Source of the DNA: Antedon mediterranea
Lineage: Eukaryota; Echinodermata; Crinoidea; Comatulida; Antedonidae
Reading direction: 5' to 3'
DNA length: 64,000 nucleotides
NCBI RefSeq assembly: GCF_964355755.1
Contig: NC_092679.1
Coordinates: forward strand, 24,428,432 to 24,492,431
Shown: one piece after another, positions 1-64,000 of the stretch
Numbering within the stretch: position 1 is the first letter of the stretch
Layout of the letters: each line of letters starts with the position of its first letter
Translations under genes and position numbers: made by a program
The notes under the pieces: model-generated
What the model was told of the DNA's origin: nothing
The model's input: only the letters and a program-made list of their open reading frames with translations
Databases searched by the model: none

Positions 1-537
1 TCCAGCGACTGCTCATCACAAGGATCTAATCCGATAACTAAATAAAAATCAATTTAAGTAACATTAATCAAAATACAAGTTGTATGTTACTCTTTAGTGA
101 ATGATCTTGTTTCCGATTGCAATAAGTAAGTAATAAGTATGTTACTATAGAATGTAATTGTGTTTAACTACTGTGTAGGAGCTTGCGTCAGGGATTTGAG
201 TAATTGGTCAGATGTTTTGCCCTACTCTGATGTAATTTGTACTTTATATTAAGTACATTGAGAACACATTTCTCACTGTACAGTATAAATGTTTAAAGGA
301 GGAAACGATCAAACACAAATACAAATTGTTAAACTTGGATTCAGTATGCGTTTTTAAATTATAAATGTTTTATTTATTTTTAATAGATTTGCAGTCATGC
401 AAACGCATTGCATTGCCTGAAATTATTCTTCATGTTGTCTATGTGCAGGTTTCGTGAGTATTGTTAGCGGTAACTATATTAAATTATCATATTATTATAT
501 ATTATTATAACAAAGAAACGTACAAAAAGTAACTTAC
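1..537. other. Left edge, no exon recognised
   Basis: Intron or flank downstream of the last visible exon of gene 1. I find no splice-bounded open frame with CUB, TSP1 or stop-bearing C-terminus here. The terminal exon of gene 1 must lie outside the window. Confidence 0.5.
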
Positions 538-1428
538 ATGGACATGGTACATAATTGCATGATCTTTCTTCAAACATAGTGACGCTACATACCTCAGATA
601 CAGCGTCTAGGCTAATACATTCTCTCATTCGATTCTGGACACCACCGTCACAAGGACACACAGACCAGTCCGTCCATTCACTAACATGGTTGATGATTTC
701 GTAATATGCCATAAATCCTGTCGCTGTTACACTACCGTCACTAAAAAATCTCAGTCGCATTTCGGAACCAACGCTCTCTATAACTGGCGGTAAATCCGTA
801 CCACAATATCTAGAAAATGATTATAAGATAAAAACACGTTATGCTGTATTTTAATAACAGAAACATGTTTAGAAACAAAAGGATGTACAGCATGTAAGAT
901 GTTGTAGATGCTGTTATAAATCAACAACACATCAACATTGTATTTGTTTGTATTTGTAAGACCTATATTATTTCTCTACCGTGTTCCATCTGTATCAGTG
1001 TTGTCGATTCTAATATCAATAAAGTCATAAATACAACCAGTTGAAAATTCCAATTCCATAAATTCAAATGTTAGTTTAATAGTCGTAGTTTCTCTGCCCT
1101 AAATAGAAAAAGATAATAATAAATACAGTCAAACCAGGTTTTGCATTGGTATAATTGGTAGATGATATATTTAAATATATTGATAGGTAGTGTGTTTATT
1201 TATAAATAAACAGTAATTTTAAAACAGATTCCTTTTATTGCCCAATATAATGGAAATTACAATGCTCATTTCTTGCCTTAAGTAAGTAAATAAATATTAA
1301 CATCGTTTTAGGCATTATACTCACAGATATTAATATGTGGCAGTCTTCTCCATTGCTGTACTCGGATGGAAAACCTGGAGATGTTATGTCACCTGTTTGT
1401 TCCACCAGTTCCTGGCCACACACTGATG
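538..1428 (-). CDS. Gene 1 exons 11-13: CUB domain 2 and TSP1 repeat 2
   Basis: Exon 1428-1325 (acceptor could also be used at 1422, same frame) has VCGQELVEQTGDI and FPSEY. Exon 1098-980 has CIYDFIDIR. Exon 809-538 begins RYCGTDLPPV, ends the CUB and continues into a TSP1-like repeat (EWTDWSVCPCDGG...RMREC). Sizes 98-104/119/272 mirror the 98/119/266 of the preceding CUB-TSP1 unit, so the pair arose by duplication of a three-exon block (inference). Confidence 0.87.
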
Positions 1429-4400
1429 CTACTGGTACTGTTCAAGAAATTATCAATTTTAAAAATATATAATCAGTTTGAAACATTGTATCTTCCTAAG
1501 TAAACATTTTTAATTAGAAGAGAACTGAGAAATAGCGGCGAGATGCTGGATAGACAAAGCTGGAGAAAGAGGCTACTGTAGCACCACTGACAGGCGAAAG
1601 CCTGCCTGGGAGCTAAAGTAAGAAGTAAGATTTACAACGAATTAATTTTGATTTGAACTCACCAAAGCAAGATTGTACGTCACATTCCCTTTCTTCAACC
1701 GTTCTTCCAGAACAAGAGTTACTTGTACATTGACGATTACGCCGTTGTTTGGAACTGATTGAACACGATGGTGTACATTCAGACCAGCCACTCCACTCCC
1801 CTACATCGTTCATTATAATGTACGACCCTTTAAATCCAGAATCCGTCACACTGGCATCGGAATGGAATTTCAGAAGTATTTGGTTCTCAGAACTTTCAAT
1901 TTGTGGAGGAGATGATGAGCCACAATACCTAAAAAAAAAAAAGTTTTCACAAATAAATATTTTGGCACACATGGCGTTTCATACGTGTATTACTTCAGTT
2001 TCAGATTTGTTACAAGTTGTTACTGAAAAGAGTATGACTATATAACGGTTACAATGATAAACAGAGAGGAGTTCATTGAAGAATACTGATTTTAAAATTA
2101 AAAATTATGATTGATATTTTGTACATTTCTACTTACTTAATTCCTTCTTCATCAATATTTACAGACCGAATCTCTAAAAAGTCGTAAAAGCATTGATCGT
2201 GTTGTTCCAGGTCAAAATATTCAAACGTCAACAGAACAGTGGATCCAACTTCACCCTGAAAAAATATTATTAAACTCTCAAATGGTTTATATGTTTTACT
2301 TATAATATTCAATAACATTGAAATGATTTAGATTATTTCTAAATTTTATCTAATAAAACAGTTAATAACAAATGATTATGACGTATGAAAGTTACTTACA
2401 GAGAGGGTATTGCTAAACACCGCAAACCCCACAAACCCCCACAAACCTCCAAAAAAACATAGCAAACCCCACCGAACCAACATAAAAGTGATTGAATCAT
2501 GTAGTGTACAAGCCACTGGGTATATCGATGTCAAAAAATATTAAATTTCTACTGTTAACTACTTATTTTTGGGGTAAAACATCATTTTTTGGTCAAAAAT
2601 GATTGCTAAACCCCGCAAACCTCAAAAAAACCATAGCAAACCCCACCGAACCAACATAAAAGTGATTGAATAATGTAGTGTACAACCCACTGGGTATATA
2701 AATTATTAAATTTCTACTGTTAACTATATTTTTGGCGATAAAACATAATTTTTTGGTTAAAAATTAGCAATCATTTTTGACCAAAAAATGATGTTTTACC
2801 CCAAAAATAAGTAGTTAACAGTAGAAATTTAATATTTTTTGACATCGATATACCCAGTGGATTGTACACTACATGATTCAATCACTTTTATGTTGGTTCG
2901 GTGGGGTTTGCTATATTTTTTTTGGAGGTTTGCCGGGTTTAGCAATCATTTTTGACCAAAAAATTATGTTTTACCCCAAAAATAAGTAGTTAACAGTAGA
3001 AATTTAATATTTTTTTACATGGATATACCCAGTGGGTTGTACACTACATGATTCAATGACTTTTATGTTGGTTCGGTAGGGTTTGCTATATTTTTTTGGA
3101 GGTTTGCAGGGTTTAGCAATCATTTTTTACCAAAAAATGATGTTTTACCCCACAAATAAGTAGTTAACAGTAGAAATTTAATATTTTTTTACATGGATAT
3201 ACCCAGTGGGTTGTACACTACATGATTCAATCACTTTTATGTTGGTTCGATGGGGTTTGCTATGTTTTTTTTTTGGAGGTTTGCGGGGGTTTGCAGTGTT
3301 TAGCAATACCCCTTACAGAGATGAGAATCAGGCAGTCCTGATCGTTCATATAATGTGATGGGTAATGTTGTGACATTATTTCACCATTTACATCCGTTAT
3401 CTGGTAGGAACAACCTTGAAGAAGAAGTTTTATTTACTAAAAATGCTTATTAAAGGTGTCTTATTCTGTGCATAAGAATGTGAACAACTAATACGTCATT
3501 AAATTAACTCGCACATAACTAAAAAAAATATATAAAGGTGTCATAATGAATTATGAAACTTAGAATATGTGTCATATGTGATTCTGTGTTATGGATTTGC
3601 CTATGATACGGTTACCATAGACATTATATAATTTGCATTGATTACCTTAGAAGAATCAGTTGTTTGGTAGCGACACATTTTAAAGTTCACACACAACACG
3701 CATGTCGTCAAGTTAGTTGATTCCTTTGACATTTCCAAAACAGTTTTTAATAGTTTCTTATGTGCACTTACCTCGATTTGCCGGTTCTTGAGTTTGACAG
3801 AGGGTACCTGAAAACCCTTGTTTACAAACACAATTGCATTGTGGGCCAACATAACCATCTTTTTCACACTGCAACTGAATTTGACCACATGACTCTGTAA
3901 AGTAACAATGGTAAATGATAACGAAATGCAACTACTGCATGTGTAACTGTTTATGGAAACGCAATCAACCATGCAACAACCAGATTCAAATACCTCGGCT
4001 CCATGATGGCATCTAGCCCCGCATCTAGCAGTGGGAATTTTAAAGGCCAGGTGCGGGCAAACAATTTCTATTGATCATACATTCCAATAATGATCGATCT
4101 ATAGTTTCCCCTATGCTTCATAATTTGTGGGATTTTATTTGTGTTACACGAGCTTGTTGAAAATAAGCACTTTCTTATCAGTGGGGGGATAGTTCAAATT
4201 ACTCAGTAAAATCTCTATTCTTTTGTACACAATTTTTGTGAATAGAGAGGCATTTTAAAAAGCTATGAAAAATAAACGGTGTGGTAAAAAATGTTATCAG
4301 ATGACTAAATATAGGTAATATAACTTGAATTTTACATTTCTGGAATTTCTATTCAACTTCAGATTTTTATTTTCATGTTATAGCAAAAATTATCCACCGT

Positions 4401-7400
4401 ATATCCACTATCTTTTTCACCTTCTAGGGAGTCACCAGACATGTTATTACATTAAGTTAAACTACCTAACTACTGAAAAAAGTCTTCCTGGTTTTTATGG
4501 CAGAACTTTTCCAAATTTTGTATTTGACCATATTAAGGAAAATTTTTTTTCATCTTGATTTCTGTTACAAATATATGATTTATGTACAATTAACCAGATA
4601 TTATATTTAAAATGTATGCCTGTACCTGAGCTTTAAAAGAAGAAAGGGTCTTGCCTGGACAGAATTTTGAAAGCTAGAACGTTTGTGGAGATGTTCCAAC
4701 ATACCAATCTCCACCAAAGTAAAGCTCTACAATGCAACCTGTGTTATTGTCTTTGTGTATTGCTGCGAGTTTTGGGTCCTCTCTAACGCGAAGGAAAGTG
4801 AAATCAACGCCTTTGGCACTTCGTGCTATAGAGTCATGCTAAATATCAAGAGAACAGATAGGGTGCCAAATGCTTCTATCTATGACCTAACCAAGACCAT
4901 ACCGCTAGTGGAAAACGTTAGATCCCGCCAATTGAAGTTCCTTGGCCACGTCCTTTGAATGCCTGATGACGAACCATGCAAAGAGTACGCTCTTGTATGT
5001 TTCTCAACATGGGACAAGAAAACCATGAAGGCAGAGAGCCAACTTTCTGAGATACATCCAACAGCTTTTGGGGGATTAAGAAGGCAGGATTACCTCTGAT
5101 AAGCTGTCAAGGAGTTAGTCAAGGACCATTGTGGCTGGAGAAAGCTTGTAGTCGCCTGCTCCGCAGCCGACTGACGATTATGATGACTGTATGCAGCGCC
5201 CTAAACCACTTATGATATTCTTTGCATAAGCTATCAGGAAATCACTTCCTTTTATTAAAAAATCATTAACTCATGCAAAAACAAAAGCTAACTTTGTAGT
5301 TAATACATAAACAATGGCTAAAATAATACTAATGTTCTTACCGTTGCAATTATAAATAAAGTTAGCAAGTTTGATGTCATAAAAGCTTAGACCACCTTGG
5401 TTGTCAAGTTTCCACTGATCAATTACATTAAGTGCGCGGATAGTAGGTTGGTTATTACTCGAATAAAACTGAAAAAATAGTTTTAACATAAAACCAAAAA
5501 ACATAAACATTGTAATAGAAAAGACACGATAATGATGCTATACTACAGAGGCTATTATTGGGTTCCATTCAATGGAACTTGGGCATGCCATGAATAAATG
5601 GTAACCCTTATGTTTATGCGCATAATATACCATGCAGAGTACAAAAAGGTAGCAGTTTCTTAAAGCCACGATTACAAGACTACATCTCCACCCAGGTGTA
5701 TAAACGGGAACCCGGCTAGATCAAGACAAAACTTTGCACTGATTACTAGCTGTATTAATTATGGGAGTATATTTCCATACGTGTTTGATAAAAAAAAAAC
5801 TGGGATAATAATGTTCAGTGCTTAGAGGTTTCATAACATTAGGCGCTATCTAGGATATTATTATCATTATTCTCTTAGTTTCATTATGTTTATATAAGCA
5901 TGTAATGTGGTAAAGGAATAATAAAGTATTTATATAAAAATTTGTATAAATATATAAACAAATCAGGCAAAGAACATTAATTCTAAACCGCCCGGTGATA
6001 TACTGAAATTTAATTAATTAATTTGAAACGATAAAGATGAGGAAATCTGTGAGAATGAGAAAAAGTCGCCCCAACCGAGACTCGAACTCGGACCGCCTGC
6101 TTGATATGCAGATGTCCTAACCATTAGACCACTGGGGCTTTCATGGTATTGTTCGAACTCGATTGGATAGCGACTCTTTAACATTCTCGGCGTGGTACGG
6201 CGGAACAGCACACATATATGTATATATATATACGTTAAGTCTGGAAAAGAAGTAAAAACTACAGTTTGGTCTCCACAGGCTTGTTTCGTGAGTCGTGCAA
6301 CTCACTCATCAGGAGACTATAATGAGAAGAATCAATTACAACGCTGCTTATAAGCACATTTACTTGTAGAATTAGCATTTACGGGTGATATGTTTTGGAA
6401 TGTCAGCTGTTATGTAACAATGCTTTCTTTCTGTGCCGGCAGGCGGACACAAGTTATATATATATAACTTTGCTTACCTTTGGACCGTAATGCATTACAG
6501 AACCGGTGTCGTAATTTACACCATCCGTGATAACTTCATGAAATTGGTATTTATAAAAGTTATGAAATGCACCTTCAATTACGTTTTCTTCGATTACTTC
6601 AATGTAGTCATCGCGATCATAGCGAGAATGCTCATGTATGAACCCCAGGCTATGACCAATCTCGTGGAGTATTGAGTTGATCTGATTTAAAGAAATACGC
6701 CAATGTTTAATGTTTGAGCATATATGATAAAAGAAATCGTGATTTTATGACCTTTTATTAGTAGATGACCAAAATATACTGGTAGGTTTGATCTTATGAT
6801 AATATAAAACAAACTCCGAAAAGGGGATTCTATTTCGTTTTAGTTTAAAAACTATAAGTATATAGGAATAATTGTAATGGCTTGCCTGACTTTTTTTTCT
6901 CGATTTTTAAAAATATTTTTTATCATAAACAAATGAAATTCTTTTTTTTAGAACTGGAAACCATGTGGCAAGAGACCAAGATAAAGACCAAGAAAAAGGT
7001 GGAGGACACAATAAAAGATATCCTAATTATAAATACTGTAGGCCTACAAGGCTGTGAAATAGTTGAGAGATGATGGATAGACCAAGGTGGAGAAAGACGC
7101 TACAGTGGCACCACTTACAGGCGAAAGCCTACCTGAGAGCTGAAGTAAGTAAGTAAATGAACAAATATAATTCGAAATATAGAATTAGGCTAGCCTCACT
7201 ATTTTATCTCATATCCAACTTATTATTGGTTAATAAAGACAGCTTTTAAACCTTTTCTAGTCTATGAATATTGTACTTACATGTTGGCATCCGCCGCCAA
7301 TTGATATTTCTTGTGGTCCAGATTGCACAGATTTTCCAACTGATGACCAGCATCTATAAAACATAACGAATAACATAAACACAATGTTTGACTGTCCAGA

Positions 7401-9892
7401 TATTGTATAGTTCCCAACTGAAAGGACAAGTCCATTAACGATGTAAAGGACAAGTCCATTAACGATGTAAATGAAAATATGTAATACTTAAGAGCCATTG
7501 TCTGTAAGAATCAAAGAAATATCAAATATAGTGGCGGACTAAAAAAATGCATTTCTTTCCAATTTTGCACATGGTTATATATGTGTTGAGAGAAATCAAA
7601 TATGAAGTATTTTGTATTTCACACATATATTTCCATGGCAACGGCCCAATTTGTGTTTTTGAATTTTGTCCTTTTTTAAGGTTTTTTAAAATGGATATTG
7701 GTAGTACTTTGATGAACGATATTTTTGTTTTGTTCATTTAATTATAAAAAACAATTAGTGTATGAATAATAACAATGCATTGTGTACCTGTTTCATGTTT
7801 TTTTTAAATATTTTTGATTTCATACTTTGGGAGATACCATTTATTCAAAAAGGGTGTTTTTCATTTTTTTTTTAATTGTTGAAAAGAACTAAACTTTACT
7901 TCACCATAACGCCCAAAGTGGTGTATTTTTTAAGCTTATTTATTACAAATAGATAGTTTTAATGTTTAATAAGTGATTTCTAAAATAAATTACTGCGGTA
8001 ATTTAAAAATCTAAAAGCAGTGTTGCCAAAAACATATAAAAACAAACATAGAATATTAGTAAAAACATTTTATTTTCTTTGATTATATGATTTTTTAAAA
8101 ATTGGTCAGAACAATTCTTAATGTTTTATATAATTCTAGTTGTGTTGTGAGAAAAACAATATTTTGAATTATAGATTCTGTAATTCTCAGTTTTAACGTC
8201 ATTTTATAGGTTATATCCTCTGGAAATTTGAATAAAATATCAGATCGTTGTGAATTTTAATCTTTGCAACAACAGATTACTCCTCTCTTATTTTGAAGCT
8301 CTTCTTCATTTTTTACTTCTTCTATTTGCTAACCTAAGCATGCCTATATGCCCATCCATCACCACCTCCGACCCCACCCCCACCCACAATAACCAAAAGA
8401 TAAACTACAAAACCTGTGTCGATCATCCACTATAGAGTGTCAAATTCATGCAGTCAAGCACCACCCACACTGCCGCTACCATCGCCCCAACCAACTTCTG
8501 CATACCACTTCCTCCACGTCCCCGCCCACCCCAAGTTAAAAATTGGAATGCAAAAGATAGGACACGTTAAGTGTTTAGACCCTCACCTCTATATTCAGCA
8601 ACACGCTATTATGTAAATGGTTTTTAACTCAATGCAGGGCCCCAATGGAAATCAGTTTTTAACTGTTTGGGCTTACCCAAATTTTTATGAACTATCTTGT
8701 AAATTTTGATAAGTTGTAGTAAAGTTGAGACCTGTCCTGTTTTGCATTCTGATCTCTTTTGACCTCAAATGACCTATTTACAAGGTCAGATTTTTTGGGA
8801 CGTTTTTCTGTATCTCTTTAAACAAAATAGATGTAAACATTTATAAAGACCTGGATGCAATTATTTCAAAGTTGAACATTATTTTCCATCAACTAAATAT
8901 TTCAATGCAAAATACTGTTTTTCTGGCAATGATTGAAATAAACCTGGCAACACATTCTCGTATTTTATCTAAACTATTCGTATGACTCTAGTAGCATTAT
9001 GACAAGCCAAATATACATATTATTATTGGATTAGCCATATTTTAATTTTGTGTCCTGTGTTTTGTTTGTTGATATTTTGTTTGTATTTTTTTGTATTTTC
9101 CATATTTTCCGGCTGGCAACACATAACCCATGTACGTAATTTACCCCAGTTTTCGTGATTATTGTTGAAAAACCCATTGACTATCAAATTACAAAACCTC
9201 ATAAAAACAACACTTTGGAAGTTATAGGTACGTTTATGGGGTATACTTTTATAAAAAAAATATTTTTTACAAACACCCCTTTTTAAATTAATGGTATCAA
9301 CCAAACTCTATTTTGTAAACTTTTTTTCTACATTAAATGGAACTCAATATTTGGTTGTTTACACTGCTATAAACAAAAACTGTATATTGTAAGTATTTTG
9401 GGTTAAAATAAGTATACAAGTTTGTAATTTTTCACTATAGAAAATCTGTAAAAAATAGCAAAAACATCAAAATTGGATAATTAGCCGTTGTCATGGCAAC
9501 GAAGGCTAAAAATTAAAATGAATGTTGTAGATATGTTTTTTATTGAAGTGTTTAGGTAAAAATTTGAGAGAAATTCATATTTTTACATCTGCCACCAAAT
9601 CTTTGATTTTTACACAATGGCTCTTAATATCGAAACTTACCCACTGCCTTTAAAGAACTTGAGGTAGACAGAATGTCCAAGCGGCATGATATTGTTTTCA
9701 TCTTTGTGATGGAACCTTACGCAAGTAACCTCTTCCCATAGACTCATTGCTGTTAAGATCGCATCCGTGTGTTCCTCTGAAAAATATACATTTTGGATAT
9801 AATTTGACAAGTTAAGTTCATCGATCCGTAGATTAAATAATCAATGATCAATCGTATAGTATAGATTAAACTTTTATCTATTTATCTTTCTG

Positions 9893-9952
<60 letters not shown>

Positions 9953-10861
9953 AGTTTTTATATAACGCCCACAACGAACAGAGCGCCTAACAATACTAGC
10001 ATTATTAATTAAAAGGAAAAGTTTTACGTTGACATTTACATAAAGTTGCCGAATTCGCTCCTCTTAATCGACAGGAAGCGCGTTCTAGAGCGCAGCGGTG
10101 ACGTCAGACAAAGCATTGTCACCAGCTTTCCGATTGGCATATGCTTTGTTGTTATATGCATATACTTACATAACTCAAGATGTATTGTTGGTATTTTTGC
10201 ATATGACCTTCTTTCTGATAAGTTAGAAGTAGCCTATAATATGTTGTTAAATGCCATTCACTTACCTAACTCAGGATGTATTAAATATGGTATTTTTGCA
10301 TATGGCCATATTTCGGATAAGTTAGACGTAGCTTTTCTTTTACTTCGTTTGATTGAGGAATCAGCAGTTTTTTGCAGCATGTCTATCTGATCTGACGTCA
10401 TTTTCATATCACCCTCAAAGCACCACGGACAACCAAAGGCATCTTGATCTTTATCTTCTTTTTGTTTCTAAATAAATGGAACAATACTGTATTATAATTA
10501 TAGAAGCAAATGGCGGATAAGAAAATACAGTAAATCAAATATTTCGTTATTATAATAACATTTATTAATTCATTTGATTTGGTCCCAAAATCACTAATAA
10601 TTATGTAAACAAGACACAACAAGAGACCACGACAAGAAATACACATAATGTAGAGTAAAATTGTATAAAACTGCAATAAATAAATAAATAAAAAGAATAA
10701 AAACGTGAGTTAAAAAGTCATCCATGACAACGAACGGAATTGGTTTGAATTGGAAACTCAAATGCAAAACTTACCGAAATATCAGATGTTGATTCAAGTG
10801 GTTTTGAAGGAATCTTATTAACAAACAATAGGCCTAGTATTAAAAACAACCGAAACATCAT
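538..10861 (-). CDS. Gene 1: secreted astacin metalloprotease, astacin-EGF-CUB-TSP1-CUB-TSP1 (3' end off window)
   Basis: Thirteen coding exons read on the minus strand: 10861-10775, 10467-10266, 9776-9641, 7353-7281, 6681-6478, 5468-5342, 3894-3772, 3414-3317, 2255-2137, 1928-1663, 1428-1325, 1098-980, 809-538. All have AG/GT borders and the frame stays open for about 643 codons. Order: signal peptide, propeptide with FEGDM, basic cleavage site RSKR, astacin domain with zinc site HEIGHSLGFIHEHSRYDRD and Met-turn SVMHY, an EGF-like module, then two CUB+TSP1 units. The last visible exon ends in phase 1 at a GTAAG donor, so at least one more exon must lie left of position 1. Start choice: two adjacent ATGs (10861 and 10858) precede a hydrophobic leader. 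Family knowledge: a zinc endopeptidase of the BP10/SpAN/tolloid group, secreted as a zymogen; substrate unknown. It is the only astacin here transcribed leftward. Confidence 0.9.
1508..1632 (+). mobile_element. LINE 3'-end fragment in gene 1 intron
   Basis: Shares a ~110-base segment with 7045-7155, including GGAGAAAGA, CAGGCGAAAGCCT and a tail of AGTAAGTA-like repeats. In one frame it resembles the C-terminal tail of a non-LTR retrotransposon polyprotein (DRxxWRK...AKA). Short, 5' truncated. Confidence 0.5.
1663..3414 (-). CDS. Gene 1 exons 8-10: CUB domain 1 and TSP1 repeat 1
   Basis: Exon 3414-3317 (98 nt) opens the CUB with GCSYQITDVNGEI...YPSHY. Exon 2255-2137 (119 nt) has CFYDFLEIR. 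Exon 1928-1663 begins YCGSSSPP, finishes the CUB and runs straight into a TSP1 repeat (EWSGWSECTPSC...RRNRQC...C...C). CUB and TSP1 therefore share one exon here, whereas genes 2 and 3 put TSP1 on separate 144-nt exons. The intron after exon 8 carries a foldback transposon inserted at the donor. Confidence 0.88.
2405..3311. mobile_element. Foldback-type element of ~180-bp repeats in inverted array, 10-bp target duplication
   Basis: The element starts GGGTATTGCTAAACAC and ends with the inverse. It is flanked by identical 10-base copies of CTTACAGAGA (2395-2404 and 3312-3321). It contains about two units in one orientation and three in the other, meeting near 2760. Each unit carries ...ATCATTTTTTGGTCAAAAATG and ...CCCACCGAACCAACATAAAAG. 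Units are roughly 173-195 bp apart. No coding capacity. Long inverted ends made of tandem repeats recall foldback elements such as Drosophila FB or sea-urchin TU; that family link is inference. Confidence 0.8.
3772..3894 (-). CDS. Gene 1 exon 7: EGF-like module
   Basis: A 123-nt phase 1-1 exon with six cysteines (CGQIQLQC...CNCVCKQGF...C). Same position and phase as the EGF exons of genes 2 and 3. EGF-like modules usually follow the protease in this family. No calcium-binding consensus is obvious. Confidence 0.85.
4620..5185 (+). mobile_element. Non-LTR retrotransposon 3' fragment (RT C-terminal domain)
   Basis: Open frame 4683-4958 encodes KVKLYNATCVIVFVYCCEFW..., RTDRVPNASIYDL and RSRQLKFLGHVL. 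This is the C-terminal region that follows reverse transcriptase in APE-type LINEs. Downstream codons continue in other frames (PDDEPC..., GWRKLVVACSAAD). Truncated and frameshifted; lies in the intron between gene 1 exons 6 and 7, antisense to the gene. Confidence 0.7.
5342..9776 (-). CDS. Gene 1 exons 3-6: astacin catalytic domain
   Basis: Exons 9776-9641 (136 nt), 7353-7281 (73), 6681-6478 (204) and 5468-5342 (127). The zinc-binding helix HEIGHSLGFIHEHSRYDRD sits near the start of the 204-nt exon, and Met-turn SVMHYG is near its end. This includes the third His, the catalytic Glu and the Met-turn Tyr. The four structural Cys expected for astacins are present (TCVRF, GCWSSVG, GGGCQH, YNC). 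All key residues are intact, so an active enzyme is predicted. Confidence 0.93.
5984..6139 (-). mobile_element. tRNA-derived SINE, copy 1
   Basis: Read on the minus strand: a tRNA-like head with acceptor GCCCCAG/TTGGGGC, A box TGGTCTAATGGTTAGGA, T-arm GTTCGAGTC. It is followed by a body that continues CACAGATTTCCTCATC and ends CACCGGGCGGTTTA. The anticodon loop is ATATCAA, which gives no normal animal tRNA identity. A second copy with the same head, body and tail lies at 40045-40197 on the plus strand, so this is a SINE, not a tRNA gene. Confidence 0.85.
6269..6317 (-). ncRNA. Hammerhead ribozyme motif, type I, with altered cleavage-site base
   Basis: On the minus strand: stem I GTCTC, core CTGATGA, stem II GTGAGT/ACTCAC with loop TGCACG, core GAAA, a two-pair stem III (AC/GT) with loop AAGCCT, then stem I strand GAGAC. 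Every conserved core base is present except the residue 5' of the cleavage point, which is G where C, A or U is required. The very short stem III matches minimal hammerheads known from Penelope-like retroelements. Probably a decayed copy; antisense/sense context is an intron of gene 1 (same strand). Confidence 0.7.
6945..7155 (+). mobile_element. LINE 3'-end fragment
   Basis: A decayed frame reads GNHVARDQDKDQEK...MDRPRWRKTLQWHHLQ, the usual tail of an APE-type LINE ORF, ending in an AGTAAGTAAGTAA tail. The last 110 bases match 1508-1632. Lies in the intron between gene 1 exons 4 and 5. Confidence 0.6.
7354..9640. other. Gene 1 intron 3, no recognised feature
   Basis: 2.3 kb of AT-rich sequence with only short, unconvincing open frames. 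A C-rich stretch (about 8340-8540) is the only compositional oddity. I see no domain, repeat or RNA gene. Confidence 0.5.
9885..9952. repeat. TCTA microsatellite
   Basis: About 15 tandem TCTA/TATC units in gene 1 intron 2. Confidence 0.95.
10160..10237 (-). pseudogene. Decayed duplicate of gene 1 exon 2 tail
   Basis: The ~75 bases at the donor side of exon 2 (about 10261-10337) are repeated 101 bases downstream in transcription order. The copy still reads ATSNLSE... and YAKIP, but has lost the WP, has substitutions, and its donor has changed from GTAAG to TGTAAG. It is not in any plausible transcript. Confidence 0.75.
10266..10861 (-). CDS. Gene 1 exons 1-2: signal peptide and propeptide
   Basis: Exon 10861-10775 (29 codons, phase 0) encodes MMFRLFLILGLLFVNKIPS..., a short basic start plus a hydrophobic core typical of a signal peptide. 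Exon 10467-10266 (202 nt) encodes the propeptide. It contains FEGDM, matching the family FxGD motif whose Asp occupies the zinc site in the zymogen, then RSKR as a likely furin-type site, then the start of the mature enzyme with WPYAKIPYLI. Just downstream of the donor (10265-10264) the last ~75 bases of this exon are repeated in decayed form. Confidence 0.88.
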
Positions 10862-11119
10862 GTTGGCTACAGTGATGAGGTAATGACACGTTTAAAGTTC
10901 AAGACTCATGTGACAAATGATACAAAATGCAGTAGTAGAGTTGGTCAAATGTCAATAATATGAAAATTAACGAAAAGAAAACTACATAGATGATTGTCAT
11001 AAATCCCTATTATCTGCCTTAACAATTACCAATTACCGATTACCCTGCTGAAAGAGTTACTTAAACCATGGAACTATAATATATTATAATTCTATGCTTA
11101 AAATAACTTCGCCGCTTTG
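10862..11119. other. Upstream flank of gene 1
   Basis: Region 5' of the gene 1 start codon. No TATA box at a convincing distance was seen on the minus strand; the transcription start is undetermined. Confidence 0.4.
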
Positions 11120-11932
11120 AACTTGGTAAATTTGCCTTGTGTCATTTCTATTGCACTATAATAGTTAATACGTTCCATTGTGGAATATATCCACTGTGGT
11201 TTATCGGTTTAACTCGTAATCAAAAAAACAATTTCGAAAGAATACAAATTCCATGTATTATCCCTGATGTCGTTGTCCTATATGACGACACTGCTTTGAT
11301 CTCACTGGGTCTAATCCCTCTTGAGCAGAAACTAATTAATCTATGTAAGACATACTTTGAAAAGTTGAAGCATAGTAAGCACCGATTAAACCATTTACTA
11401 CCCTTGCCCTTGATCAAATCTATAATCTTAGAAATAAAAGACAGTTCACTCTCCCAAAAATTAGATTAGAGAGGACAAAGACATTATTAATTATCAATTA
11501 TGGTGTATTTTATGAATGGTAAATACATTTACTGTAAATAGTTTTGATATTCTGATACAGTTGTACCCTCCTCTTTCAAATCGGTTGTGTTAATTGTATA
11601 TATCTCGACTTTTTACAATTTTTTAAATCTATTTTTATTCAACCTGAAATTCCTTTATTTCTTCCAATTGTATAAATTGCTGTAAATATATTGAATTAAT
11701 TAATTTTAACTTGGTCCTATTTTTTTACATAAATATATTTTATATTCTAGAATGATTTATTTTTTAACGAGCATTTTTTCCCTTCCCTTTTTTGCCTCTG
11801 ATCGTTTGTATTTTGATGTTTTGTATCTTTGACATGCTTTTTTATATTTTCTTTATGTTCATTTTATTCTATGTAAAATTCAATCTCTGTCTAATTTGCA
11901 ATTAAGATTATTTGAATTGAAGTGAATTGAAA
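11120..11932 (+). mobile_element. CR1/Jockey-like LINE 3' fragment
   Basis: Open frame 11137-11469 contains FERIQIPCIIPDVV...LGLIPLEQKLINLC and HRLNHLLP, the C-terminal segment after the reverse-transcriptase domain. It is followed by an AT-rich tail ending in TTGAATTGAAGTGAATTGAA, a microsatellite-like 3' end usual for these elements. 5' truncated. Confidence 0.7.
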
Positions 11933-11939
11933 TAACTGG

Positions 11940-12448
11940 TCGTTATAGACCAAGAGCCCCGAGGGGTCAACCTAGCTGCTGGAAAGTTAACCAATTTCTA
12001 TGCATGTGGCAATTACTTATGTACATATCAATGTATGGAAATTTCAGTCTGGCGCGTTTATTTTGGTGGATGTGGCTAGGAGGGACATTGTAAAGGGTAA
12101 AAAAATGATCTAGATCAGCTGAAAAGTTAGCCCCATAAAATCATTTGCAAATTGTTTGCCATAGAGCGAATTGTAATGAATGACCATTGCCAGACAATTT
12201 CAGTACCTTCCAGACCCCATTTCAGGAGGGCCAAAATTGAGCTAGATAAGCTTAAAAGTAACACTCTAAAACTGGTGGAAATGTTAAACTCATAACTATT
12301 ATGAATGACCATTGTCAGACATTTTAAGAGGTGGATAGATTGTGGATTGTGTCCGCCACACTCCGTCAAACACCCCATCCCCCAAAAAATGAGTTAGACC
12401 AGCTTAACAGCTTTTAAAACATGCTGTAAAATGTTCAGCATGATCCAT
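11940..12448 (+). repeat. Left arm (outer part) of a ~10-kb inverted repeat
   Basis: Matches the reverse complement of about 21670-22110. Shared words include GAGGGGTCAACCTA/AGAGGGGTCAACCTA, CATACATTGATATGTACAT and CTGGCAATGGTCATTCAT. The arm breaks off at ...CATGATCC and resumes at 17065 (CTAGTATCATAAATGACC), exactly where the other arm is continuous. The 4.6 kb between is therefore an insertion. Confidence 0.75.
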
Positions 12449-12825
12449 AGTCTATATATATAAATTATGGTTAATTCTGACATAGGCAAGCACAATGGAA
12501 AAACTTTAGTACTAATCTCCGGCTTGGATACCTACCTTATCTATCTCAGATGTACCGCGAAACGTAGATTTGATAACATTAGTTTTCAGTACTACGCTAT
12601 TGTTCCATATTTCTTTCTTAGGAAGATATTATAAAGGGTTTTATAAGAAATGTTCTGATTTCAATCGGTAAATTTTAACTCTACGCTCGGTAGAAGTAAT
12701 TTCCGGGTTCACGGTAAGGTGTGTCAATCACCTTGCAAGTTCCCTGCATCGTTGGTTTCCACCAGGGAGTTGTAAAACATTCCCTGTTTCAACTAAGTTG
12801 GCCGTTGGTGCTTGGTGGCGATAGC

Positions 12826-15400
12826 AATTTTTTTTTTTTTTCGGACGCGGACCGGCCGTGTAAAGGTATAGTTATGTTGTTGCTAACGTTTTCCGTCTTC
12901 CGACATTACGCTTTCCACAATTTGTTTCCATTTTTTTCTGTTTATGGCAGGATGGTTTGTTATTGTGTTAGTGTCTACTATAGTCCTTGTAAGTCTTTCT
13001 TTATTTGATTCATCCAGTTATTTCTTGGTCTTCCTACGGGTCGTTTTACTTTCCTGTTAGTTTCCTTCATTGTTTGTTTGATTGGGGTATCATCCGGTAA
13101 TCTAATTATGTGTCCATACCATTTTAGTCTCCTTCGTTTAATTCTTTTACTCCATTCTTCTTGTTTTGTTATCTCGTATATTTTCGTGTTACACACTCTA
13201 TCTGTTAATTTAATATCTATCATCTTTCGCAACATTTTCCTGTGATATATATCTATACTCTCTTGTAATTTTTTGTTTAGTAGTACCCAGAGTTCACTGT
13301 TATATAAGAAAATACTTGCTATGTATGCGTCAAACAAACGGGATTTCACGTCTATAGACATCGTTTTGTGTTCTAGCGACGACTTCAGCTTGTTATATGC
13401 CATAGCTGCTAGTGATTTTCTTCTTTTAATGTCTTTTTCTGTGTCCAAGTTACTACCGAGGTATTTGCATTCTTCCCATTTACTATCGGTGTTTCTTCCT
13501 ATTAGCTATTCTTCTGTTTTACTTTCGTTTATCTTTAGATTGAATTCTGCTAATTTCTCTGTTACATTTTTCTTTATTTTAGTTATGTGTTCTTTTGAGT
13601 CGCTAATAAATGAAATGTCATCTGCATACTGCATCTGGATATTAAGCTGTTGTAGGGGTAGTGGTGTTGTGTTTGCTGATTCGAGTGCCTTTGCTAGGTA
13701 TAGTGTGAACAGTATCGGAGACATACAGTCACCTTGTGGTACTCCTAGTGTAGTAGTAAACAATTTTCCTGTCTGTTTTCCAATTCGAACGCTTAATTTT
13801 ACATTGTTTATCAAAACGTTCAACATGTGTAGTTCATCATCTTGTAATATATGTGTCAGTATGTCGAATAGAGTATTCCTCCGCACCGTGTCAAATGCAC
13901 TGGTCATGTCATGTAGTAGTAATATTATTTCGTAGTTAGATGACGCAATTGCCTTTTCTGCTAACATTTTGCATGTATGTACATGTTCGGTAGTGCTTCG
14001 TCCTCTGCGATACGCGGCCTGTGTTACAGGGACATGTTCATCTAATCTGTCGTTTATCCTATTTAGTAAGCATATTGCTAGCATTTTCCTAAGAACCGAC
14101 AGTAGGATGATGGGTCGGATGTTTTTTGGTGGACCTTTTTTCTTACCTGGTTTCGGTATTGGATGCAATATGCCTTCGTTGATTTCTTTAGGTATGTTTC
14201 CTGTTTTAGCTGTTTGGTTATATATTTCTGCTATGTGGTTAAAAACTTCTATAGGTGCATATTTTACCATTTCAGAGTATACTTGGTCACTTCCTGGGCT
14301 TTTATTATTTTTTAAGCATTTCGCTGCTTTGACAACTTCATCACTTGTAAAGGGAGACTTCATTTCAATAGGTTTAATGTTTTCGTTTATAGGTTTTTCT
14401 TGTGATTTGTGATAGACGTTTTCAAAGAAATTGCTAATTATTTCTACCTGCTCTTCTTCGTTTGTTGTTATACCGAACTCTGTTTCTACCACAAGTCTTT
14501 TATTTTCGTTAAGTTTTAGGTTTATTACTGCTTGGTACATTCTTGTTGAGTCATCTTTGAATTTTTCAATTTCAGCTATCTTTTCTTTTAGTGTGTCTTC
14601 TTTTTCTTTATTAAGTTCAGTATGAATATTCTTTATGATTTGATTTCTTTCTTTCCAAAGTTTTGTTTTCTTTGATTTGTCATTTGATGAATTTATGTCG
14701 CACCTCAACTGTTTCTGCTTCTTCGATAACTCTTGTATATATTTATTGTTTGATTTAGACTTTGCTTTCCTGTAACCAACCACTTCCAATGCTACATTCT
14801 GAAAGACTGTCTTTAATTTGGTCCATTTCTCTTGTGGTTCCAGGTCCTGGATGTTTACAGATTGTATACATCTCGATACCTCTCTTTGATATGTTTGTCT
14901 GTTTTGTTGTGCTTGAAGTTTTGACACATCTATTTGTTTGGTTTTCTTAGCGTTACTATTTAATTTATACCATTGTAGTGTTAAAGTTGTCTTGACTAAT
15001 CTATGATCAGTGTATGTTCTCGTACCACTGTATGCTCTTGCGTTAGTGACTAGCTTCATGTGTGAATTCTTAACTAGAATGTAATCGATCTGGTTTCTGT
15101 AGGGGTTGCGTCTGATCTCTCCACTCTTCTGATCGTTATGCTGATCGCGTCTCTGCGGGCATTCCCACGTAGTCCTATGTGACATCTTATGTTTAAACAT
15201 GGTATTTGTTAGTACTAGATTATTTCTTAGTGCACACTCAACTAGCTGTGTTCCATTATTGTTCGTTTTTCCTTTACCATATCTTCCTACACATTGTGGG
15301 TAATCATGATGGCTGTCCCCCGTTTTTGCATTCATATCTCCAGCTAATATTAGGATATCTCTGTTTTTTGCTTCATTTAATGCTTCTTGTTTCGTCATAG
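12826..15400 (-). mobile_element. APE-type non-LTR retrotransposon, 5' truncated, with poly(A) tail
   Basis: A minus-strand frame of 630 codons (15398-13506) encodes the rest of an apurinic endonuclease (GDMNAKTG, NQIDYILV, TDHRLV) and a reverse transcriptase (FDTVRRNTL, GVPQGDCMSP, YADDISF at about 13617). One TAG stop at about 13503 interrupts the frame. It then continues to 12978 with the C-terminal segment (RRRLKWYGHIIRLPDDTP, VGRPRNNW). A T-run at 12829-12842 on the plus strand is the poly(A) tail. The N-terminal endonuclease is missing. RT motifs are intact, so decay is slight and the insertion fairly young. Confidence 0.88.
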
Positions 15401-15585
15401 AACCTATCTAGGTATAGTATAGTACATAAAGATCAAATTAAATATATTCATAAAACAGGAGTAAATTTTGGAAAATAATTGATGATAAGAGCTTTTGTTT
15501 GAAATCGAATGAAACCCTGATAGCCGAGTTGTTGAGTAAGCTGTCAGGACTTTATGTATACTGTGCGCTATACTGTGTCCCGTCG

Positions 15586-16486
15586 GCGATTTTTTTTTTC
15601 GTACATAAGTTGGGGACCCCCTCATGAAACGTCACAAAATAAACATGAATAATTCATCAGTTAAATTTTCTTGTTCCGTGTGCACCCAAGCGTATAGCAA
15701 CAAGAAGTGATTGTGATTACAGTAGTTTACACTGTACAAGTGCGGTACGATTCTAGGCCTATCTCCGCTGTGGTTGCCGCGTGCGATTTCATAATAGAAT
15801 AGCGGCGTTTTGTGTGGATTGTCGAAATAATCAGCCTTTAGTTTATGGTGTGTTTAATATAATTTATTACTAAAGAATTACGTGTTAAAATTATAGTTTC
15901 TATTGATACTATTAGGCCTAATTACTATTCTGTAAACCCATGTCTATTCTAGTAGTAGCTGTGTTGGTGTGTGTGTGTTAGAGTCAGCAAAATTAAACAA
16001 TACACATTACACAAAAATACATTTTTTATTCTCGTGGGTCTAACCTTCCCATCTCATGTGTTCATATACGCGCAGTTCCTTTGATTACATGCATATTGTT
16101 TGATAATAAAATAGCAGAATTAAAAAAATACAGTACACAAATTATACACATTCTTTATTCTTGTGGGTCTAAGCTTTCTTTGGGCTATGTCCAATGAATT
16201 ACTACTTAGTGTAATATCTTGCCTAGCTGTCGATTAGCCTCGACTCGACACATTTTGCATAGTGGTGTGTGTGTGTGTGAAGAAGAGTGCGCGAAGGCAA
16301 TCACGTGAATTGACTTAGAATCCTAGGCCTACTGTAAAAGTATCGTATCGCAGTTGTGTAATTACTTCTTGTTGCTATACGCTTGGGTGCACACGGAACA
16401 AGAAAATTTAACTGATGAATTATTCATGTTTATTTTGTGACGTTTCATGAGGGGGTCCCCAACTTATGTACGAAAAAAAAAATCGC
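15586..16486. mobile_element. Long-TIR DNA transposon, copy 1 (MULE-like)
   Basis: Terminal inverted repeats of about 130 bp starting GCGATTTTTTTTTTCGTAC. Flanked by 9-base direct repeats GTCCCGTCG (15577-15585 and 16487-16495). No transposase frame. A second copy, in the opposite orientation, lies at 54755-55706. Long TIRs with a 9-bp target duplication suggest a Mutator-like superfamily (inference). Confidence 0.85.
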
Positions 16487-16495
16487 GTCCCGTCG

Positions 16496-17064
16496 ACCCT
16501 GGGATACTTCTGCCCATGTTGCAAGCCGTCTAAAGCGTCTTCCTTCTTAGGCCAAAACGGCTCACTGTGTCGCGGAATAATGTATTAAGTATACCAATTA
16601 GGATGGTATTTATTTGAAAAAACGCCCGGAACACCTCCCCAATGAAACATCAATTAAAATAATTATCGCCACTCTCCCCCCCCCCCCTCCCGCCCAATCC
16701 AAATACCATCTAATAAACGCCCATCCACATTTATACACACAACAATGTATTATATTTATATCACAATTATACTATTTTTAGTAGATTTCATCAAACTGTT
16801 ATCTTTTTTTTTAAATTCTTTTTCACCACTTTTCATATCTACAATAAACACTATACGTAAAACGCTATTAATCACCTAAGACACTGTGAAACAGGTTAGT
16901 GAGTAGGTTTAGTTTTACGAATATCAAAAGCATTTAAATAATGGTACCCAACCGAAATTGTCCAGGCCAGAATGTCCTTCTAAACCTTTTTACCCGAGTC
17001 ATTATCATTCCGAGAACCATCATCTACACTTCCTAGAGGAGGAGCGAGCGAAGCGAGCTCACCC
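16496..17064. other. Unassigned part of the insertion
   Basis: Holds a C-run (about 16677-16690) and, at the right end, a short GC-rich string (GAGGAGCGAGCGAAGCGAGC at 17038-17057). No gene seen. Belongs to the 4.6-kb insertion splitting the inverted-repeat arm. Confidence 0.4.
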
Positions 17065-17330
17065 TCTAGTATCATAAATGACCATTGCCATTGACATTTT
17101 CAGTGTTCAGTTGATCAGCTCAAAAGCTAACCTTGTAAAACATGTATCCCTTTTATTGAACAACCACCCCAAGCAGACATAGATCAGCTTTAAAAAATTG
17201 GTGGTCAAGATAAAATGTCCATATCTTTTAATATGGACATTATAACTTGTTTATTAACATGTTTCTGGTACCAAAATATTCAGAACATGATTATTTACAT
17301 TTTCTCTAATGGAACATATTGGCCAAAAAT
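17065..17330 (+). repeat. Left arm (inner part) of the ~10-kb inverted repeat
   Basis: Reverse complement of about 21365-21660, sharing CTAGTATCATAAATGACC, TCCCTTTTATTGAACAACCA and TTTCTGGTACCAAAATATTC. Contains a small palindrome of TGTCCATATCTTTTAATATGGACA type. Confidence 0.75.
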
Positions 17331-17566
17331 GCCCGGAAATTCTATTTCTTGCATTTTTTTACCTTTGAGATTGATATGTTGTATCTTGGTAAGGAATGCT
17401 TCGAAATTAATGGGTTTCAAAAGCTTCGTGTTTATATATTATATTAATGAAATGTATTATTTGTAACTCGTACTTACTTTTTTTAATACCTTATTCATTT
17501 GTTTTATTATTGATTGAAAGAAAGAAAATAAATGTTTACGTTGAGTTGAGTTGAGCTTCGAAATGA

Positions 17567-20125
17567 ATGGGTTTTAAGCGCATTGTTCGTTGCAGGGACA
17601 CTATTGTAATTCCAAAATCTGTGCTATTGTACGTCCGATTATTGAATATGGTATACCTGCTTGGTTACCTTACCAAAAAAGGACATCTCTACTCATTGGA
17701 ACAAGTCCAACGCCGAATGACTAAAATTTGTTTCTATGAGAACGATATTTCCTATGAACGACGTCTTGATGTTTTAGGATTAAGTTCACTTGAAAAACGT
17801 TTCCAACTCTTATACATGTCATTTATTGTCAAATGTCTTTATGGCATATATACTGTGGATATTTTAAACCATATTTCAATCAACCCTCGTCACGGTGATC
17901 ATCTCATATTTGTACACCCTTTCGCCCGGACAAATTCTTTAAAATACTCAATTTTCCACATATGTGTACAGCCACATCAAAACCAGGCACTTGGTGAAAT
18001 ATATATTTTTTTAGTTGATACTATAATGGTATTCCTCACAATATATCCTTCAAAATGGTGTTTGGATCATTTAAATCAAGCAAATATTCCCAGAGTTATG
18101 GCAATAAATATATATAGCATTTATACAACAATTTAATGGTAATTACTGAGTAATTAACAGTCAAAGTTTAATGACAAATCAGACAGGAAGTTGCCCCATG
18201 CTGTTACAGATTGAACAATTAACACCTTAGCAACACTACCTTCTAGATAAACAATCATTCTGAAATTTGGCACACTTATTCAATATAGTGTTTTCTGATA
18301 TTCATGAAAATTTCATCAAAATCCGAGGTGGTTATCATAGTTAATTATGACGATTACAAAGTACCACTCATTTACGTAAAATCTGTCAAATTCATTTATA
18401 ATAGTGTAGTGTAAGAATAATACAGTAGGCCTACTAGTAGGTATTCAGGAAGATTGCCTTAGCTTATTATTAGTTCTAAACAAATTTAAAAAAAACAGCA
18501 AACATTTTATTAATGAACTTTATTCCAATTTTATTTCTCTTTTTACTTTATTTTATCTGCTTTTTGTTCAAAATGGCGCAGGGCACACAATGTCCCTCGT
18601 TTCTGGTCGGCAAAATTCAATTACCAGTATTTTATTTGTAAGTGATTTGTATTGTACTGGTTTTTAGTGTTAATGTTATGTATGTAAGAGAAACTCAACA
18701 GTTCTTTTCAGACTTAATATACGTGGTGTACCGCAAACTTTATATCAACATTTGATTTCGCCATGCAAACCTTCAAACAATGTTATGTATTCTATTGTTG
18801 AACCAGCACCATAACAGATAGCCACACCCGTTAGCTTGAACAATGTTTTTAAGCATGATGAATAACGTGAAATTTAGCCAAGGTACCAGTATTTTATTTG
18901 TGAGAGATTTGTATTGTACTGGTTGTTACGGTTTATGTTTTGCACACACTCCCCACACACCCAACCCATCATTGGCAATTTTTAAGCATAATGAAATTTA
19001 ACCAAATTGAAATAAATAAAATAGCCCTGCACTGCAGTAGGCCTAGGCCTAGCCTAGTAAGTAAAGTAAAGCCTTCCAGGAGGCTTATTATACTAAAGAG
19101 AGGAAAACTCTAGGCCTTGTTGTTGTTATTACTATTATTATTACTAGCTAGCTAGGCCTACTATGCCATGCAGCCTATAGGCTAGTAGCCCAGCGTAGTA
19201 GTAGGCCTAGGCGGATCTCCGCCTAGTCTAGGCTTATAGTACTAGGCCTAGTAGAGCCAGGTCTAGCCTACTGTACCTAGCTAGGCCTAGGCCTAGTGTC
19301 AGTGGATTGAGAGTTACATTGCTAATATCAACTCTTACGATAAATAACTTAGCTAGGCCCTTTACTTTAGTATGTTATAACTTATTGTTATCAAGTCTGA
19401 GTCAGTACACGTCACTTTAGTATTACTGTGTACAGTACTTAGATGAACTATAAAAAATATATTTTTCTCGACAAGCGTGTGTACTAGCGATAAGATTTTG
19501 TTGACCTGGAATTTTCCATGCTGGATGGGTCATGTGACAAAATTAAACCAATCACATCGCTTCTTTCAGCGTGTTCGTAGCAACAAGGCCGTTTTTGTTT
19601 ACACTAAAGGGTTCTATAAAATCGGTTTTTATTGGTCTATATCGTACAATCTGTGACATCACTCATTTATTTTTAGATTCATGAACAAAATACCTATCGA
19701 ATGATACCAAGCTTTCAGGGGTTATCTACAAAATTACGGCGTAGGAATGACGAAAATAACTGCTTTTTTATAACGAATTACCACGTTCTTTCAATCGAAA
19801 CACGAGGATAGAGGCTCAGATTTATGTAATTTTTACCACCTTTCCATTTGAATTAGTTAATAAGATATATATTTTTGAAATCTACGGTAAATTTCCTATC
19901 AGATAATGGTAAAAAAACAAAATGGTCAAAATATGAGTTTCACACATTCAAATGCATTTTACACAAATCCCTATCTAGCGACAAGCGCCTGGTTTTGGTG
20001 TGGCTGTACACATATTTCCCCGTGCATGCAGGAGAAACTACCGGTAGAAATAAGGGATTCATTAATTTTAAATACAGGTATTAAGACTTTTATAAATAAG
20101 CTTAAAATATATTTTAAGTAAGATT
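17567..20125 (+). mobile_element. LINE 3' fragment split by a DNA transposon
   Basis: The left piece 17567-17958 encodes LEQVQRRMTKICFYEND..., LDVLGLSSLEKRFQLLY, with an upstream frameshifted VRxxIEYGIPAWLPY. The right piece 20014-20125 gives KLPVEIRDSLILNTGIKTF and INKLKIYFK followed by a stop. Together these are the C-terminal end of a CR1/Jockey-like ORF. The ~2-kb segment between them has inverted termini and is listed separately. Confidence 0.65.
17959..20014. mobile_element. Non-autonomous TIR transposon inserted in the LINE
   Basis: Left end ATATGTGTACAGCCACATCA and right end its inverse (about 33 bases, few mismatches), at 17961 and 20014. No transposase frame. Target duplication looks like ATTTTCC/ATTTCCC but is imperfect. 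Interior holds a Penelope-type fragment (about 18690-18795, sharing GGTGTACCGCAAACTTTATA with 48570-48614) and a GGCC-rich patch (19030-19300). Confidence 0.65.
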
Positions 20126-20249
20126 TTGCTATGTTATTGACGGTTTTTAATGATATTGTAATATATTTTAATTTATTTTGATATAGTATTATATGCAATT
20201 TTAATGTTTAATACAAATTTTATTCTAAATGTTTTTTATACAATCAGTG

Positions 20250-21045
20250 CAATAGGAGACCTACTACTAATAATAATAATAACTGGTACTTGATATAGCG
20301 CATTATGCTGAAAGCCTCAATAATGCGCTTTACAAAGACAGAAAATTTAGAAAAATTACAAATTAAAAAGGTGGGTTTTGAGGAGAGATTTGAAGACACT
20401 GGTGGAAGTAGCCTGACGGATTTCAATAGGCAACGCATTCCATAGAGAAACGGATGCCGAAGAAAATGAACGATTTCCATAAAACTTAGTGGAAGGATGA
20501 AATAAATGGGCAAGAAGAGACTCAGATCTAGATCTCAGAGACCGCTTAGGAACATAAGGTTGAATAAGTTCAGAAATGAACTTAGATGGAGAATTATGAA
20601 GAGCTTTGAAAACAAATAGCAGGATCTTGAAGGTAATTCTTTGTGTTACCGGAAGCCAATGAAGCTGTCTCGGCACAGGTGTGATATGTTGCCTTATGGG
20701 GCTTTGAACGACCAATCGGGCAGCTGTGTTTTGGACTCGCTGAATTTTAGAGATATCCTTTGCTGGTAAGCCATAAAGTAATGAGTTACAACAGTCTAGC
20801 CTTGATGTAACAAAGGCGTGAACAAGAATCTCAGTTGATCTTGAATCCAGGTACTTCCGAATGCTTCCAATTTTACAAATAGCGTGAAGCCCAGCTTTGC
20901 AGATGTTATGTACCTGATTGGACATACTAAGCGTTGAATCCATGACAACTCCAAGGTTTCTACAGGATGACAAAGGTTGAATGAAAGAATTACCAATCTT
21001 AACAGAGGCAGTCCAACACGCAGGCTTAAAACGAGAAAAATGCAA
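20250..21045 (-). mobile_element. L2/CR1-like LINE, 5' truncated
   Basis: Minus-strand frame 21045-20356 encodes LGVVMDSTLSMSNQVHNIC, YLDSRSTEILVHAFVTSRLD, CCNSLLYGLP, QNTAARLVV and HWLPVTQRITFKILLFVFKA, then ends with SLWNALPIEIRQATSTSVFK. This is the intact C-terminal third of an L2/Rex-type polyprotein. The 3' end has GCGCATTATT...GCGCTATATCAAG and an ATT repeat, as in this clade. Confidence 0.85.
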
Positions 21046-21364
21046 AAATCACGAATTGTCCGGCGCACAGTACACTGTGAGCAAAGTTTTATTCGTGTCA
21101 GTTGGCTCAGCCGATAGTGTGCGCCGGGCTTTACTTCCAACCATTTTGTCACAAAATATCTCATTATATGCCTATACAAAATATAAATATATATATTCTG
21201 AAACATTTGAACAATAATTATTTCTCAGAGGTCAGTCGTTATCGAGATATAGCATATCAAGGACGAAGGTAAAAAATGGCATTTCCGGTAATTTATTGTC
21301 AGAATGTTTTATTAGAGTAAATATAAATAATTTATGTATATTCTCAGTATTTAGAGCCCTTTAG

Positions 21365-22115
21365 AACATGTTCTGAATATTTTGGTACCAGAAACATGTT
21401 AATAAACAAGTTAAAATGTCCATATCTTAAAAGATATGAACATTTTAACTTGTTTTTCGACTTTCCGGTCGAAATTCCCAATACTACCAATTTTTTATTT
21501 TTTTTAGTTAGATCTACTTTACTATTTAAGTTAGCTTTTAAGCTAATCTATGTCTGCTTGGGGTGGTTGTTCAATAAAAGGGATGCATGTTTTACAGGGT
21601 TAGCTTTTGAGCTGATCTATTGAACACTGAAAATGTCAATGACATTGGTCATTTATGATACTAGGGATCATGCTGAACATTTTACAGCATTTTTTAAAAG
21701 GTTAGCTGTTAAGCTGATCTAACTCATTTTTTGTGGGGCGAGGTGTTTGACAGTTTCTGGCGGGTACGATCCACCACTTAAAATGTCTGGCAATGGTCAT
21801 TCATGATAGTTATGAGTTTATTGAACATTTTCCCACCAGTTTTAGAGGATTAACTTTTAAGCTGATCTAGCTCAATGTTGGTCCTCCTGAAATGGGGGTC
21901 TGGCAGGCACCTCCCACCGCTAAAATTGTCTGGCAATGGTCATTCATTACATTTCGCTCTATGTCAAGTAATTTGCAAAAACTTTTCAGCCACACCCACC
22001 AAAATAAACGCGCCAGACTGTCAATTCCATACATTGATATGTACATAGATAATTGCCACATGCATAGAAATTGGTTAACTTTCCAATTAGGTTGACCCCT
22101 CTTGGCTCCTGATCT
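21365..22115 (-). repeat. Right arm of the ~10-kb inverted repeat
   Basis: Continuous reverse-complement counterpart of 11940-12448 plus 17065-17330. Outer end AGGTTGACCCCTCTTGGCTC corresponds to the left end GAGCCCCGAGGGGTCAACCT. No transposase frame found between or within the arms. Confidence 0.75.
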
Positions 22116-23640
22116 TTATATAAGTGAAAATGTAACAGTGGTATTAAGGTATTATAAAAGAAATATCTATACGAGATAACAAAACTGAGACAAGTCCAAA
22201 AGAAGTAAGAAAAAGGCGAGTAAATGTTAAAATTATTTCACTGAAAATGTGATTGAATAAATGTACCTTCAATTTAAGACGCTGTAATGTAGTTATTATT
22301 TATTTATCATTAAATTGCTTATAAACTCTTATGATTCTGTAATACGAGTTTCAGTACGGTAGTAAGTAAGGTAAGGTAGTCTAAGAAAATACATTCTTAC
22401 ATCAGTATGATTCATTACAGAAGGTAAAATACAATAAAGTTGATTATTTAAAAAAATGGGGTCTGTTTTGTTGCTTACAGGAGGTGGTCGTTTACTGAAG
22501 GTAAATACAATATATTCGATTGCCAAAAAATGAGGTCCGCGGTCGTTTACCTGTGGGTGGTCGTGTACCCGTGGGGTAATCACTGAAATATTAAAATTCT
22601 GATTTGTGATAAAAAAAAAAGAAATCCAGTCAAATGTGAACAATGAGTTGATAGGCCGCACACGTTATTTCAAACATTACAAGATTTGCATTATTAAAAC
22701 ATGTCAAAACTGACTTAACTTTTCAAATCGGTGACAAGATTGTATTATATATATTATACAGTATACTTTATTACAAGTTCAAATCACAATACGGTTAATG
22801 GAAACAAACAAACATACGTAGAATATCCAAGGCAACAATTTCAAAACAACTCACTCTGAGAACCGTATGTCCAACACATATAGAAAATCAAACTACAATA
22901 CTCAACACAGATCCCTCCATACAAATATTTGTTTGTGTTTCTTACACATCCAATAGCAGATAGTCCTAATTCGCAAATTACATGATGAACACAATAATTA
23001 AAAATTCGAAGGCAAACCCATTTTTAATAATAAATAATTACAAATCGCTGTTTCACAGCGCTATCAGACCAACAAACATTATTTAAACAGTTTACACCGA
23101 CAGACATAGAGTTGAAGCTGGTCCAAAATAAATTAATGGTGCTTGAGTAACAAATATAACTATATCTAAACCAGGGAGGTGAAAACATTATTTTTTCACC
23201 TCCCTGCCTAAACTATTACAACTTTAGTAATAAAAATGCATCGTGTTGTATCGTTAAAAGGCAAACAGTAGTTCATTGTTTATAATGAGTTTTTCTATTT
23301 AAAATGTCATAAAGAGAACACGTTTCCAATAGTCCTCCTTTAAACAATCAATACTTTAATGTGCATTATATAAATTATTCATGAATTTATAATGGGTATA
23401 GGAGGTACTGTCCGTTTTATGGTAACACGTGTAGATCATATTAGAATCACAATAGACAACATTTCACTAATCATTATGAACTTAAATCAATATGTCACCA
23501 TTTACTAATAATGTTTCAAAAAGTTACTACAGTGTGTATTACGTTTTAATAAGTATCAATTTTATATTACAAAAATTATTTTTGCCCTGCGCATTCGTTG
23601 GTTATACTTGGAACATGGAACAGATTAAAAAAAAAACATA
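22116..23640. other. Gene-free stretch upstream of the palindrome
   Basis: AT-rich, no recognised gene. Two imperfect direct repeats of about 67 bases lie at 22420-22550 (AGGTAAATACAATA... and AAAAAATGGGGTC words). A hairpin occurs at 23172-23206. Confidence 0.5.
23172..23206. other. Perfect 14-bp hairpin
   Basis: CAGGGAGGTGAAAA pairs with TTTTCACCTCCCTG around a 7-base loop. GC-rich arms in AT-rich flanks. Too short for a typical microRNA precursor; role unknown. Confidence 0.7.
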
Positions 23641-23678
23641 TTAACATCTGAATCTATACAGATTCTTTTTCAAATTAA

Positions 23679-24472
23679 CAAGGCCAACAGCCATTAAGTC
23701 GCGTGCTACAATGCATAGTGATACCGGACCGACAGACAAACAGACCAACAGACAGACAGACCGACCGACATAGTGAACTATACTGACCGAAATTACTGAA
23801 CATGTTTAAAAATGTTGAAATGTTTAAAAACATTTATATTTTTTTAATTTACACGTGCGTAGCCTGTCACTTTTGACGTGCTCGTATAACGTAATTTCGA
23901 GTTGAAAAGTAAGTCAAGAAAACAGAAATCGGGCAAAAAGAGTGCGCAATAACATTTAACGTGCAGTGCGCGCGCAAAAATCTGCGCACTCATGGCAATT
24001 TTGTAAACGCTTAAAATTGCCTGAAACGTACTCTTATTTCATCGAAAATAAATTTTAAAAATTTTAAGCGCGCGTACGCATGCGTTACATGCGCTACGCA
24101 CGTAATTGTATTGCCATATGATGATTTATGCCCTGAAATTTATGAGTACCAAATTTTATTTAATTGTGATTCATGGTTGTTAAGATATGATTACAAACGT
24201 GATTTCGTTAAATCGTGCGTAGACCGCGTAATTTTTTATTGCGCACCGTGAAAACATAACCACAGCGATTCCTGGCCATAAGGAATATTCTGTGTGAAAA
24301 ATTGACTTAGCTAGATTAAACTGATATCAAGATAAGGTCATAAAGCGATAAAACGCATAGTGATACCGGACCGACAGACAGACAGACAGACCGACAGACA
24401 GACCGACAGACAGACAGACAGACCGACCGACCGACATAGTGAACTATAGAGTCGCTTCCACGCGACTAATAA
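23679..24472. mobile_element. Insertion in the left palindrome arm, GACA/GACC-rich repeat family
   Basis: Absent from the right arm. Starts CAAGGCCAACAGCCATTAAG and ends ...GTGAACTATAGAGTCGC and CACGCGACT. AGTCGCGTG near the left and CACGCGACT at the right are inverted. Contains two blocks of GACA/GACC tetranucleotide repeats (23735-23770, 24370-24435), each followed by CGACATAGTGAACTAT. A short relative lies at 41272-41375. Confidence 0.7.
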
Positions 24473-24729
24473 TAATTTGTTTTACATAGTGGTTTTATTT
24501 AATGGAAATAAACTGCTGTAATTTTAAAATTATAATAGTTGTTAACAATTAAAAGTTCAATTTATATAGGCCTTATTATTTCTCAAAAACAAACAGTTTA
24601 CTTGAATGGCATGTGCTGATAGAACATTGATGTTGATAGTGTATAATGTAGTGCTATTAATAAGTTTACAGAACCTTGATAAGCCAAGAAAAATGTTGAT
24701 GGGAAAATGATAATTTTAAAGACACGTAC

Positions 24730-24849
24730 CTGCCTGCGTTGGTCAGTTTCATTACCGGGTGGCCTAGCGTCGATTACATGTGATAATGCTACTACTAAGA
24801 AGCTACATAATAGCCACAAAGTAGGTTTACTTGTTTCAAAAAGCTTCAT
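24730..24849 (-). pseudogene. Mirror copy of gene 2 signal-peptide exon
   Basis: Minus-strand exon identical in protein to the first coding exon of gene 2 (MKLFETSKPTLWLLCSFLVV...), with a GTACGT donor intact. No propeptide or protease exon follows it on this strand before 22.1 kb. It is a truncated gene copy that could still produce a short secreted leader peptide or an antisense-oriented transcript. Confidence 0.85.
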
Positions 24850-24982
24850 TTCTTAGACTAAAGTATAAACAAATTAAAATCCAGCGTAAGAAAAAAAAAT
24901 ATAATGTGCTGTATTAATACTAATAACTAATGTGCCACTACTACTAACAAACATTATATTGGTAGATGAGCATCACACTTAC

Positions 24983-25061
24983 CTATATCAGCGATTTATT
25001 TCTCCGGCGCACGTTCTTCACTGAATTGAACAAATTTGAACGATTTTTGTTTCGTTTTATA
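24983..25061 (-). promoter_or_regulatory. Mirror copy of gene 2 core promoter and leader exon
   Basis: Reverse copy of the TATA sequence (25055-25061) and of the leader exon ending at the donor TATAG|GTAAGTG (24983). With the right arm this makes a divergent promoter pair about 710 bases apart. Confidence 0.65.
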
Positions 25062-25770
25062 GTTTTCTTGAATGACACCTGGTGGTACATTGCCATCTGT
25101 CAAACCTGATTATATAGTATCGTCAACTAACAAGCATAATTTTAATTTAAACGAAATCACAAAATTTAATTATAATTGGTATAAATTAAATGTAGTTATC
25201 TCATTTAGAATTGTATTAATAATATTCGTAATTAAACGGGATAATGTGACGTGTTATTAATTATGAATGATGTCGTAAGTGAATGATAAATGTGCATGCA
25301 TGTCAAAAAGACATGCTTCTCAAAGTTTGGCAAAGGGTGTAAGGCCTAACAATATTGTTAAATAGGGTAATGTTAAATTATGTAATTTCAATTGTTATGT
25401 TTAGATGAAAATTAAATAATATATATATATATATTATTTAATTTTCATCTAAACATAACAATTGAAATTACTATTATTGTTAGGCCTTACACCCTTTGCC
25501 AAACTTTGAGAAGCATGTCTTTTTGACATGCATGCACATTTATCATTCACTTACGACATCATTCATAATTAATAACACGACGTCACATTATCCCGTTTAA
25601 TTACGAATATTATTAATACAATTCTAAATGAGATAACTACATTTAATTTATACCAATTATAATTAAATTTTGTGATTTCGTTTAAATTAAAATTATGCTT
25701 GTTAGTTGACGATACTATATAATCAGGTTTGACAGATGGCAATGTACCACCAGGTGTCATTCAAGAAAAC

Positions 25771-25849
25771 TATAAAACGAAACAAAAATCGTTCAAATTT
25801 GTTCAATTCAGTGAAGAACGTGCGCCGGAGAAATAAATCGCTGATATAG
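25771..25849 (+). promoter_or_regulatory. Gene 2 core promoter (TATA box) and 5' leader exon
   Basis: TATAAAA at 25771-25777. An initiator-like TTCAGTG at 25807-25813 lies about 37 bases downstream. A leader exon then runs to a donor at 25849/25850 (GATATAG|GTAAGTG). The coding exon begins at 25981 after a TTTAGTCTAAG acceptor. Transcription start is inferred, not measured. Confidence 0.6.
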
Positions 25850-25980
25850 GTAAGTGTGATGCTCATCTACCAATATAATGTTTGTTAGTAGTAGTGGCAC
25901 ATTAGTTATTAGTATTAATACAGCACATTATATTTTTTTTTCTTACGCTGGATTTTAATTTGTTTATACTTTAGTCTAAG

Positions 25981-26102
25981 AAATGAAGCTTTTTGAAACA
26001 AGTAAACCTACTTTGTGGCTATTATGTAGCTTCTTAGTAGTAGCATTATCACATGTAATCGACGCTAGGCCACCCGGTAATGAAACTGACCAACGCAGGC
26101 AG
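25981..26102 (+). CDS. Gene 2 exon 1 (coding): signal peptide
   Basis: ATG at 25983 two bases after the acceptor. MKLFETSKPTLWLLCSFLVV followed by ALSHVIDARPPGN: hydrophobic core with a likely cleavage after VIDA. 40 codons, phase 0, donor CAG|GTACGT. Confidence 0.88.
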
Positions 26103-29100
26103 GTACGTGTCTTTAAAATTATCATTTTCCCATCAACATTTTTCTTGGCTTATCAAGGTTCTGTAAACTTATTAATAGCACTACATTACACACTATCAAC
26201 ATCAATGTTCTATCAGCACATGCCATTCAAGTAAACTGTTTGTTTTTGAGAAATAATAAGGCCTATATAAATTGAACTTTTAATGTTAACAACTATTATA
26301 ATTTTAAAATTACAGCAGTTTATTTCCATTAAATAAAACCACTATGTAAAACAAATTATTAATTTGAAAAAGAATCTGTATAGAATCAGATGTTAATATG
26401 TTTTTTTAAAATCTGTTCGAAGTTTAAAATACAAAAAAATAAAAAATAAATTTAAAATACAGATTTACTTTCTAAAATGTAATTGTTTAATATTCGCATT
26501 GCAAGAAAACAACTCTATGATGTTTTTTGTTGTTTTCCTACAACCAATCTACCAGATATGCTTATAACATGCGCTTCATGTAATCAATGCAGACTTTCTT
26601 GTTAAAGTAATTTCCACCCATTACATATTTTTATTTAGAATAAATTTGTTATTCAAGTTATCTAAAATACATATATAGTAGTATTAATGTATACGAACAT
26701 TTTTATGAGAAAAATAAATGTTGTTTTAGGCTTTAGGTGACGCGGTGGTAGTGGCAGCAGAAGAGGGCGTTGACATGCTGCTAACTGATGAACAGAAGGC
26801 ATCGAATAAGAAAGACGATGGAGGAAGTGGACGCGTTAAAAGAAAGAGTGACTATTATACGACATGGCCAAACTCACATGTTGTGTTTGAAATAGTTGAT
26901 ATAGGTAAAATAAATACTAATATTGATGTTAAAAGGTTTTTAATATTATTTTTTCATGTTAAGTACCGTGTTTCGTTTTATCAAACCATTGTCATTATGT
27001 TCGTTTACTCCAGACAGTAGCTTAATCCCGTTAGTATTGGAAGCCATAGATGATTGGTCTCGTTACACGTGCATTACATTTGAGGAGTACAATTACATTG
27101 ACCCAAACCAGCATCGTGTTCAATTTCTCAGTACTACATCAGGGTAAGTTAATTACTAAAGCGTGGTTCCCACTAGAACGTAACGCAGTGACGTAATTGA
27201 CGCAAAATGCCGTATTGCGTAATCACAAGTGGGAACCGCCAGTGCTGCAAACATTGCAGGTTTGATTTCACGCAGGCGGGGGCAAACACAATTATTGGAA
27301 GGGCATTTTTTTACGTTGCGTAGGTTGCGTTACGTTGCGTCGATAGTGGGAACCACGCTTGAGTATTACGTAACTATAAGACTACAGTTTGTTGTTTATT
27401 TTTAAATTATTAAGTTAAAGTTGTATTAATGTTTATTTGACAGATGTTACTCGTATGTGGGATACATAGGTGGTATACAAGGTATCTACTTAGCTGCTTC
27501 GGGTTGTTCGCATGTAAGTATCTTAAACGTATCAAGTGGGTGTCTCTCACGTGTATTCGTTCTCATACTTTGTTTTTATCAACAAATTAATAGTGCTTTT
27601 TGAATAGGCTTTCTAGTTTCATGTGGATAACTACATCAATAATGCAACAAGTTTCGACCTGTTTGTTTTGCCACAATTGTGAGTTCTAATATTAATATCC
27701 GATTCCTTGTTTTATAAAGAGCCTAATGTGAGTCCCCTAAGCGCTGTACTATTATTACTTATATTTTTGGATCAAACACACTCCCATAATGCAGCTAGTG
27801 ATAAGCGCAAAGTTATGTCTTTACATTACCTGGTAGGCCTACACGTGGATGGAGAGAGTAAAAGTGTCTTGCCCAGGGATACAAGCAATGCGATGAGCGT
27901 TGGATTCGAACCCACGATCCAACGCCCAGCAACACATGCGCCACTCAGGAGACTTACAATACAGCATATTCTTTTTTTTCTAATTGTACAGATAAGTGTA
28001 ATCTTACATGAAATAGGTCACACACTTGGACTACTACATGAGCAAACAAGAACAAACAGGGATGACTATTTAACCGTTATTGAAGAGAATGTACAAGGAA
28101 ACTATCTCTCGCAGTACGATATCGTGTATCATTCCGAAGACGAAACGATACCGTATGATTTTGGATCCATTATGCATTACAGCCAATGGGTAAGGACAAG
28201 GATTAGTATATTTATATTTATAACAACTTATAACCCATTTTACGTCTGAGTTTACACACAACGGAGTGCAATTTGTTCTTCTCTAGTTCTTAATTCACCT
28301 TTCTGTATATATTTCATATGTGATAAGTGTATACTTTAACACTGTAGGCATTTAGTAAGAATACATACAATCCAGATTACGCTACAATGGTAGCCCATGA
28401 TCCAATGAAACAAGACTCAATGGGGCAACACGGTAGACTCAGTCATCTCGACAAGTTATTTAGTAACAAGCATTACAGTTGCATGGGTAAGTTATTGGTT
28501 GTTGACATTCGTAAATTCATAGTTAATAGAAAGTATGAAAAATGCAAAATAGCAAATCAACGTTAAGTATTTTAACTAGCTTCTAATTTGCATAAATATA
28601 CATTTGTCCAGAAACAAAACTCATGGAAAAAATAATGTGCTATTTTGTCCATGTACCAATAAAGTAGAATACATAAATCCTTCCCACCCAAAAGCGTTTA
28701 TATCTATTATAACTACATTTCAAAATCAAAATACCACTCAAATAACTGTTTTTGTATATTTTCAACAATGATTTTTAACTACAAAAAACAAAACAAAAAT
28801 CAATCTAAACCTATATCGTACATATTATGGAAAACACTCCTGCAAACGTCAATCGATTGGAAGCCAAGATTCTTTTTTTTTCAACTGATACTAGAACATA
28901 AACCATTCACATAATAGTATACTATTGAATGATACTTTCTGTTATAATTATTTTTATTAAAATTAATTATCATGTTTAAATGATTATTGTTGTTTTTTTG
29001 ATAATTATTAATGTTATTACTCTTAGACCACTGCTCTGAGGCTGAACTAGATCAGCCGTGTCTATACGGTGGCTTCGTCGGTAAATACTGCACATGTGAG

Positions 29101-32100
29101 TGTCCTGAGGGCTTAGAAGGTCCTTATTGTGAAGTCATGACACCTTCTATTACTGAAGGTAAGTTAAGGACTGTAGGGGCAGACCTTTGATAACAAGTGG
29201 GTGGAATTCACCAACCAGTTGTTACCAGTGTTTAATCCTGACCTACACTGTCGTCAATCTTTAACTCCATTTCCTAAGCCTCAAATAAGTGTAGTGATAA
29301 ATAGTGTATACATTCGTAATTGGAGTTCCTTGATGTTGAAAGCTTAAGAAATACAAATAAACAGTAAAATAAAAAAAAACAAGATCATATGAGCAAAGTG
29401 GTCACAATTGACTTTTTGACCTGAACATAGACCGTAAAAATGTAAGAAAAGTATGTTTAACATAATATTTTCTCTAACAAATCCCCCGGCCAAATCTCCT
29501 TTCTTTCACTCACAGTAGTCTGCCATTTTGAAGAAGCTCCCTTTTGATACTTTAGTTTTATGTTACTTTTTTGTTTAAGATTGTGGAGGTCATTTTACCG
29601 AAGATAACGGTGAGATAACATCACCAAACTACCCTTCAAATTATCCAGTTTTGGTCAGCTGCAACTATCTAATCACGGTAACAATTATTGTTTTAATTGT
29701 TTAAATTAGACACAAGATTATTATTTTTTTTGTTACATTTTGATAATTAAATGTAGATACAGTTAAACAGAAAATTAAACATTTAAACATGTTTTTCTTC
29801 GTCATAGGCCCCCGAAGGCTACACCATTGAGCTAACATTTGATGATGATTTTTATATTGAGGATGAGACTTACTGTTACTGGGATCAGTTACTAATTCGA
29901 CATGACTCGCCTATGTACTATAACGCAGCAGCTAGGTAGGTAGTCGGTGTATTTCTGTTTTATGTTCTACTCAACAAACGCCGGCTTCAAGACTTCCTCT
30001 AAATATATGAATTGTTGTCGACTTTACTTAGTCCTACTGCAAAGACCTGAACACCGAGAGATGATCATTAGAATAGCGTCGTCATGATATGGTCACGCTC
30101 TGGAATGCATAATTTGTATAAATCACATATGGGAAGTACCACCATAATTATTTCAACAAGGTCTTCATGAGTGACTACTATTGATAAAGCACGTTTTTAG
30201 GTGGGCTTACTAATTCCATTTCTAAAATAACATTTTCATATCGATTTGGTTTATTTTTATTTTAAGATTCTGCGGAGATACGCTGGCAGGTGAGACTGTA
30301 ACATCTCTCAGTAATGTTATGTATGTTAATCTGTACTCAGATGACTATATAACTGAACATGGTTTCCGCGCAACATATACATTCGTAGGTAGGTCTCTCA
30401 CTGACCGCATTCAATTTTTACAAAAATGTATTCATTCTAAGATCACACATTTCTGAAATGATATGAGCTCTGAGAAAATCTGTCTATATCGGGTAAATGT
30501 AGTATTTAAAGATATAAGATATATTTTTACTATTGGTCAGGTTCCGAAGCAATAAAAAAAATTATTCTAATTTAGGCATATTTAAGTATATCGGCATTTT
30601 ATCTGCTTGTATTTGTTTTTTTTATAAAGTTTCAACCACACCCTTTTTAAATGTTAGTATATAGGCCTATTGTTATGTCTTAACACACTGTTAATGTTTT
30701 TTTAAATTAATTATTTTATGAATTAATTTATGAGTATAATTCTTAACAAAGGACTGTAAGGAAATAAATAAAGATTAATAAGAATATTAAATAAATGTTT
30801 ATAATGCAGTACAACACATTTTATTCTAATTAAAAAGATGGTACGTCACCAAGCCTAACGTGTCCGTCTGATCGTCTTCTTACCGTTGATGGCGCCAGTG
30901 CGATTGTCGAGTTCAATGCTCCGATTGTTGTTGATAATTCAAATGATGATCTGACGTCATCGTGTACACCGCCCTCTGGCAGCTCTTTCCCTGTTGGAAC
31001 CACACAAGTAACGTGTTCTGCTGTTGACTCTGACCAAAACACTGAAACGTGTACATTTGATGTAACAATACAAGGTGATTTCTTTTTACAAATTTTTAAT
31101 GAGATATTTCTAAGATAAATGAAACGTTGTTTAAAGGTATAACTAAGTTTAAAGTTTAAAATGTTGATTTGTAACGAAATGTTAACACAAGTTTTTGTGG
31201 TTGACATTTATTTTAGTTTTGTTAGAAAAAGACAGCACATCGCAAAATAATGTATATACAGTACATAAAGGTTTACAAGAACCAAAAGCATAAACTTATT
31301 GAAATAAAATCCTCCTACAAGGATTAAAAGAATGAATGAAGTTTGACTAAAAATTTGATCGAAAAAAAAACAACATATATTTACTTGAAAACAAGTGGAG
31401 TGGAGTTTTCGTATAAATCTAACCGTTTAATTTGTCTTTTTGTTATAAGTGAAATGTCTCTATCTACAGAAGTGAGTATCTTTATTAAATGGCCTATTCA
31501 AAGTGATTTTATTATTCTTTTTTTTTTTTGTTAATTGAAGTCACATACTCTCCAGACAAGCTTGTATCGACAGACGACGGTTACCAGGCCATTATTGTTA
31601 CGGGTAATGTTTTTATCATTTAAAAAATGTTCAATATTTGTATGATTATTACGTCAAATAACACTCTTGGCAACAACGTTTCACCTTTAATTAATAATTG
31701 TTATAACTGCCTTCTATCGTGAGGCTATCATGTATCCTTGAAGCGGTCTCTTTGACATTTACCATGATCCATCAACTTGGAATGATTACTATTTCTCAAT
31801 AAAATTATATAATCATAATATTCATGTACTGTAGATAACGAAGCCCCGCAATTAACGTGTGCGTCATCACTATCGGTAACGGTAGTAGAAGATGACCTGC
31901 CTTCTATCATCACCTTCAATGATCCCGCAGTGTCAGACAATTCTGGAGAAACTTTACAACCAACATGTTCCATTCCTTCCGGAAGTAGTTTTAACGTTGG
32001 TACTACTGTGGTAGACTGTGTAGCTGTGGATGCTTCTGGCAACCAGGGTTCCTGCAGCTTTGACGTCATTGTAGAAGGTGGCCTACGTTGTTCAATACGA

Positions 32101-35100
32101 ATGCCACGGTGCAATACATGTTGCACATATAACTGGTCAAAAAGATTGAATTTTAATTTGATTTTTAACATTCCATTTGTCATCATTGTGTAAAAATAAT
32201 GTTTTACCTTCTATTGTTTTTACTATTTATAAACTCTTAATACTTTCTTTAATCTAGACTTTTAAATGAATATATTTATAATATTTTTCAATATAAAAAA
32301 AATCCTCTTTTACAAACAAATATTGTATTATGTTTTCCTATTAATTGTTATTTTCAGTTGATTATTCCCCCGTGTTAACATGTCCATCAACTCAAATAAT
32401 ACCAATAACAAATGACGCAGAAGAAGTGATTGTGGATTACACGCCTGCTGGGGTTCAAGACTCGGAAGATCCTGGACTTACGGCCACTTGCCAACCACCA
32501 CCTTCCACTCTGTTTCCGCTAGGCAACACTACAGTGGTCTGTTCTGCAATTGATTCCATGAAAAACGTCGGAGAATGTCAATTTGATATCATTATCAAAG
32601 GTAATAACTGTTACATAAAAATAAAGGTATTCATCATCGTTCGCAAGCTTAACTGGAAACGGAGATAATTCTGATTATACTACTACAGCCAGTTCAGCGC
32701 CTACACAGATCAGTACACCTGTAGATGTTCCCCTACTATTTTTATTTATCTTTATATCTGAGAGTTATCATCAATGTCTTTTGTAAAAAATAGAAAAAAC
32801 GGCAATTACAATACACATACAGAATAAGCATAACAACACGTGATTTATGTATTTCAGTTGATTATCCCCCAAATCTCACATGCGGTTCGAATCATGAGTC
32901 ACCAACTGACGATGGGACATCAACGGCTAGCGTAGATTTCAAGTTAGCTTATGCGCATGACAAAGAGGATGGTGAACTTACTGCAATCTGCCAACCTCCG
33001 CCGTCAAGTTTGTTTCATATTGGCACTTCTCACGTGATCTGCTCTGCAACTGACTCCGTTGGTAATTCTGAACAATGCGGATTCAACATAACAATTCTAG
33101 GTAATACAACATACAATGGGTCTACACTCATGACATTTTTAGTACTATGTTTTACTTAAGTTATAATAATTCAATAAAGTATACATTTCACTATAATTTA
33201 TAATTTAGTGTCAATAGTACATTAACTGCAATATCCCATGAAAATATGCAATCTATGTTTTCGATGATGTCATTATGCAGATAACGAAGCACCAAAACTG
33301 ACCTGTTCATCTTTGGTTACCTTATTGACCAATCCTGGTGAAGCTACAGCTACGCTGCTTTACGATAACGCACTGGTCACTGATAATTCAGGAGAGGTAT
33401 TACAATCAGAGTGTACACCAGCTGTACCGGGGGTTCTGGGCATCGGAACGCATTCCGGATCATGTTTTGCTATCGATTCATCTAACAATCAAGGAACGTG
33501 TGATTTTCCAATCGAGGTTAAAGGTAAGGTAACAAAGATTACGCTAAAATAGTAAACAGTAGACCTATACATATATTTAAATAAGGTAAAATGAATATAA
33601 TAGTCTATTCTGTAATCTTGTTAGAATTCTTGTTTTGAATCGTTAACTCAGCTTTGAGTCAAATGTACAGTGAAATAGTGACTCTGGTTTGGACTACTGT
33701 CTTGTTGCTTTGCTATAATGTGCTGGCCCAGACCACATTACATGTTTAAAACTTGGCCTACAGTAGCTACATTTTGTACCTATTGAATATCAATGACGTG
33801 TGTGACGTAAATGAACATAACTGCAAGTTGCCTAACGACAAACGATAACAATTGATATTACAGACGGTAAATTGTCATGATAGTGGTGCCATCCGATATA
33901 TCCGGTTTTTTTTAAATGAAAAGTTTTAGTACTTTTAGAAACAATACTTAAAGTACAGTATTAGCAGAACATTCTAGTTAGACAATCTTCTGTTTTTCAA
34001 TCAATTTCAGATGAAGAAGATCCGGAAATCGTCTGTCCGGATTCGATAACCGTTGAGGCACCAGAGTCGGCAATATCAACAACTGTCAACTTCGACTTGC
34101 CGACTGTGCATGATAATTCAGCAACGAACATTATACCAACCTGTTCTTCTGAATCTGGAATGAACTTTTCGATAGGTGTTACCAAAATTGATTGTTTTGC
34201 AACAGACTCTTCAAATAATGAAAATGAGTGTACATTCGATATCACTGTTACAAGTTCAGGTATAGATAAAACCTTGACAGTAAAATGTAGCCTTATCTTA
34301 TAGCCCTTTCACATCACCTATATGAATTTCGAAAAGCGCACAAGAAACCTGGGAGGTCAATGGGAGGTCAACAGCGACGTTTTGTATGTGTGTGCGCACA
34401 AACCTGGGAGGTCAACAGCGGCGTTTTGTATGTGTATGCGCACAAACCTGGGAAGTCAACAGCGGCGTTTTGTATGTGTATGCGCACAAACCTGGGAGGT
34501 CAACAGCGGCGTTTTGTATGTGTATGCGCACAAACCTGGGAGGTCAACAGCGGCGTTTTGTATGTGTATGCGCACAAACCTGGGAGGTCAACAGCGGCGT
34601 TTTGTATGTGTGTGCGCACAAACCTGGGAGGTCAACAGCGGCGTTTTGTATGTGTGTGCGCACAAACCTGGGAGGTCAACAGCGGCGTTTTGTATGTGTG
34701 TGCGCACAAACCTGGGAGGTCAACAGCGGCGTTTTGTATGTGTATGCGCACAAACCTGGGAGGTCAACAGCGGCGTTTTGTATGTGTATGCGCACAAACC
34801 TGGGAGGTCAACAGCGGCGTTTTGTATGTGTATGCGCACAAACCTGGGAGGTCAACAGCGGCGTTTTGTATGTGTATGCGCACAAACCTGGGAGGTCAAC
34901 AGCGGCGTTTTGTATGTGTGTGCGCACAAACCTGGGAGGTCAACAGCGGCGTTTTGTATGTGTATGCGCACAAACCTGGGAGGTCAACAGCGGCGTTTTG
35001 TATGTGTGTGCGCACAAACCTGGGAGGTCAACAGCGGCGTTTTGTATGTGTATGCGCACAAACCTGGGAGGTCAACAGCGGCGTTTTGTATGTGTGTGCG

Positions 35101-38100
35101 CACAAACCTGGGAGGTCAACAGCGGCGTTTTGTATGTGTGTGCGTTGGGAGGTTTTTTAGATAATGTGAAAGGCAAACAAAACAACTCTTTATAATTCAC
35201 ACATTTATTTATCACTTTTTTATTATTTATTTTTACTGTTTTATGTATGTAACTGTTTTTATGAGCTCTGTATGTTAAGTATTTTAATTTGCCAATGCCA
35301 AAGAAAAATTCGAAAATTTATTGGACGAATAAATATAAATCTTATCTATCTTATAAATTCACAAAATATGTCGAGAACTTCTTTATAAGGCTTTTTTATT
35401 ATTATTTTGTGCATGCTCAATATATCATTGTAATCGTATTCGTCAAGTGAGTTATAATCTCTTTCTTGGTATTACCGCAGATATGATGATGTGTATATGC
35501 ATTCATAGTTTTTATCATACTTTTTATTTTTAATTTCAGGGTCAATCGAAGTTCCAGGTAAAATGTTTATTGCCATTTGTAGCTTTAGTGGCTAACTAAC
35601 TTTAACAAAACCCACCTCTAAATAGCAATACTAATACTTCCCCTTATCAGTCTCTGTCTTTTAAATGAGTCTGCTTCAAACCAGAATACATAATATTGTT
35701 TATCTGGACAAACATAGTAGAACACCTATGACCCTAACAACATATTCATTCGTTTGCTTCACGGAGTTGTAATTAGGTCCTTTGAATGTAAGGTGTGCTT
35801 CTCCTACAGTATAGTAATTAAAGTAATGTGACAGCCTTTCTTAATGGAGAGTGCTACCTCTTTAGGCTATTTTAAATAATAATGCACAATAAAGAAATAA
35901 ATTAAAAGATATGCCTAATAACTTACCAGTTCGTTATGCCTATATCCATTATTATGTTTAGTAATTTCTTGTAGTAATCTTAATACTTATTAAAAAATCT
36001 TAAAATGTTATTTGTAGCTATTGGTGGATGTGACGATAAAGAGGATTATTACTTTGGCTCTATCCAGTCTGAAAACTACCCAGGACCATATGAAAGAAAC
36101 ACCAACTGCCAATGGCAAATCGATGTATGCTTATACTAGTTGGCTCATTTGATTCACATTAATGTATTATGCAACTTGTGGCTGCCTAACATTTTGGTTT
36201 TTTTTAATTTGTATAATCTATTGTGTGGGCTAGGTGGACATACGGCGTGCCATAACTATATACAGTAATTGGGGGGAAAAGACGTAAAACGTAAAAAGAA
36301 ACAATTACTATAGAGAGCTTTTGGCTAACAGTAGTCTGGTTGAATAAAAAATGTGAACAAGGAAATTATATATTTTAAAAATCTGTGAGGGTATTTTGTC
36401 TATTTAATGGTTGTTACGTCAACATTATACTTAATAATACCCTCACACAAACACACATGACTAAAACATTAAAATTAAAAATAGTTTTATTAATTTATCT
36501 GATAGAAATAAACAAAAAAATAATTTTCTTAACAGGTACCAGATGGTCATTTTGCATACATGTGGTTTGAACGAACTGTGGACATTGAGGCATACATTTC
36601 TAACCAGATATATTGTTATGACTATATAACAATTAAAACATTTAAAAGAAATTTTATAAATATTCGTGTTTCGGTTGAAAACCAGTAAGTATTACTAAAC
36701 AATGTTGTTTTTGATCATCAAAATTAAAATGTAAACATTTTGTTTTCTTGATGTTAATTAACTAAGTCACAAGGTTCATTAAATTTAAGAAACTAATACA
36801 AAATAATATACTAATTAACTTTAATTATTTAATACAATATAATAGTTCTGCACTACTTTGTGCACATCACATTTTTTGTCACACAAAGTTTGATGGTGTA
36901 GATTACATAGAGCTTTAGATTACATTAGTACTATCTACCCAATAGTACTCTCTACTCATTAGTACTATCGACCCATTAGTACTATCTACCCATTAGTACT
37001 CTCTACCTATTAGTACTCTCTACCTATTAGTACTATCTACCCATTAGTACTATCTACCCATTAGTACTCTCTACCCATTAGTACTATCGACCCATTAGTA
37101 CTATCTACCCATTAGTACTATCTACCCATTAGTACTATCTACCCATTACTGAACATGTAATATTCACATGTTTCTATTAATTTTTTTGTTATTGTTGTTA
37201 AATATAATGCTTTACAACACACTTAATACGTCTAATACGTTTACAAAATTAAACTTTCATTTTTCGTTTACACAATTCGTTGCACGCAATGATTGAATAA
37301 TTTCGTATACAGTTTTAAGTAGTGGTTTATGTAAAAAAATGAGATTAACGTTTTTAAACTTTCTCTCAGCTACTGTGCACAACAACTGCCTGAAGATATT
37401 TCCACCAATGATGACATCATCATATATTTTACATCAGATGATACGTACCAATGGACGGGTTTCTCACTTAAATATAAAGTGCAACCTACTGAACCTCCAG
37501 GTAATAATGGGGGACGACTGTAATATGATAATTAGAAAGAAACTAATAGAATTGGAATTTTGATTCATTTTTTTTAAGACACAACTTAGATTATATTACA
37601 ACAATTAACTTTGCCAATTTGAATTTTAAGTTGCAAAATCTACAAACATAACATTTATAACATAATTTAACAGGTTTTTTAAACTTAAATATAAAGGAAT
37701 TAATATTGGAAAACTCCCAGATCTTGGTCTATTGACTTTTCTCATTTAGATAGAACCTCTAGATTCTTGTGATTTCATGTTAAATATTATTATTTACTTT
37801 AGCGTGGGACTCTTGGTCCGACTGGAGTGAGTGCAGTGCTACTTGTGGGTCTGGGTATAAGACACGTCATCGAGCTTGCTCAACATCCGATTGCATCGGT
37901 CACTCTACACAGGATTTATCATGTGACCTCAACAAATGCACAAATGGTAAATAGAAATTAATTATTCCAATTAATTATTCCAATTAACTAGAATCATTTA
38001 TTTGCAAAAATGGTTTCTTCTTTCTTTCGTTTTTCTTTCTTTTTTTTTTTTTGTTTTTTTTTTTTTTCTGTATTCTTTTTTTTTCTGTCTTCTTTTATTT

Positions 38101-39685
38101 TTTTCTTTCTGTCTTTCTTTTTTTTTTTTTTCTTTCTGTCTTTCTTTTTTTTTTTTTGTCTTTCTTCTTTTTTCTTCTTTTTTTTATGTTTTTGTTAAAT
38201 ATCCCGTTTTAATATCAGTAATATTTATTTTGACCGAAAATTAGATCGAAAAAAAAACATTTATCTGAAAAAGCTTAAAGCAAAAAATAGTCAAATTGAC
38301 TGTAAGTGAATGGGTTTTTGGTTGAATTTATTCGTTTATTTTGTCTTTTATAAGGGAAAAGATGGTGTTTTTTTTTTTCTACCGGAGTGATTAGCTTTAT
38401 TAAAACTGCCAAGTGGCCTATTCAAAGTCTTTTTTAATTAATCTTCATTTTTCATGTTTTTGGTAATATTTATTAGAGACACGTATTCTATTGAAATAAT
38501 TATTATTTTTTATTATCATTAACAGGATGTGAGCCTGGAATGGGGCATACATTAATTGAAGGCGTTGGTCAAATTCTGTCACCCGGCTATCCTTTCCAGT
38601 ATCCAAAGTCGTATTTTATTAGTAGATCGTCACCATGTAGCGTGACCGTTGATGTGCCAGTTGGAAAGTCAGTCACGTTCTATTTCGATGACTTAGACCT
38701 GACGTCCTCAACATTCTGCTTTTTCGATTATTTGGAGTTTAGTTCACCAGACAAAAAGTAAGTTTTCGTTAATCCATGGATACATGAGAGAGAAGGATTT
38801 GTATCGATGGTAGTCTGGGTTCTAGACGGAGTTTTGACTTAATATTAGTTTAAATATGTTCGGACATATGGCGTTTCATACGTGTACTACTAGAGCTTGT
38901 ATTTCAGACAAACATCGACGAAAAGCCTCGAAATAACTACAGACTTGGGGCAAGTCCTAAAATCGATGGTAATTTGAGGCAATTTATTCTGCAAGCCTAT
39001 GTTAAAGCACTACTGCCGATCAAACAAACACGGTATATCAAATCATCTCTTCCCGTGGCCCTCTTATTATATTGGAATTTGCGAATGGCGTCGTGAGGTA
39101 CCAAAAAAAATTGTCAATGAACAATTTTCAATTTAATTCAACTTTAGTCTCCAGCCTATTAAATAATCTTTTTGATCATGATGTATTTACTTGTGCAGTG
39201 GTCTATCAGTCTTTAAGTCTTTTAATACAATGGCTACACCGTGAGTTTGTCTTGAATCTCTCTAATTTATATAAATTGTATTATTGTAGTAGACCTACCT
39301 GGTGATTGGTTATTGTTTCTGTCATATTCTACGTAACGAAAAATCACCGGGCTAAACAAATTCTTGTTCGGAGATGTCAGCTTAACTGCGCATGCGCAGC
39401 TAAGATGACGTCTATGTAACATTGTTGGCGTGTTAGCTACAAGAGACGTTCATTCTCATATTTATACAAATCCTTCTCTCGTATTTATCCACATTAATTA
39501 TCAAAGATTCATCAGTAATTTTTCAACATTTTTATAATTGTAGGTACATTTTGTGCGGTAATGACAAATCTGTACAGGTGCCCACCTTTACTAAAGGACC
39601 GGTTGAGGTGATATTTAGAACTGATAGTGCTTTGCTGTACAATACCTTTAGCCGAGGATTTGACATGAAATATATTTTCAACTGA
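25983..39685 (+). CDS. Gene 2: secreted astacin metalloprotease with six HYR domains
   Basis: Coding exons: 25983-26102, 26730-26904, 27014-27143, 27444-27513, 27992-28189, 28348-28486, 29027-29158, 29580-29677, 29808-29935, 30267-30388, 30838-31074, 31541-31603, 31835-32077, 32358-32600, 32858-33100, 33281-33523, 34011-34259, 35540-35557, 36018-36124, 36536-36684, 37370-37500, 37803-37946, 38526-38757, 39544-39685. Joined length 3756 nt, 1251 residues plus TGA. Order: signal, propeptide, astacin, EGF, CUB, HYR x6, CUB, TSP1, CUB. Zinc site HEIGHTLGLLHEQTRTNRD and Met-turn SIMHYS are intact. Family knowledge: secreted zinc endopeptidase; HYR modules have an immunoglobulin-like fold and are linked to adhesion (sea-urchin hyalin). 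The HYR block in an astacin is the notable feature. No transmembrane segment. Confidence 0.92.
26730..28486 (+). CDS. Gene 2 exons 2-6: propeptide and astacin domain
   Basis: Exons of 175, 130, 70, 198 and 139 nt. The propeptide has EEGVDMLLTDEQ where gene 1 has FEGDMKMTSDQ. The Asp is kept but the FxG context is changed. RVKR precedes the mature start (WPNSHVVFEI). Structural Cys are kept: TCITF, GCYSYVG, SGCSH, YSCM. Zinc helix at the start of the 198-nt exon, Met-turn SIMHYS near its end. Intron 3 (27144-27443) holds a MITE and intron 4 (27514-27991) a SINE. Confidence 0.92.
27158..27362. mobile_element. MITE in gene 2 intron
   Basis: Inverted ends AAGCGTGGTTCCCACTA and its inverse ATAGTGGGAACCACGCTT, about 200 bases apart. 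The inner parts are ACGTAACGCA/TGCGTTACGT-rich and also roughly inverted. No coding capacity. Confidence 0.8.
27825..27960 (-). mobile_element. tRNA-derived SINE, second family
   Basis: On the minus strand: tRNA-like head with B box GTGGGTTCGAATCC (plus-strand 27902-27915), preceded by TGAGTGGCGCATG, and followed by a body containing CCCTGGGCAAGACACTTTTA, a phrase common in marine-animal SINEs. Located in a gene 2 intron, antisense. Distinct from the family at 5984 and 40045. Confidence 0.7.
29027..29158 (+). CDS. Gene 2 exon 7: EGF-like module
   Basis: 132-nt phase 1-1 exon with six Cys (HCSEAELDQPC, YCTCECPEGLEGPYC). Equivalent in place and phase to the EGF exons of genes 1 and 3. Confidence 0.9.
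29580..30388 (+). CDS. Gene 2 exons 8-10: CUB domain 1
   Basis: Three exons of 98, 128 and 122 nt: DCGGHFTEDNGEITSPNYPS, then CYWDQLLIRHDSP, then FCGDTL...VNLYSDD...GFRATYTF. Four Cys and the acidic residues of the calcium-binding CUB type (E, D, D) are visible. Very similar to CUB1 of gene 3. Confidence 0.9.
30838..34259 (+). CDS. Gene 2 exons 11-17: six HYR (hyalin repeat) domains
   Basis: HYR exons 30838-31074 (237 nt), 31835-32077, 32358-32600, 32858-33100, 33281-33523 (243 nt each) and 34011-34259 (249 nt). All are phase 1-1, one domain per exon. Each shows a TC near the start, TCxPPSGS/TCQPPPS in the middle, FxVGTTxVxC and a final CxFDVxV. A small 63-nt exon (31541-31603, VTYSPDKLVSTDD...) links HYR1 and HYR2 and is less certain. 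HYR2/HYR5 share DNEAPxLTC and TDNSGE, HYR3/HYR4 share VDYxPxLTC and CQPPPS, which records the order of duplication. Confidence 0.92.
31320..31515. mobile_element. MITE-like repeat
   Basis: Shares AAAATTTGATCGAAAAAAAA and a later block ending TGGCCTATTCAAAGT with 38225-38440, and the first words with 41440-41640. Ends immediately before the small exon at 31541. Family membership inferred from these shared words only. Confidence 0.5.
34350..35160. repeat. 44-bp minisatellite, about 18 units
   Basis: Unit AACCTGGGAGGTCAACAGCG + GCGTTTTGTATGTGTATGCG + CACA. Units differ almost only at one site (GTATG or GTGTG). Because 44 is not a multiple of 3 and the unit lacks stops on the plus strand, all three plus frames stay open for 266-280 codons; these are not genes. 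It lies in the intron after HYR6. Confidence 0.97.
35540..37500 (+). CDS. Gene 2 exons 18-21: microexon and CUB domain 2
   Basis: An 18-nt exon (35540-35557, GSIEVP) is bounded by TTTCAG and GTAAA and preserves phase. Then CUB exons 36018-36124 (IGGCDDKEDYYFGSIQSENY), 36536-36684 (CYDYITIK) and 37370-37500 (HYCAQQLPEDIST...YFTSDDTYQWTGFSLKY). Equivalent to gene 3 CUB2 (IGGC, SENYP, LPEDIS shared). The microexon is the least certain part. Confidence 0.82.
36915..37150. repeat. 17-bp minisatellite
   Basis: About 13 units of ATTAGTACTATCTACCC with CT/AT and G/C variants, in the intron between the second and third CUB2 exons. Confidence 0.95.
37803..37946 (+). CDS. Gene 2 exon 22: TSP1 repeat
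   Basis: 144-nt phase 1-1 exon: WDSWSDWSECSATCGSGYKT, then RAC, DC, SC, C (six Cys). Has the WxxWxxW motif used for C-mannosylation and glycan binding in this family. Near relative of gene 3 TSP1-6. Confidence 0.93.
38025..38190. repeat. Polypyrimidine TTTC/T tract
   Basis: About 165 bases almost purely C and T, mostly TTTCT runs. Open frames across it (rich in F and S) are low-complexity and not coding. Confidence 0.95.
38225..38440. mobile_element. MITE-like repeat
   Basis: Same family as 31320-31515: TTAGATCGAAAAAAAAACA at the left, TAGCTTTATTAAA...GTGGCCTATTCAAAGTC at the right. Confidence 0.5.
38526..39685 (+). CDS. Gene 2 exons 23-24: CUB domain 3 and stop
   Basis: Exons 38526-38757 (GCEPGMGHTL..., GYPFQYPKSYF, CSVTVDVPVGKSVTFYFDDL, FCFFDYLEF) and 39544-39685 (YILCGNDKSV...FDMKYIFN then TGA at 39683). 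All four CUB cysteines are present. A donor-like ATG|GTAAGA just after the stop and an acceptor at 40252/40253 suggest a spliced 3' UTR. Confidence 0.88.
38768..39497. mobile_element. MITE-like element in the last gene 2 intron
   Basis: Inverted ends GAGAGAAGGATTTGTAT (left, about 38790) and its inverse ATACAAATCCTTCTCTC (right, about 39465). An internal palindrome around GCGCATGCGC lies near 39390. No coding capacity. Confidence 0.55.
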
Positions 39686-40044
39686 TGGTAAGATATATCG
39701 TGTAATGAAATAGTTACATACTGAGGTGCGCGAATCGAAAGCATTTACTAATGCGCATGCGTATTTTCATGTACTTTTTGTGACGTGAAAAATGCACAAC
39801 CAATCATAACTCAAGAATGTTCGATTCGTGCGAATATGTTCGCTTATAAACAAAACAGGATTTAATAAGATAATGTAAATATATTCAATAACTAATAGCC
39901 TTAAATTGTTAAATAATGGTATTTATTTTAATATGACAAGTTGCTAATATAATGGTTATTCTACTTAGGATGTTTGAATTTAATATCACTTCATCACAAT
40001 AAGGACATTCAATCATGTATATTATGTGTATTATAGTAATGATA

Positions 40045-40197
40045 GCCCTAGTGGTCTAATGGTTACGACATCTGTATATGAAGCAGAAGGTTCCGGGTTC
40101 GAATCTCGGTTGGGCGACTTCTCATTCTCACAGATTTCCTCATCTTTATCGTTTCAAATTAATTGATTAAATATCAGTATATCACCGGGTGGTTTAA
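40045..40197 (+). mobile_element. tRNA-derived SINE, copy 2
   Basis: Plus-strand copy of the family at 5984-6139: head GCCCTAGTGGTCTAATGGTT, T-arm GTTCGAATC, body CTCACAGATTTCCTCATCTT, end ATCACCGGGTGGTTTA. Sits in the inferred 3' UTR intron of gene 2. Confidence 0.85.
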
Positions 40198-40252
40198 AAT
40201 GTATTCTGTGCATGTGATGTTTATAGTAATGTTAAATGTATTTTCTTTACAG

Positions 40253-40556
40253 TGTGTCTACGTCAGCATTCAACATGTATGAATGTGAAGACAACACTAA
40301 TTGAAACAAGTCAACTAGTTTTAAATAGCAACATTCAAACAAGTCAACTAGTTTTAAATAGCACCATTCAATTTATTTATTAGAATGTAAAACGAATAGT
40401 TAATTTCATTTAGGTATAATTTTATTTTTAGTTAGAGAATAATTCGTGATTTTAGGCATTGAAATTAGACGGTTATTGTATCAATTTAAATTTAAATGAA
40501 TTAACACAATAGCAATTACATTTTTTAGATTTTTATTATTTATTCAGTAAAATAAA
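40253..40556 (+). promoter_or_regulatory. Gene 2 probable 3' UTR exon and poly(A) signal
   Basis: Acceptor TTCTTTACAG at 40252, then non-coding sequence with an AATAAA at 40551-40556. Contains an exact tandem repeat of ACAAGTCAACTAGTTTTAAA. Assignment as 3' UTR is inference from splice sites only. Confidence 0.35.
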
Positions 40557-41271
40557 ATACATGATGCTGTCATATCACAACCATATTTAGGCATGGCACT
40601 ACCATATTTAGGCATATCGGTACCATATTTGGGCAAGGGAAAGAAGAACGCGTTACTAGAAAAGTACAAAATCGCCTGTCACCATTATGCCTACTTGGTG
40701 AGGATAAGGGAGTAAGGTTAATTATTTGAAATGGTATACATTTCAAATATTGGAATTGTAGGAGGAGATAATGTCACATATAGAGAAACTCTTACAGAAA
40801 GGCATTTCATCATACTCATTAGTCCAATCCCATCATTTCGCTCAAATCGTTTTTCATTATTTATAGCGTGTGATACATGTTTGTCGGTTCTCATTTAATT
40901 AATAATAAATATCTAATTGCACTATTATATTATTTACTTGTTTTCAGTGTTATCTGTTATCGTTATGTCAACATTTCGTGACAATTCACCAATTTCATTT
41001 CAACATAAATTGTTTACATTTTAAAACAAATTTTGTTAACATATTATTATGTTGTCATAATATACCTCTTAATTAAATCAGTCTGATGGTTAATTAAAGC
41101 TGTGTTATTAGGCTTACATTTCGATGAAATAAACAGTTCAAATATTACACTCTTTGTAACTATTTCATTTCATACTGTGCCATATATTTTACTTGTCATT
41201 TCAACTGTTATTTCTATCTTTATACATTACACTTTTCATTGTCATTGTTTATTCATCTGTTATTATCATTA

Positions 41272-41375
41272 ACAAGGCCATATACATGGCTGCAGTCGCA
41301 TGCTCAAGTTAGTGTTTACCGACCAACCGACCGACATAGTGAGCTGTAGAGTCGCGTTGCACGCACGCGACTTAT
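41272..41375. mobile_element. Short copy of the GACC-rich repeat family
   Basis: Starts AACAAGGCC and ends CCGACCGACATAGTGAGCTG...GCACGCGACTTATAATAA, matching the two ends of the insertion at 23679-24472 with the middle deleted. Confidence 0.65.
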
Positions 41376-41389
41376 AATAACTATTATTA

Positions 41390-41640
41390 AAGATACACTG
41401 TTCCCCTGAAACGTTTTTTTTAATGTCTCATAATAGTTATTCACTTTGAAAAAAATTGGATCGAAAAAAACAGTTAGGAATTATACTGAAAAAACAGTAA
41501 TTTAATACAGAAATATTCAAATGTTCTGTCAGACAAAGGCGGTTTGATTGGATTTAACAGTTTATTTTATCTTTATAAGTAAAAACATTATTTTGGCGGT
41601 TTTTTTCAACGGAGTTATCAAAACCTCTTGTCTTCATTTG
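41390..41640. mobile_element. MITE-like repeat
   Basis: TTAAAGATACACTGTTCCCC at the left is similar to the terminal repeat of the element at 47322-47882. Shares TTGGATCGAAAAAAACAG-type words with 31320 and 38225. Confidence 0.45.
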
Positions 41641-41717
41641 TTTAACTGATTTTTCTGTACCAAATATGTTTTAGAGCAACAGCTAATCAGAAACAGAACA
41701 GTTTTAGGTTTTTTTCG

Positions 41718-41845
41718 GATTATAATAATAATAATAATAATAACAGGATTTTTATAGCGCACATACCACTCAAGAGTGCTCAAGGCGCATAGGCGGATTA
41801 CGTATGTTTTAGTGGCACATACGCGAGGTTTTGAATGGTACATGA
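41718..41845 (-). mobile_element. L2-type LINE/SINE 3' tail
   Basis: Minus strand reads GCGCCTTGAGCAC...GTATGTGCGCTATAAAAATC followed by an ATT microsatellite, the same kind of 3' end as the LINE at 20250. Confidence 0.6.
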
Positions 41846-42363
41846 TTTGATATCACAGTAAATACCTAGAACCTGAATGTCTTTTGTAAATGAATAAATT
41901 CGCTTATTGGAAAACATGCTTAAATGATTTCATGGCAAATACATACTAGTAAAGTAATTCCTTTTAAGAATGTCGTTAAAAATTAATCATAATTAAAAAA
42001 CTTTACTAAACTTTACCTACTTCTTTTTTCAGCAATTATGATACGAACTGCAAACTTTACTTTACAATTTAATATTTCCAATAACAAGTTTTTCAATAAT
42101 AACATATCAAGTTACATTACTCTTCACGCTACCTACATTTTGCAAATCACCAATATATTAGTTGCATTCCTATATCACATTAGATATTTAAACATATCAA
42201 TACAATTTTAATTAAAGTTACAGTATTTCAAATACATATGCTCCTAATTAAAAGGGAAATACAATGATAAGTAAATATTTAATATTGCATGTACATATCC
42301 TATTAAGTGTTTATAATATTATAGTTTAACCTAATTTAATCATACCTTAATTAATACTGAGAA

Positions 42364-42373
42364 TATATAAAAA
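42364..42373 (+). promoter_or_regulatory. Gene 3 TATA box
   Basis: TATATAAAAA, 34 bases before the start codon, so transcription should begin about 42394-42398, giving a 5' leader of only about 10 bases, unless an upstream leader exon also exists. Confidence 0.6.
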
Positions 42374-42406
42374 GGAGGATTTTCAGTGGTAAGTCACACA
42401 CTCATC

Positions 42407-44191
42407 ATGAAGACTATTTGGTGTTTTCTTCTGCTGGCCCTGGCCGTCGGTTTGGAAGCCCGTCCTATGGAAAAACCGAGGAGAAAACATGAGGTAAGAC
42501 TTATTTAATCCACTTTTAAATATTCTATCGTTTTGTTTTGTGCTTTAAAAAAAATACAATTTATTTATTTAAATAAAAATTACCTTATCAGAGTAGCATT
42601 TCAATTACGCGCCGTACGACGAAGTAAAATAAGAATATAGACATTTAATCGTATGAGATTGTGTATAAAATACACGTATATTTGCATATATTTTAATGGA
42701 CTAAAAACAAAAAAAAATCTATTGCATAAAACCTTTAAGAAATATTCTTCAACTAATTGTTTTTAATAGTAAATCTAAATCATTATTTTCGGTAGGCCTT
42801 ATTTACTATTATCATTCCATATCTCAACAAACTCTATGATGAGTTTAAATTAATTTATGAGGAACTGGTTTAAAGTAAACTTTTAAATGATAGCATTATC
42901 GTTAAAAGTGTGGAAAGTAATAAATAAAGATACGTTTGGAATAAATAATCATTCGTTAGAAACTACATGTTGTACTAAAAAAATGATAGATGGAGTAGGA
43001 GATTGATCTTGATTAATGATGATGCGGTTGGAAGTTACGGTCGATAGAAATTCGTCGATGACCTGGCTATTGAGGAACTGAAGTTAAATTCTTACAATTA
43101 TACTTAGATATCAGTGGTGTACTGAACTTGATATGGCTCCTAAACCTGTCAAATTGCAAATTCCAAATTTTGTTTCTTCGAAACAATCTTTTGATGCTTA
43201 ATTTTAATACTCTTAATGAAATTGGTCTAGATAACGTACAGCATATTAAGCTATTATATTCAGAATTATTTAAAGTGGTATCTGCATGTCTCAGATATTG
43301 TTACTAAATCTTCTAAAAGATTATTTTAACCTAATGTTCTAAAGAAGGTTATTGTAATTACCTTAAAACACCTTAAGGTAATAACAGACATTGCATTGTC
43401 TGTTACTGGTTTACCCACTCTTGTTGAGAGAAGAAACAAACTGGTGTTGTCTTTCGGGGAAGGCTTATTAAAATCCGAGCTGTTTAGAGAAATACTTCCC
43501 CCTCTTCATAAGCCAGCTCGGTCTCTCAGATTCAACCGCTTTCTAGAAGTACCTCATTGTAAAACCAGCAGACTTAGGTCATCTCCAGTTCCCACCATGG
43601 TGGATATAATTAATAGGCACCACTAGCTCGTTTTTAGATATGTAATAAGTGAATGTTTTAAGGTTTTTTATTCATGTATGTTTTATAATTTTATGGTACG
43701 ATATCTAATTTTAATTAGATGTTTCTATTTTTATGGCAATTTTAACTAATTTTTTATTATTTTGTAATACATTTCATTTCAGTCCTTGACTGTCGTTTTG
43801 TAATATATTTTTATATACCGAATAAATAAAAATAAAAATAAATAAAACAAATGTTTTACACAGAATAATTGTTAATACAAATAAAATAATATGGGAAATT
43901 ATTATTGATAATTTAGGAAGAGTGGTAAAAATAAAATATATTTGTATGATGGCAATGTTTTATAATATAAAAAATTAGAAAGCTTACCCTTATTTATGTA
44001 TTTATTCAATTGTGTATATTCAATGTTTAGGGGCTGGATGATTTGAATACTTCATACATGATAAATCCTATGTTTGTTTATGTTTAGCACGTGTAGGCCT
44101 ATGGTTTATTTTTTTGTAACAAAAAGTAAAAAGAAAGGTAGGTCTAGGCCTATTGGACCTTTTTTTAGATATTGGCGTCACGTATCAATAC

Positions 44192-44232
<41 letters not shown>

Positions 44233-44869
44233 ATTTCTAATACTGCTAATTCTTCAGCAAGCTCACTTAGAATTCTAGATACTTACATCTTAGACTGTCT
44301 GTCTGGTACTGAAAGTTTTAAATGGATTTGTATTTGTCAGGAGTTATCCACAGTGAATTTACTGACAGTTGGTCCCCATGGGGGAACATATTACGACTTA
44401 TCGGGATACTATTATATCGCCATACATTATTATTATTTATTATTAAATATTATTATTTCCTTTATATTTCATATTCAGATTGATATCATATATATTGTAT
44501 TCAAATTGATATCATATATATTGTATTCAAATTGATATCATATAATTATATTGTATTCAAAATGTTATTATTATGTTCTATTTTGTAAATAGATAACAAT
44601 GTAACAAAACATTTGTTGCTTCACTAGTTGGTTGATTTGGTTGATGATTAGTAAAACTATTTCTCCTTATTTAATACAGTCAAAGGCAAAATTCAATGAA
44701 ATCAACGTTAATGAATATGTTAATGATATGATAATCAGTGAAGAACAGCAACAAATTATCGATGGAATAAAGACTAGTGGTAGATCAAGGCGCACTGCCT
44801 ACAGCGGTCCAGCAACGTGGCCTGACGGAATCGTAACGTGGCAATATAAACCTGACGACAACACAATTG
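42407..44869 (+). CDS. Gene 3 exons 1-2: signal peptide and propeptide
   Basis: Exon 1 (29 codons) MKTIWCFLLLALAVGLEARP, a clear signal peptide. Exon 2 (190 nt) has NEYVNDMIISEEQ at the place of the FxGD motif (Asp kept, aromatic and Gly lost), RSRR cleavage site, then WPDGIVTWQY. The 2.2-kb intron between them holds a LINE fragment and simple repeats. Confidence 0.88.
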
Positions 44870-47800
44870 GTAAGACGCTATACACCTTTCTTTTTCACAT
44901 AGAAAAACACCAAAGTTTGCACACACCAAACCGCATGAATCCAGCGTTTCGCAGAGAAAAAACATTTCAACCACAAGAGCGAATAGCTGCAATGTTCATT
45001 AAATTCCGAAGTAGTAGCCTACTAATTAGGCCTAGTATTAATTAATACTAGCGAACGCTAATTTCCTAAGCTCTGATGGGTTGCGCAACTTTTCGCTTCT
45101 TAGAAATAGAAACAATTCGAACTAACAATTCCGCTGAAGCAAAAAACTAAAGAATTAGAGAGTCGCCATAGAGAGGGAAACATGAATTCGCATGCGTATA
45201 AGCTGAAACTTGCGATTCCCGGCTTTAGGCAGCAGGTCGCCTGGGTTTGTGTTAACTCTTGTGTTTTGCTAGGCAGTGTAAAAGTGGTATTGTTATAATG
45301 ATAATTAAGACATTTTTTAAATTATCGATTTTGTCAAACTACAATAATTGTACTTGTATTTTTAAATAATAGCCTTTCAATATTGAAATGAGTTATTTTA
45401 CTGTGTTTACTGTGGGGAATATAAACACATTTTAAAATTATTTGATTTAGTATCAAATTCTGATTCTGAAAGGAAGGATAGTAAAATTTACTAGAATTAA
45501 ATATTCATCAAAACTTAAAATTTGCAATTACATGGTATTAGCTAATTTGGATGTTATTTACTTTTTCCTCAAACAGTAACTAATCATGGAAGTCGAATAA
45601 TCGAAGCTATGGAGATACTATCGGATAAGACTTGTCTTACATTCGAGGAATTTGATAGTAGTACTATGGCAGATTCGAAGCCAAGACTAGTGTTTGCTAC
45701 TCCTGAGGGCGGGTAAGTTTGTGTTTTTATATTTATAGCCCATTTCTAGGCTCTAACCTGCGTAGTTGTCGTGTAATTTGGAATTAGCTCAATTTAATAA
45801 CAGAAAAGTATTATTTAATTGTGATAACGCGCTCGAATGCACGTTCAGCTCTCATTTTAGGCATTTTGAGAATGCATTGTTGTCTGATTTACAGTAATGT
45901 TTTTCCTCATATGACCCTCTGTTCAGATTTTTTTTAATTTAACATGGTATGTTTATGGGATTTTCGGACACCATGTCGTATGAGCAAAACATTATTATAA
46001 AGTGTTCCTTAAAAATTGACCTACATCACTTTAAAAAAATGTGATCGCCTAATATCAGTCGAAAAAACACCACAGTGTACGCTGCTTACGACGTTTTTAC
46101 CACCGTTTTATTGCGGTGCAATGGTGGTGCCTATGTGTGTTTTTTTTATTTCATTATAATTATAGGTGCTATGCGTCGTTGGGCTTTACGGATGATACTG
46201 AAGATAACTTTGTTTTTTTGGGGAATTCAGGTTGTAACACCGTACGTACCCAATTTTTTGTTCGAATTTATATTTATTGTTTTGTTATAGTTTGCTATTG
46301 TTGTTGCTTACTTGCTTTTTGTTCATTATTCAGGCAAATAAGATAAATTTTACAAAATAAGACAAACAAGAAGGTAAGAAAGATCAGTCACTCGTTGCGA
46401 GGAATATACAAAATCAGCCGAGGTCATCAAAAATAATCAACAACTAAAATAAATAATAAACACCCTCAACCAAAAAAAAAAAAAAAAACCTGGATCCGCC
46501 TCCTATGGCAGAATCATCCTCATCAGGATACAAATTATGGACCTCTTTTAAATATTTTATGCTGTACGTCAAAACTACGGTTCTTGATCCATTTTCTCGT
46601 TTTACTCCTGGCGAAGGTTGCAACTCTCTGATTTGTTTGTTTACATTTATCAACAGATCGGAGTCGTGATACACGAGATAGGGCATGCTATCGGAAGGCG
46701 TCACGAACATACTCGGCCAGATCGTGACGAGTTTATAGATGTGATAACAGAAAACATCGAATCCGGCTTCCAATCGCAGTTTGATATAGTTACGACTCAG
46801 AGCACTCTTTCGGTACCATACGATCTTGGTTCTGTTATGCATTATAGTCGTAACGTAAGTTTGTATTAATTAATTTTTGGAACAATTATTTCTATATTAT
46901 TGATTGATTGATTACTTTATTTCAGAATAACAAAATTCATAAAAAATAGAGTTTCAAAGAAAACGAAATCACATTAAAATCCTGCAAAGTGAATCTAAGA
47001 TAATTTTTACTTTTCAGAACTCTTACTTTAAAAATTGTCTGCTTTCTTAACTTAATAATATAAATCTACCTTTCAGTAAAGTTTCAGCGTAACAAAAAAG
47101 AACTTTGCACTTGAATAATTTGTTCTTCACGCCTGTAGAGATTAGTGTCTATTTTAATTTTGGTATGCATTATGTAAATGCCTCCTCACAAGTTTCGTTA
47201 TACAATTTTCATAATTTGTTCATCTGAAATTGTTAAAATGAATTTTCATCTCTTCTTAGGTATAGGCCTACATCGCATCTAACAGTTTGTCTTGCTCGAT
47301 TTTTTCCAAATTATGATGTTGATTAAAGATGTATTGTCCCTTGAAACACAAAAAAATGAAGGTCAAAATATTCTAAATTTAAAGTGGCCATATCAAAGTA
47401 ATATTAAAGTTATTCACTTTAAGTCGAACATTTGAGCCAAAAACAACAAGTTTACGTAATTAACAGGTAAATTAGTTTGATTACATTTCATCTAGAAAAT
47501 CGTCACGAGCGAAAGTAAACAAAGATTTCAAACCATGAGTATGCATTATGTATATGCTAAATTAGGATTGTTTAAAACTCGTCACGGTTAAGAAGGTATT
47601 TTCACACAGATCGTGAGGAAGTTTTATGATTATGCATACAGAGTAGCCAAACAAGCGCGTTTCATTATGGGATATGTTTTGATTGAAAACTTTGACTGGA
47701 AGTCAAAGTTATTTTTTAAACAAAAAAACATCTGTATTTCAATGAATTTTTTGTTTTTTTCGAAAAATTTTTGGTGATAGTTAATAACTATTATGATACT

Positions 47801-50800
47801 TCAAAATGACCCACCTTTTTTCGAAATCTTTTATTTTTTATTTTTTTGGAATTAGTCAAAGGGACAATACATCTTTAAGGAAAAGATAAAATCATGACGT
47901 CAACTAGACAATGTTGTTTTTTATTTGTTCCAATGATCAAAATCAAAATAATTCAGCTAATAAAAATGCTATTTTTATTTGTTTCATTAGACATTCAAAA
48001 AAAATGATCTTGCGGATACGGATTATGTTATAGAAACTCATGATGCTATGAAACAACTGAGTTTTGGACAACAGCAATCCCTTAGTCACGTGGACAGTCA
48101 GTTTATCAATGCACTTTACGAATGTAACGGTAAGTTCTTTTAATTTTATTCCTTCAATTTATGTTTATTTTTACATTTAATATAATGTCATGAAATCGTA
48201 ATTATTATTAATGTCATAATCCACACATACCAACACATTGTCAACATGTATTGGATCAAGATTTCATTTGGAAAAGTAGTTTATGAAATAGATTGTTTTA
48301 CCAGTCTTAAGTATTGATAAAAAGTTTTCGGTACACCTCGTATTATAGTTATGAAAGGAACTGTTTCTATCAATATGTCTTAATCGTCCTCGCAGTAAGA
48401 ACGACCAGTTATCGCCGTATTCTTATTTCTTTCTTGATATAATTACATATTTGTTCCTGTTGATATAAAGTTTGCGGTACACCACGTGTATTAGTTCTGA
48501 AAATAACTGTTGAGTTTTTCGACGTTTCGATCAATATGCTTTGATCGTCCTCAGGTCCTCAGGAGTTCTTTTCAGAACTAATACACGTGGTGTACCGCAA
48601 ACTTTATATCAACATTTGATTTCGCCATGCAAACCTTCAAACAATATATTTGTTCTTCCTGGTTAAACTCATGTATATTTTCATCTTAATCGTTAAATTG
48701 AAAATGTATTATTCTTAGCAATTAATGTCAGTAGTTTGTCTATTTTCTCATTTTGTTGTCAAATCCATAATTTCCTATAGCTTCTTCTAATTAAAACTTC
48801 TTTTAATTTAAAGCTGATTGCAGTGAGAGTGAATTGCAGCAAAACTGTAAAAACGGTGGCTTTGTCGGTAAGGACTGCGCATGTGTTTGCCCAGATGGAT
48901 TAGGCGGAGAATACTGCCAGTCTTTAACGGCAATCTCGTCAGATGTGGATGGTAAGTAGACTCAAATAATTTAAATTTGTTCCTTTAAATGCATTGTCCC
49001 ACAAAACATGAACAATTAAGATAATAAAATCAAACTTGTAATTGGTCATTTTGTAGTTTTATAAAGTTTACATTTTCTTCGAAAAAAACCTAGTCTAAAT
49101 TATGATTTTCCTTATGAAGAAACGGCTTACATTTAAACCTGTTTTTTACTTAAATGTTGGCTTTATCATGTCAGGTAATTTATATTTCAATTCAATTATT
49201 ATGTGACATTGAAATAACTTACTAAACGAAAACAAATTGTATTATTTTTTTATATTATGACGTATTACTATTCTGCTGTAAGTATTACTTTTGTTGAATT
49301 ACTTTATTATTTCTAAGATTGTGGTGGTCATTTCACGAGTGACAACGGGAACATAAAGACGCCGAATTATCCTCAAGACTATCCACTAAATATAGACTGC
49401 ACCTACTTAATTGAAGTAAGTTTGCAACAAAATATTAATTACAAAAAATGTTGATGTAAACTGTCCTATGAAGAGGAAGTGCTGAACTGTGTCTATTTAA
49501 GAGTAAATTCGGCACATATACTTAATATTTTTTCTGTTGCACATAATAATCCAAAACGAATACGATATGTTAAACAATAACCACTGTAGATCCCGCATAA
49601 TTGAGGGATACTATTTTTCCTTTTGTTTTAGGCACCGGAAGGCTATACAGTTGTATTATATTTTGAAGCATTTTCGATTGAAGAAGATTCTACTTGCTAT
49701 TGGGACCAAGTTTATATACGTTACGATGGCTTACAATTTGATACATCAGCACCTTTGTACGTTACCTGTATCAATTTCAATACCACGTACATTTCGGTGT
49801 CTGATCATTTCGGCCGCAAGTTGGGACGAATACATTATAGTGTGCCACTTTTGTCGTAATGTACTCAATTGTCTTTATTGGGTCCGACGAGGGTTGGTCG
49901 GCTATAATCACTGCCATCTTTACTCACCATTGTTGTTTAAGAACATTTGTATTAATCTATTTTGGTAGGTATGTTCCTTGGGCGGTGACTCGATTCAATG
50001 GCGTCCAAAAGAATATGTGTTCTTATTGGCCCACCTTATAATGGTCGTCCCATATCCAACGGCCGAAATTAACGGCACTGTCAATGTGCACTGTTTTGAA
50101 ACCTACAGTGTAAGTTAGGTTTGCATGCTTTTTTTGTTTTTGTTTTTTTTAACACGAGCATCGTTTAAATGCACGCCTAGAGAAATTCCACATGCCGATT
50201 GCATTGCTTCCTCTATAGGAATCTTTTGTTCAATAATGCTTTGTTAAGTAATGGAGACGTAACGCAGGGACCCAAGATGCAAGTGAGCTGACCTATGACA
50301 AGCATAATGACTTAACATATACAATATTTTCTTAGGTTTTGTGGCACCTCCCTTCAGCATGAAACTATACAGTCAATTGGAAATACTATAATGTTGGAGT
50401 TTCACTCAGATGATTTCTGGACAGAACCTGGATTTAGTGCCACATACACATTTGTATCTAGTAAGAATATTTCACATACAGTACACATAGTAATGAATAT
50501 TATAAAACAGAATATTTCTATTTAATTGAATAGCTGATCATTACTATTACTACCCGTCAGATCAAACCATCAAACATGTTTTCGTTTTTTCAAGATGAAA
50601 CTCTTCTAATCAGATTTATTATTTTAAGCCATTGGTTACACACATTTTAAGATGGGAAATGCCAGCATTACAGAATGAATGCTCTTATCCAATCAATAGA
50701 ATACTTTAAACAATTTTCAATTTTTCAATTTTGAATGTCTCCTGTATTACTTCCACTATGTAATATACATGATAATACACAATAAAATCATATTAAACTA

Positions 50801-53800
50801 GTTTTTTAATACATAAAATTGCATATAAATACAATAAAGAGTAGTTGAGACAAGATATTTCAAGCCACAATTCATCATAAGAATACACCTGCTAAGGAAA
50901 ATACAACATCTGATACGGAAAAGGGGGACTCTGAAAATTGCCAACTGAAATGGAACGGTAAATTAATAATTAAATCATCAGAAAGACTTTAATTTTGACC
51001 CAACCCAGGATATTAAAAATATAGCAAATGAAGATAACCCTGAATTAATAGGACAACATTTGCGATCGTGATATTTTGAAAATTATGATTCAAATAATGA
51101 TTTTAATATTTCTTTGTCATTCTAGTCTCTAGAATATTACGTCATTCTTGGAACAAATCAATGAAATTAATAGGTCTATGTTCTAATACTAACGTTGCTG
51201 AAAATGAGAACACGTTGAATGCTTATTTACCAAAATGTATTAAAATTTATTTTTCACATCAGATAAAATCTGAGATAACTATCTTGAAAATATTCTTTTT
51301 TTCAAACCAATAATTAGTAAAAACTAACCTTGACAGTTTCGCTGTCCTGATCGGGCAGCTTCTTCAGAAATAATGACGATCTGTCATCAAACAGACTGAC
51401 CTCTAGAGGGCCTATTCTGTTTAATGACAGGACAGCGAAACTGTCAAGGTTAGTTTTTACTAATTGTTGGTTTCAAAAAAAGAATATTTTCAAGATACTT
51501 ATACCTACAAACCAGATGAACATTTTCAATCAATATAGATAACTACTTTAATTGCGTGGCATTGTGTTTGTATTGAAGAAAAATTTTAAATTACTGTATT
51601 GTTTCCGAATAAGATTGGGGTTCTTGGTCTGAATGGGGTGACTGCAGTGCTACTTGTGGTACAGCAACCAAGACTCGTAGCAGAGAGTGCACAACCACTG
51701 ACTGTATTGGTGACAGTACAGAAGAATTGTCATGTGATCTAGATGGATGTTCAAATGGTACGTATAACGGCATCGTATTTCTGTGATAAGATTAGCATTC
51801 TCTGGACACGATAGACTATTAGGCCTATAATAGACATTTATTCGTCAGGAGCTCAACTCACTCCTAATGCTATTCAATAAGGTAGCAGAATACGACTACT
51901 GAACAATTCATGTTTGCTGCATGGATTAGCTACGAAAAGCATATTAGTGGCCTGGTATAACGCATTATTTACATTATGTGTTTTATTAGCCTTATGTGAT
52001 GTCGCATTTCCTGCTAATGACTGGGAAAAGTACACAATGTTGCTTTTCTTCATTACCAAGTTAACAAAAGTTAAACTACTGTCCAACATTTCAAATTAAC
52101 TTACAACATAGCATACCAGCATTACCGTTAACAACCTTTTAAAATGCTAGACAATGTATTGTTTTACACATAGTGGGGTTCTTGGTCTGTTTACCTATAC
52201 ATAATATATTAATTGATGTACTGTTCTTATACAGAGTGGGGTTCTTGGTCTGAATGGAGTGACTGCAGTGCCACTTGTGGTACAGCAACCAAGACTCGTA
52301 GCAGAGAGTGTGCAACCACTGACTGTACCGGTGACATTACGGAAGAAACATCATGTGATCTAGATGGATGTCCAAATGGTACGTATAATGGCATCGTATT
52401 TCTGTGATACCAGATAAAAATTGCCATTCAAAGTATATTATTAGCTGCCTTTCATTTTGTTTGCTTTTCTGTTATTACTACTATTATTGTTTTACTACAT
52501 TTACCCTTATATATTTTTTTTTTTACCATTGTTGAATAAATGTTATTAAACATTGAACGTTTCAAATACTAGCTATTGTATTCTTCTTATACAGAGTGGG
52601 GTTCTTGGTCTGAATGGGGTGACTGCAGTGCCACTTGTGGTACAGCAACCAAGACTCGTATCAGAGAGTGCGCAACCATTGACTGTATTGGTGACACTAC
52701 GGAAGAATTGTCATGTGATCTAGATGGATGTCCAAATGGTACGTATTATATTGTTAATTAAAAAAATGTGTGACAAGCAATTTGTTTTCTTTTTAACTCT
52801 CTGTGAGTTAAATACAGACCAGACATACGTCATTTAGAATTGTCAACATAGTTACATTTTCAATCTTATTGTCTGTATTATTGAAGATAAAATTAGTTGT
52901 TTATAGACCGCAGATAAATATTCCTTATTTTTTAGATGCTATAGGTTTAAGCACGAATTAAAACCTATAAAATAAAATTCAAATGAATAATAAAATTTTA
53001 TTTTAAACTTTTCATGATGATTCTATACATACTAGATAATAATACTGTTCTTATACAGAGTGGGGTTCTTGGTCTGAATGGGGTGACTGCAGTGCTACTT
53101 GTGGTACAGCAACCAAGACGCGTAGCAGAGAGTGCGCAACTAATGACTGTATTGGTGACACTACGGAAGAATTGTCATGTGATCTAGATAGATGTCCAAA
53201 TGGTACGTATATTATATTGGTAATTAAAAAATGTGTGACAAGCAATTTGTTTTCTTTTTAACTCTCTGTGAGTTAAATACAGACCAGACATACGTCATTT
53301 AGAATTTTCAACATAGTTACATTTTCAATCTTATTGTCTGTATTATTGAAGATAAAATTAGTTGTTTATAGACCGCAGATAAATATTCCTTATTTTTTAG
53401 ATGCTATAGGTTTAAGCACGAATTAAAACCTATAAAATAAAATTCAAATGAATAATAACATTTTATTTTAAACTTGTCATGATGATTCATTACATACTAG
53501 ATAATAATACTGTTCTTATACAGAGTGGGGTTCTTGGTCTGAATGGGGTGACTGCAGTGCTACTTGTGGTACAGCAACCAAGACTCGTAGCAGAGAGTGC
53601 GCAACAACGGACTGTATTGGTGACACTACGGAAGAGACATCATGTGATCTAGATGATTGTCCAGGTAAATGATGCTCAAGGTAGTATATTATTTAAATAA
53701 TATACTACATTTTAAAAATATACTACTGACTATTATTTTTTGGAAAATAACTGACTATTATGTTTATGAATTATTACATCTTCCATTCTGGTGTCGTTGT

Positions 53801-56800
53801 CGATTGTTGTCGTCGTCGTTATTATCGTTATCATCGATAATGATAAAAAAAAATACAGGTTATTATTGCAATTTTTAATTAAATCGTGTATGCTAAGTTA
53901 GCATCATTTCGCAATGTTTAAACGGTGCCTCTTTACTAATACTAACCATTTTGTTTCTTCCATACAATCAAAAGTTCCTGCTATCGGTGGTTGTACACAA
54001 GATGCCAGTGAGAATGTTTATGATGTTATCCAATCTGAGAACTATCCAAGCGGATATCCCACTGAATCAGAATGTAGATGGGTCATTACTGTAAGTGATT
54101 ACATTTTGCTTATAAAATAAGTCTAGTCTAAGTCTAGTCTAGGCCTATGTGTTTTGAAACTGTACAACCGCATTGTTAGTGATGAATAAAATGCGGCAAC
54201 CCCAACAACAATTTAAATTTCAATAAAGCCAACAATAAATTCTATATCATTGAATGTAAAAAAAAATGTATCTTTTTCCAGTTTCCATCACCAATTGCCT
54301 CTTTTATTGATCGATAACAGTATCAGGTAGTTGTCATAAGAATGGCTTATTGTGACTTCGATAACTCCAGAGGGCGCCATATTTAAAAGGTCAATCGGGA
54401 CTAAAATTTCCAGCTAAGCTAGCGCGATATTTAAAAGGTCAATTGGGACTAAAATGTCCATCTAGGCTAGCGCGATAAATCTAAATTTACATCATCGCGC
54501 CTGTCTCGCTCCTATTTAAGTTATTTACTCATTACTCTCCAGGTGCCTGAAGGAAAATTCGGTTATTTGTATTTTGACCGCTTGGATCTGGAATATGACA
54601 CCGCTGCTGATGCTTGTTACGATCACATTAGAATCGGAGTTGATGATAACGACTTTCAAAAGTTTGTAGCACATTATTTTATATGAGGGGGAACACGGTG
54701 GTGAGACACGTGCACTGCGAAATGATTATGACGTGCCATGGTGATGCCGGGGTGCGATTTTTTTTTTCGTACATAAGTTGGGGACCCCTTCATGAAACGT
54801 CACAAAATAAACATGAGTAATTCATCAGTTAAATTTGTTGTTCCGTGTGCACCCAAGCGTATAGCAACAAGAAGTGATTACACTAACTGCGATACGATAC
54901 TTTCTACAGTAGGCCTAGGATTATAAGTCAATTCACGTGATTGCCTTCGCGCACTCTTCTTCACACAAAATGTGTCGAGTCGAGGCTATCGACAGCTAGG
55001 CAAGTACGGCAAGACATTAAACTAAGTAGTAATTCATTGGACATAGCCCAAAGAAAGCTTAGACCCACAAGAATAAAGAATGTGTATAATTTGTGTACTG
55101 TATTTTTTTAATTCTGCTATTTTATTATCAAACAATATGCATGTACTCAAAGGAACTTTAAAAATGCGCGTATATGAACACATGAGATGGGAAGATTTGA
55201 CCCACGAGAATAAAAATGTGTTTTTGTGTAATGTTTATTGTTTAATTTTGCTGACTTATTACTCGGATTGTGTCATACCAAAGATAGTGTAACTAGGCCT
55301 ATCTTTGGTCATACCTAATACACACACACCCACACAGGTACTACTAGAATAGACGGGAATAGACATGGGTTTAGAGACTAATAATTAGGCCTAATAGTAT
55401 TAATAGAAACTATAGTTTTAACACGTAATTCTTTAGTAAAAAATTATATTAAAAACACCATAAACTAAAGGCTGATTATTTCGACAATCCACACAAAAGG
55501 CCGCTATTCTTCTATGAAATCGCACGCCGCAACAACAGCGGAGATAGGCCTAGAATCGTACGCGTACCGCACTTGTGTCATCACTTCTTGTTTTCTATAC
55601 GCTTGGGTGCACACGGAACAAGACAATTTAACTGATGAATTATTCATGTTTATTTTGTGACGTTTCATGAGGGGGTCCCCAACTTATGTACGAAAAAAAA
55701 AATCGCGGGCGGGGCATGATGGGACATCGGCGCTGTGATATAACGAAGTAGGTCAGAGCCATATATAGAGAGAGTTACGGCATTGAATGGATTAGAAGCC
55801 GTGTTTGTGTCCAACTATTCCTATGTAGCGTATGGAGTTGAGTCTTTTGTTTTGAAAATGTATAACGTTCAAAAGGCTTTAATTATCGAATTTAATATCA
55901 AAACAATCAATTTGATTAAAGGTTTTTGTTAAAATAATAAAAAAATTATAAAGTTACTGCGAACATGATTTAAAACAACAAAAATAGCAATTTCGGAACG
56001 GCTCTGGTTGTGCGCTCCAAGCACGCTCTACGCGTGCGCGTTTAGTTTGTACAGCGATTCTCTATAGTAATGCATTGTTTTTACATTTTGTTGTTTAAAA
56101 TCATGTTCGCAGTAACTTTATGATTTCGTTATTATCTTAACAAAAACCTTTAAACAAATTGATTGTTTTGATATTAAATTCGATATTTAAAGCCTTGTGA
56201 ATGTTATACATTTTTTAAGCAAATGACTCGACTCCATACGCTACATAGGCTAGTTGGACACAAACATGGCCGGCGTGCACACCACGTGACTTTCTAAAAT
56301 CCGTGAACGCAAAGTCGTAACTCTCTCTATATATATGGCTCTGAAGTAGGTGATGCCGAGGCATGATGGGACACTGCATTGCGATATGATGAAGTATGAC
56401 GTGAAACGGTGATGCCGGGGCATGATGGGACACTGCGCTGCGATATGACAAAGTATAACGTGCCACGGCGATGATGGGTACTGCGCTGCAAGATAACGAG
56501 CCATTATTTTATTAATTCATAGTAACAATATTACAAATAAGCTAGTAATGTGAACAAAATTGTTATTGTGAGTGATTTTATAAATATTTACTTTCTATAG
56601 ATTTTGTGGACAGAATTTGCCTGAAGATATATCTTTTAACAATGAAGCAATTATTAAATTCTATTCGGATGATCAAGTTGGATGGACTGGATTTAAGCTC
56701 AGATATGTGGTGAAATCGACTGCTCCTGCTAGTTAGTACAGATATTTTACATTATAAATTAATCATAATAAATTATTCTGATGATAATAATATTTCGGCA

Positions 56801-58945
56801 AGTTTAATTAAAAAGTACATCATTTACCAGGAGCAAATAATAAGCATGAGCACAAACAGTATAAACTGTTTGTGTAGGCCTATTATTGTTCATTATATTT
56901 TGGATCAAACATATACCGTCTATCGATTGATCAGAGCATCACGGGATTAAGTTGATTCGGCTATTATATTAATGTACATTAGCACGTCGGAAAATATAGT
57001 AAAAACTAGATTCGAATAATAGTGAGCTAAAACTCGAGCACAGCCTCAACATTAGATGGTATAGGGCGAAGTAATTAAAATAAAACACTACTTTAGAACC
57101 ATGTGTATACATGTTTGGTATATAGTAACATAAAACAATATTATACTTTAAATTTCTGGTTAACACTAAAGGCCTTGATCTCTCTGAAAAGATAGCATCC
57201 CGCCACTCAAAACCAACTCAACCAAATAACTTAAAATGGTAACAAAACGAAAGTCAGTGTACCAGTTAGTACGTGAATTAATGATAGCTTCTTTGTGATT
57301 ATTAGCCTGGGATAGTTGGAGCAGTTGGGGAGATTGCAGTGCTACTTGTGGAACTGGGTACAAACAGCGGACTAGGACTTGTTCTGGCTCAACGTGCATA
57401 GGCCTAAACATGCAGACTATTTCATGCGATCTAAGTCATTGTACTGATAGTAAGCGTTGTATTTGTATTATATTATTATAGGAAATACAATTGCTAAACT
57501 GTATACAAATAAAATGAATGTTTATGAGTAAAATGGTACGAATAATTTCATGAGGTAAAAGATGAAACGTTTCTCGAGGCGAAAGCCGAATGAATCTTCC
57601 ACAAAATTAAATTATTTGTACCATTGTATTAAGAAAAAAATATAAACATGCATTATTCGTTTTATAACACATTATAACAACATATCTAAGTATATCTGCC
57701 TAGGCCAGCGATACTAAACATTGTTAGACAGCTGAAATTGTTCTGGGCTAATTATGTTTTTCCCCACTGATTTCACGTCTTATTTCACGAATGAATGTAA
57801 ATCATACATCTAATTGAAGGGGTTTTTTGTCTAATACATACTACTTTAAGTAAATATTGACTGATCCACGTTTAAAATGCAACCTGTGTGCGCGCCGTCT
57901 AGCCAACAGTGCTGCTTTGCTTACAAAATCAGTTTTAATTTTTTTTCATAAAAGAATTGTATTGCGTCATTCACGTTAGTGTGACGATTAAATAGTAAAG
58001 TGTAAATTAGATAAGATGTTTGTTGTTTTTTTAGAGTGTGAACCAGCAATGCAACATACAACTACAGATACTGGAGGAATCATCAAGTCCCCCGGATATC
58101 CGTTTCAGTACCCAAGAAGTTATTTCATAAATGCGTACAATTTCTGTGATATCACTGTCGATGTACCATCTGGAAAGAAAATCACGTTTGCTTTCGAAGA
58201 CCTCGATTTAGAATCTTGGATCAACAGCAAACTGTTTCTTAACCGAGGTACCCTCAAGTAAGTAATAATATAAATACGTTTCATCATTTTAATGCTATTT
58301 CCCTGGCAAGATTGTGTTGTGTTGTGGAATAGCTTATTCAATGTCACAATGGTTAAATTATTTCCCCATTGTCTGTATTTAAATTTGTTATGAATTTACA
58401 AATGAAATTAAGTTTTCTTTTGAATTTTGAGTAATTAATTGAAATAGACACAATCATAAATTTCATTACAACTTATGATGTATTCATGCAATTTGATTGG
58501 TTAATTACGCATCACGTGTCATTTGAATTAGCCCTACCTCACGGAAAAGTGATATCTAATGGTTAACCCTCTCTTATGTACGCTCAGCTTTTTGTAAACT
58601 TTGAGAGTTCTTTCGTTGAAAAATTCATGATTGCTCTATTTTCAATTCATTAATAATCTTTATTATTTTGTCAATACATTATAGTTAGCGATATCCTATG
58701 AATATATAAACTACATTAAAGATCTATTTCAACCTTTTTCTCCTTGAAACATTCTTCTTATGCATTATCATGATGGATTTCATTGCAGAGAAAAAATTAG
58801 CGGTAATGATGCCTCACAAACATTCACTTACGAAAACGTTGAATCAGTTGTTGTCAGATTCAAGACTGCTAATAATTCCAACAGAGACAAATACTACAGA
58901 GGCTTTTACATGACATATGTTATCGAAGATGCCGATGCATCTTAA
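42407..58945 (+). CDS. Gene 3: secreted astacin metalloprotease with TSP1 array
   Basis: Coding exons: 42407-42493, 44680-44869, 45577-45712, 46166-46241, 46657-46854, 47991-48129, 48814-48951, 49318-49415, 49632-49756, 50336-50460, 51614-51757, 52235-52378, 52595-52738, 53059-53202, 53524-53664, 53975-54090, 54543-54661, 56601-56731, 57306-57449, 58035-58257, 58789-58945. Joined length 2919 nt, 972 residues plus TAA. Order: signal, propeptide, astacin, EGF, CUB, TSP1 x5, CUB, TSP1, CUB. Zinc site HEIGHAIGRRHEHTRPDRD and Met-turn SVMHYS are intact. Same modular plan as gene 2 with TSP1 repeats where gene 2 has HYR. Secreted zinc endopeptidase by family; TSP1 repeats suggest glycan or matrix binding (inference). 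CUB3 has lost one disulfide pair. Confidence 0.93.
43020..43852 (+). mobile_element. CR1/Jockey-like LINE 3' fragment
   Basis: Open frame 43396-43626 encodes LPTLVERRNKLVLSFGEGLL, PPLHKPARSLRFN, SPVPTMVDIIN: the end of a non-LTR polyprotein. A 3' tail of AAATAAAAATAAA repeats ends at about 43852. Decayed upstream part from about 43020 (ELDMAPKPVKLQIPNF). In gene 3 intron 1, sense orientation. Confidence 0.7.
44198..44231. repeat. Poly(A) run
   Basis: About 33 consecutive A residues in gene 3 intron 1; possible retroposon tail, no body recognised. Confidence 0.9.
44478..44563. repeat. 28-bp tandem repeat, three units
   Basis: ATTGATATCATATATATTGT plus ATTCAAA, three copies, the third with a 4-base insertion. 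Confidence 0.9.
45577..48129 (+). CDS. Gene 3 exons 3-6: astacin catalytic domain
   Basis: Exons of 136, 76, 198 and 139 nt. TCLTF, GCYASLG, SGCNT and YECN give the four structural Cys. The zinc helix reads HEIGHAIGRRHEHTRPDRD: all His/Glu kept, but the usual G-F-x-H-E is GRRHE. Met-turn SVMHYS. Predicted active; the RR pair beside the third zinc His is unusual. Confidence 0.93.
47322..47882. mobile_element. MITE with TTAAAGATGTATTGTCCC ends
   Basis: Left TTAAAGATGTATTGTCCCTT, right TCAAAGGGACAATACATCTT followed by TAA. About 560 bases, no coding capacity. TTAA at both tips fits a TTAA target duplication (inference). In gene 3 intron 5. Confidence 0.75.
48458..48615. mobile_element. Inverted repeat with hammerhead-like core, Penelope-type terminal fragment
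   Basis: Arms TGATATAAAGTTTGCGGTAC... and its inverse, about 45 bases each. Between them the minus strand reads CTGAGGA, then C-GATCA/TGATC, then GAAAC: the two hammerhead core blocks around a stem, but with one extra base before the stem. A decayed copy precedes it (48320-48405), and a fragment sits at 18690-18795. Confidence 0.5.
48814..48951 (+). CDS. Gene 3 exon 7: EGF-like module
   Basis: 138-nt phase 1-1 exon: DCSESELQQNCKNGGFVGKD, CACVCPDGLGGEYC. Six Cys; closest to the gene 2 EGF. Confidence 0.92.
49318..50460 (+). CDS. Gene 3 exons 8-10: CUB domain 1
   Basis: Exons 98, 125 and 125 nt: DCGGHFTSDNGNIKTPNYPQ, then APEGYTVVLYFEAFSIEEDS, CYWDQVYIR, then LFCGTSLQHE...EFHSDDFWTEPGFSATYTF. 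Four Cys present; close to gene 2 CUB1. Confidence 0.92.
50461..51280. other. Gene 3 intron 10, left part
   Basis: AT-rich; a decayed open region (about 50840-51130) has coding-like composition (DPTQDIKNIANEDNPELIGQ) but many stops. Possibly old retroelement sequence; not assigned. Confidence 0.35.
51281..51496. mobile_element. Inverted repeat with hammerhead-like core
   Basis: Arms of about 68 bases (51281-51350 and 51428-51495), nearly perfect, containing TTAGTAAAAACTAACCTTGA and CAGTTTCGCTGTCCTG. The minus strand in the left part reads CTGAAGA, A, GCTG...CAGC, GAAAC, again the hammerhead-like pattern with one extra base. In the intron before the TSP1 array. Confidence 0.55.
51614..53664 (+). 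CDS. Gene 3 exons 11-15: five tandem TSP1 repeats
   Basis: Exons 51614-51757, 52235-52378, 52595-52738, 53059-53202 (144 nt each) and 53524-53664 (141 nt), all phase 1-1. Each reads WGSWSEWGDCSATCGTATKT (S for G in repeat 2), then REC, DC, SC, C. The repeats are nearly identical at DNA level. Introns after repeats 3 and 4 are also nearly identical, and exon starts are spaced 464 and 465 bases. These are recent tandem exon+intron duplications. Confidence 0.95.
52160..52192 (+). pseudogene. Relic of a TSP1 exon start
   Basis: TACACATAGTGGGGTTCTTG followed by GTCTG repeats the acceptor and first ~20 bases of the TSP1 exons, then diverges. It lies 70 bases before the true second repeat. A truncated leftover of an earlier duplication. 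Confidence 0.75.
52739..53520. repeat. Duplicated intron pair in the TSP1 array
   Basis: Introns 52739-53058 and 53203-53523 are almost identical (ACAAGCAATTTGTTTTCTTT, CAGACCAGACATACGTCATT, and GCACGAATTAAAACCTATAA shared) with single-base differences. Confidence 0.95.
53975..56731 (+). CDS. Gene 3 exons 16-18: CUB domain 2
   Basis: Exons 53975-54090 (PAIGGCTQDASENVYDVIQS...YPSGYP), 54543-54661 (VPEGKFGYLYFDRLDL, CYDHIRIG; donor GTTTGT is weak) and 56601-56731 (FCGQNLPEDIS...FYSDDQVGWTGFKLRY; donor GTTAGT). The 1.9-kb intron between the last two is filled by a minisatellite with two nested DNA transposons. Confidence 0.88.
54345..54475. repeat. Two-copy ~57-bp direct repeat
   Basis: ATATTTAAAAGGTCAATCGG followed by GACTAAAAT...CCA...TAGCGCGATA, repeated once with small changes in the intron between CUB2 exons 1 and 2. 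Confidence 0.75.
54755..55706. mobile_element. Long-TIR DNA transposon, copy 2 (MULE-like)
   Basis: Reverse-orientation copy of 15586-16486 with the same ends GCGATTTTTTTTTTCGTACA and inner words such as ATTACTTAGT, AGGCCTAATAGTATTAATAG. Flanking GCCGGGG/GGCGGGG may be a decayed target duplication. No transposase frame. Confidence 0.85.
55754..56343. mobile_element. hAT-like MITE with 8-bp target duplication
   Basis: Ends CAGAGCCATATATAGAGAGA and inverse ...ATATATGGCTCTG. Inverted arms about 260 bases. Flanked by AAGTAGGT at 55746-55753 and 56344-56351. CAGAG...CTCTG tips and an 8-base duplication fit hAT. Non-coding. Confidence 0.88.
57306..57449 (+). CDS. Gene 3 exon 19: TSP1 repeat 6
   Basis: 144-nt phase 1-1 exon: WDSWSSWGDCSATCGTGYKQ, RTRTC, CIG, SC, C. 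Closer to the gene 2 TSP1 (GYKTR) than to the five-repeat array, so it is the ancestral position shared by both genes. Confidence 0.93.
58035..58945 (+). CDS. Gene 3 exons 20-21: CUB domain 3 and stop
   Basis: Exons 58035-58257 (CEPAMQHTTTDTGG, GYPFQYPRSYF, CDITVDVPSGKKITFAFEDL, then SWINSKLFLNRGTLK) and 58789-58945 (EKISGNDASQTF...RGFYMTYVIEDADAS, TAA at 58943). Compared with gene 2, FCFFDY has become SKLFLN and LCGND has become ISGND. Both Cys of the second CUB disulfide are lost together. Confidence 0.9.
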
Positions 58946-59660
58946 TTGAGCGTGTAAAAGAACAAGAGGTAGGAAGGAACATGTGCATGTTTCTATTCTT
59001 TTTTTAATCATAAATAGAAAGGATGAAAAATAATTAGCTTCAGTTCGATTGATGTATTGTTGAATGTCCATTTCTTTGTCTTCGGTTCTCTTGTACATGT
59101 ATGGTTCTAGAGTTTCTACTTTCGATGTCTCGGTTTTTAAACACCTCACACGCTCTCTACTATTGATTTGGAAACATTTTTTCTCTCTCTCTTTCAGGTA
59201 ATGGTTTGACAAAGAAGAAATCGACCGGCTTAACTACGGATTTTGATTTGTTTTAAACAATATTTAAGAATGAATTGTATGTTAGCATTATTCAATCAAG
59301 TTATTTAAGGTCTTCGCTCTTTGTAAGAACAAGGCCAATTTTATGATATTCTCCTTTAATGATTGCTGTTGCGTTCCCTTTTCCTTTCAACCACTAACAT
59401 GTTTCTCAATACTTTCTTTTCTGCATGTCTTTTTTTTTCTCACATTACTACTACTAGTCAAACTAGTTTGAAACTAGTCTTCTTGGTTTCACCTCAAACC
59501 TTTCTTTTTAATATAAAAGGTCATCTTGTTTCCAATTTAAATTATCTTCTTGTGGTAGGTTTTCTTTGGTTTTACTTTAAAATTCATTCTAGATATTCCT
59601 CTCTTTTTTTCTTGGTAATATTATTCTTTTCTTTTTTTATGATAAATAAAAATTTAATAT
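58946..59660 (+). promoter_or_regulatory. Gene 3 probable 3' UTR
   Basis: A polypyrimidine acceptor CTCTCTCTTTCAG at about 59198 suggests a 3' UTR intron. An AATAAA hexamer lies at 59645-59650. No coding frame recognised. Extent is inferred. Confidence 0.35.
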
Positions 59661-60375
59661 ATTAAGTCATCTTGTCTGGTTCAAAGAGAATCCTAATCAC
59701 CACAATTTATGATTATTATTATAATTATTAGTGTTATTATTACTATTATTATTATATTGAAATTATTAATTGAGTATTCCATTCTGCTAATGTTATCTTA
59801 TAAACAGTGCTTATTATTGTCAGGTCATCTGACCCAATATCGTCGAGTTGACCGATCAATGTTACACATCTTGACGGCTTAATTCTAAAGCCTATCTTAA
59901 TATCTTTTACATTTTACTGTATACAGACCCTCCTGATTCTATTTCTATCAATGCACGGTAACGAGTTTTGCCAATTGGCATTAATTGTTTTAAATAGTAA
60001 ATAGTGAATAATAAATGCATGATAAAAGCACTATATTTCACTGTGTATTTTTTGTAAACTTTTCCGCCATATCGTTCATGGGTGATGAGTGTCGCAGTGA
60101 CCTATAGGCTATCCGCAATGCCATGACTAAAACATTATGTTACGATTTATGTAGTCTGACAGGATCCTTATTTTTACCCAACAATTTGTGCTAGCTTCTC
60201 AAATTATAAACTGTTTTGTATCGATGGTAAAATTGAGAACGTTGTTGTTTTTCCTGATTACTGATGTTGTCGCTTCTACTCTGTCGTTGTTGCTGTTTCT
60301 TGATCCTCATCATGATAATTTATAACATAATTAATTGGTTATTATTCTATTAATGTATCTTCTTATCCTACTGCA
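59661..60375. other. Intergenic, nothing recognised
   Basis: AT-rich sequence between gene 3 and the satellite array; no repeat, domain or RNA gene seen. Confidence 0.5.
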
Positions 60376-62555
60376 GAAAAAGTATCGACTTAAAATTCAA
60401 TTATTATGCAATAATATTGCCATATATGCGCATATATTGCGTTATCATCATCGTATAGTAGAGTCATAGTAACCAGTTTTGTCAAAAAATAAAAAGCTCG
60501 AAATTTGGCCATTTTTCGAAAATTTTCCTGTACTATAAAATGGCCAATTTTTGACCTTTTTATTTTTCGATAAAACTGGTTACTATAGCACAATTAACAT
60601 GCGCAGAACCCATTATTCGTCTCTGCGCATTAAATGTCAAAAACTAAAAGGGTCGAAAATCGGCCATTTTTCAAAAATTTTCGACCCTTTTATTTTTTGA
60701 CATAAATGGTTACTATTGCATAATAAACATGCGCAGAGACGAATAATGGGTTCTGCGCTTGTCAATTGTGTTATCATAACCATATTTGACATAAATGGTT
60801 ACTATTGCATAATAAACATGCGGAGAGGCGAAAAATGGGTTCTGCGCATGTCAATTGTGCTATAGTAACCAGTTTTATCGAAAAATAAAAAGGTCGAAAA
60901 TTTGCCATTTTTTGAAAAATCCTTGTACTATAGTACAGAGAAATTTTCGAAAAATTGCCGATTTTCGACCCTTTTATTTTTTGACATAAATGGTTACTAT
61001 TGCATAATAAACATGCGCAGAGACGAATACTGGGTTCTGCGCATGTCAATTGTGCTACAGTAACCAGTTTAGACATAAATGGTTACTATAGCATAATAAA
61101 CATGCGCAGAGGCGAATAATGGGTTCTGCGCATGTCAATTGTGCTATAGTAACCAGTTTTATCGAAAAATAAAAAGGTCGAAAATTTGCCATTTTTTTGA
61201 AAAATCCCTGTACTATAGTACAGGAAAATTTTTGAAAAATTGCCGATTTTCGACCCTTTTATTTTTTGACAGAAATGGTTACTATTGCATAATAAACATG
61301 CGCAGAGGCGAAAAATGGGTTCTGCGCATGTCAATTGTGCTATAGTAACCAGTTTTATCGAAAAATAAAAAGGTCGAAAATTTGCCATTTTTTGAAAAAT
61401 CCCTGTACTATAGTACAGGGAAATTTTCGAAAAATTGCCGATTTTCGACCCTTTTATTTTTTGACATAAATGGTTACTATTGCATAATAAACATGCGCAG
61501 AGACGAATACTGGGTTCTGCGCATGTCAATTTTGCTATAGTAACCAGTTTTATCGAAAAATAAAAAGGTCGAAAATTTGGCATTTTTTGAAAAATCCCTG
61601 TACAGATACGAAATTTTTTTTTTAAATCCCTGTACAATAGTACAGGGAAATTTTCAAAAAATTGCCGATTTTTGACCCTTTTATTTGTTGACATAAATGG
61701 TTACTATTTCATAATAAACATGCGCAGAACCCATTATTCGTCTCTGTCAATTGTGCTATAGTAACCAGTTTTGACATAAATGGTTACTATAGCATAATAA
61801 ACATGCGCAGAGTCGACTAATGGGTTCTGCGCATGTTAATTGTGCTATAGTAACCAGTTTTATCGAAAAATAAAAAGGTCGAAAAATGGAAATTTCTTCG
61901 AAAAAATCCCTGTACTATAGTACAGGGAAATTTTCGAAAATTGTTTTTCATGTTTCTTGTATTTTTACTTTAGTTTTAAGTATTAATTTAAGAGAGAGAA
62001 TATTCAATAATAATATAATTACGGTGTTCACATAGTCTCTCTCCAGGGTATTTAATTCTAAAAATTCCAGAAATAAAATTAATACGCTAATAATAACTAA
62101 ACAAGTTTAAGTGAGTATTGAATAAAATAATTATTGACAATTATTCGTAGGGCAGTACCAAATTATTTTATGTTTCCTATGATAATATGTGTTAATATGT
62201 CATTTGAGTGAGTCTTTCATGGCATTTGTAGTTGAGTTAGTCTTTGGTGACAATAGTAACACACACTTGTAATTGAGTGGTATTTTGATTTTTAAATTTC
62301 ATATTTCTAGTTAAAATGTTGAATATCTGAATATACCACAAGGTGTATCATTCCCTAAATAGCCCAAAAAGCTAAAAAAAAGTGATTTTTTTTTTAAATG
62401 TGTCAGTTGAGTCGCTCTTTCATGACAGGGCAGTATAGTACAGGGATTTTATCAAAAATTGTCAAAATATCGACTTATAGAAATTCAATCATTATGCCAT
62501 AATATTGCCATATATGCGCATACATTGCGTTATTATCATCTTATAGAGTCGTAGT
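60376..62555. repeat. Hairpin satellite array flanked by direct repeats
   Basis: Repeated block: CTATAGTAACCAGTTTTATC, GAAAAATAAAAAGGTCGAAA, a palindrome centred on CCCTGTACTATAGTACAGGG, the complementary GATTTTCGACCCTTTTATTT, ACATAAATGGTTACTATTGC, and ATGCGCAGAG...CTCTGCGCAT-type sequence. Blocks recur at about 60862, 61142, 61342, 61542 and 61852. About 95 bases (TGCCATATATGCGCATA... to GTAGTAAC/CATAGTAAC) are repeated directly at both borders (60380-60476 and 62464-62555). Long open frames on either strand are artefacts. Confidence 0.85.
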
Positions 62556-62669
62556 AACAAATAATAAAGGGATATTATTACTAGCAACTATGTCTCGTGT
62601 ATTAATAAACTACAAGCATTTACACAACTATAACTTGTTGCCTCAATTAAATGATATATAATGATTGTG

Positions 62670-64000
62670 TTAGCCTGTTTGAATAGTATTTTTTATCCAA
62701 TTGACATAGTTTTCAACCCGAGTGTAAACACCATAAAAACCAGGTTTGGCACAACCGTTGCCCCAGGATACAATTCCATGTACAAAATAAGCCAGGTCAT
62801 AATTTCTAAACATCAAAGGCCCACCGCTATCACCTCTACATGCATCTTTGCCTCCTACATGAAGTAAAAAAGTATGATAATATTGTTACTGTTGTCTAAC
62901 CTAACAACTGTTGATAACTTAGTGACAACAACAACAAATACAAAACATTGGTCAATAGTTTAGTTTTCAAATAAGTAGGATTTTTTTTCATTCAGAGGTT
63001 GATTCTCTTTATGTTTAACATTTACTTGTATAACTTTCGAATTTAGCTCCATTCTACATTTATAACCAAACAAACCATTACAAATGACATGGTAACGTAA
63101 TGAGGATTGACCGAACAACACACACACACACTACTGTATTCCTACAGTATCCAAGATTCTCAATAACTGGTTAGATTTATTATGCGTTAGCTGGGTTTTA
63201 GTTACACTAGCTGGAAGGAATGTATTCGATCAGATGATAGTTTCTTTTCTTAGAGTTTCTATAAGTAAAGGCCTATTATAAGAATATAATTGGCCTGTAC
63301 ATTGTGTTTAAATAATATCTTATCTCTAATATTGTGTTGTAAATAAATTAATCTTACCATGTCTTTCTCCTGCACACACCATGTTTTCAGTGACTTCTAC
63401 CGGTGGTCGGAACGCATCATCACAAGTGTTTCTTGAAACAAGTGACACGTATACCTCGCGTAAGTAATTCGAAGTGCTATGATACACGGACATTTCTCCC
63501 CAACCAATTACAACACCTTTCATTGATGGTGCATCAGCGTGGTCAACATTGGCTTTATTGTTATCAGTTGTGTTACTTTGTTCAGGTAGACAGATAGGAC
63601 GTATTACACGGGAAAATTGAACTGATTGGTTTAGTTTGATAAGAGCTATGTCAGCATCAAATGCAGCGTTCACGTCGAATTGAACTGATTGGTTTAGTTT
63701 GATAAGAGCTATGTCAGCATCAAATGCAGCGTTCACGTCGAATTGAACTGATTGGTTTAGTTTGATAAGAGCTATGTCAGCATCAAATGCAGCGTTCACG
63801 TCGAATTGAACTGATTGGTTTAGTTTGATAAGAGCTATGTCAGCATCAAATGCAGCGTTCACGTCGAATTGAACTGATTGGTTTAGTTTGATAAGAGCTA
63901 TGTCAGCATCAAATGCAGCGTTCACGTCGAATTGAACTGATTGGTTTAGTTTGATAAGAGCTATGTCAGCATCAAATGCAGCGTTCACGTCGAATTGAAC
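62670..64000 (-). CDS. Gene 4: trypsin-like S1 serine protease, C-terminal part
   Basis: Minus-strand exons 64000-63358 (continues beyond the window) and 62854-62670 (stop TAA at 62672-62670). The first carries repeated DADIALIKL (catalytic Asp), [18 protein letters not shown] and MVCAGERHG. The second carries [14 protein letters not shown] (catalytic Ser; Asp six residues before it predicts Arg/Lys specificity), [20 protein letters not shown] and VENYVNWI. The catalytic His and the activation site would be in exons right of 64000. Convergent with gene 3. Oddity: the Asp segment is tandemly repeated in frame. By family: secreted endopeptidase. Confidence 0.9.
62855..63357. other. Intron of gene 4
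   Basis: Bounded by GTAAG donor (63357-63356, minus strand) and TAG acceptor (62856-62855). AT-rich with a short CA run at 63118-63131. Confidence 0.8.
63615..64000 (-). repeat. 63-bp in-frame tandem repeat in the protease exon
   Basis: Six identical 63-base units up to the window edge, each encoding [19 protein letters not shown] plus DV. Only the unit nearest the C-terminus leaves the repeat, into [10 protein letters not shown]. The unit number may be larger since the window ends inside the array. Confidence 0.95.

Follow-up and report, generated by a model that had tools for sequence, protein, structure and literature searches.

The stretch of DNA analysed here, called the window below, comprises 64,000 nucleotides of the crinoid Antedon mediterranea (C10:24428432-24492431; GC 33%). 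At its right end the minus strand encodes the 3´ part of a trypsin-like S1 protease gene that continues past the window. Read along the minus strand, the locus consists of four B-A pairs of F5/8C domains, one exon that joins CCP1, CCP2, the start of the protease domain (SP) and the catalytic His57, and then an Asp102 exon and a Ser195 exon. Exon limits were inferred from homology together with GT/AG sites. The F5/8C block and the CCP-SP part are treated as one putative gene, their phase-1 splice phase being compatible by inspection. The features are the following, with window positions unless the contig is given:

62670..62854, minus strand: Ser195 exon, ending in KNTIQTG and the stop codon; D189 and S195 assigned by homology
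62855..63357, minus strand: intron between the Asp and Ser exons, GT...AG, from comparison with the paralog exons
63358..64000, minus strand: Asp102 exon of the S1 protease domain, 3´ part, from paralog exon C3:9627059-9627430
63615..64000, minus strand: part of the repeat array within the window, from TRF and reading of the sequence
63615-63618, minus strand: terminal 4-bp remainder AATT
63619-63681, 63682-63744 and 63745-63807, minus strand: full units 1 to 3
63808-63870, 63871-63933 and 63934-63996, minus strand: full units 4 to 6
63997-64000, minus strand: 4 bp of the seventh unit
C10:24502983 to 24495371, minus strand: eight F5/8C domains in four tandem pairs

The Asp102 exon has its GT donor at 63357 and its 5´ end at the equivalent of 64219 (C10:24492650). 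The initial annotation had proposed extending the sequence to the right to find the His exon and the true left end, and both were found there, the His exon carrying TAAHCL. The S1A motifs TAAHC (His57), DIAL (Asp102) and GDSGGP (Ser195) follow each other in order, the Pfam Trypsin match has an E value of 1.1e-72, and none of the three SP exons contains a stop or a catalytic substitution. D189 and GDSGGP had already been read in the C-terminal part, and the Ser exon indeed carries D189 and S195.

Within the Asp102 exon, TRF reports a 63-bp unit in 6.1 copies at window positions 63615-64000, with 100% matches, 0 indels and a score of 772, a periodicity far beyond chance. Reading past the window, we found that the complete array consists of nine identical units (567 bp) plus the 4-bp remainder AATT and has its right end at C10:24492616, the equivalent of window position 64185. 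Six of the nine units lie in the window and the other three in the next 185 bp, so that the unchanged unit in at least six in-frame copies described before proved to be part of something larger. The minus-strand translation runs through the array in a single open frame with 21 residues per unit. As 63 is divisible by three, the frame is kept open without any need for selection. A whole-genome pattern search allowing up to 3 mismatches (354 Mb, 18 contigs) matched the nine places of the array and no others, which rules out a source copy of the unit elsewhere in the genome. The array is what is expected of a coding minisatellite, namely tandem units of 10-100 bp that are exonic, in frame and absent from the paralogs. 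Where an S1A protease has a single contiguous Asp102 strand between its His and Ser halves, this gene has nine copies.

Two relatives of the gene are located on contig C3, and each contains one unit. The first, C3a (about C3:9623400-9628194), has the order CUB, calcium-type EGF, CUB, CCP, CCP, SP of the MASP/C1r/C1s group, and every exon examined has an open frame. Its Ser195 codon is AGC, its protease domain is spread over several exons and the Cys42-Cys58 cysteines of the histidine loop are present. In a survey of complement genes this domain order was given for the MASPs of vertebrates, cephalochordates, urochordates, echinoderms and coelenterates (PMC11312191). The second relative, C3b (C3:9632377-9634076), is broken by a 4-bp insertion in the region of the His57 codon and by a TAA that interrupts the frame of its Asp exon. 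It is a tandem MASP-type pseudogene, and directly upstream of it a LINE-like reverse-transcriptase remnant and a poly-A run were noticed by eye. Between C3b and C3a, dS is 0.09 for the Asp exon and 0.53 for the Ser exon; the far greater closeness of the Asp exon suggests gene conversion.

The gene on C10 shares with the MASP/C1r/C1s proteins a CCP1-CCP2-SP part, which is homologous to the intact gene of the same genome, and D189, the residue of the trypsin-like specificity pocket. It differs from them in lacking CUB-EGF-CUB, in having eight F5/8C domains ahead of the CCP modules, in a frameshift in CCP2 and in its nine Asp102 segments. Homology to C3a begins about 95 bp before CCP1, and the F5/8C domains, which resemble clusters on C2 and C1, lie ahead of that point; for this reason the gene appears to be chimeric, with its junction in the intron that precedes CCP1. 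The F5/8C module pairs are 95-98% identical to each other, introns included.

Compared with C3a and C3b, 16 bp are missing from CCP2 in the exon that also encodes His57. The deletion lies upstream of the catalytic His and shifts the frame, so that CCP1 and the first part of CCP2 share one frame and the rest of CCP2 and the protease are in another. In the protease frame the first stop upstream is located 21 bp before the deletion, and a search for an in-frame ATG before His57 found none. The F5/8C block is also affected: an identical, out-of-frame 1-bp deletion is present in two of the four B modules (the first and the third), which are about 95% identical to each other. Measured against the intact paralog, the locus carries the disabling mutations of a pseudogene (16 bp in CCP2, 1 bp in each of two F5/8C modules). 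As assembled, the gene is predicted to be unable to yield a protease via standard splicing. The earlier description of the domain as otherwise normal is not supported, as the His57 exon and the part of the gene that precedes it are in different frames. An inactive allele, one of the options offered at that time, is now favoured, with the CCP2 frameshift as independent evidence. Because the frameshift upstream blocks the standard product, an array that stays in frame says nothing about function.

Relaxed selection would bring dN/dS near 1, and this was not found. Between the C10 gene and C3a, dN is 0.13, dS 0.47 and dN/dS 0.27 (pairwise, 390 codons, one unit counted), a ratio indicating purifying selection during most of the divergence of the two genes. 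A pseudogene is compatible with this value only if the break is recent; the break may be recent or limited to this haplotype.

The same ratio, together with the intact SP residues, is what can be said for a protease that still works, in which one unit would serve as the segment 94-113 with Asp102 and the other eight (168 residues) would loop out. Such a loop-out, at the 99 loop or in the 110s loop, would alter specificity or binding, and the copy number might vary between individuals. Alignment to chains of factor XI and TMPRSS6 places the unit at about residues 93/94-113, with both ends in surface loops; the chymotrypsin numbering is the one we take to apply to this family. The unit would hold the 99 loop, the Asp102 strand and the beginning of the loop that precedes residue 114. 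Its limits in the loops flanking the strand suggest that any unit could complete the barrel, and the surplus units would leave at 113/114 if the first unit is used and at 93/94 if the last one is. A long insert in the core of the beta-barrel, as had been assumed, is not what this alignment points to; the surplus would loop out at the surface, at the 99 or the 110s loop. We nevertheless consider a working protease, along with its proposed effects on specificity and its variable copy number, very unlikely, since a frameshift lies upstream of His57 in the same exon, further frameshifts lie in the F5/8C modules and there is no in-frame start.

Structure prediction does not help this reading either. 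AF2, given the exon piece of the window with six units as a single sequence, returned an all-beta repeat with a block-mean pLDDT per unit of about 72-97 and values below 50 for the rest, and a Foldseek search with this model gave no PDB match at E<=0.001. For random sequences repeated perfectly, AF2 is known to predict beta-solenoids that are confident but unrealistic (PMC11795689). Because of this bias and the missing fold match the model was set aside as structural support, and its confident beta strands do not speak for a functional fold. The array might rather be used as a test case for the bias of AF2 towards confident beta structure on perfect repeats.

It might also be possible that the protease is expressed, either through splicing that bypasses the frameshift or from a haplotype that is intact; any of the nine Asp102 strands would then complete the barrel and the others would form a length-polymorphic loop. 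In-phase cryptic AG acceptors do exist downstream of the 16-bp deletion, for example at C10:24493910, and the SP frame could in principle be regained in a form without CCP1 and the greater part of CCP2, but such a form is unlikely to be made. Expression of this kind is hardly to be expected. If it did occur, the gene would be a natural repeat-register experiment in a protein fold.

The sequence around the unit points to the way in which the array may have arisen. The ancestral segment has AATT at either end (..CATCCAAAATTCGACG.. and ..CAGTTCAATTTTCCCG..), the two tetranucleotides being 63 bp apart. In outline, the slipped-strand model of minisatellite birth has a short repeat at both ends and an incomplete terminal unit (Taylor & Breden model, PMC3389668). 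Birth by slippage fits the array because of its AATT flanks and the 4-bp AATT partial unit at its end.

The units do not differ at any position. With 0 differences in 567 bp, change per site per copy is at most 0.005 (95% upper bound), which limits the age of the array to about 2% of the per-lineage synonymous divergence from C3a if all sites are used and to about 10% with synonymous sites only. Judged by this identity the expansion is very recent, and the earlier proposal stands that the Asp102 segment of a trypsin-like domain expanded very recently and in frame. Since homogenisation by exchange would also keep units identical, the bound applies to the last spread of the array, whose birth may be older.

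Nothing in the sequence fixes the order of the array and the frameshifts. The array could have grown in a functional gene and inactivated it, the long insertion causing misfolding, with the frameshifts following later, a course of events that differs in order alone. An array without differences indicates a very young last spread, whereas the 1-bp frameshift of the F5/8C modules had time to appear in two modules whose identity to each other is about 95%. We regard the array as the cause of inactivation as unlikely.

Identical units are also what an assembly or consensus error could leave behind. In that case the individual would have one or a few units and the nine-unit array would have been made during assembly; the frameshifts of the locus, one of which lies in a homopolymer run, could likewise reflect consensus errors. 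However, a nine-fold exact 63-bp repeat with clean AATT junctions would be unusual for haplotypic or kilobase-scale misassembly, 567 bp is short relative to long reads, and the array is present at one place in the genome only. In addition, the 16-bp deletion is in sequence that is both unique and free of homopolymers, and C3a is an intact paralog. An artefact is accordingly quite improbable.

The explanation we prefer, with a probability of roughly three in four, is a minisatellite born in a coding exon of a MASP-derived duplicate that very recently reached nine units, in a gene that is already broken in the assembly. A MASP-type gene (CUB-EGF-CUB-CCP-CCP-SP) would have been duplicated and its CCP-CCP-SP part placed downstream of an F5/8C block, with homology starting in the intron before CCP1. 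The copy would then have been held under purifying selection for most of its history before it gained frameshifts, losing 16 bp in CCP2 and 1 bp in an F5/8C module from which the loss was copied to a second. Slippage between the two AATT, 63 bp apart, would have duplicated the segment for residues 93/94-113, and we infer that further slippage or unequal exchange led from two to nine units. The frameshifts and the array may have come in either order. This explanation is supported by the array with its AATT ends, the single-unit paralogs, the frameshifts, the low dN/dS and other minisatellites nearby. Counted against it are the intact SP exons, the exact multiple of three in the array and the cryptic in-phase acceptors. 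The 16-bp frameshift could be limited to the sequenced haplotype, and the array is probably length-variable.

Events of this kind are known. Most of the variable internal tandem repeats of duplicated human genes are minisatellites, half of the repeats lie in coding exons, and the average unit is 30 bp x 4 (De Grassi & Ciccarelli 2009, PMC2812944). Like these repeats, the crinoid array is a minisatellite expanded in a coding exon of a duplicated gene, with a single unit in the paralogs and the frame kept by a multiple-of-three unit. It differs in that its unit lies in a catalytic domain and contains a catalytic residue, in the frameshift upstream and in its size of 63 bp x 9, known here from one assembly. 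The locus is best read as a very recently expanded coding minisatellite of an ordinary kind, within a chimeric MASP-type duplicate that broke recently, and it does not look like a novel type of enzyme; such events are known (PMC2812944). What is unusual is only the catalytic residue in the unit.

With factor XIa, MASP-1 and TMPRSS6, S1A proteases of the PDB, the gene has in common, at the level of sequence, the R-IYGG activation site, His57, Asp102, Ser195, D189 and the cysteines that form the Cys42-Cys58 disulfide. We know of no trypsin-like S1A protease in the PDB with a tandemly repeated Asp102 strand. A literature search for a tandem repeat inside a serine-protease domain, or for an internal duplication like that of haptoglobin, returned no direct precedent, which does not prove absence. 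The significance for biology at large is minor. The locus is a clean example of a young minisatellite in a catalytic exon: its paralogs have a single unit, the microhomology at both ends is intact and no decay is seen. It also warns against taking an open frame across a repeat as evidence of function when there is a frameshift one exon upstream.

Minisatellites are abundant around the locus. About ten other arrays (period >=10, >=4 copies) with 77-98% identity were found in approximately 124 kb from two loci, and among all of these the 63-bp array is the only perfect one. A 31-bp minisatellite with 19 copies and 97% identity is located between the last F5/8C module and CCP1 (L005 3785-4376), and a 44-bp minisatellite with 17.8 copies and 98% identity at window positions 34361-35144. 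A 465-bp unit occurs in 2.3 copies with 95% identity at 52584-53663, and its consensus appears thrombospondin type-1-like by eye (YTEWGSWSEWGDCSATCG). Repeats of 89, 195 and 284 bp with a palindrome-like CATGCGCAGA...TCTGCGCATG fill window positions 60677-61603, possibly as a MITE-like tandem array. Elsewhere in the genome, at C6:24192878-24236352, eight CUB matches of the same score and length are spaced about 5-10 kb apart, which suggests a very recent tandem gene amplification.
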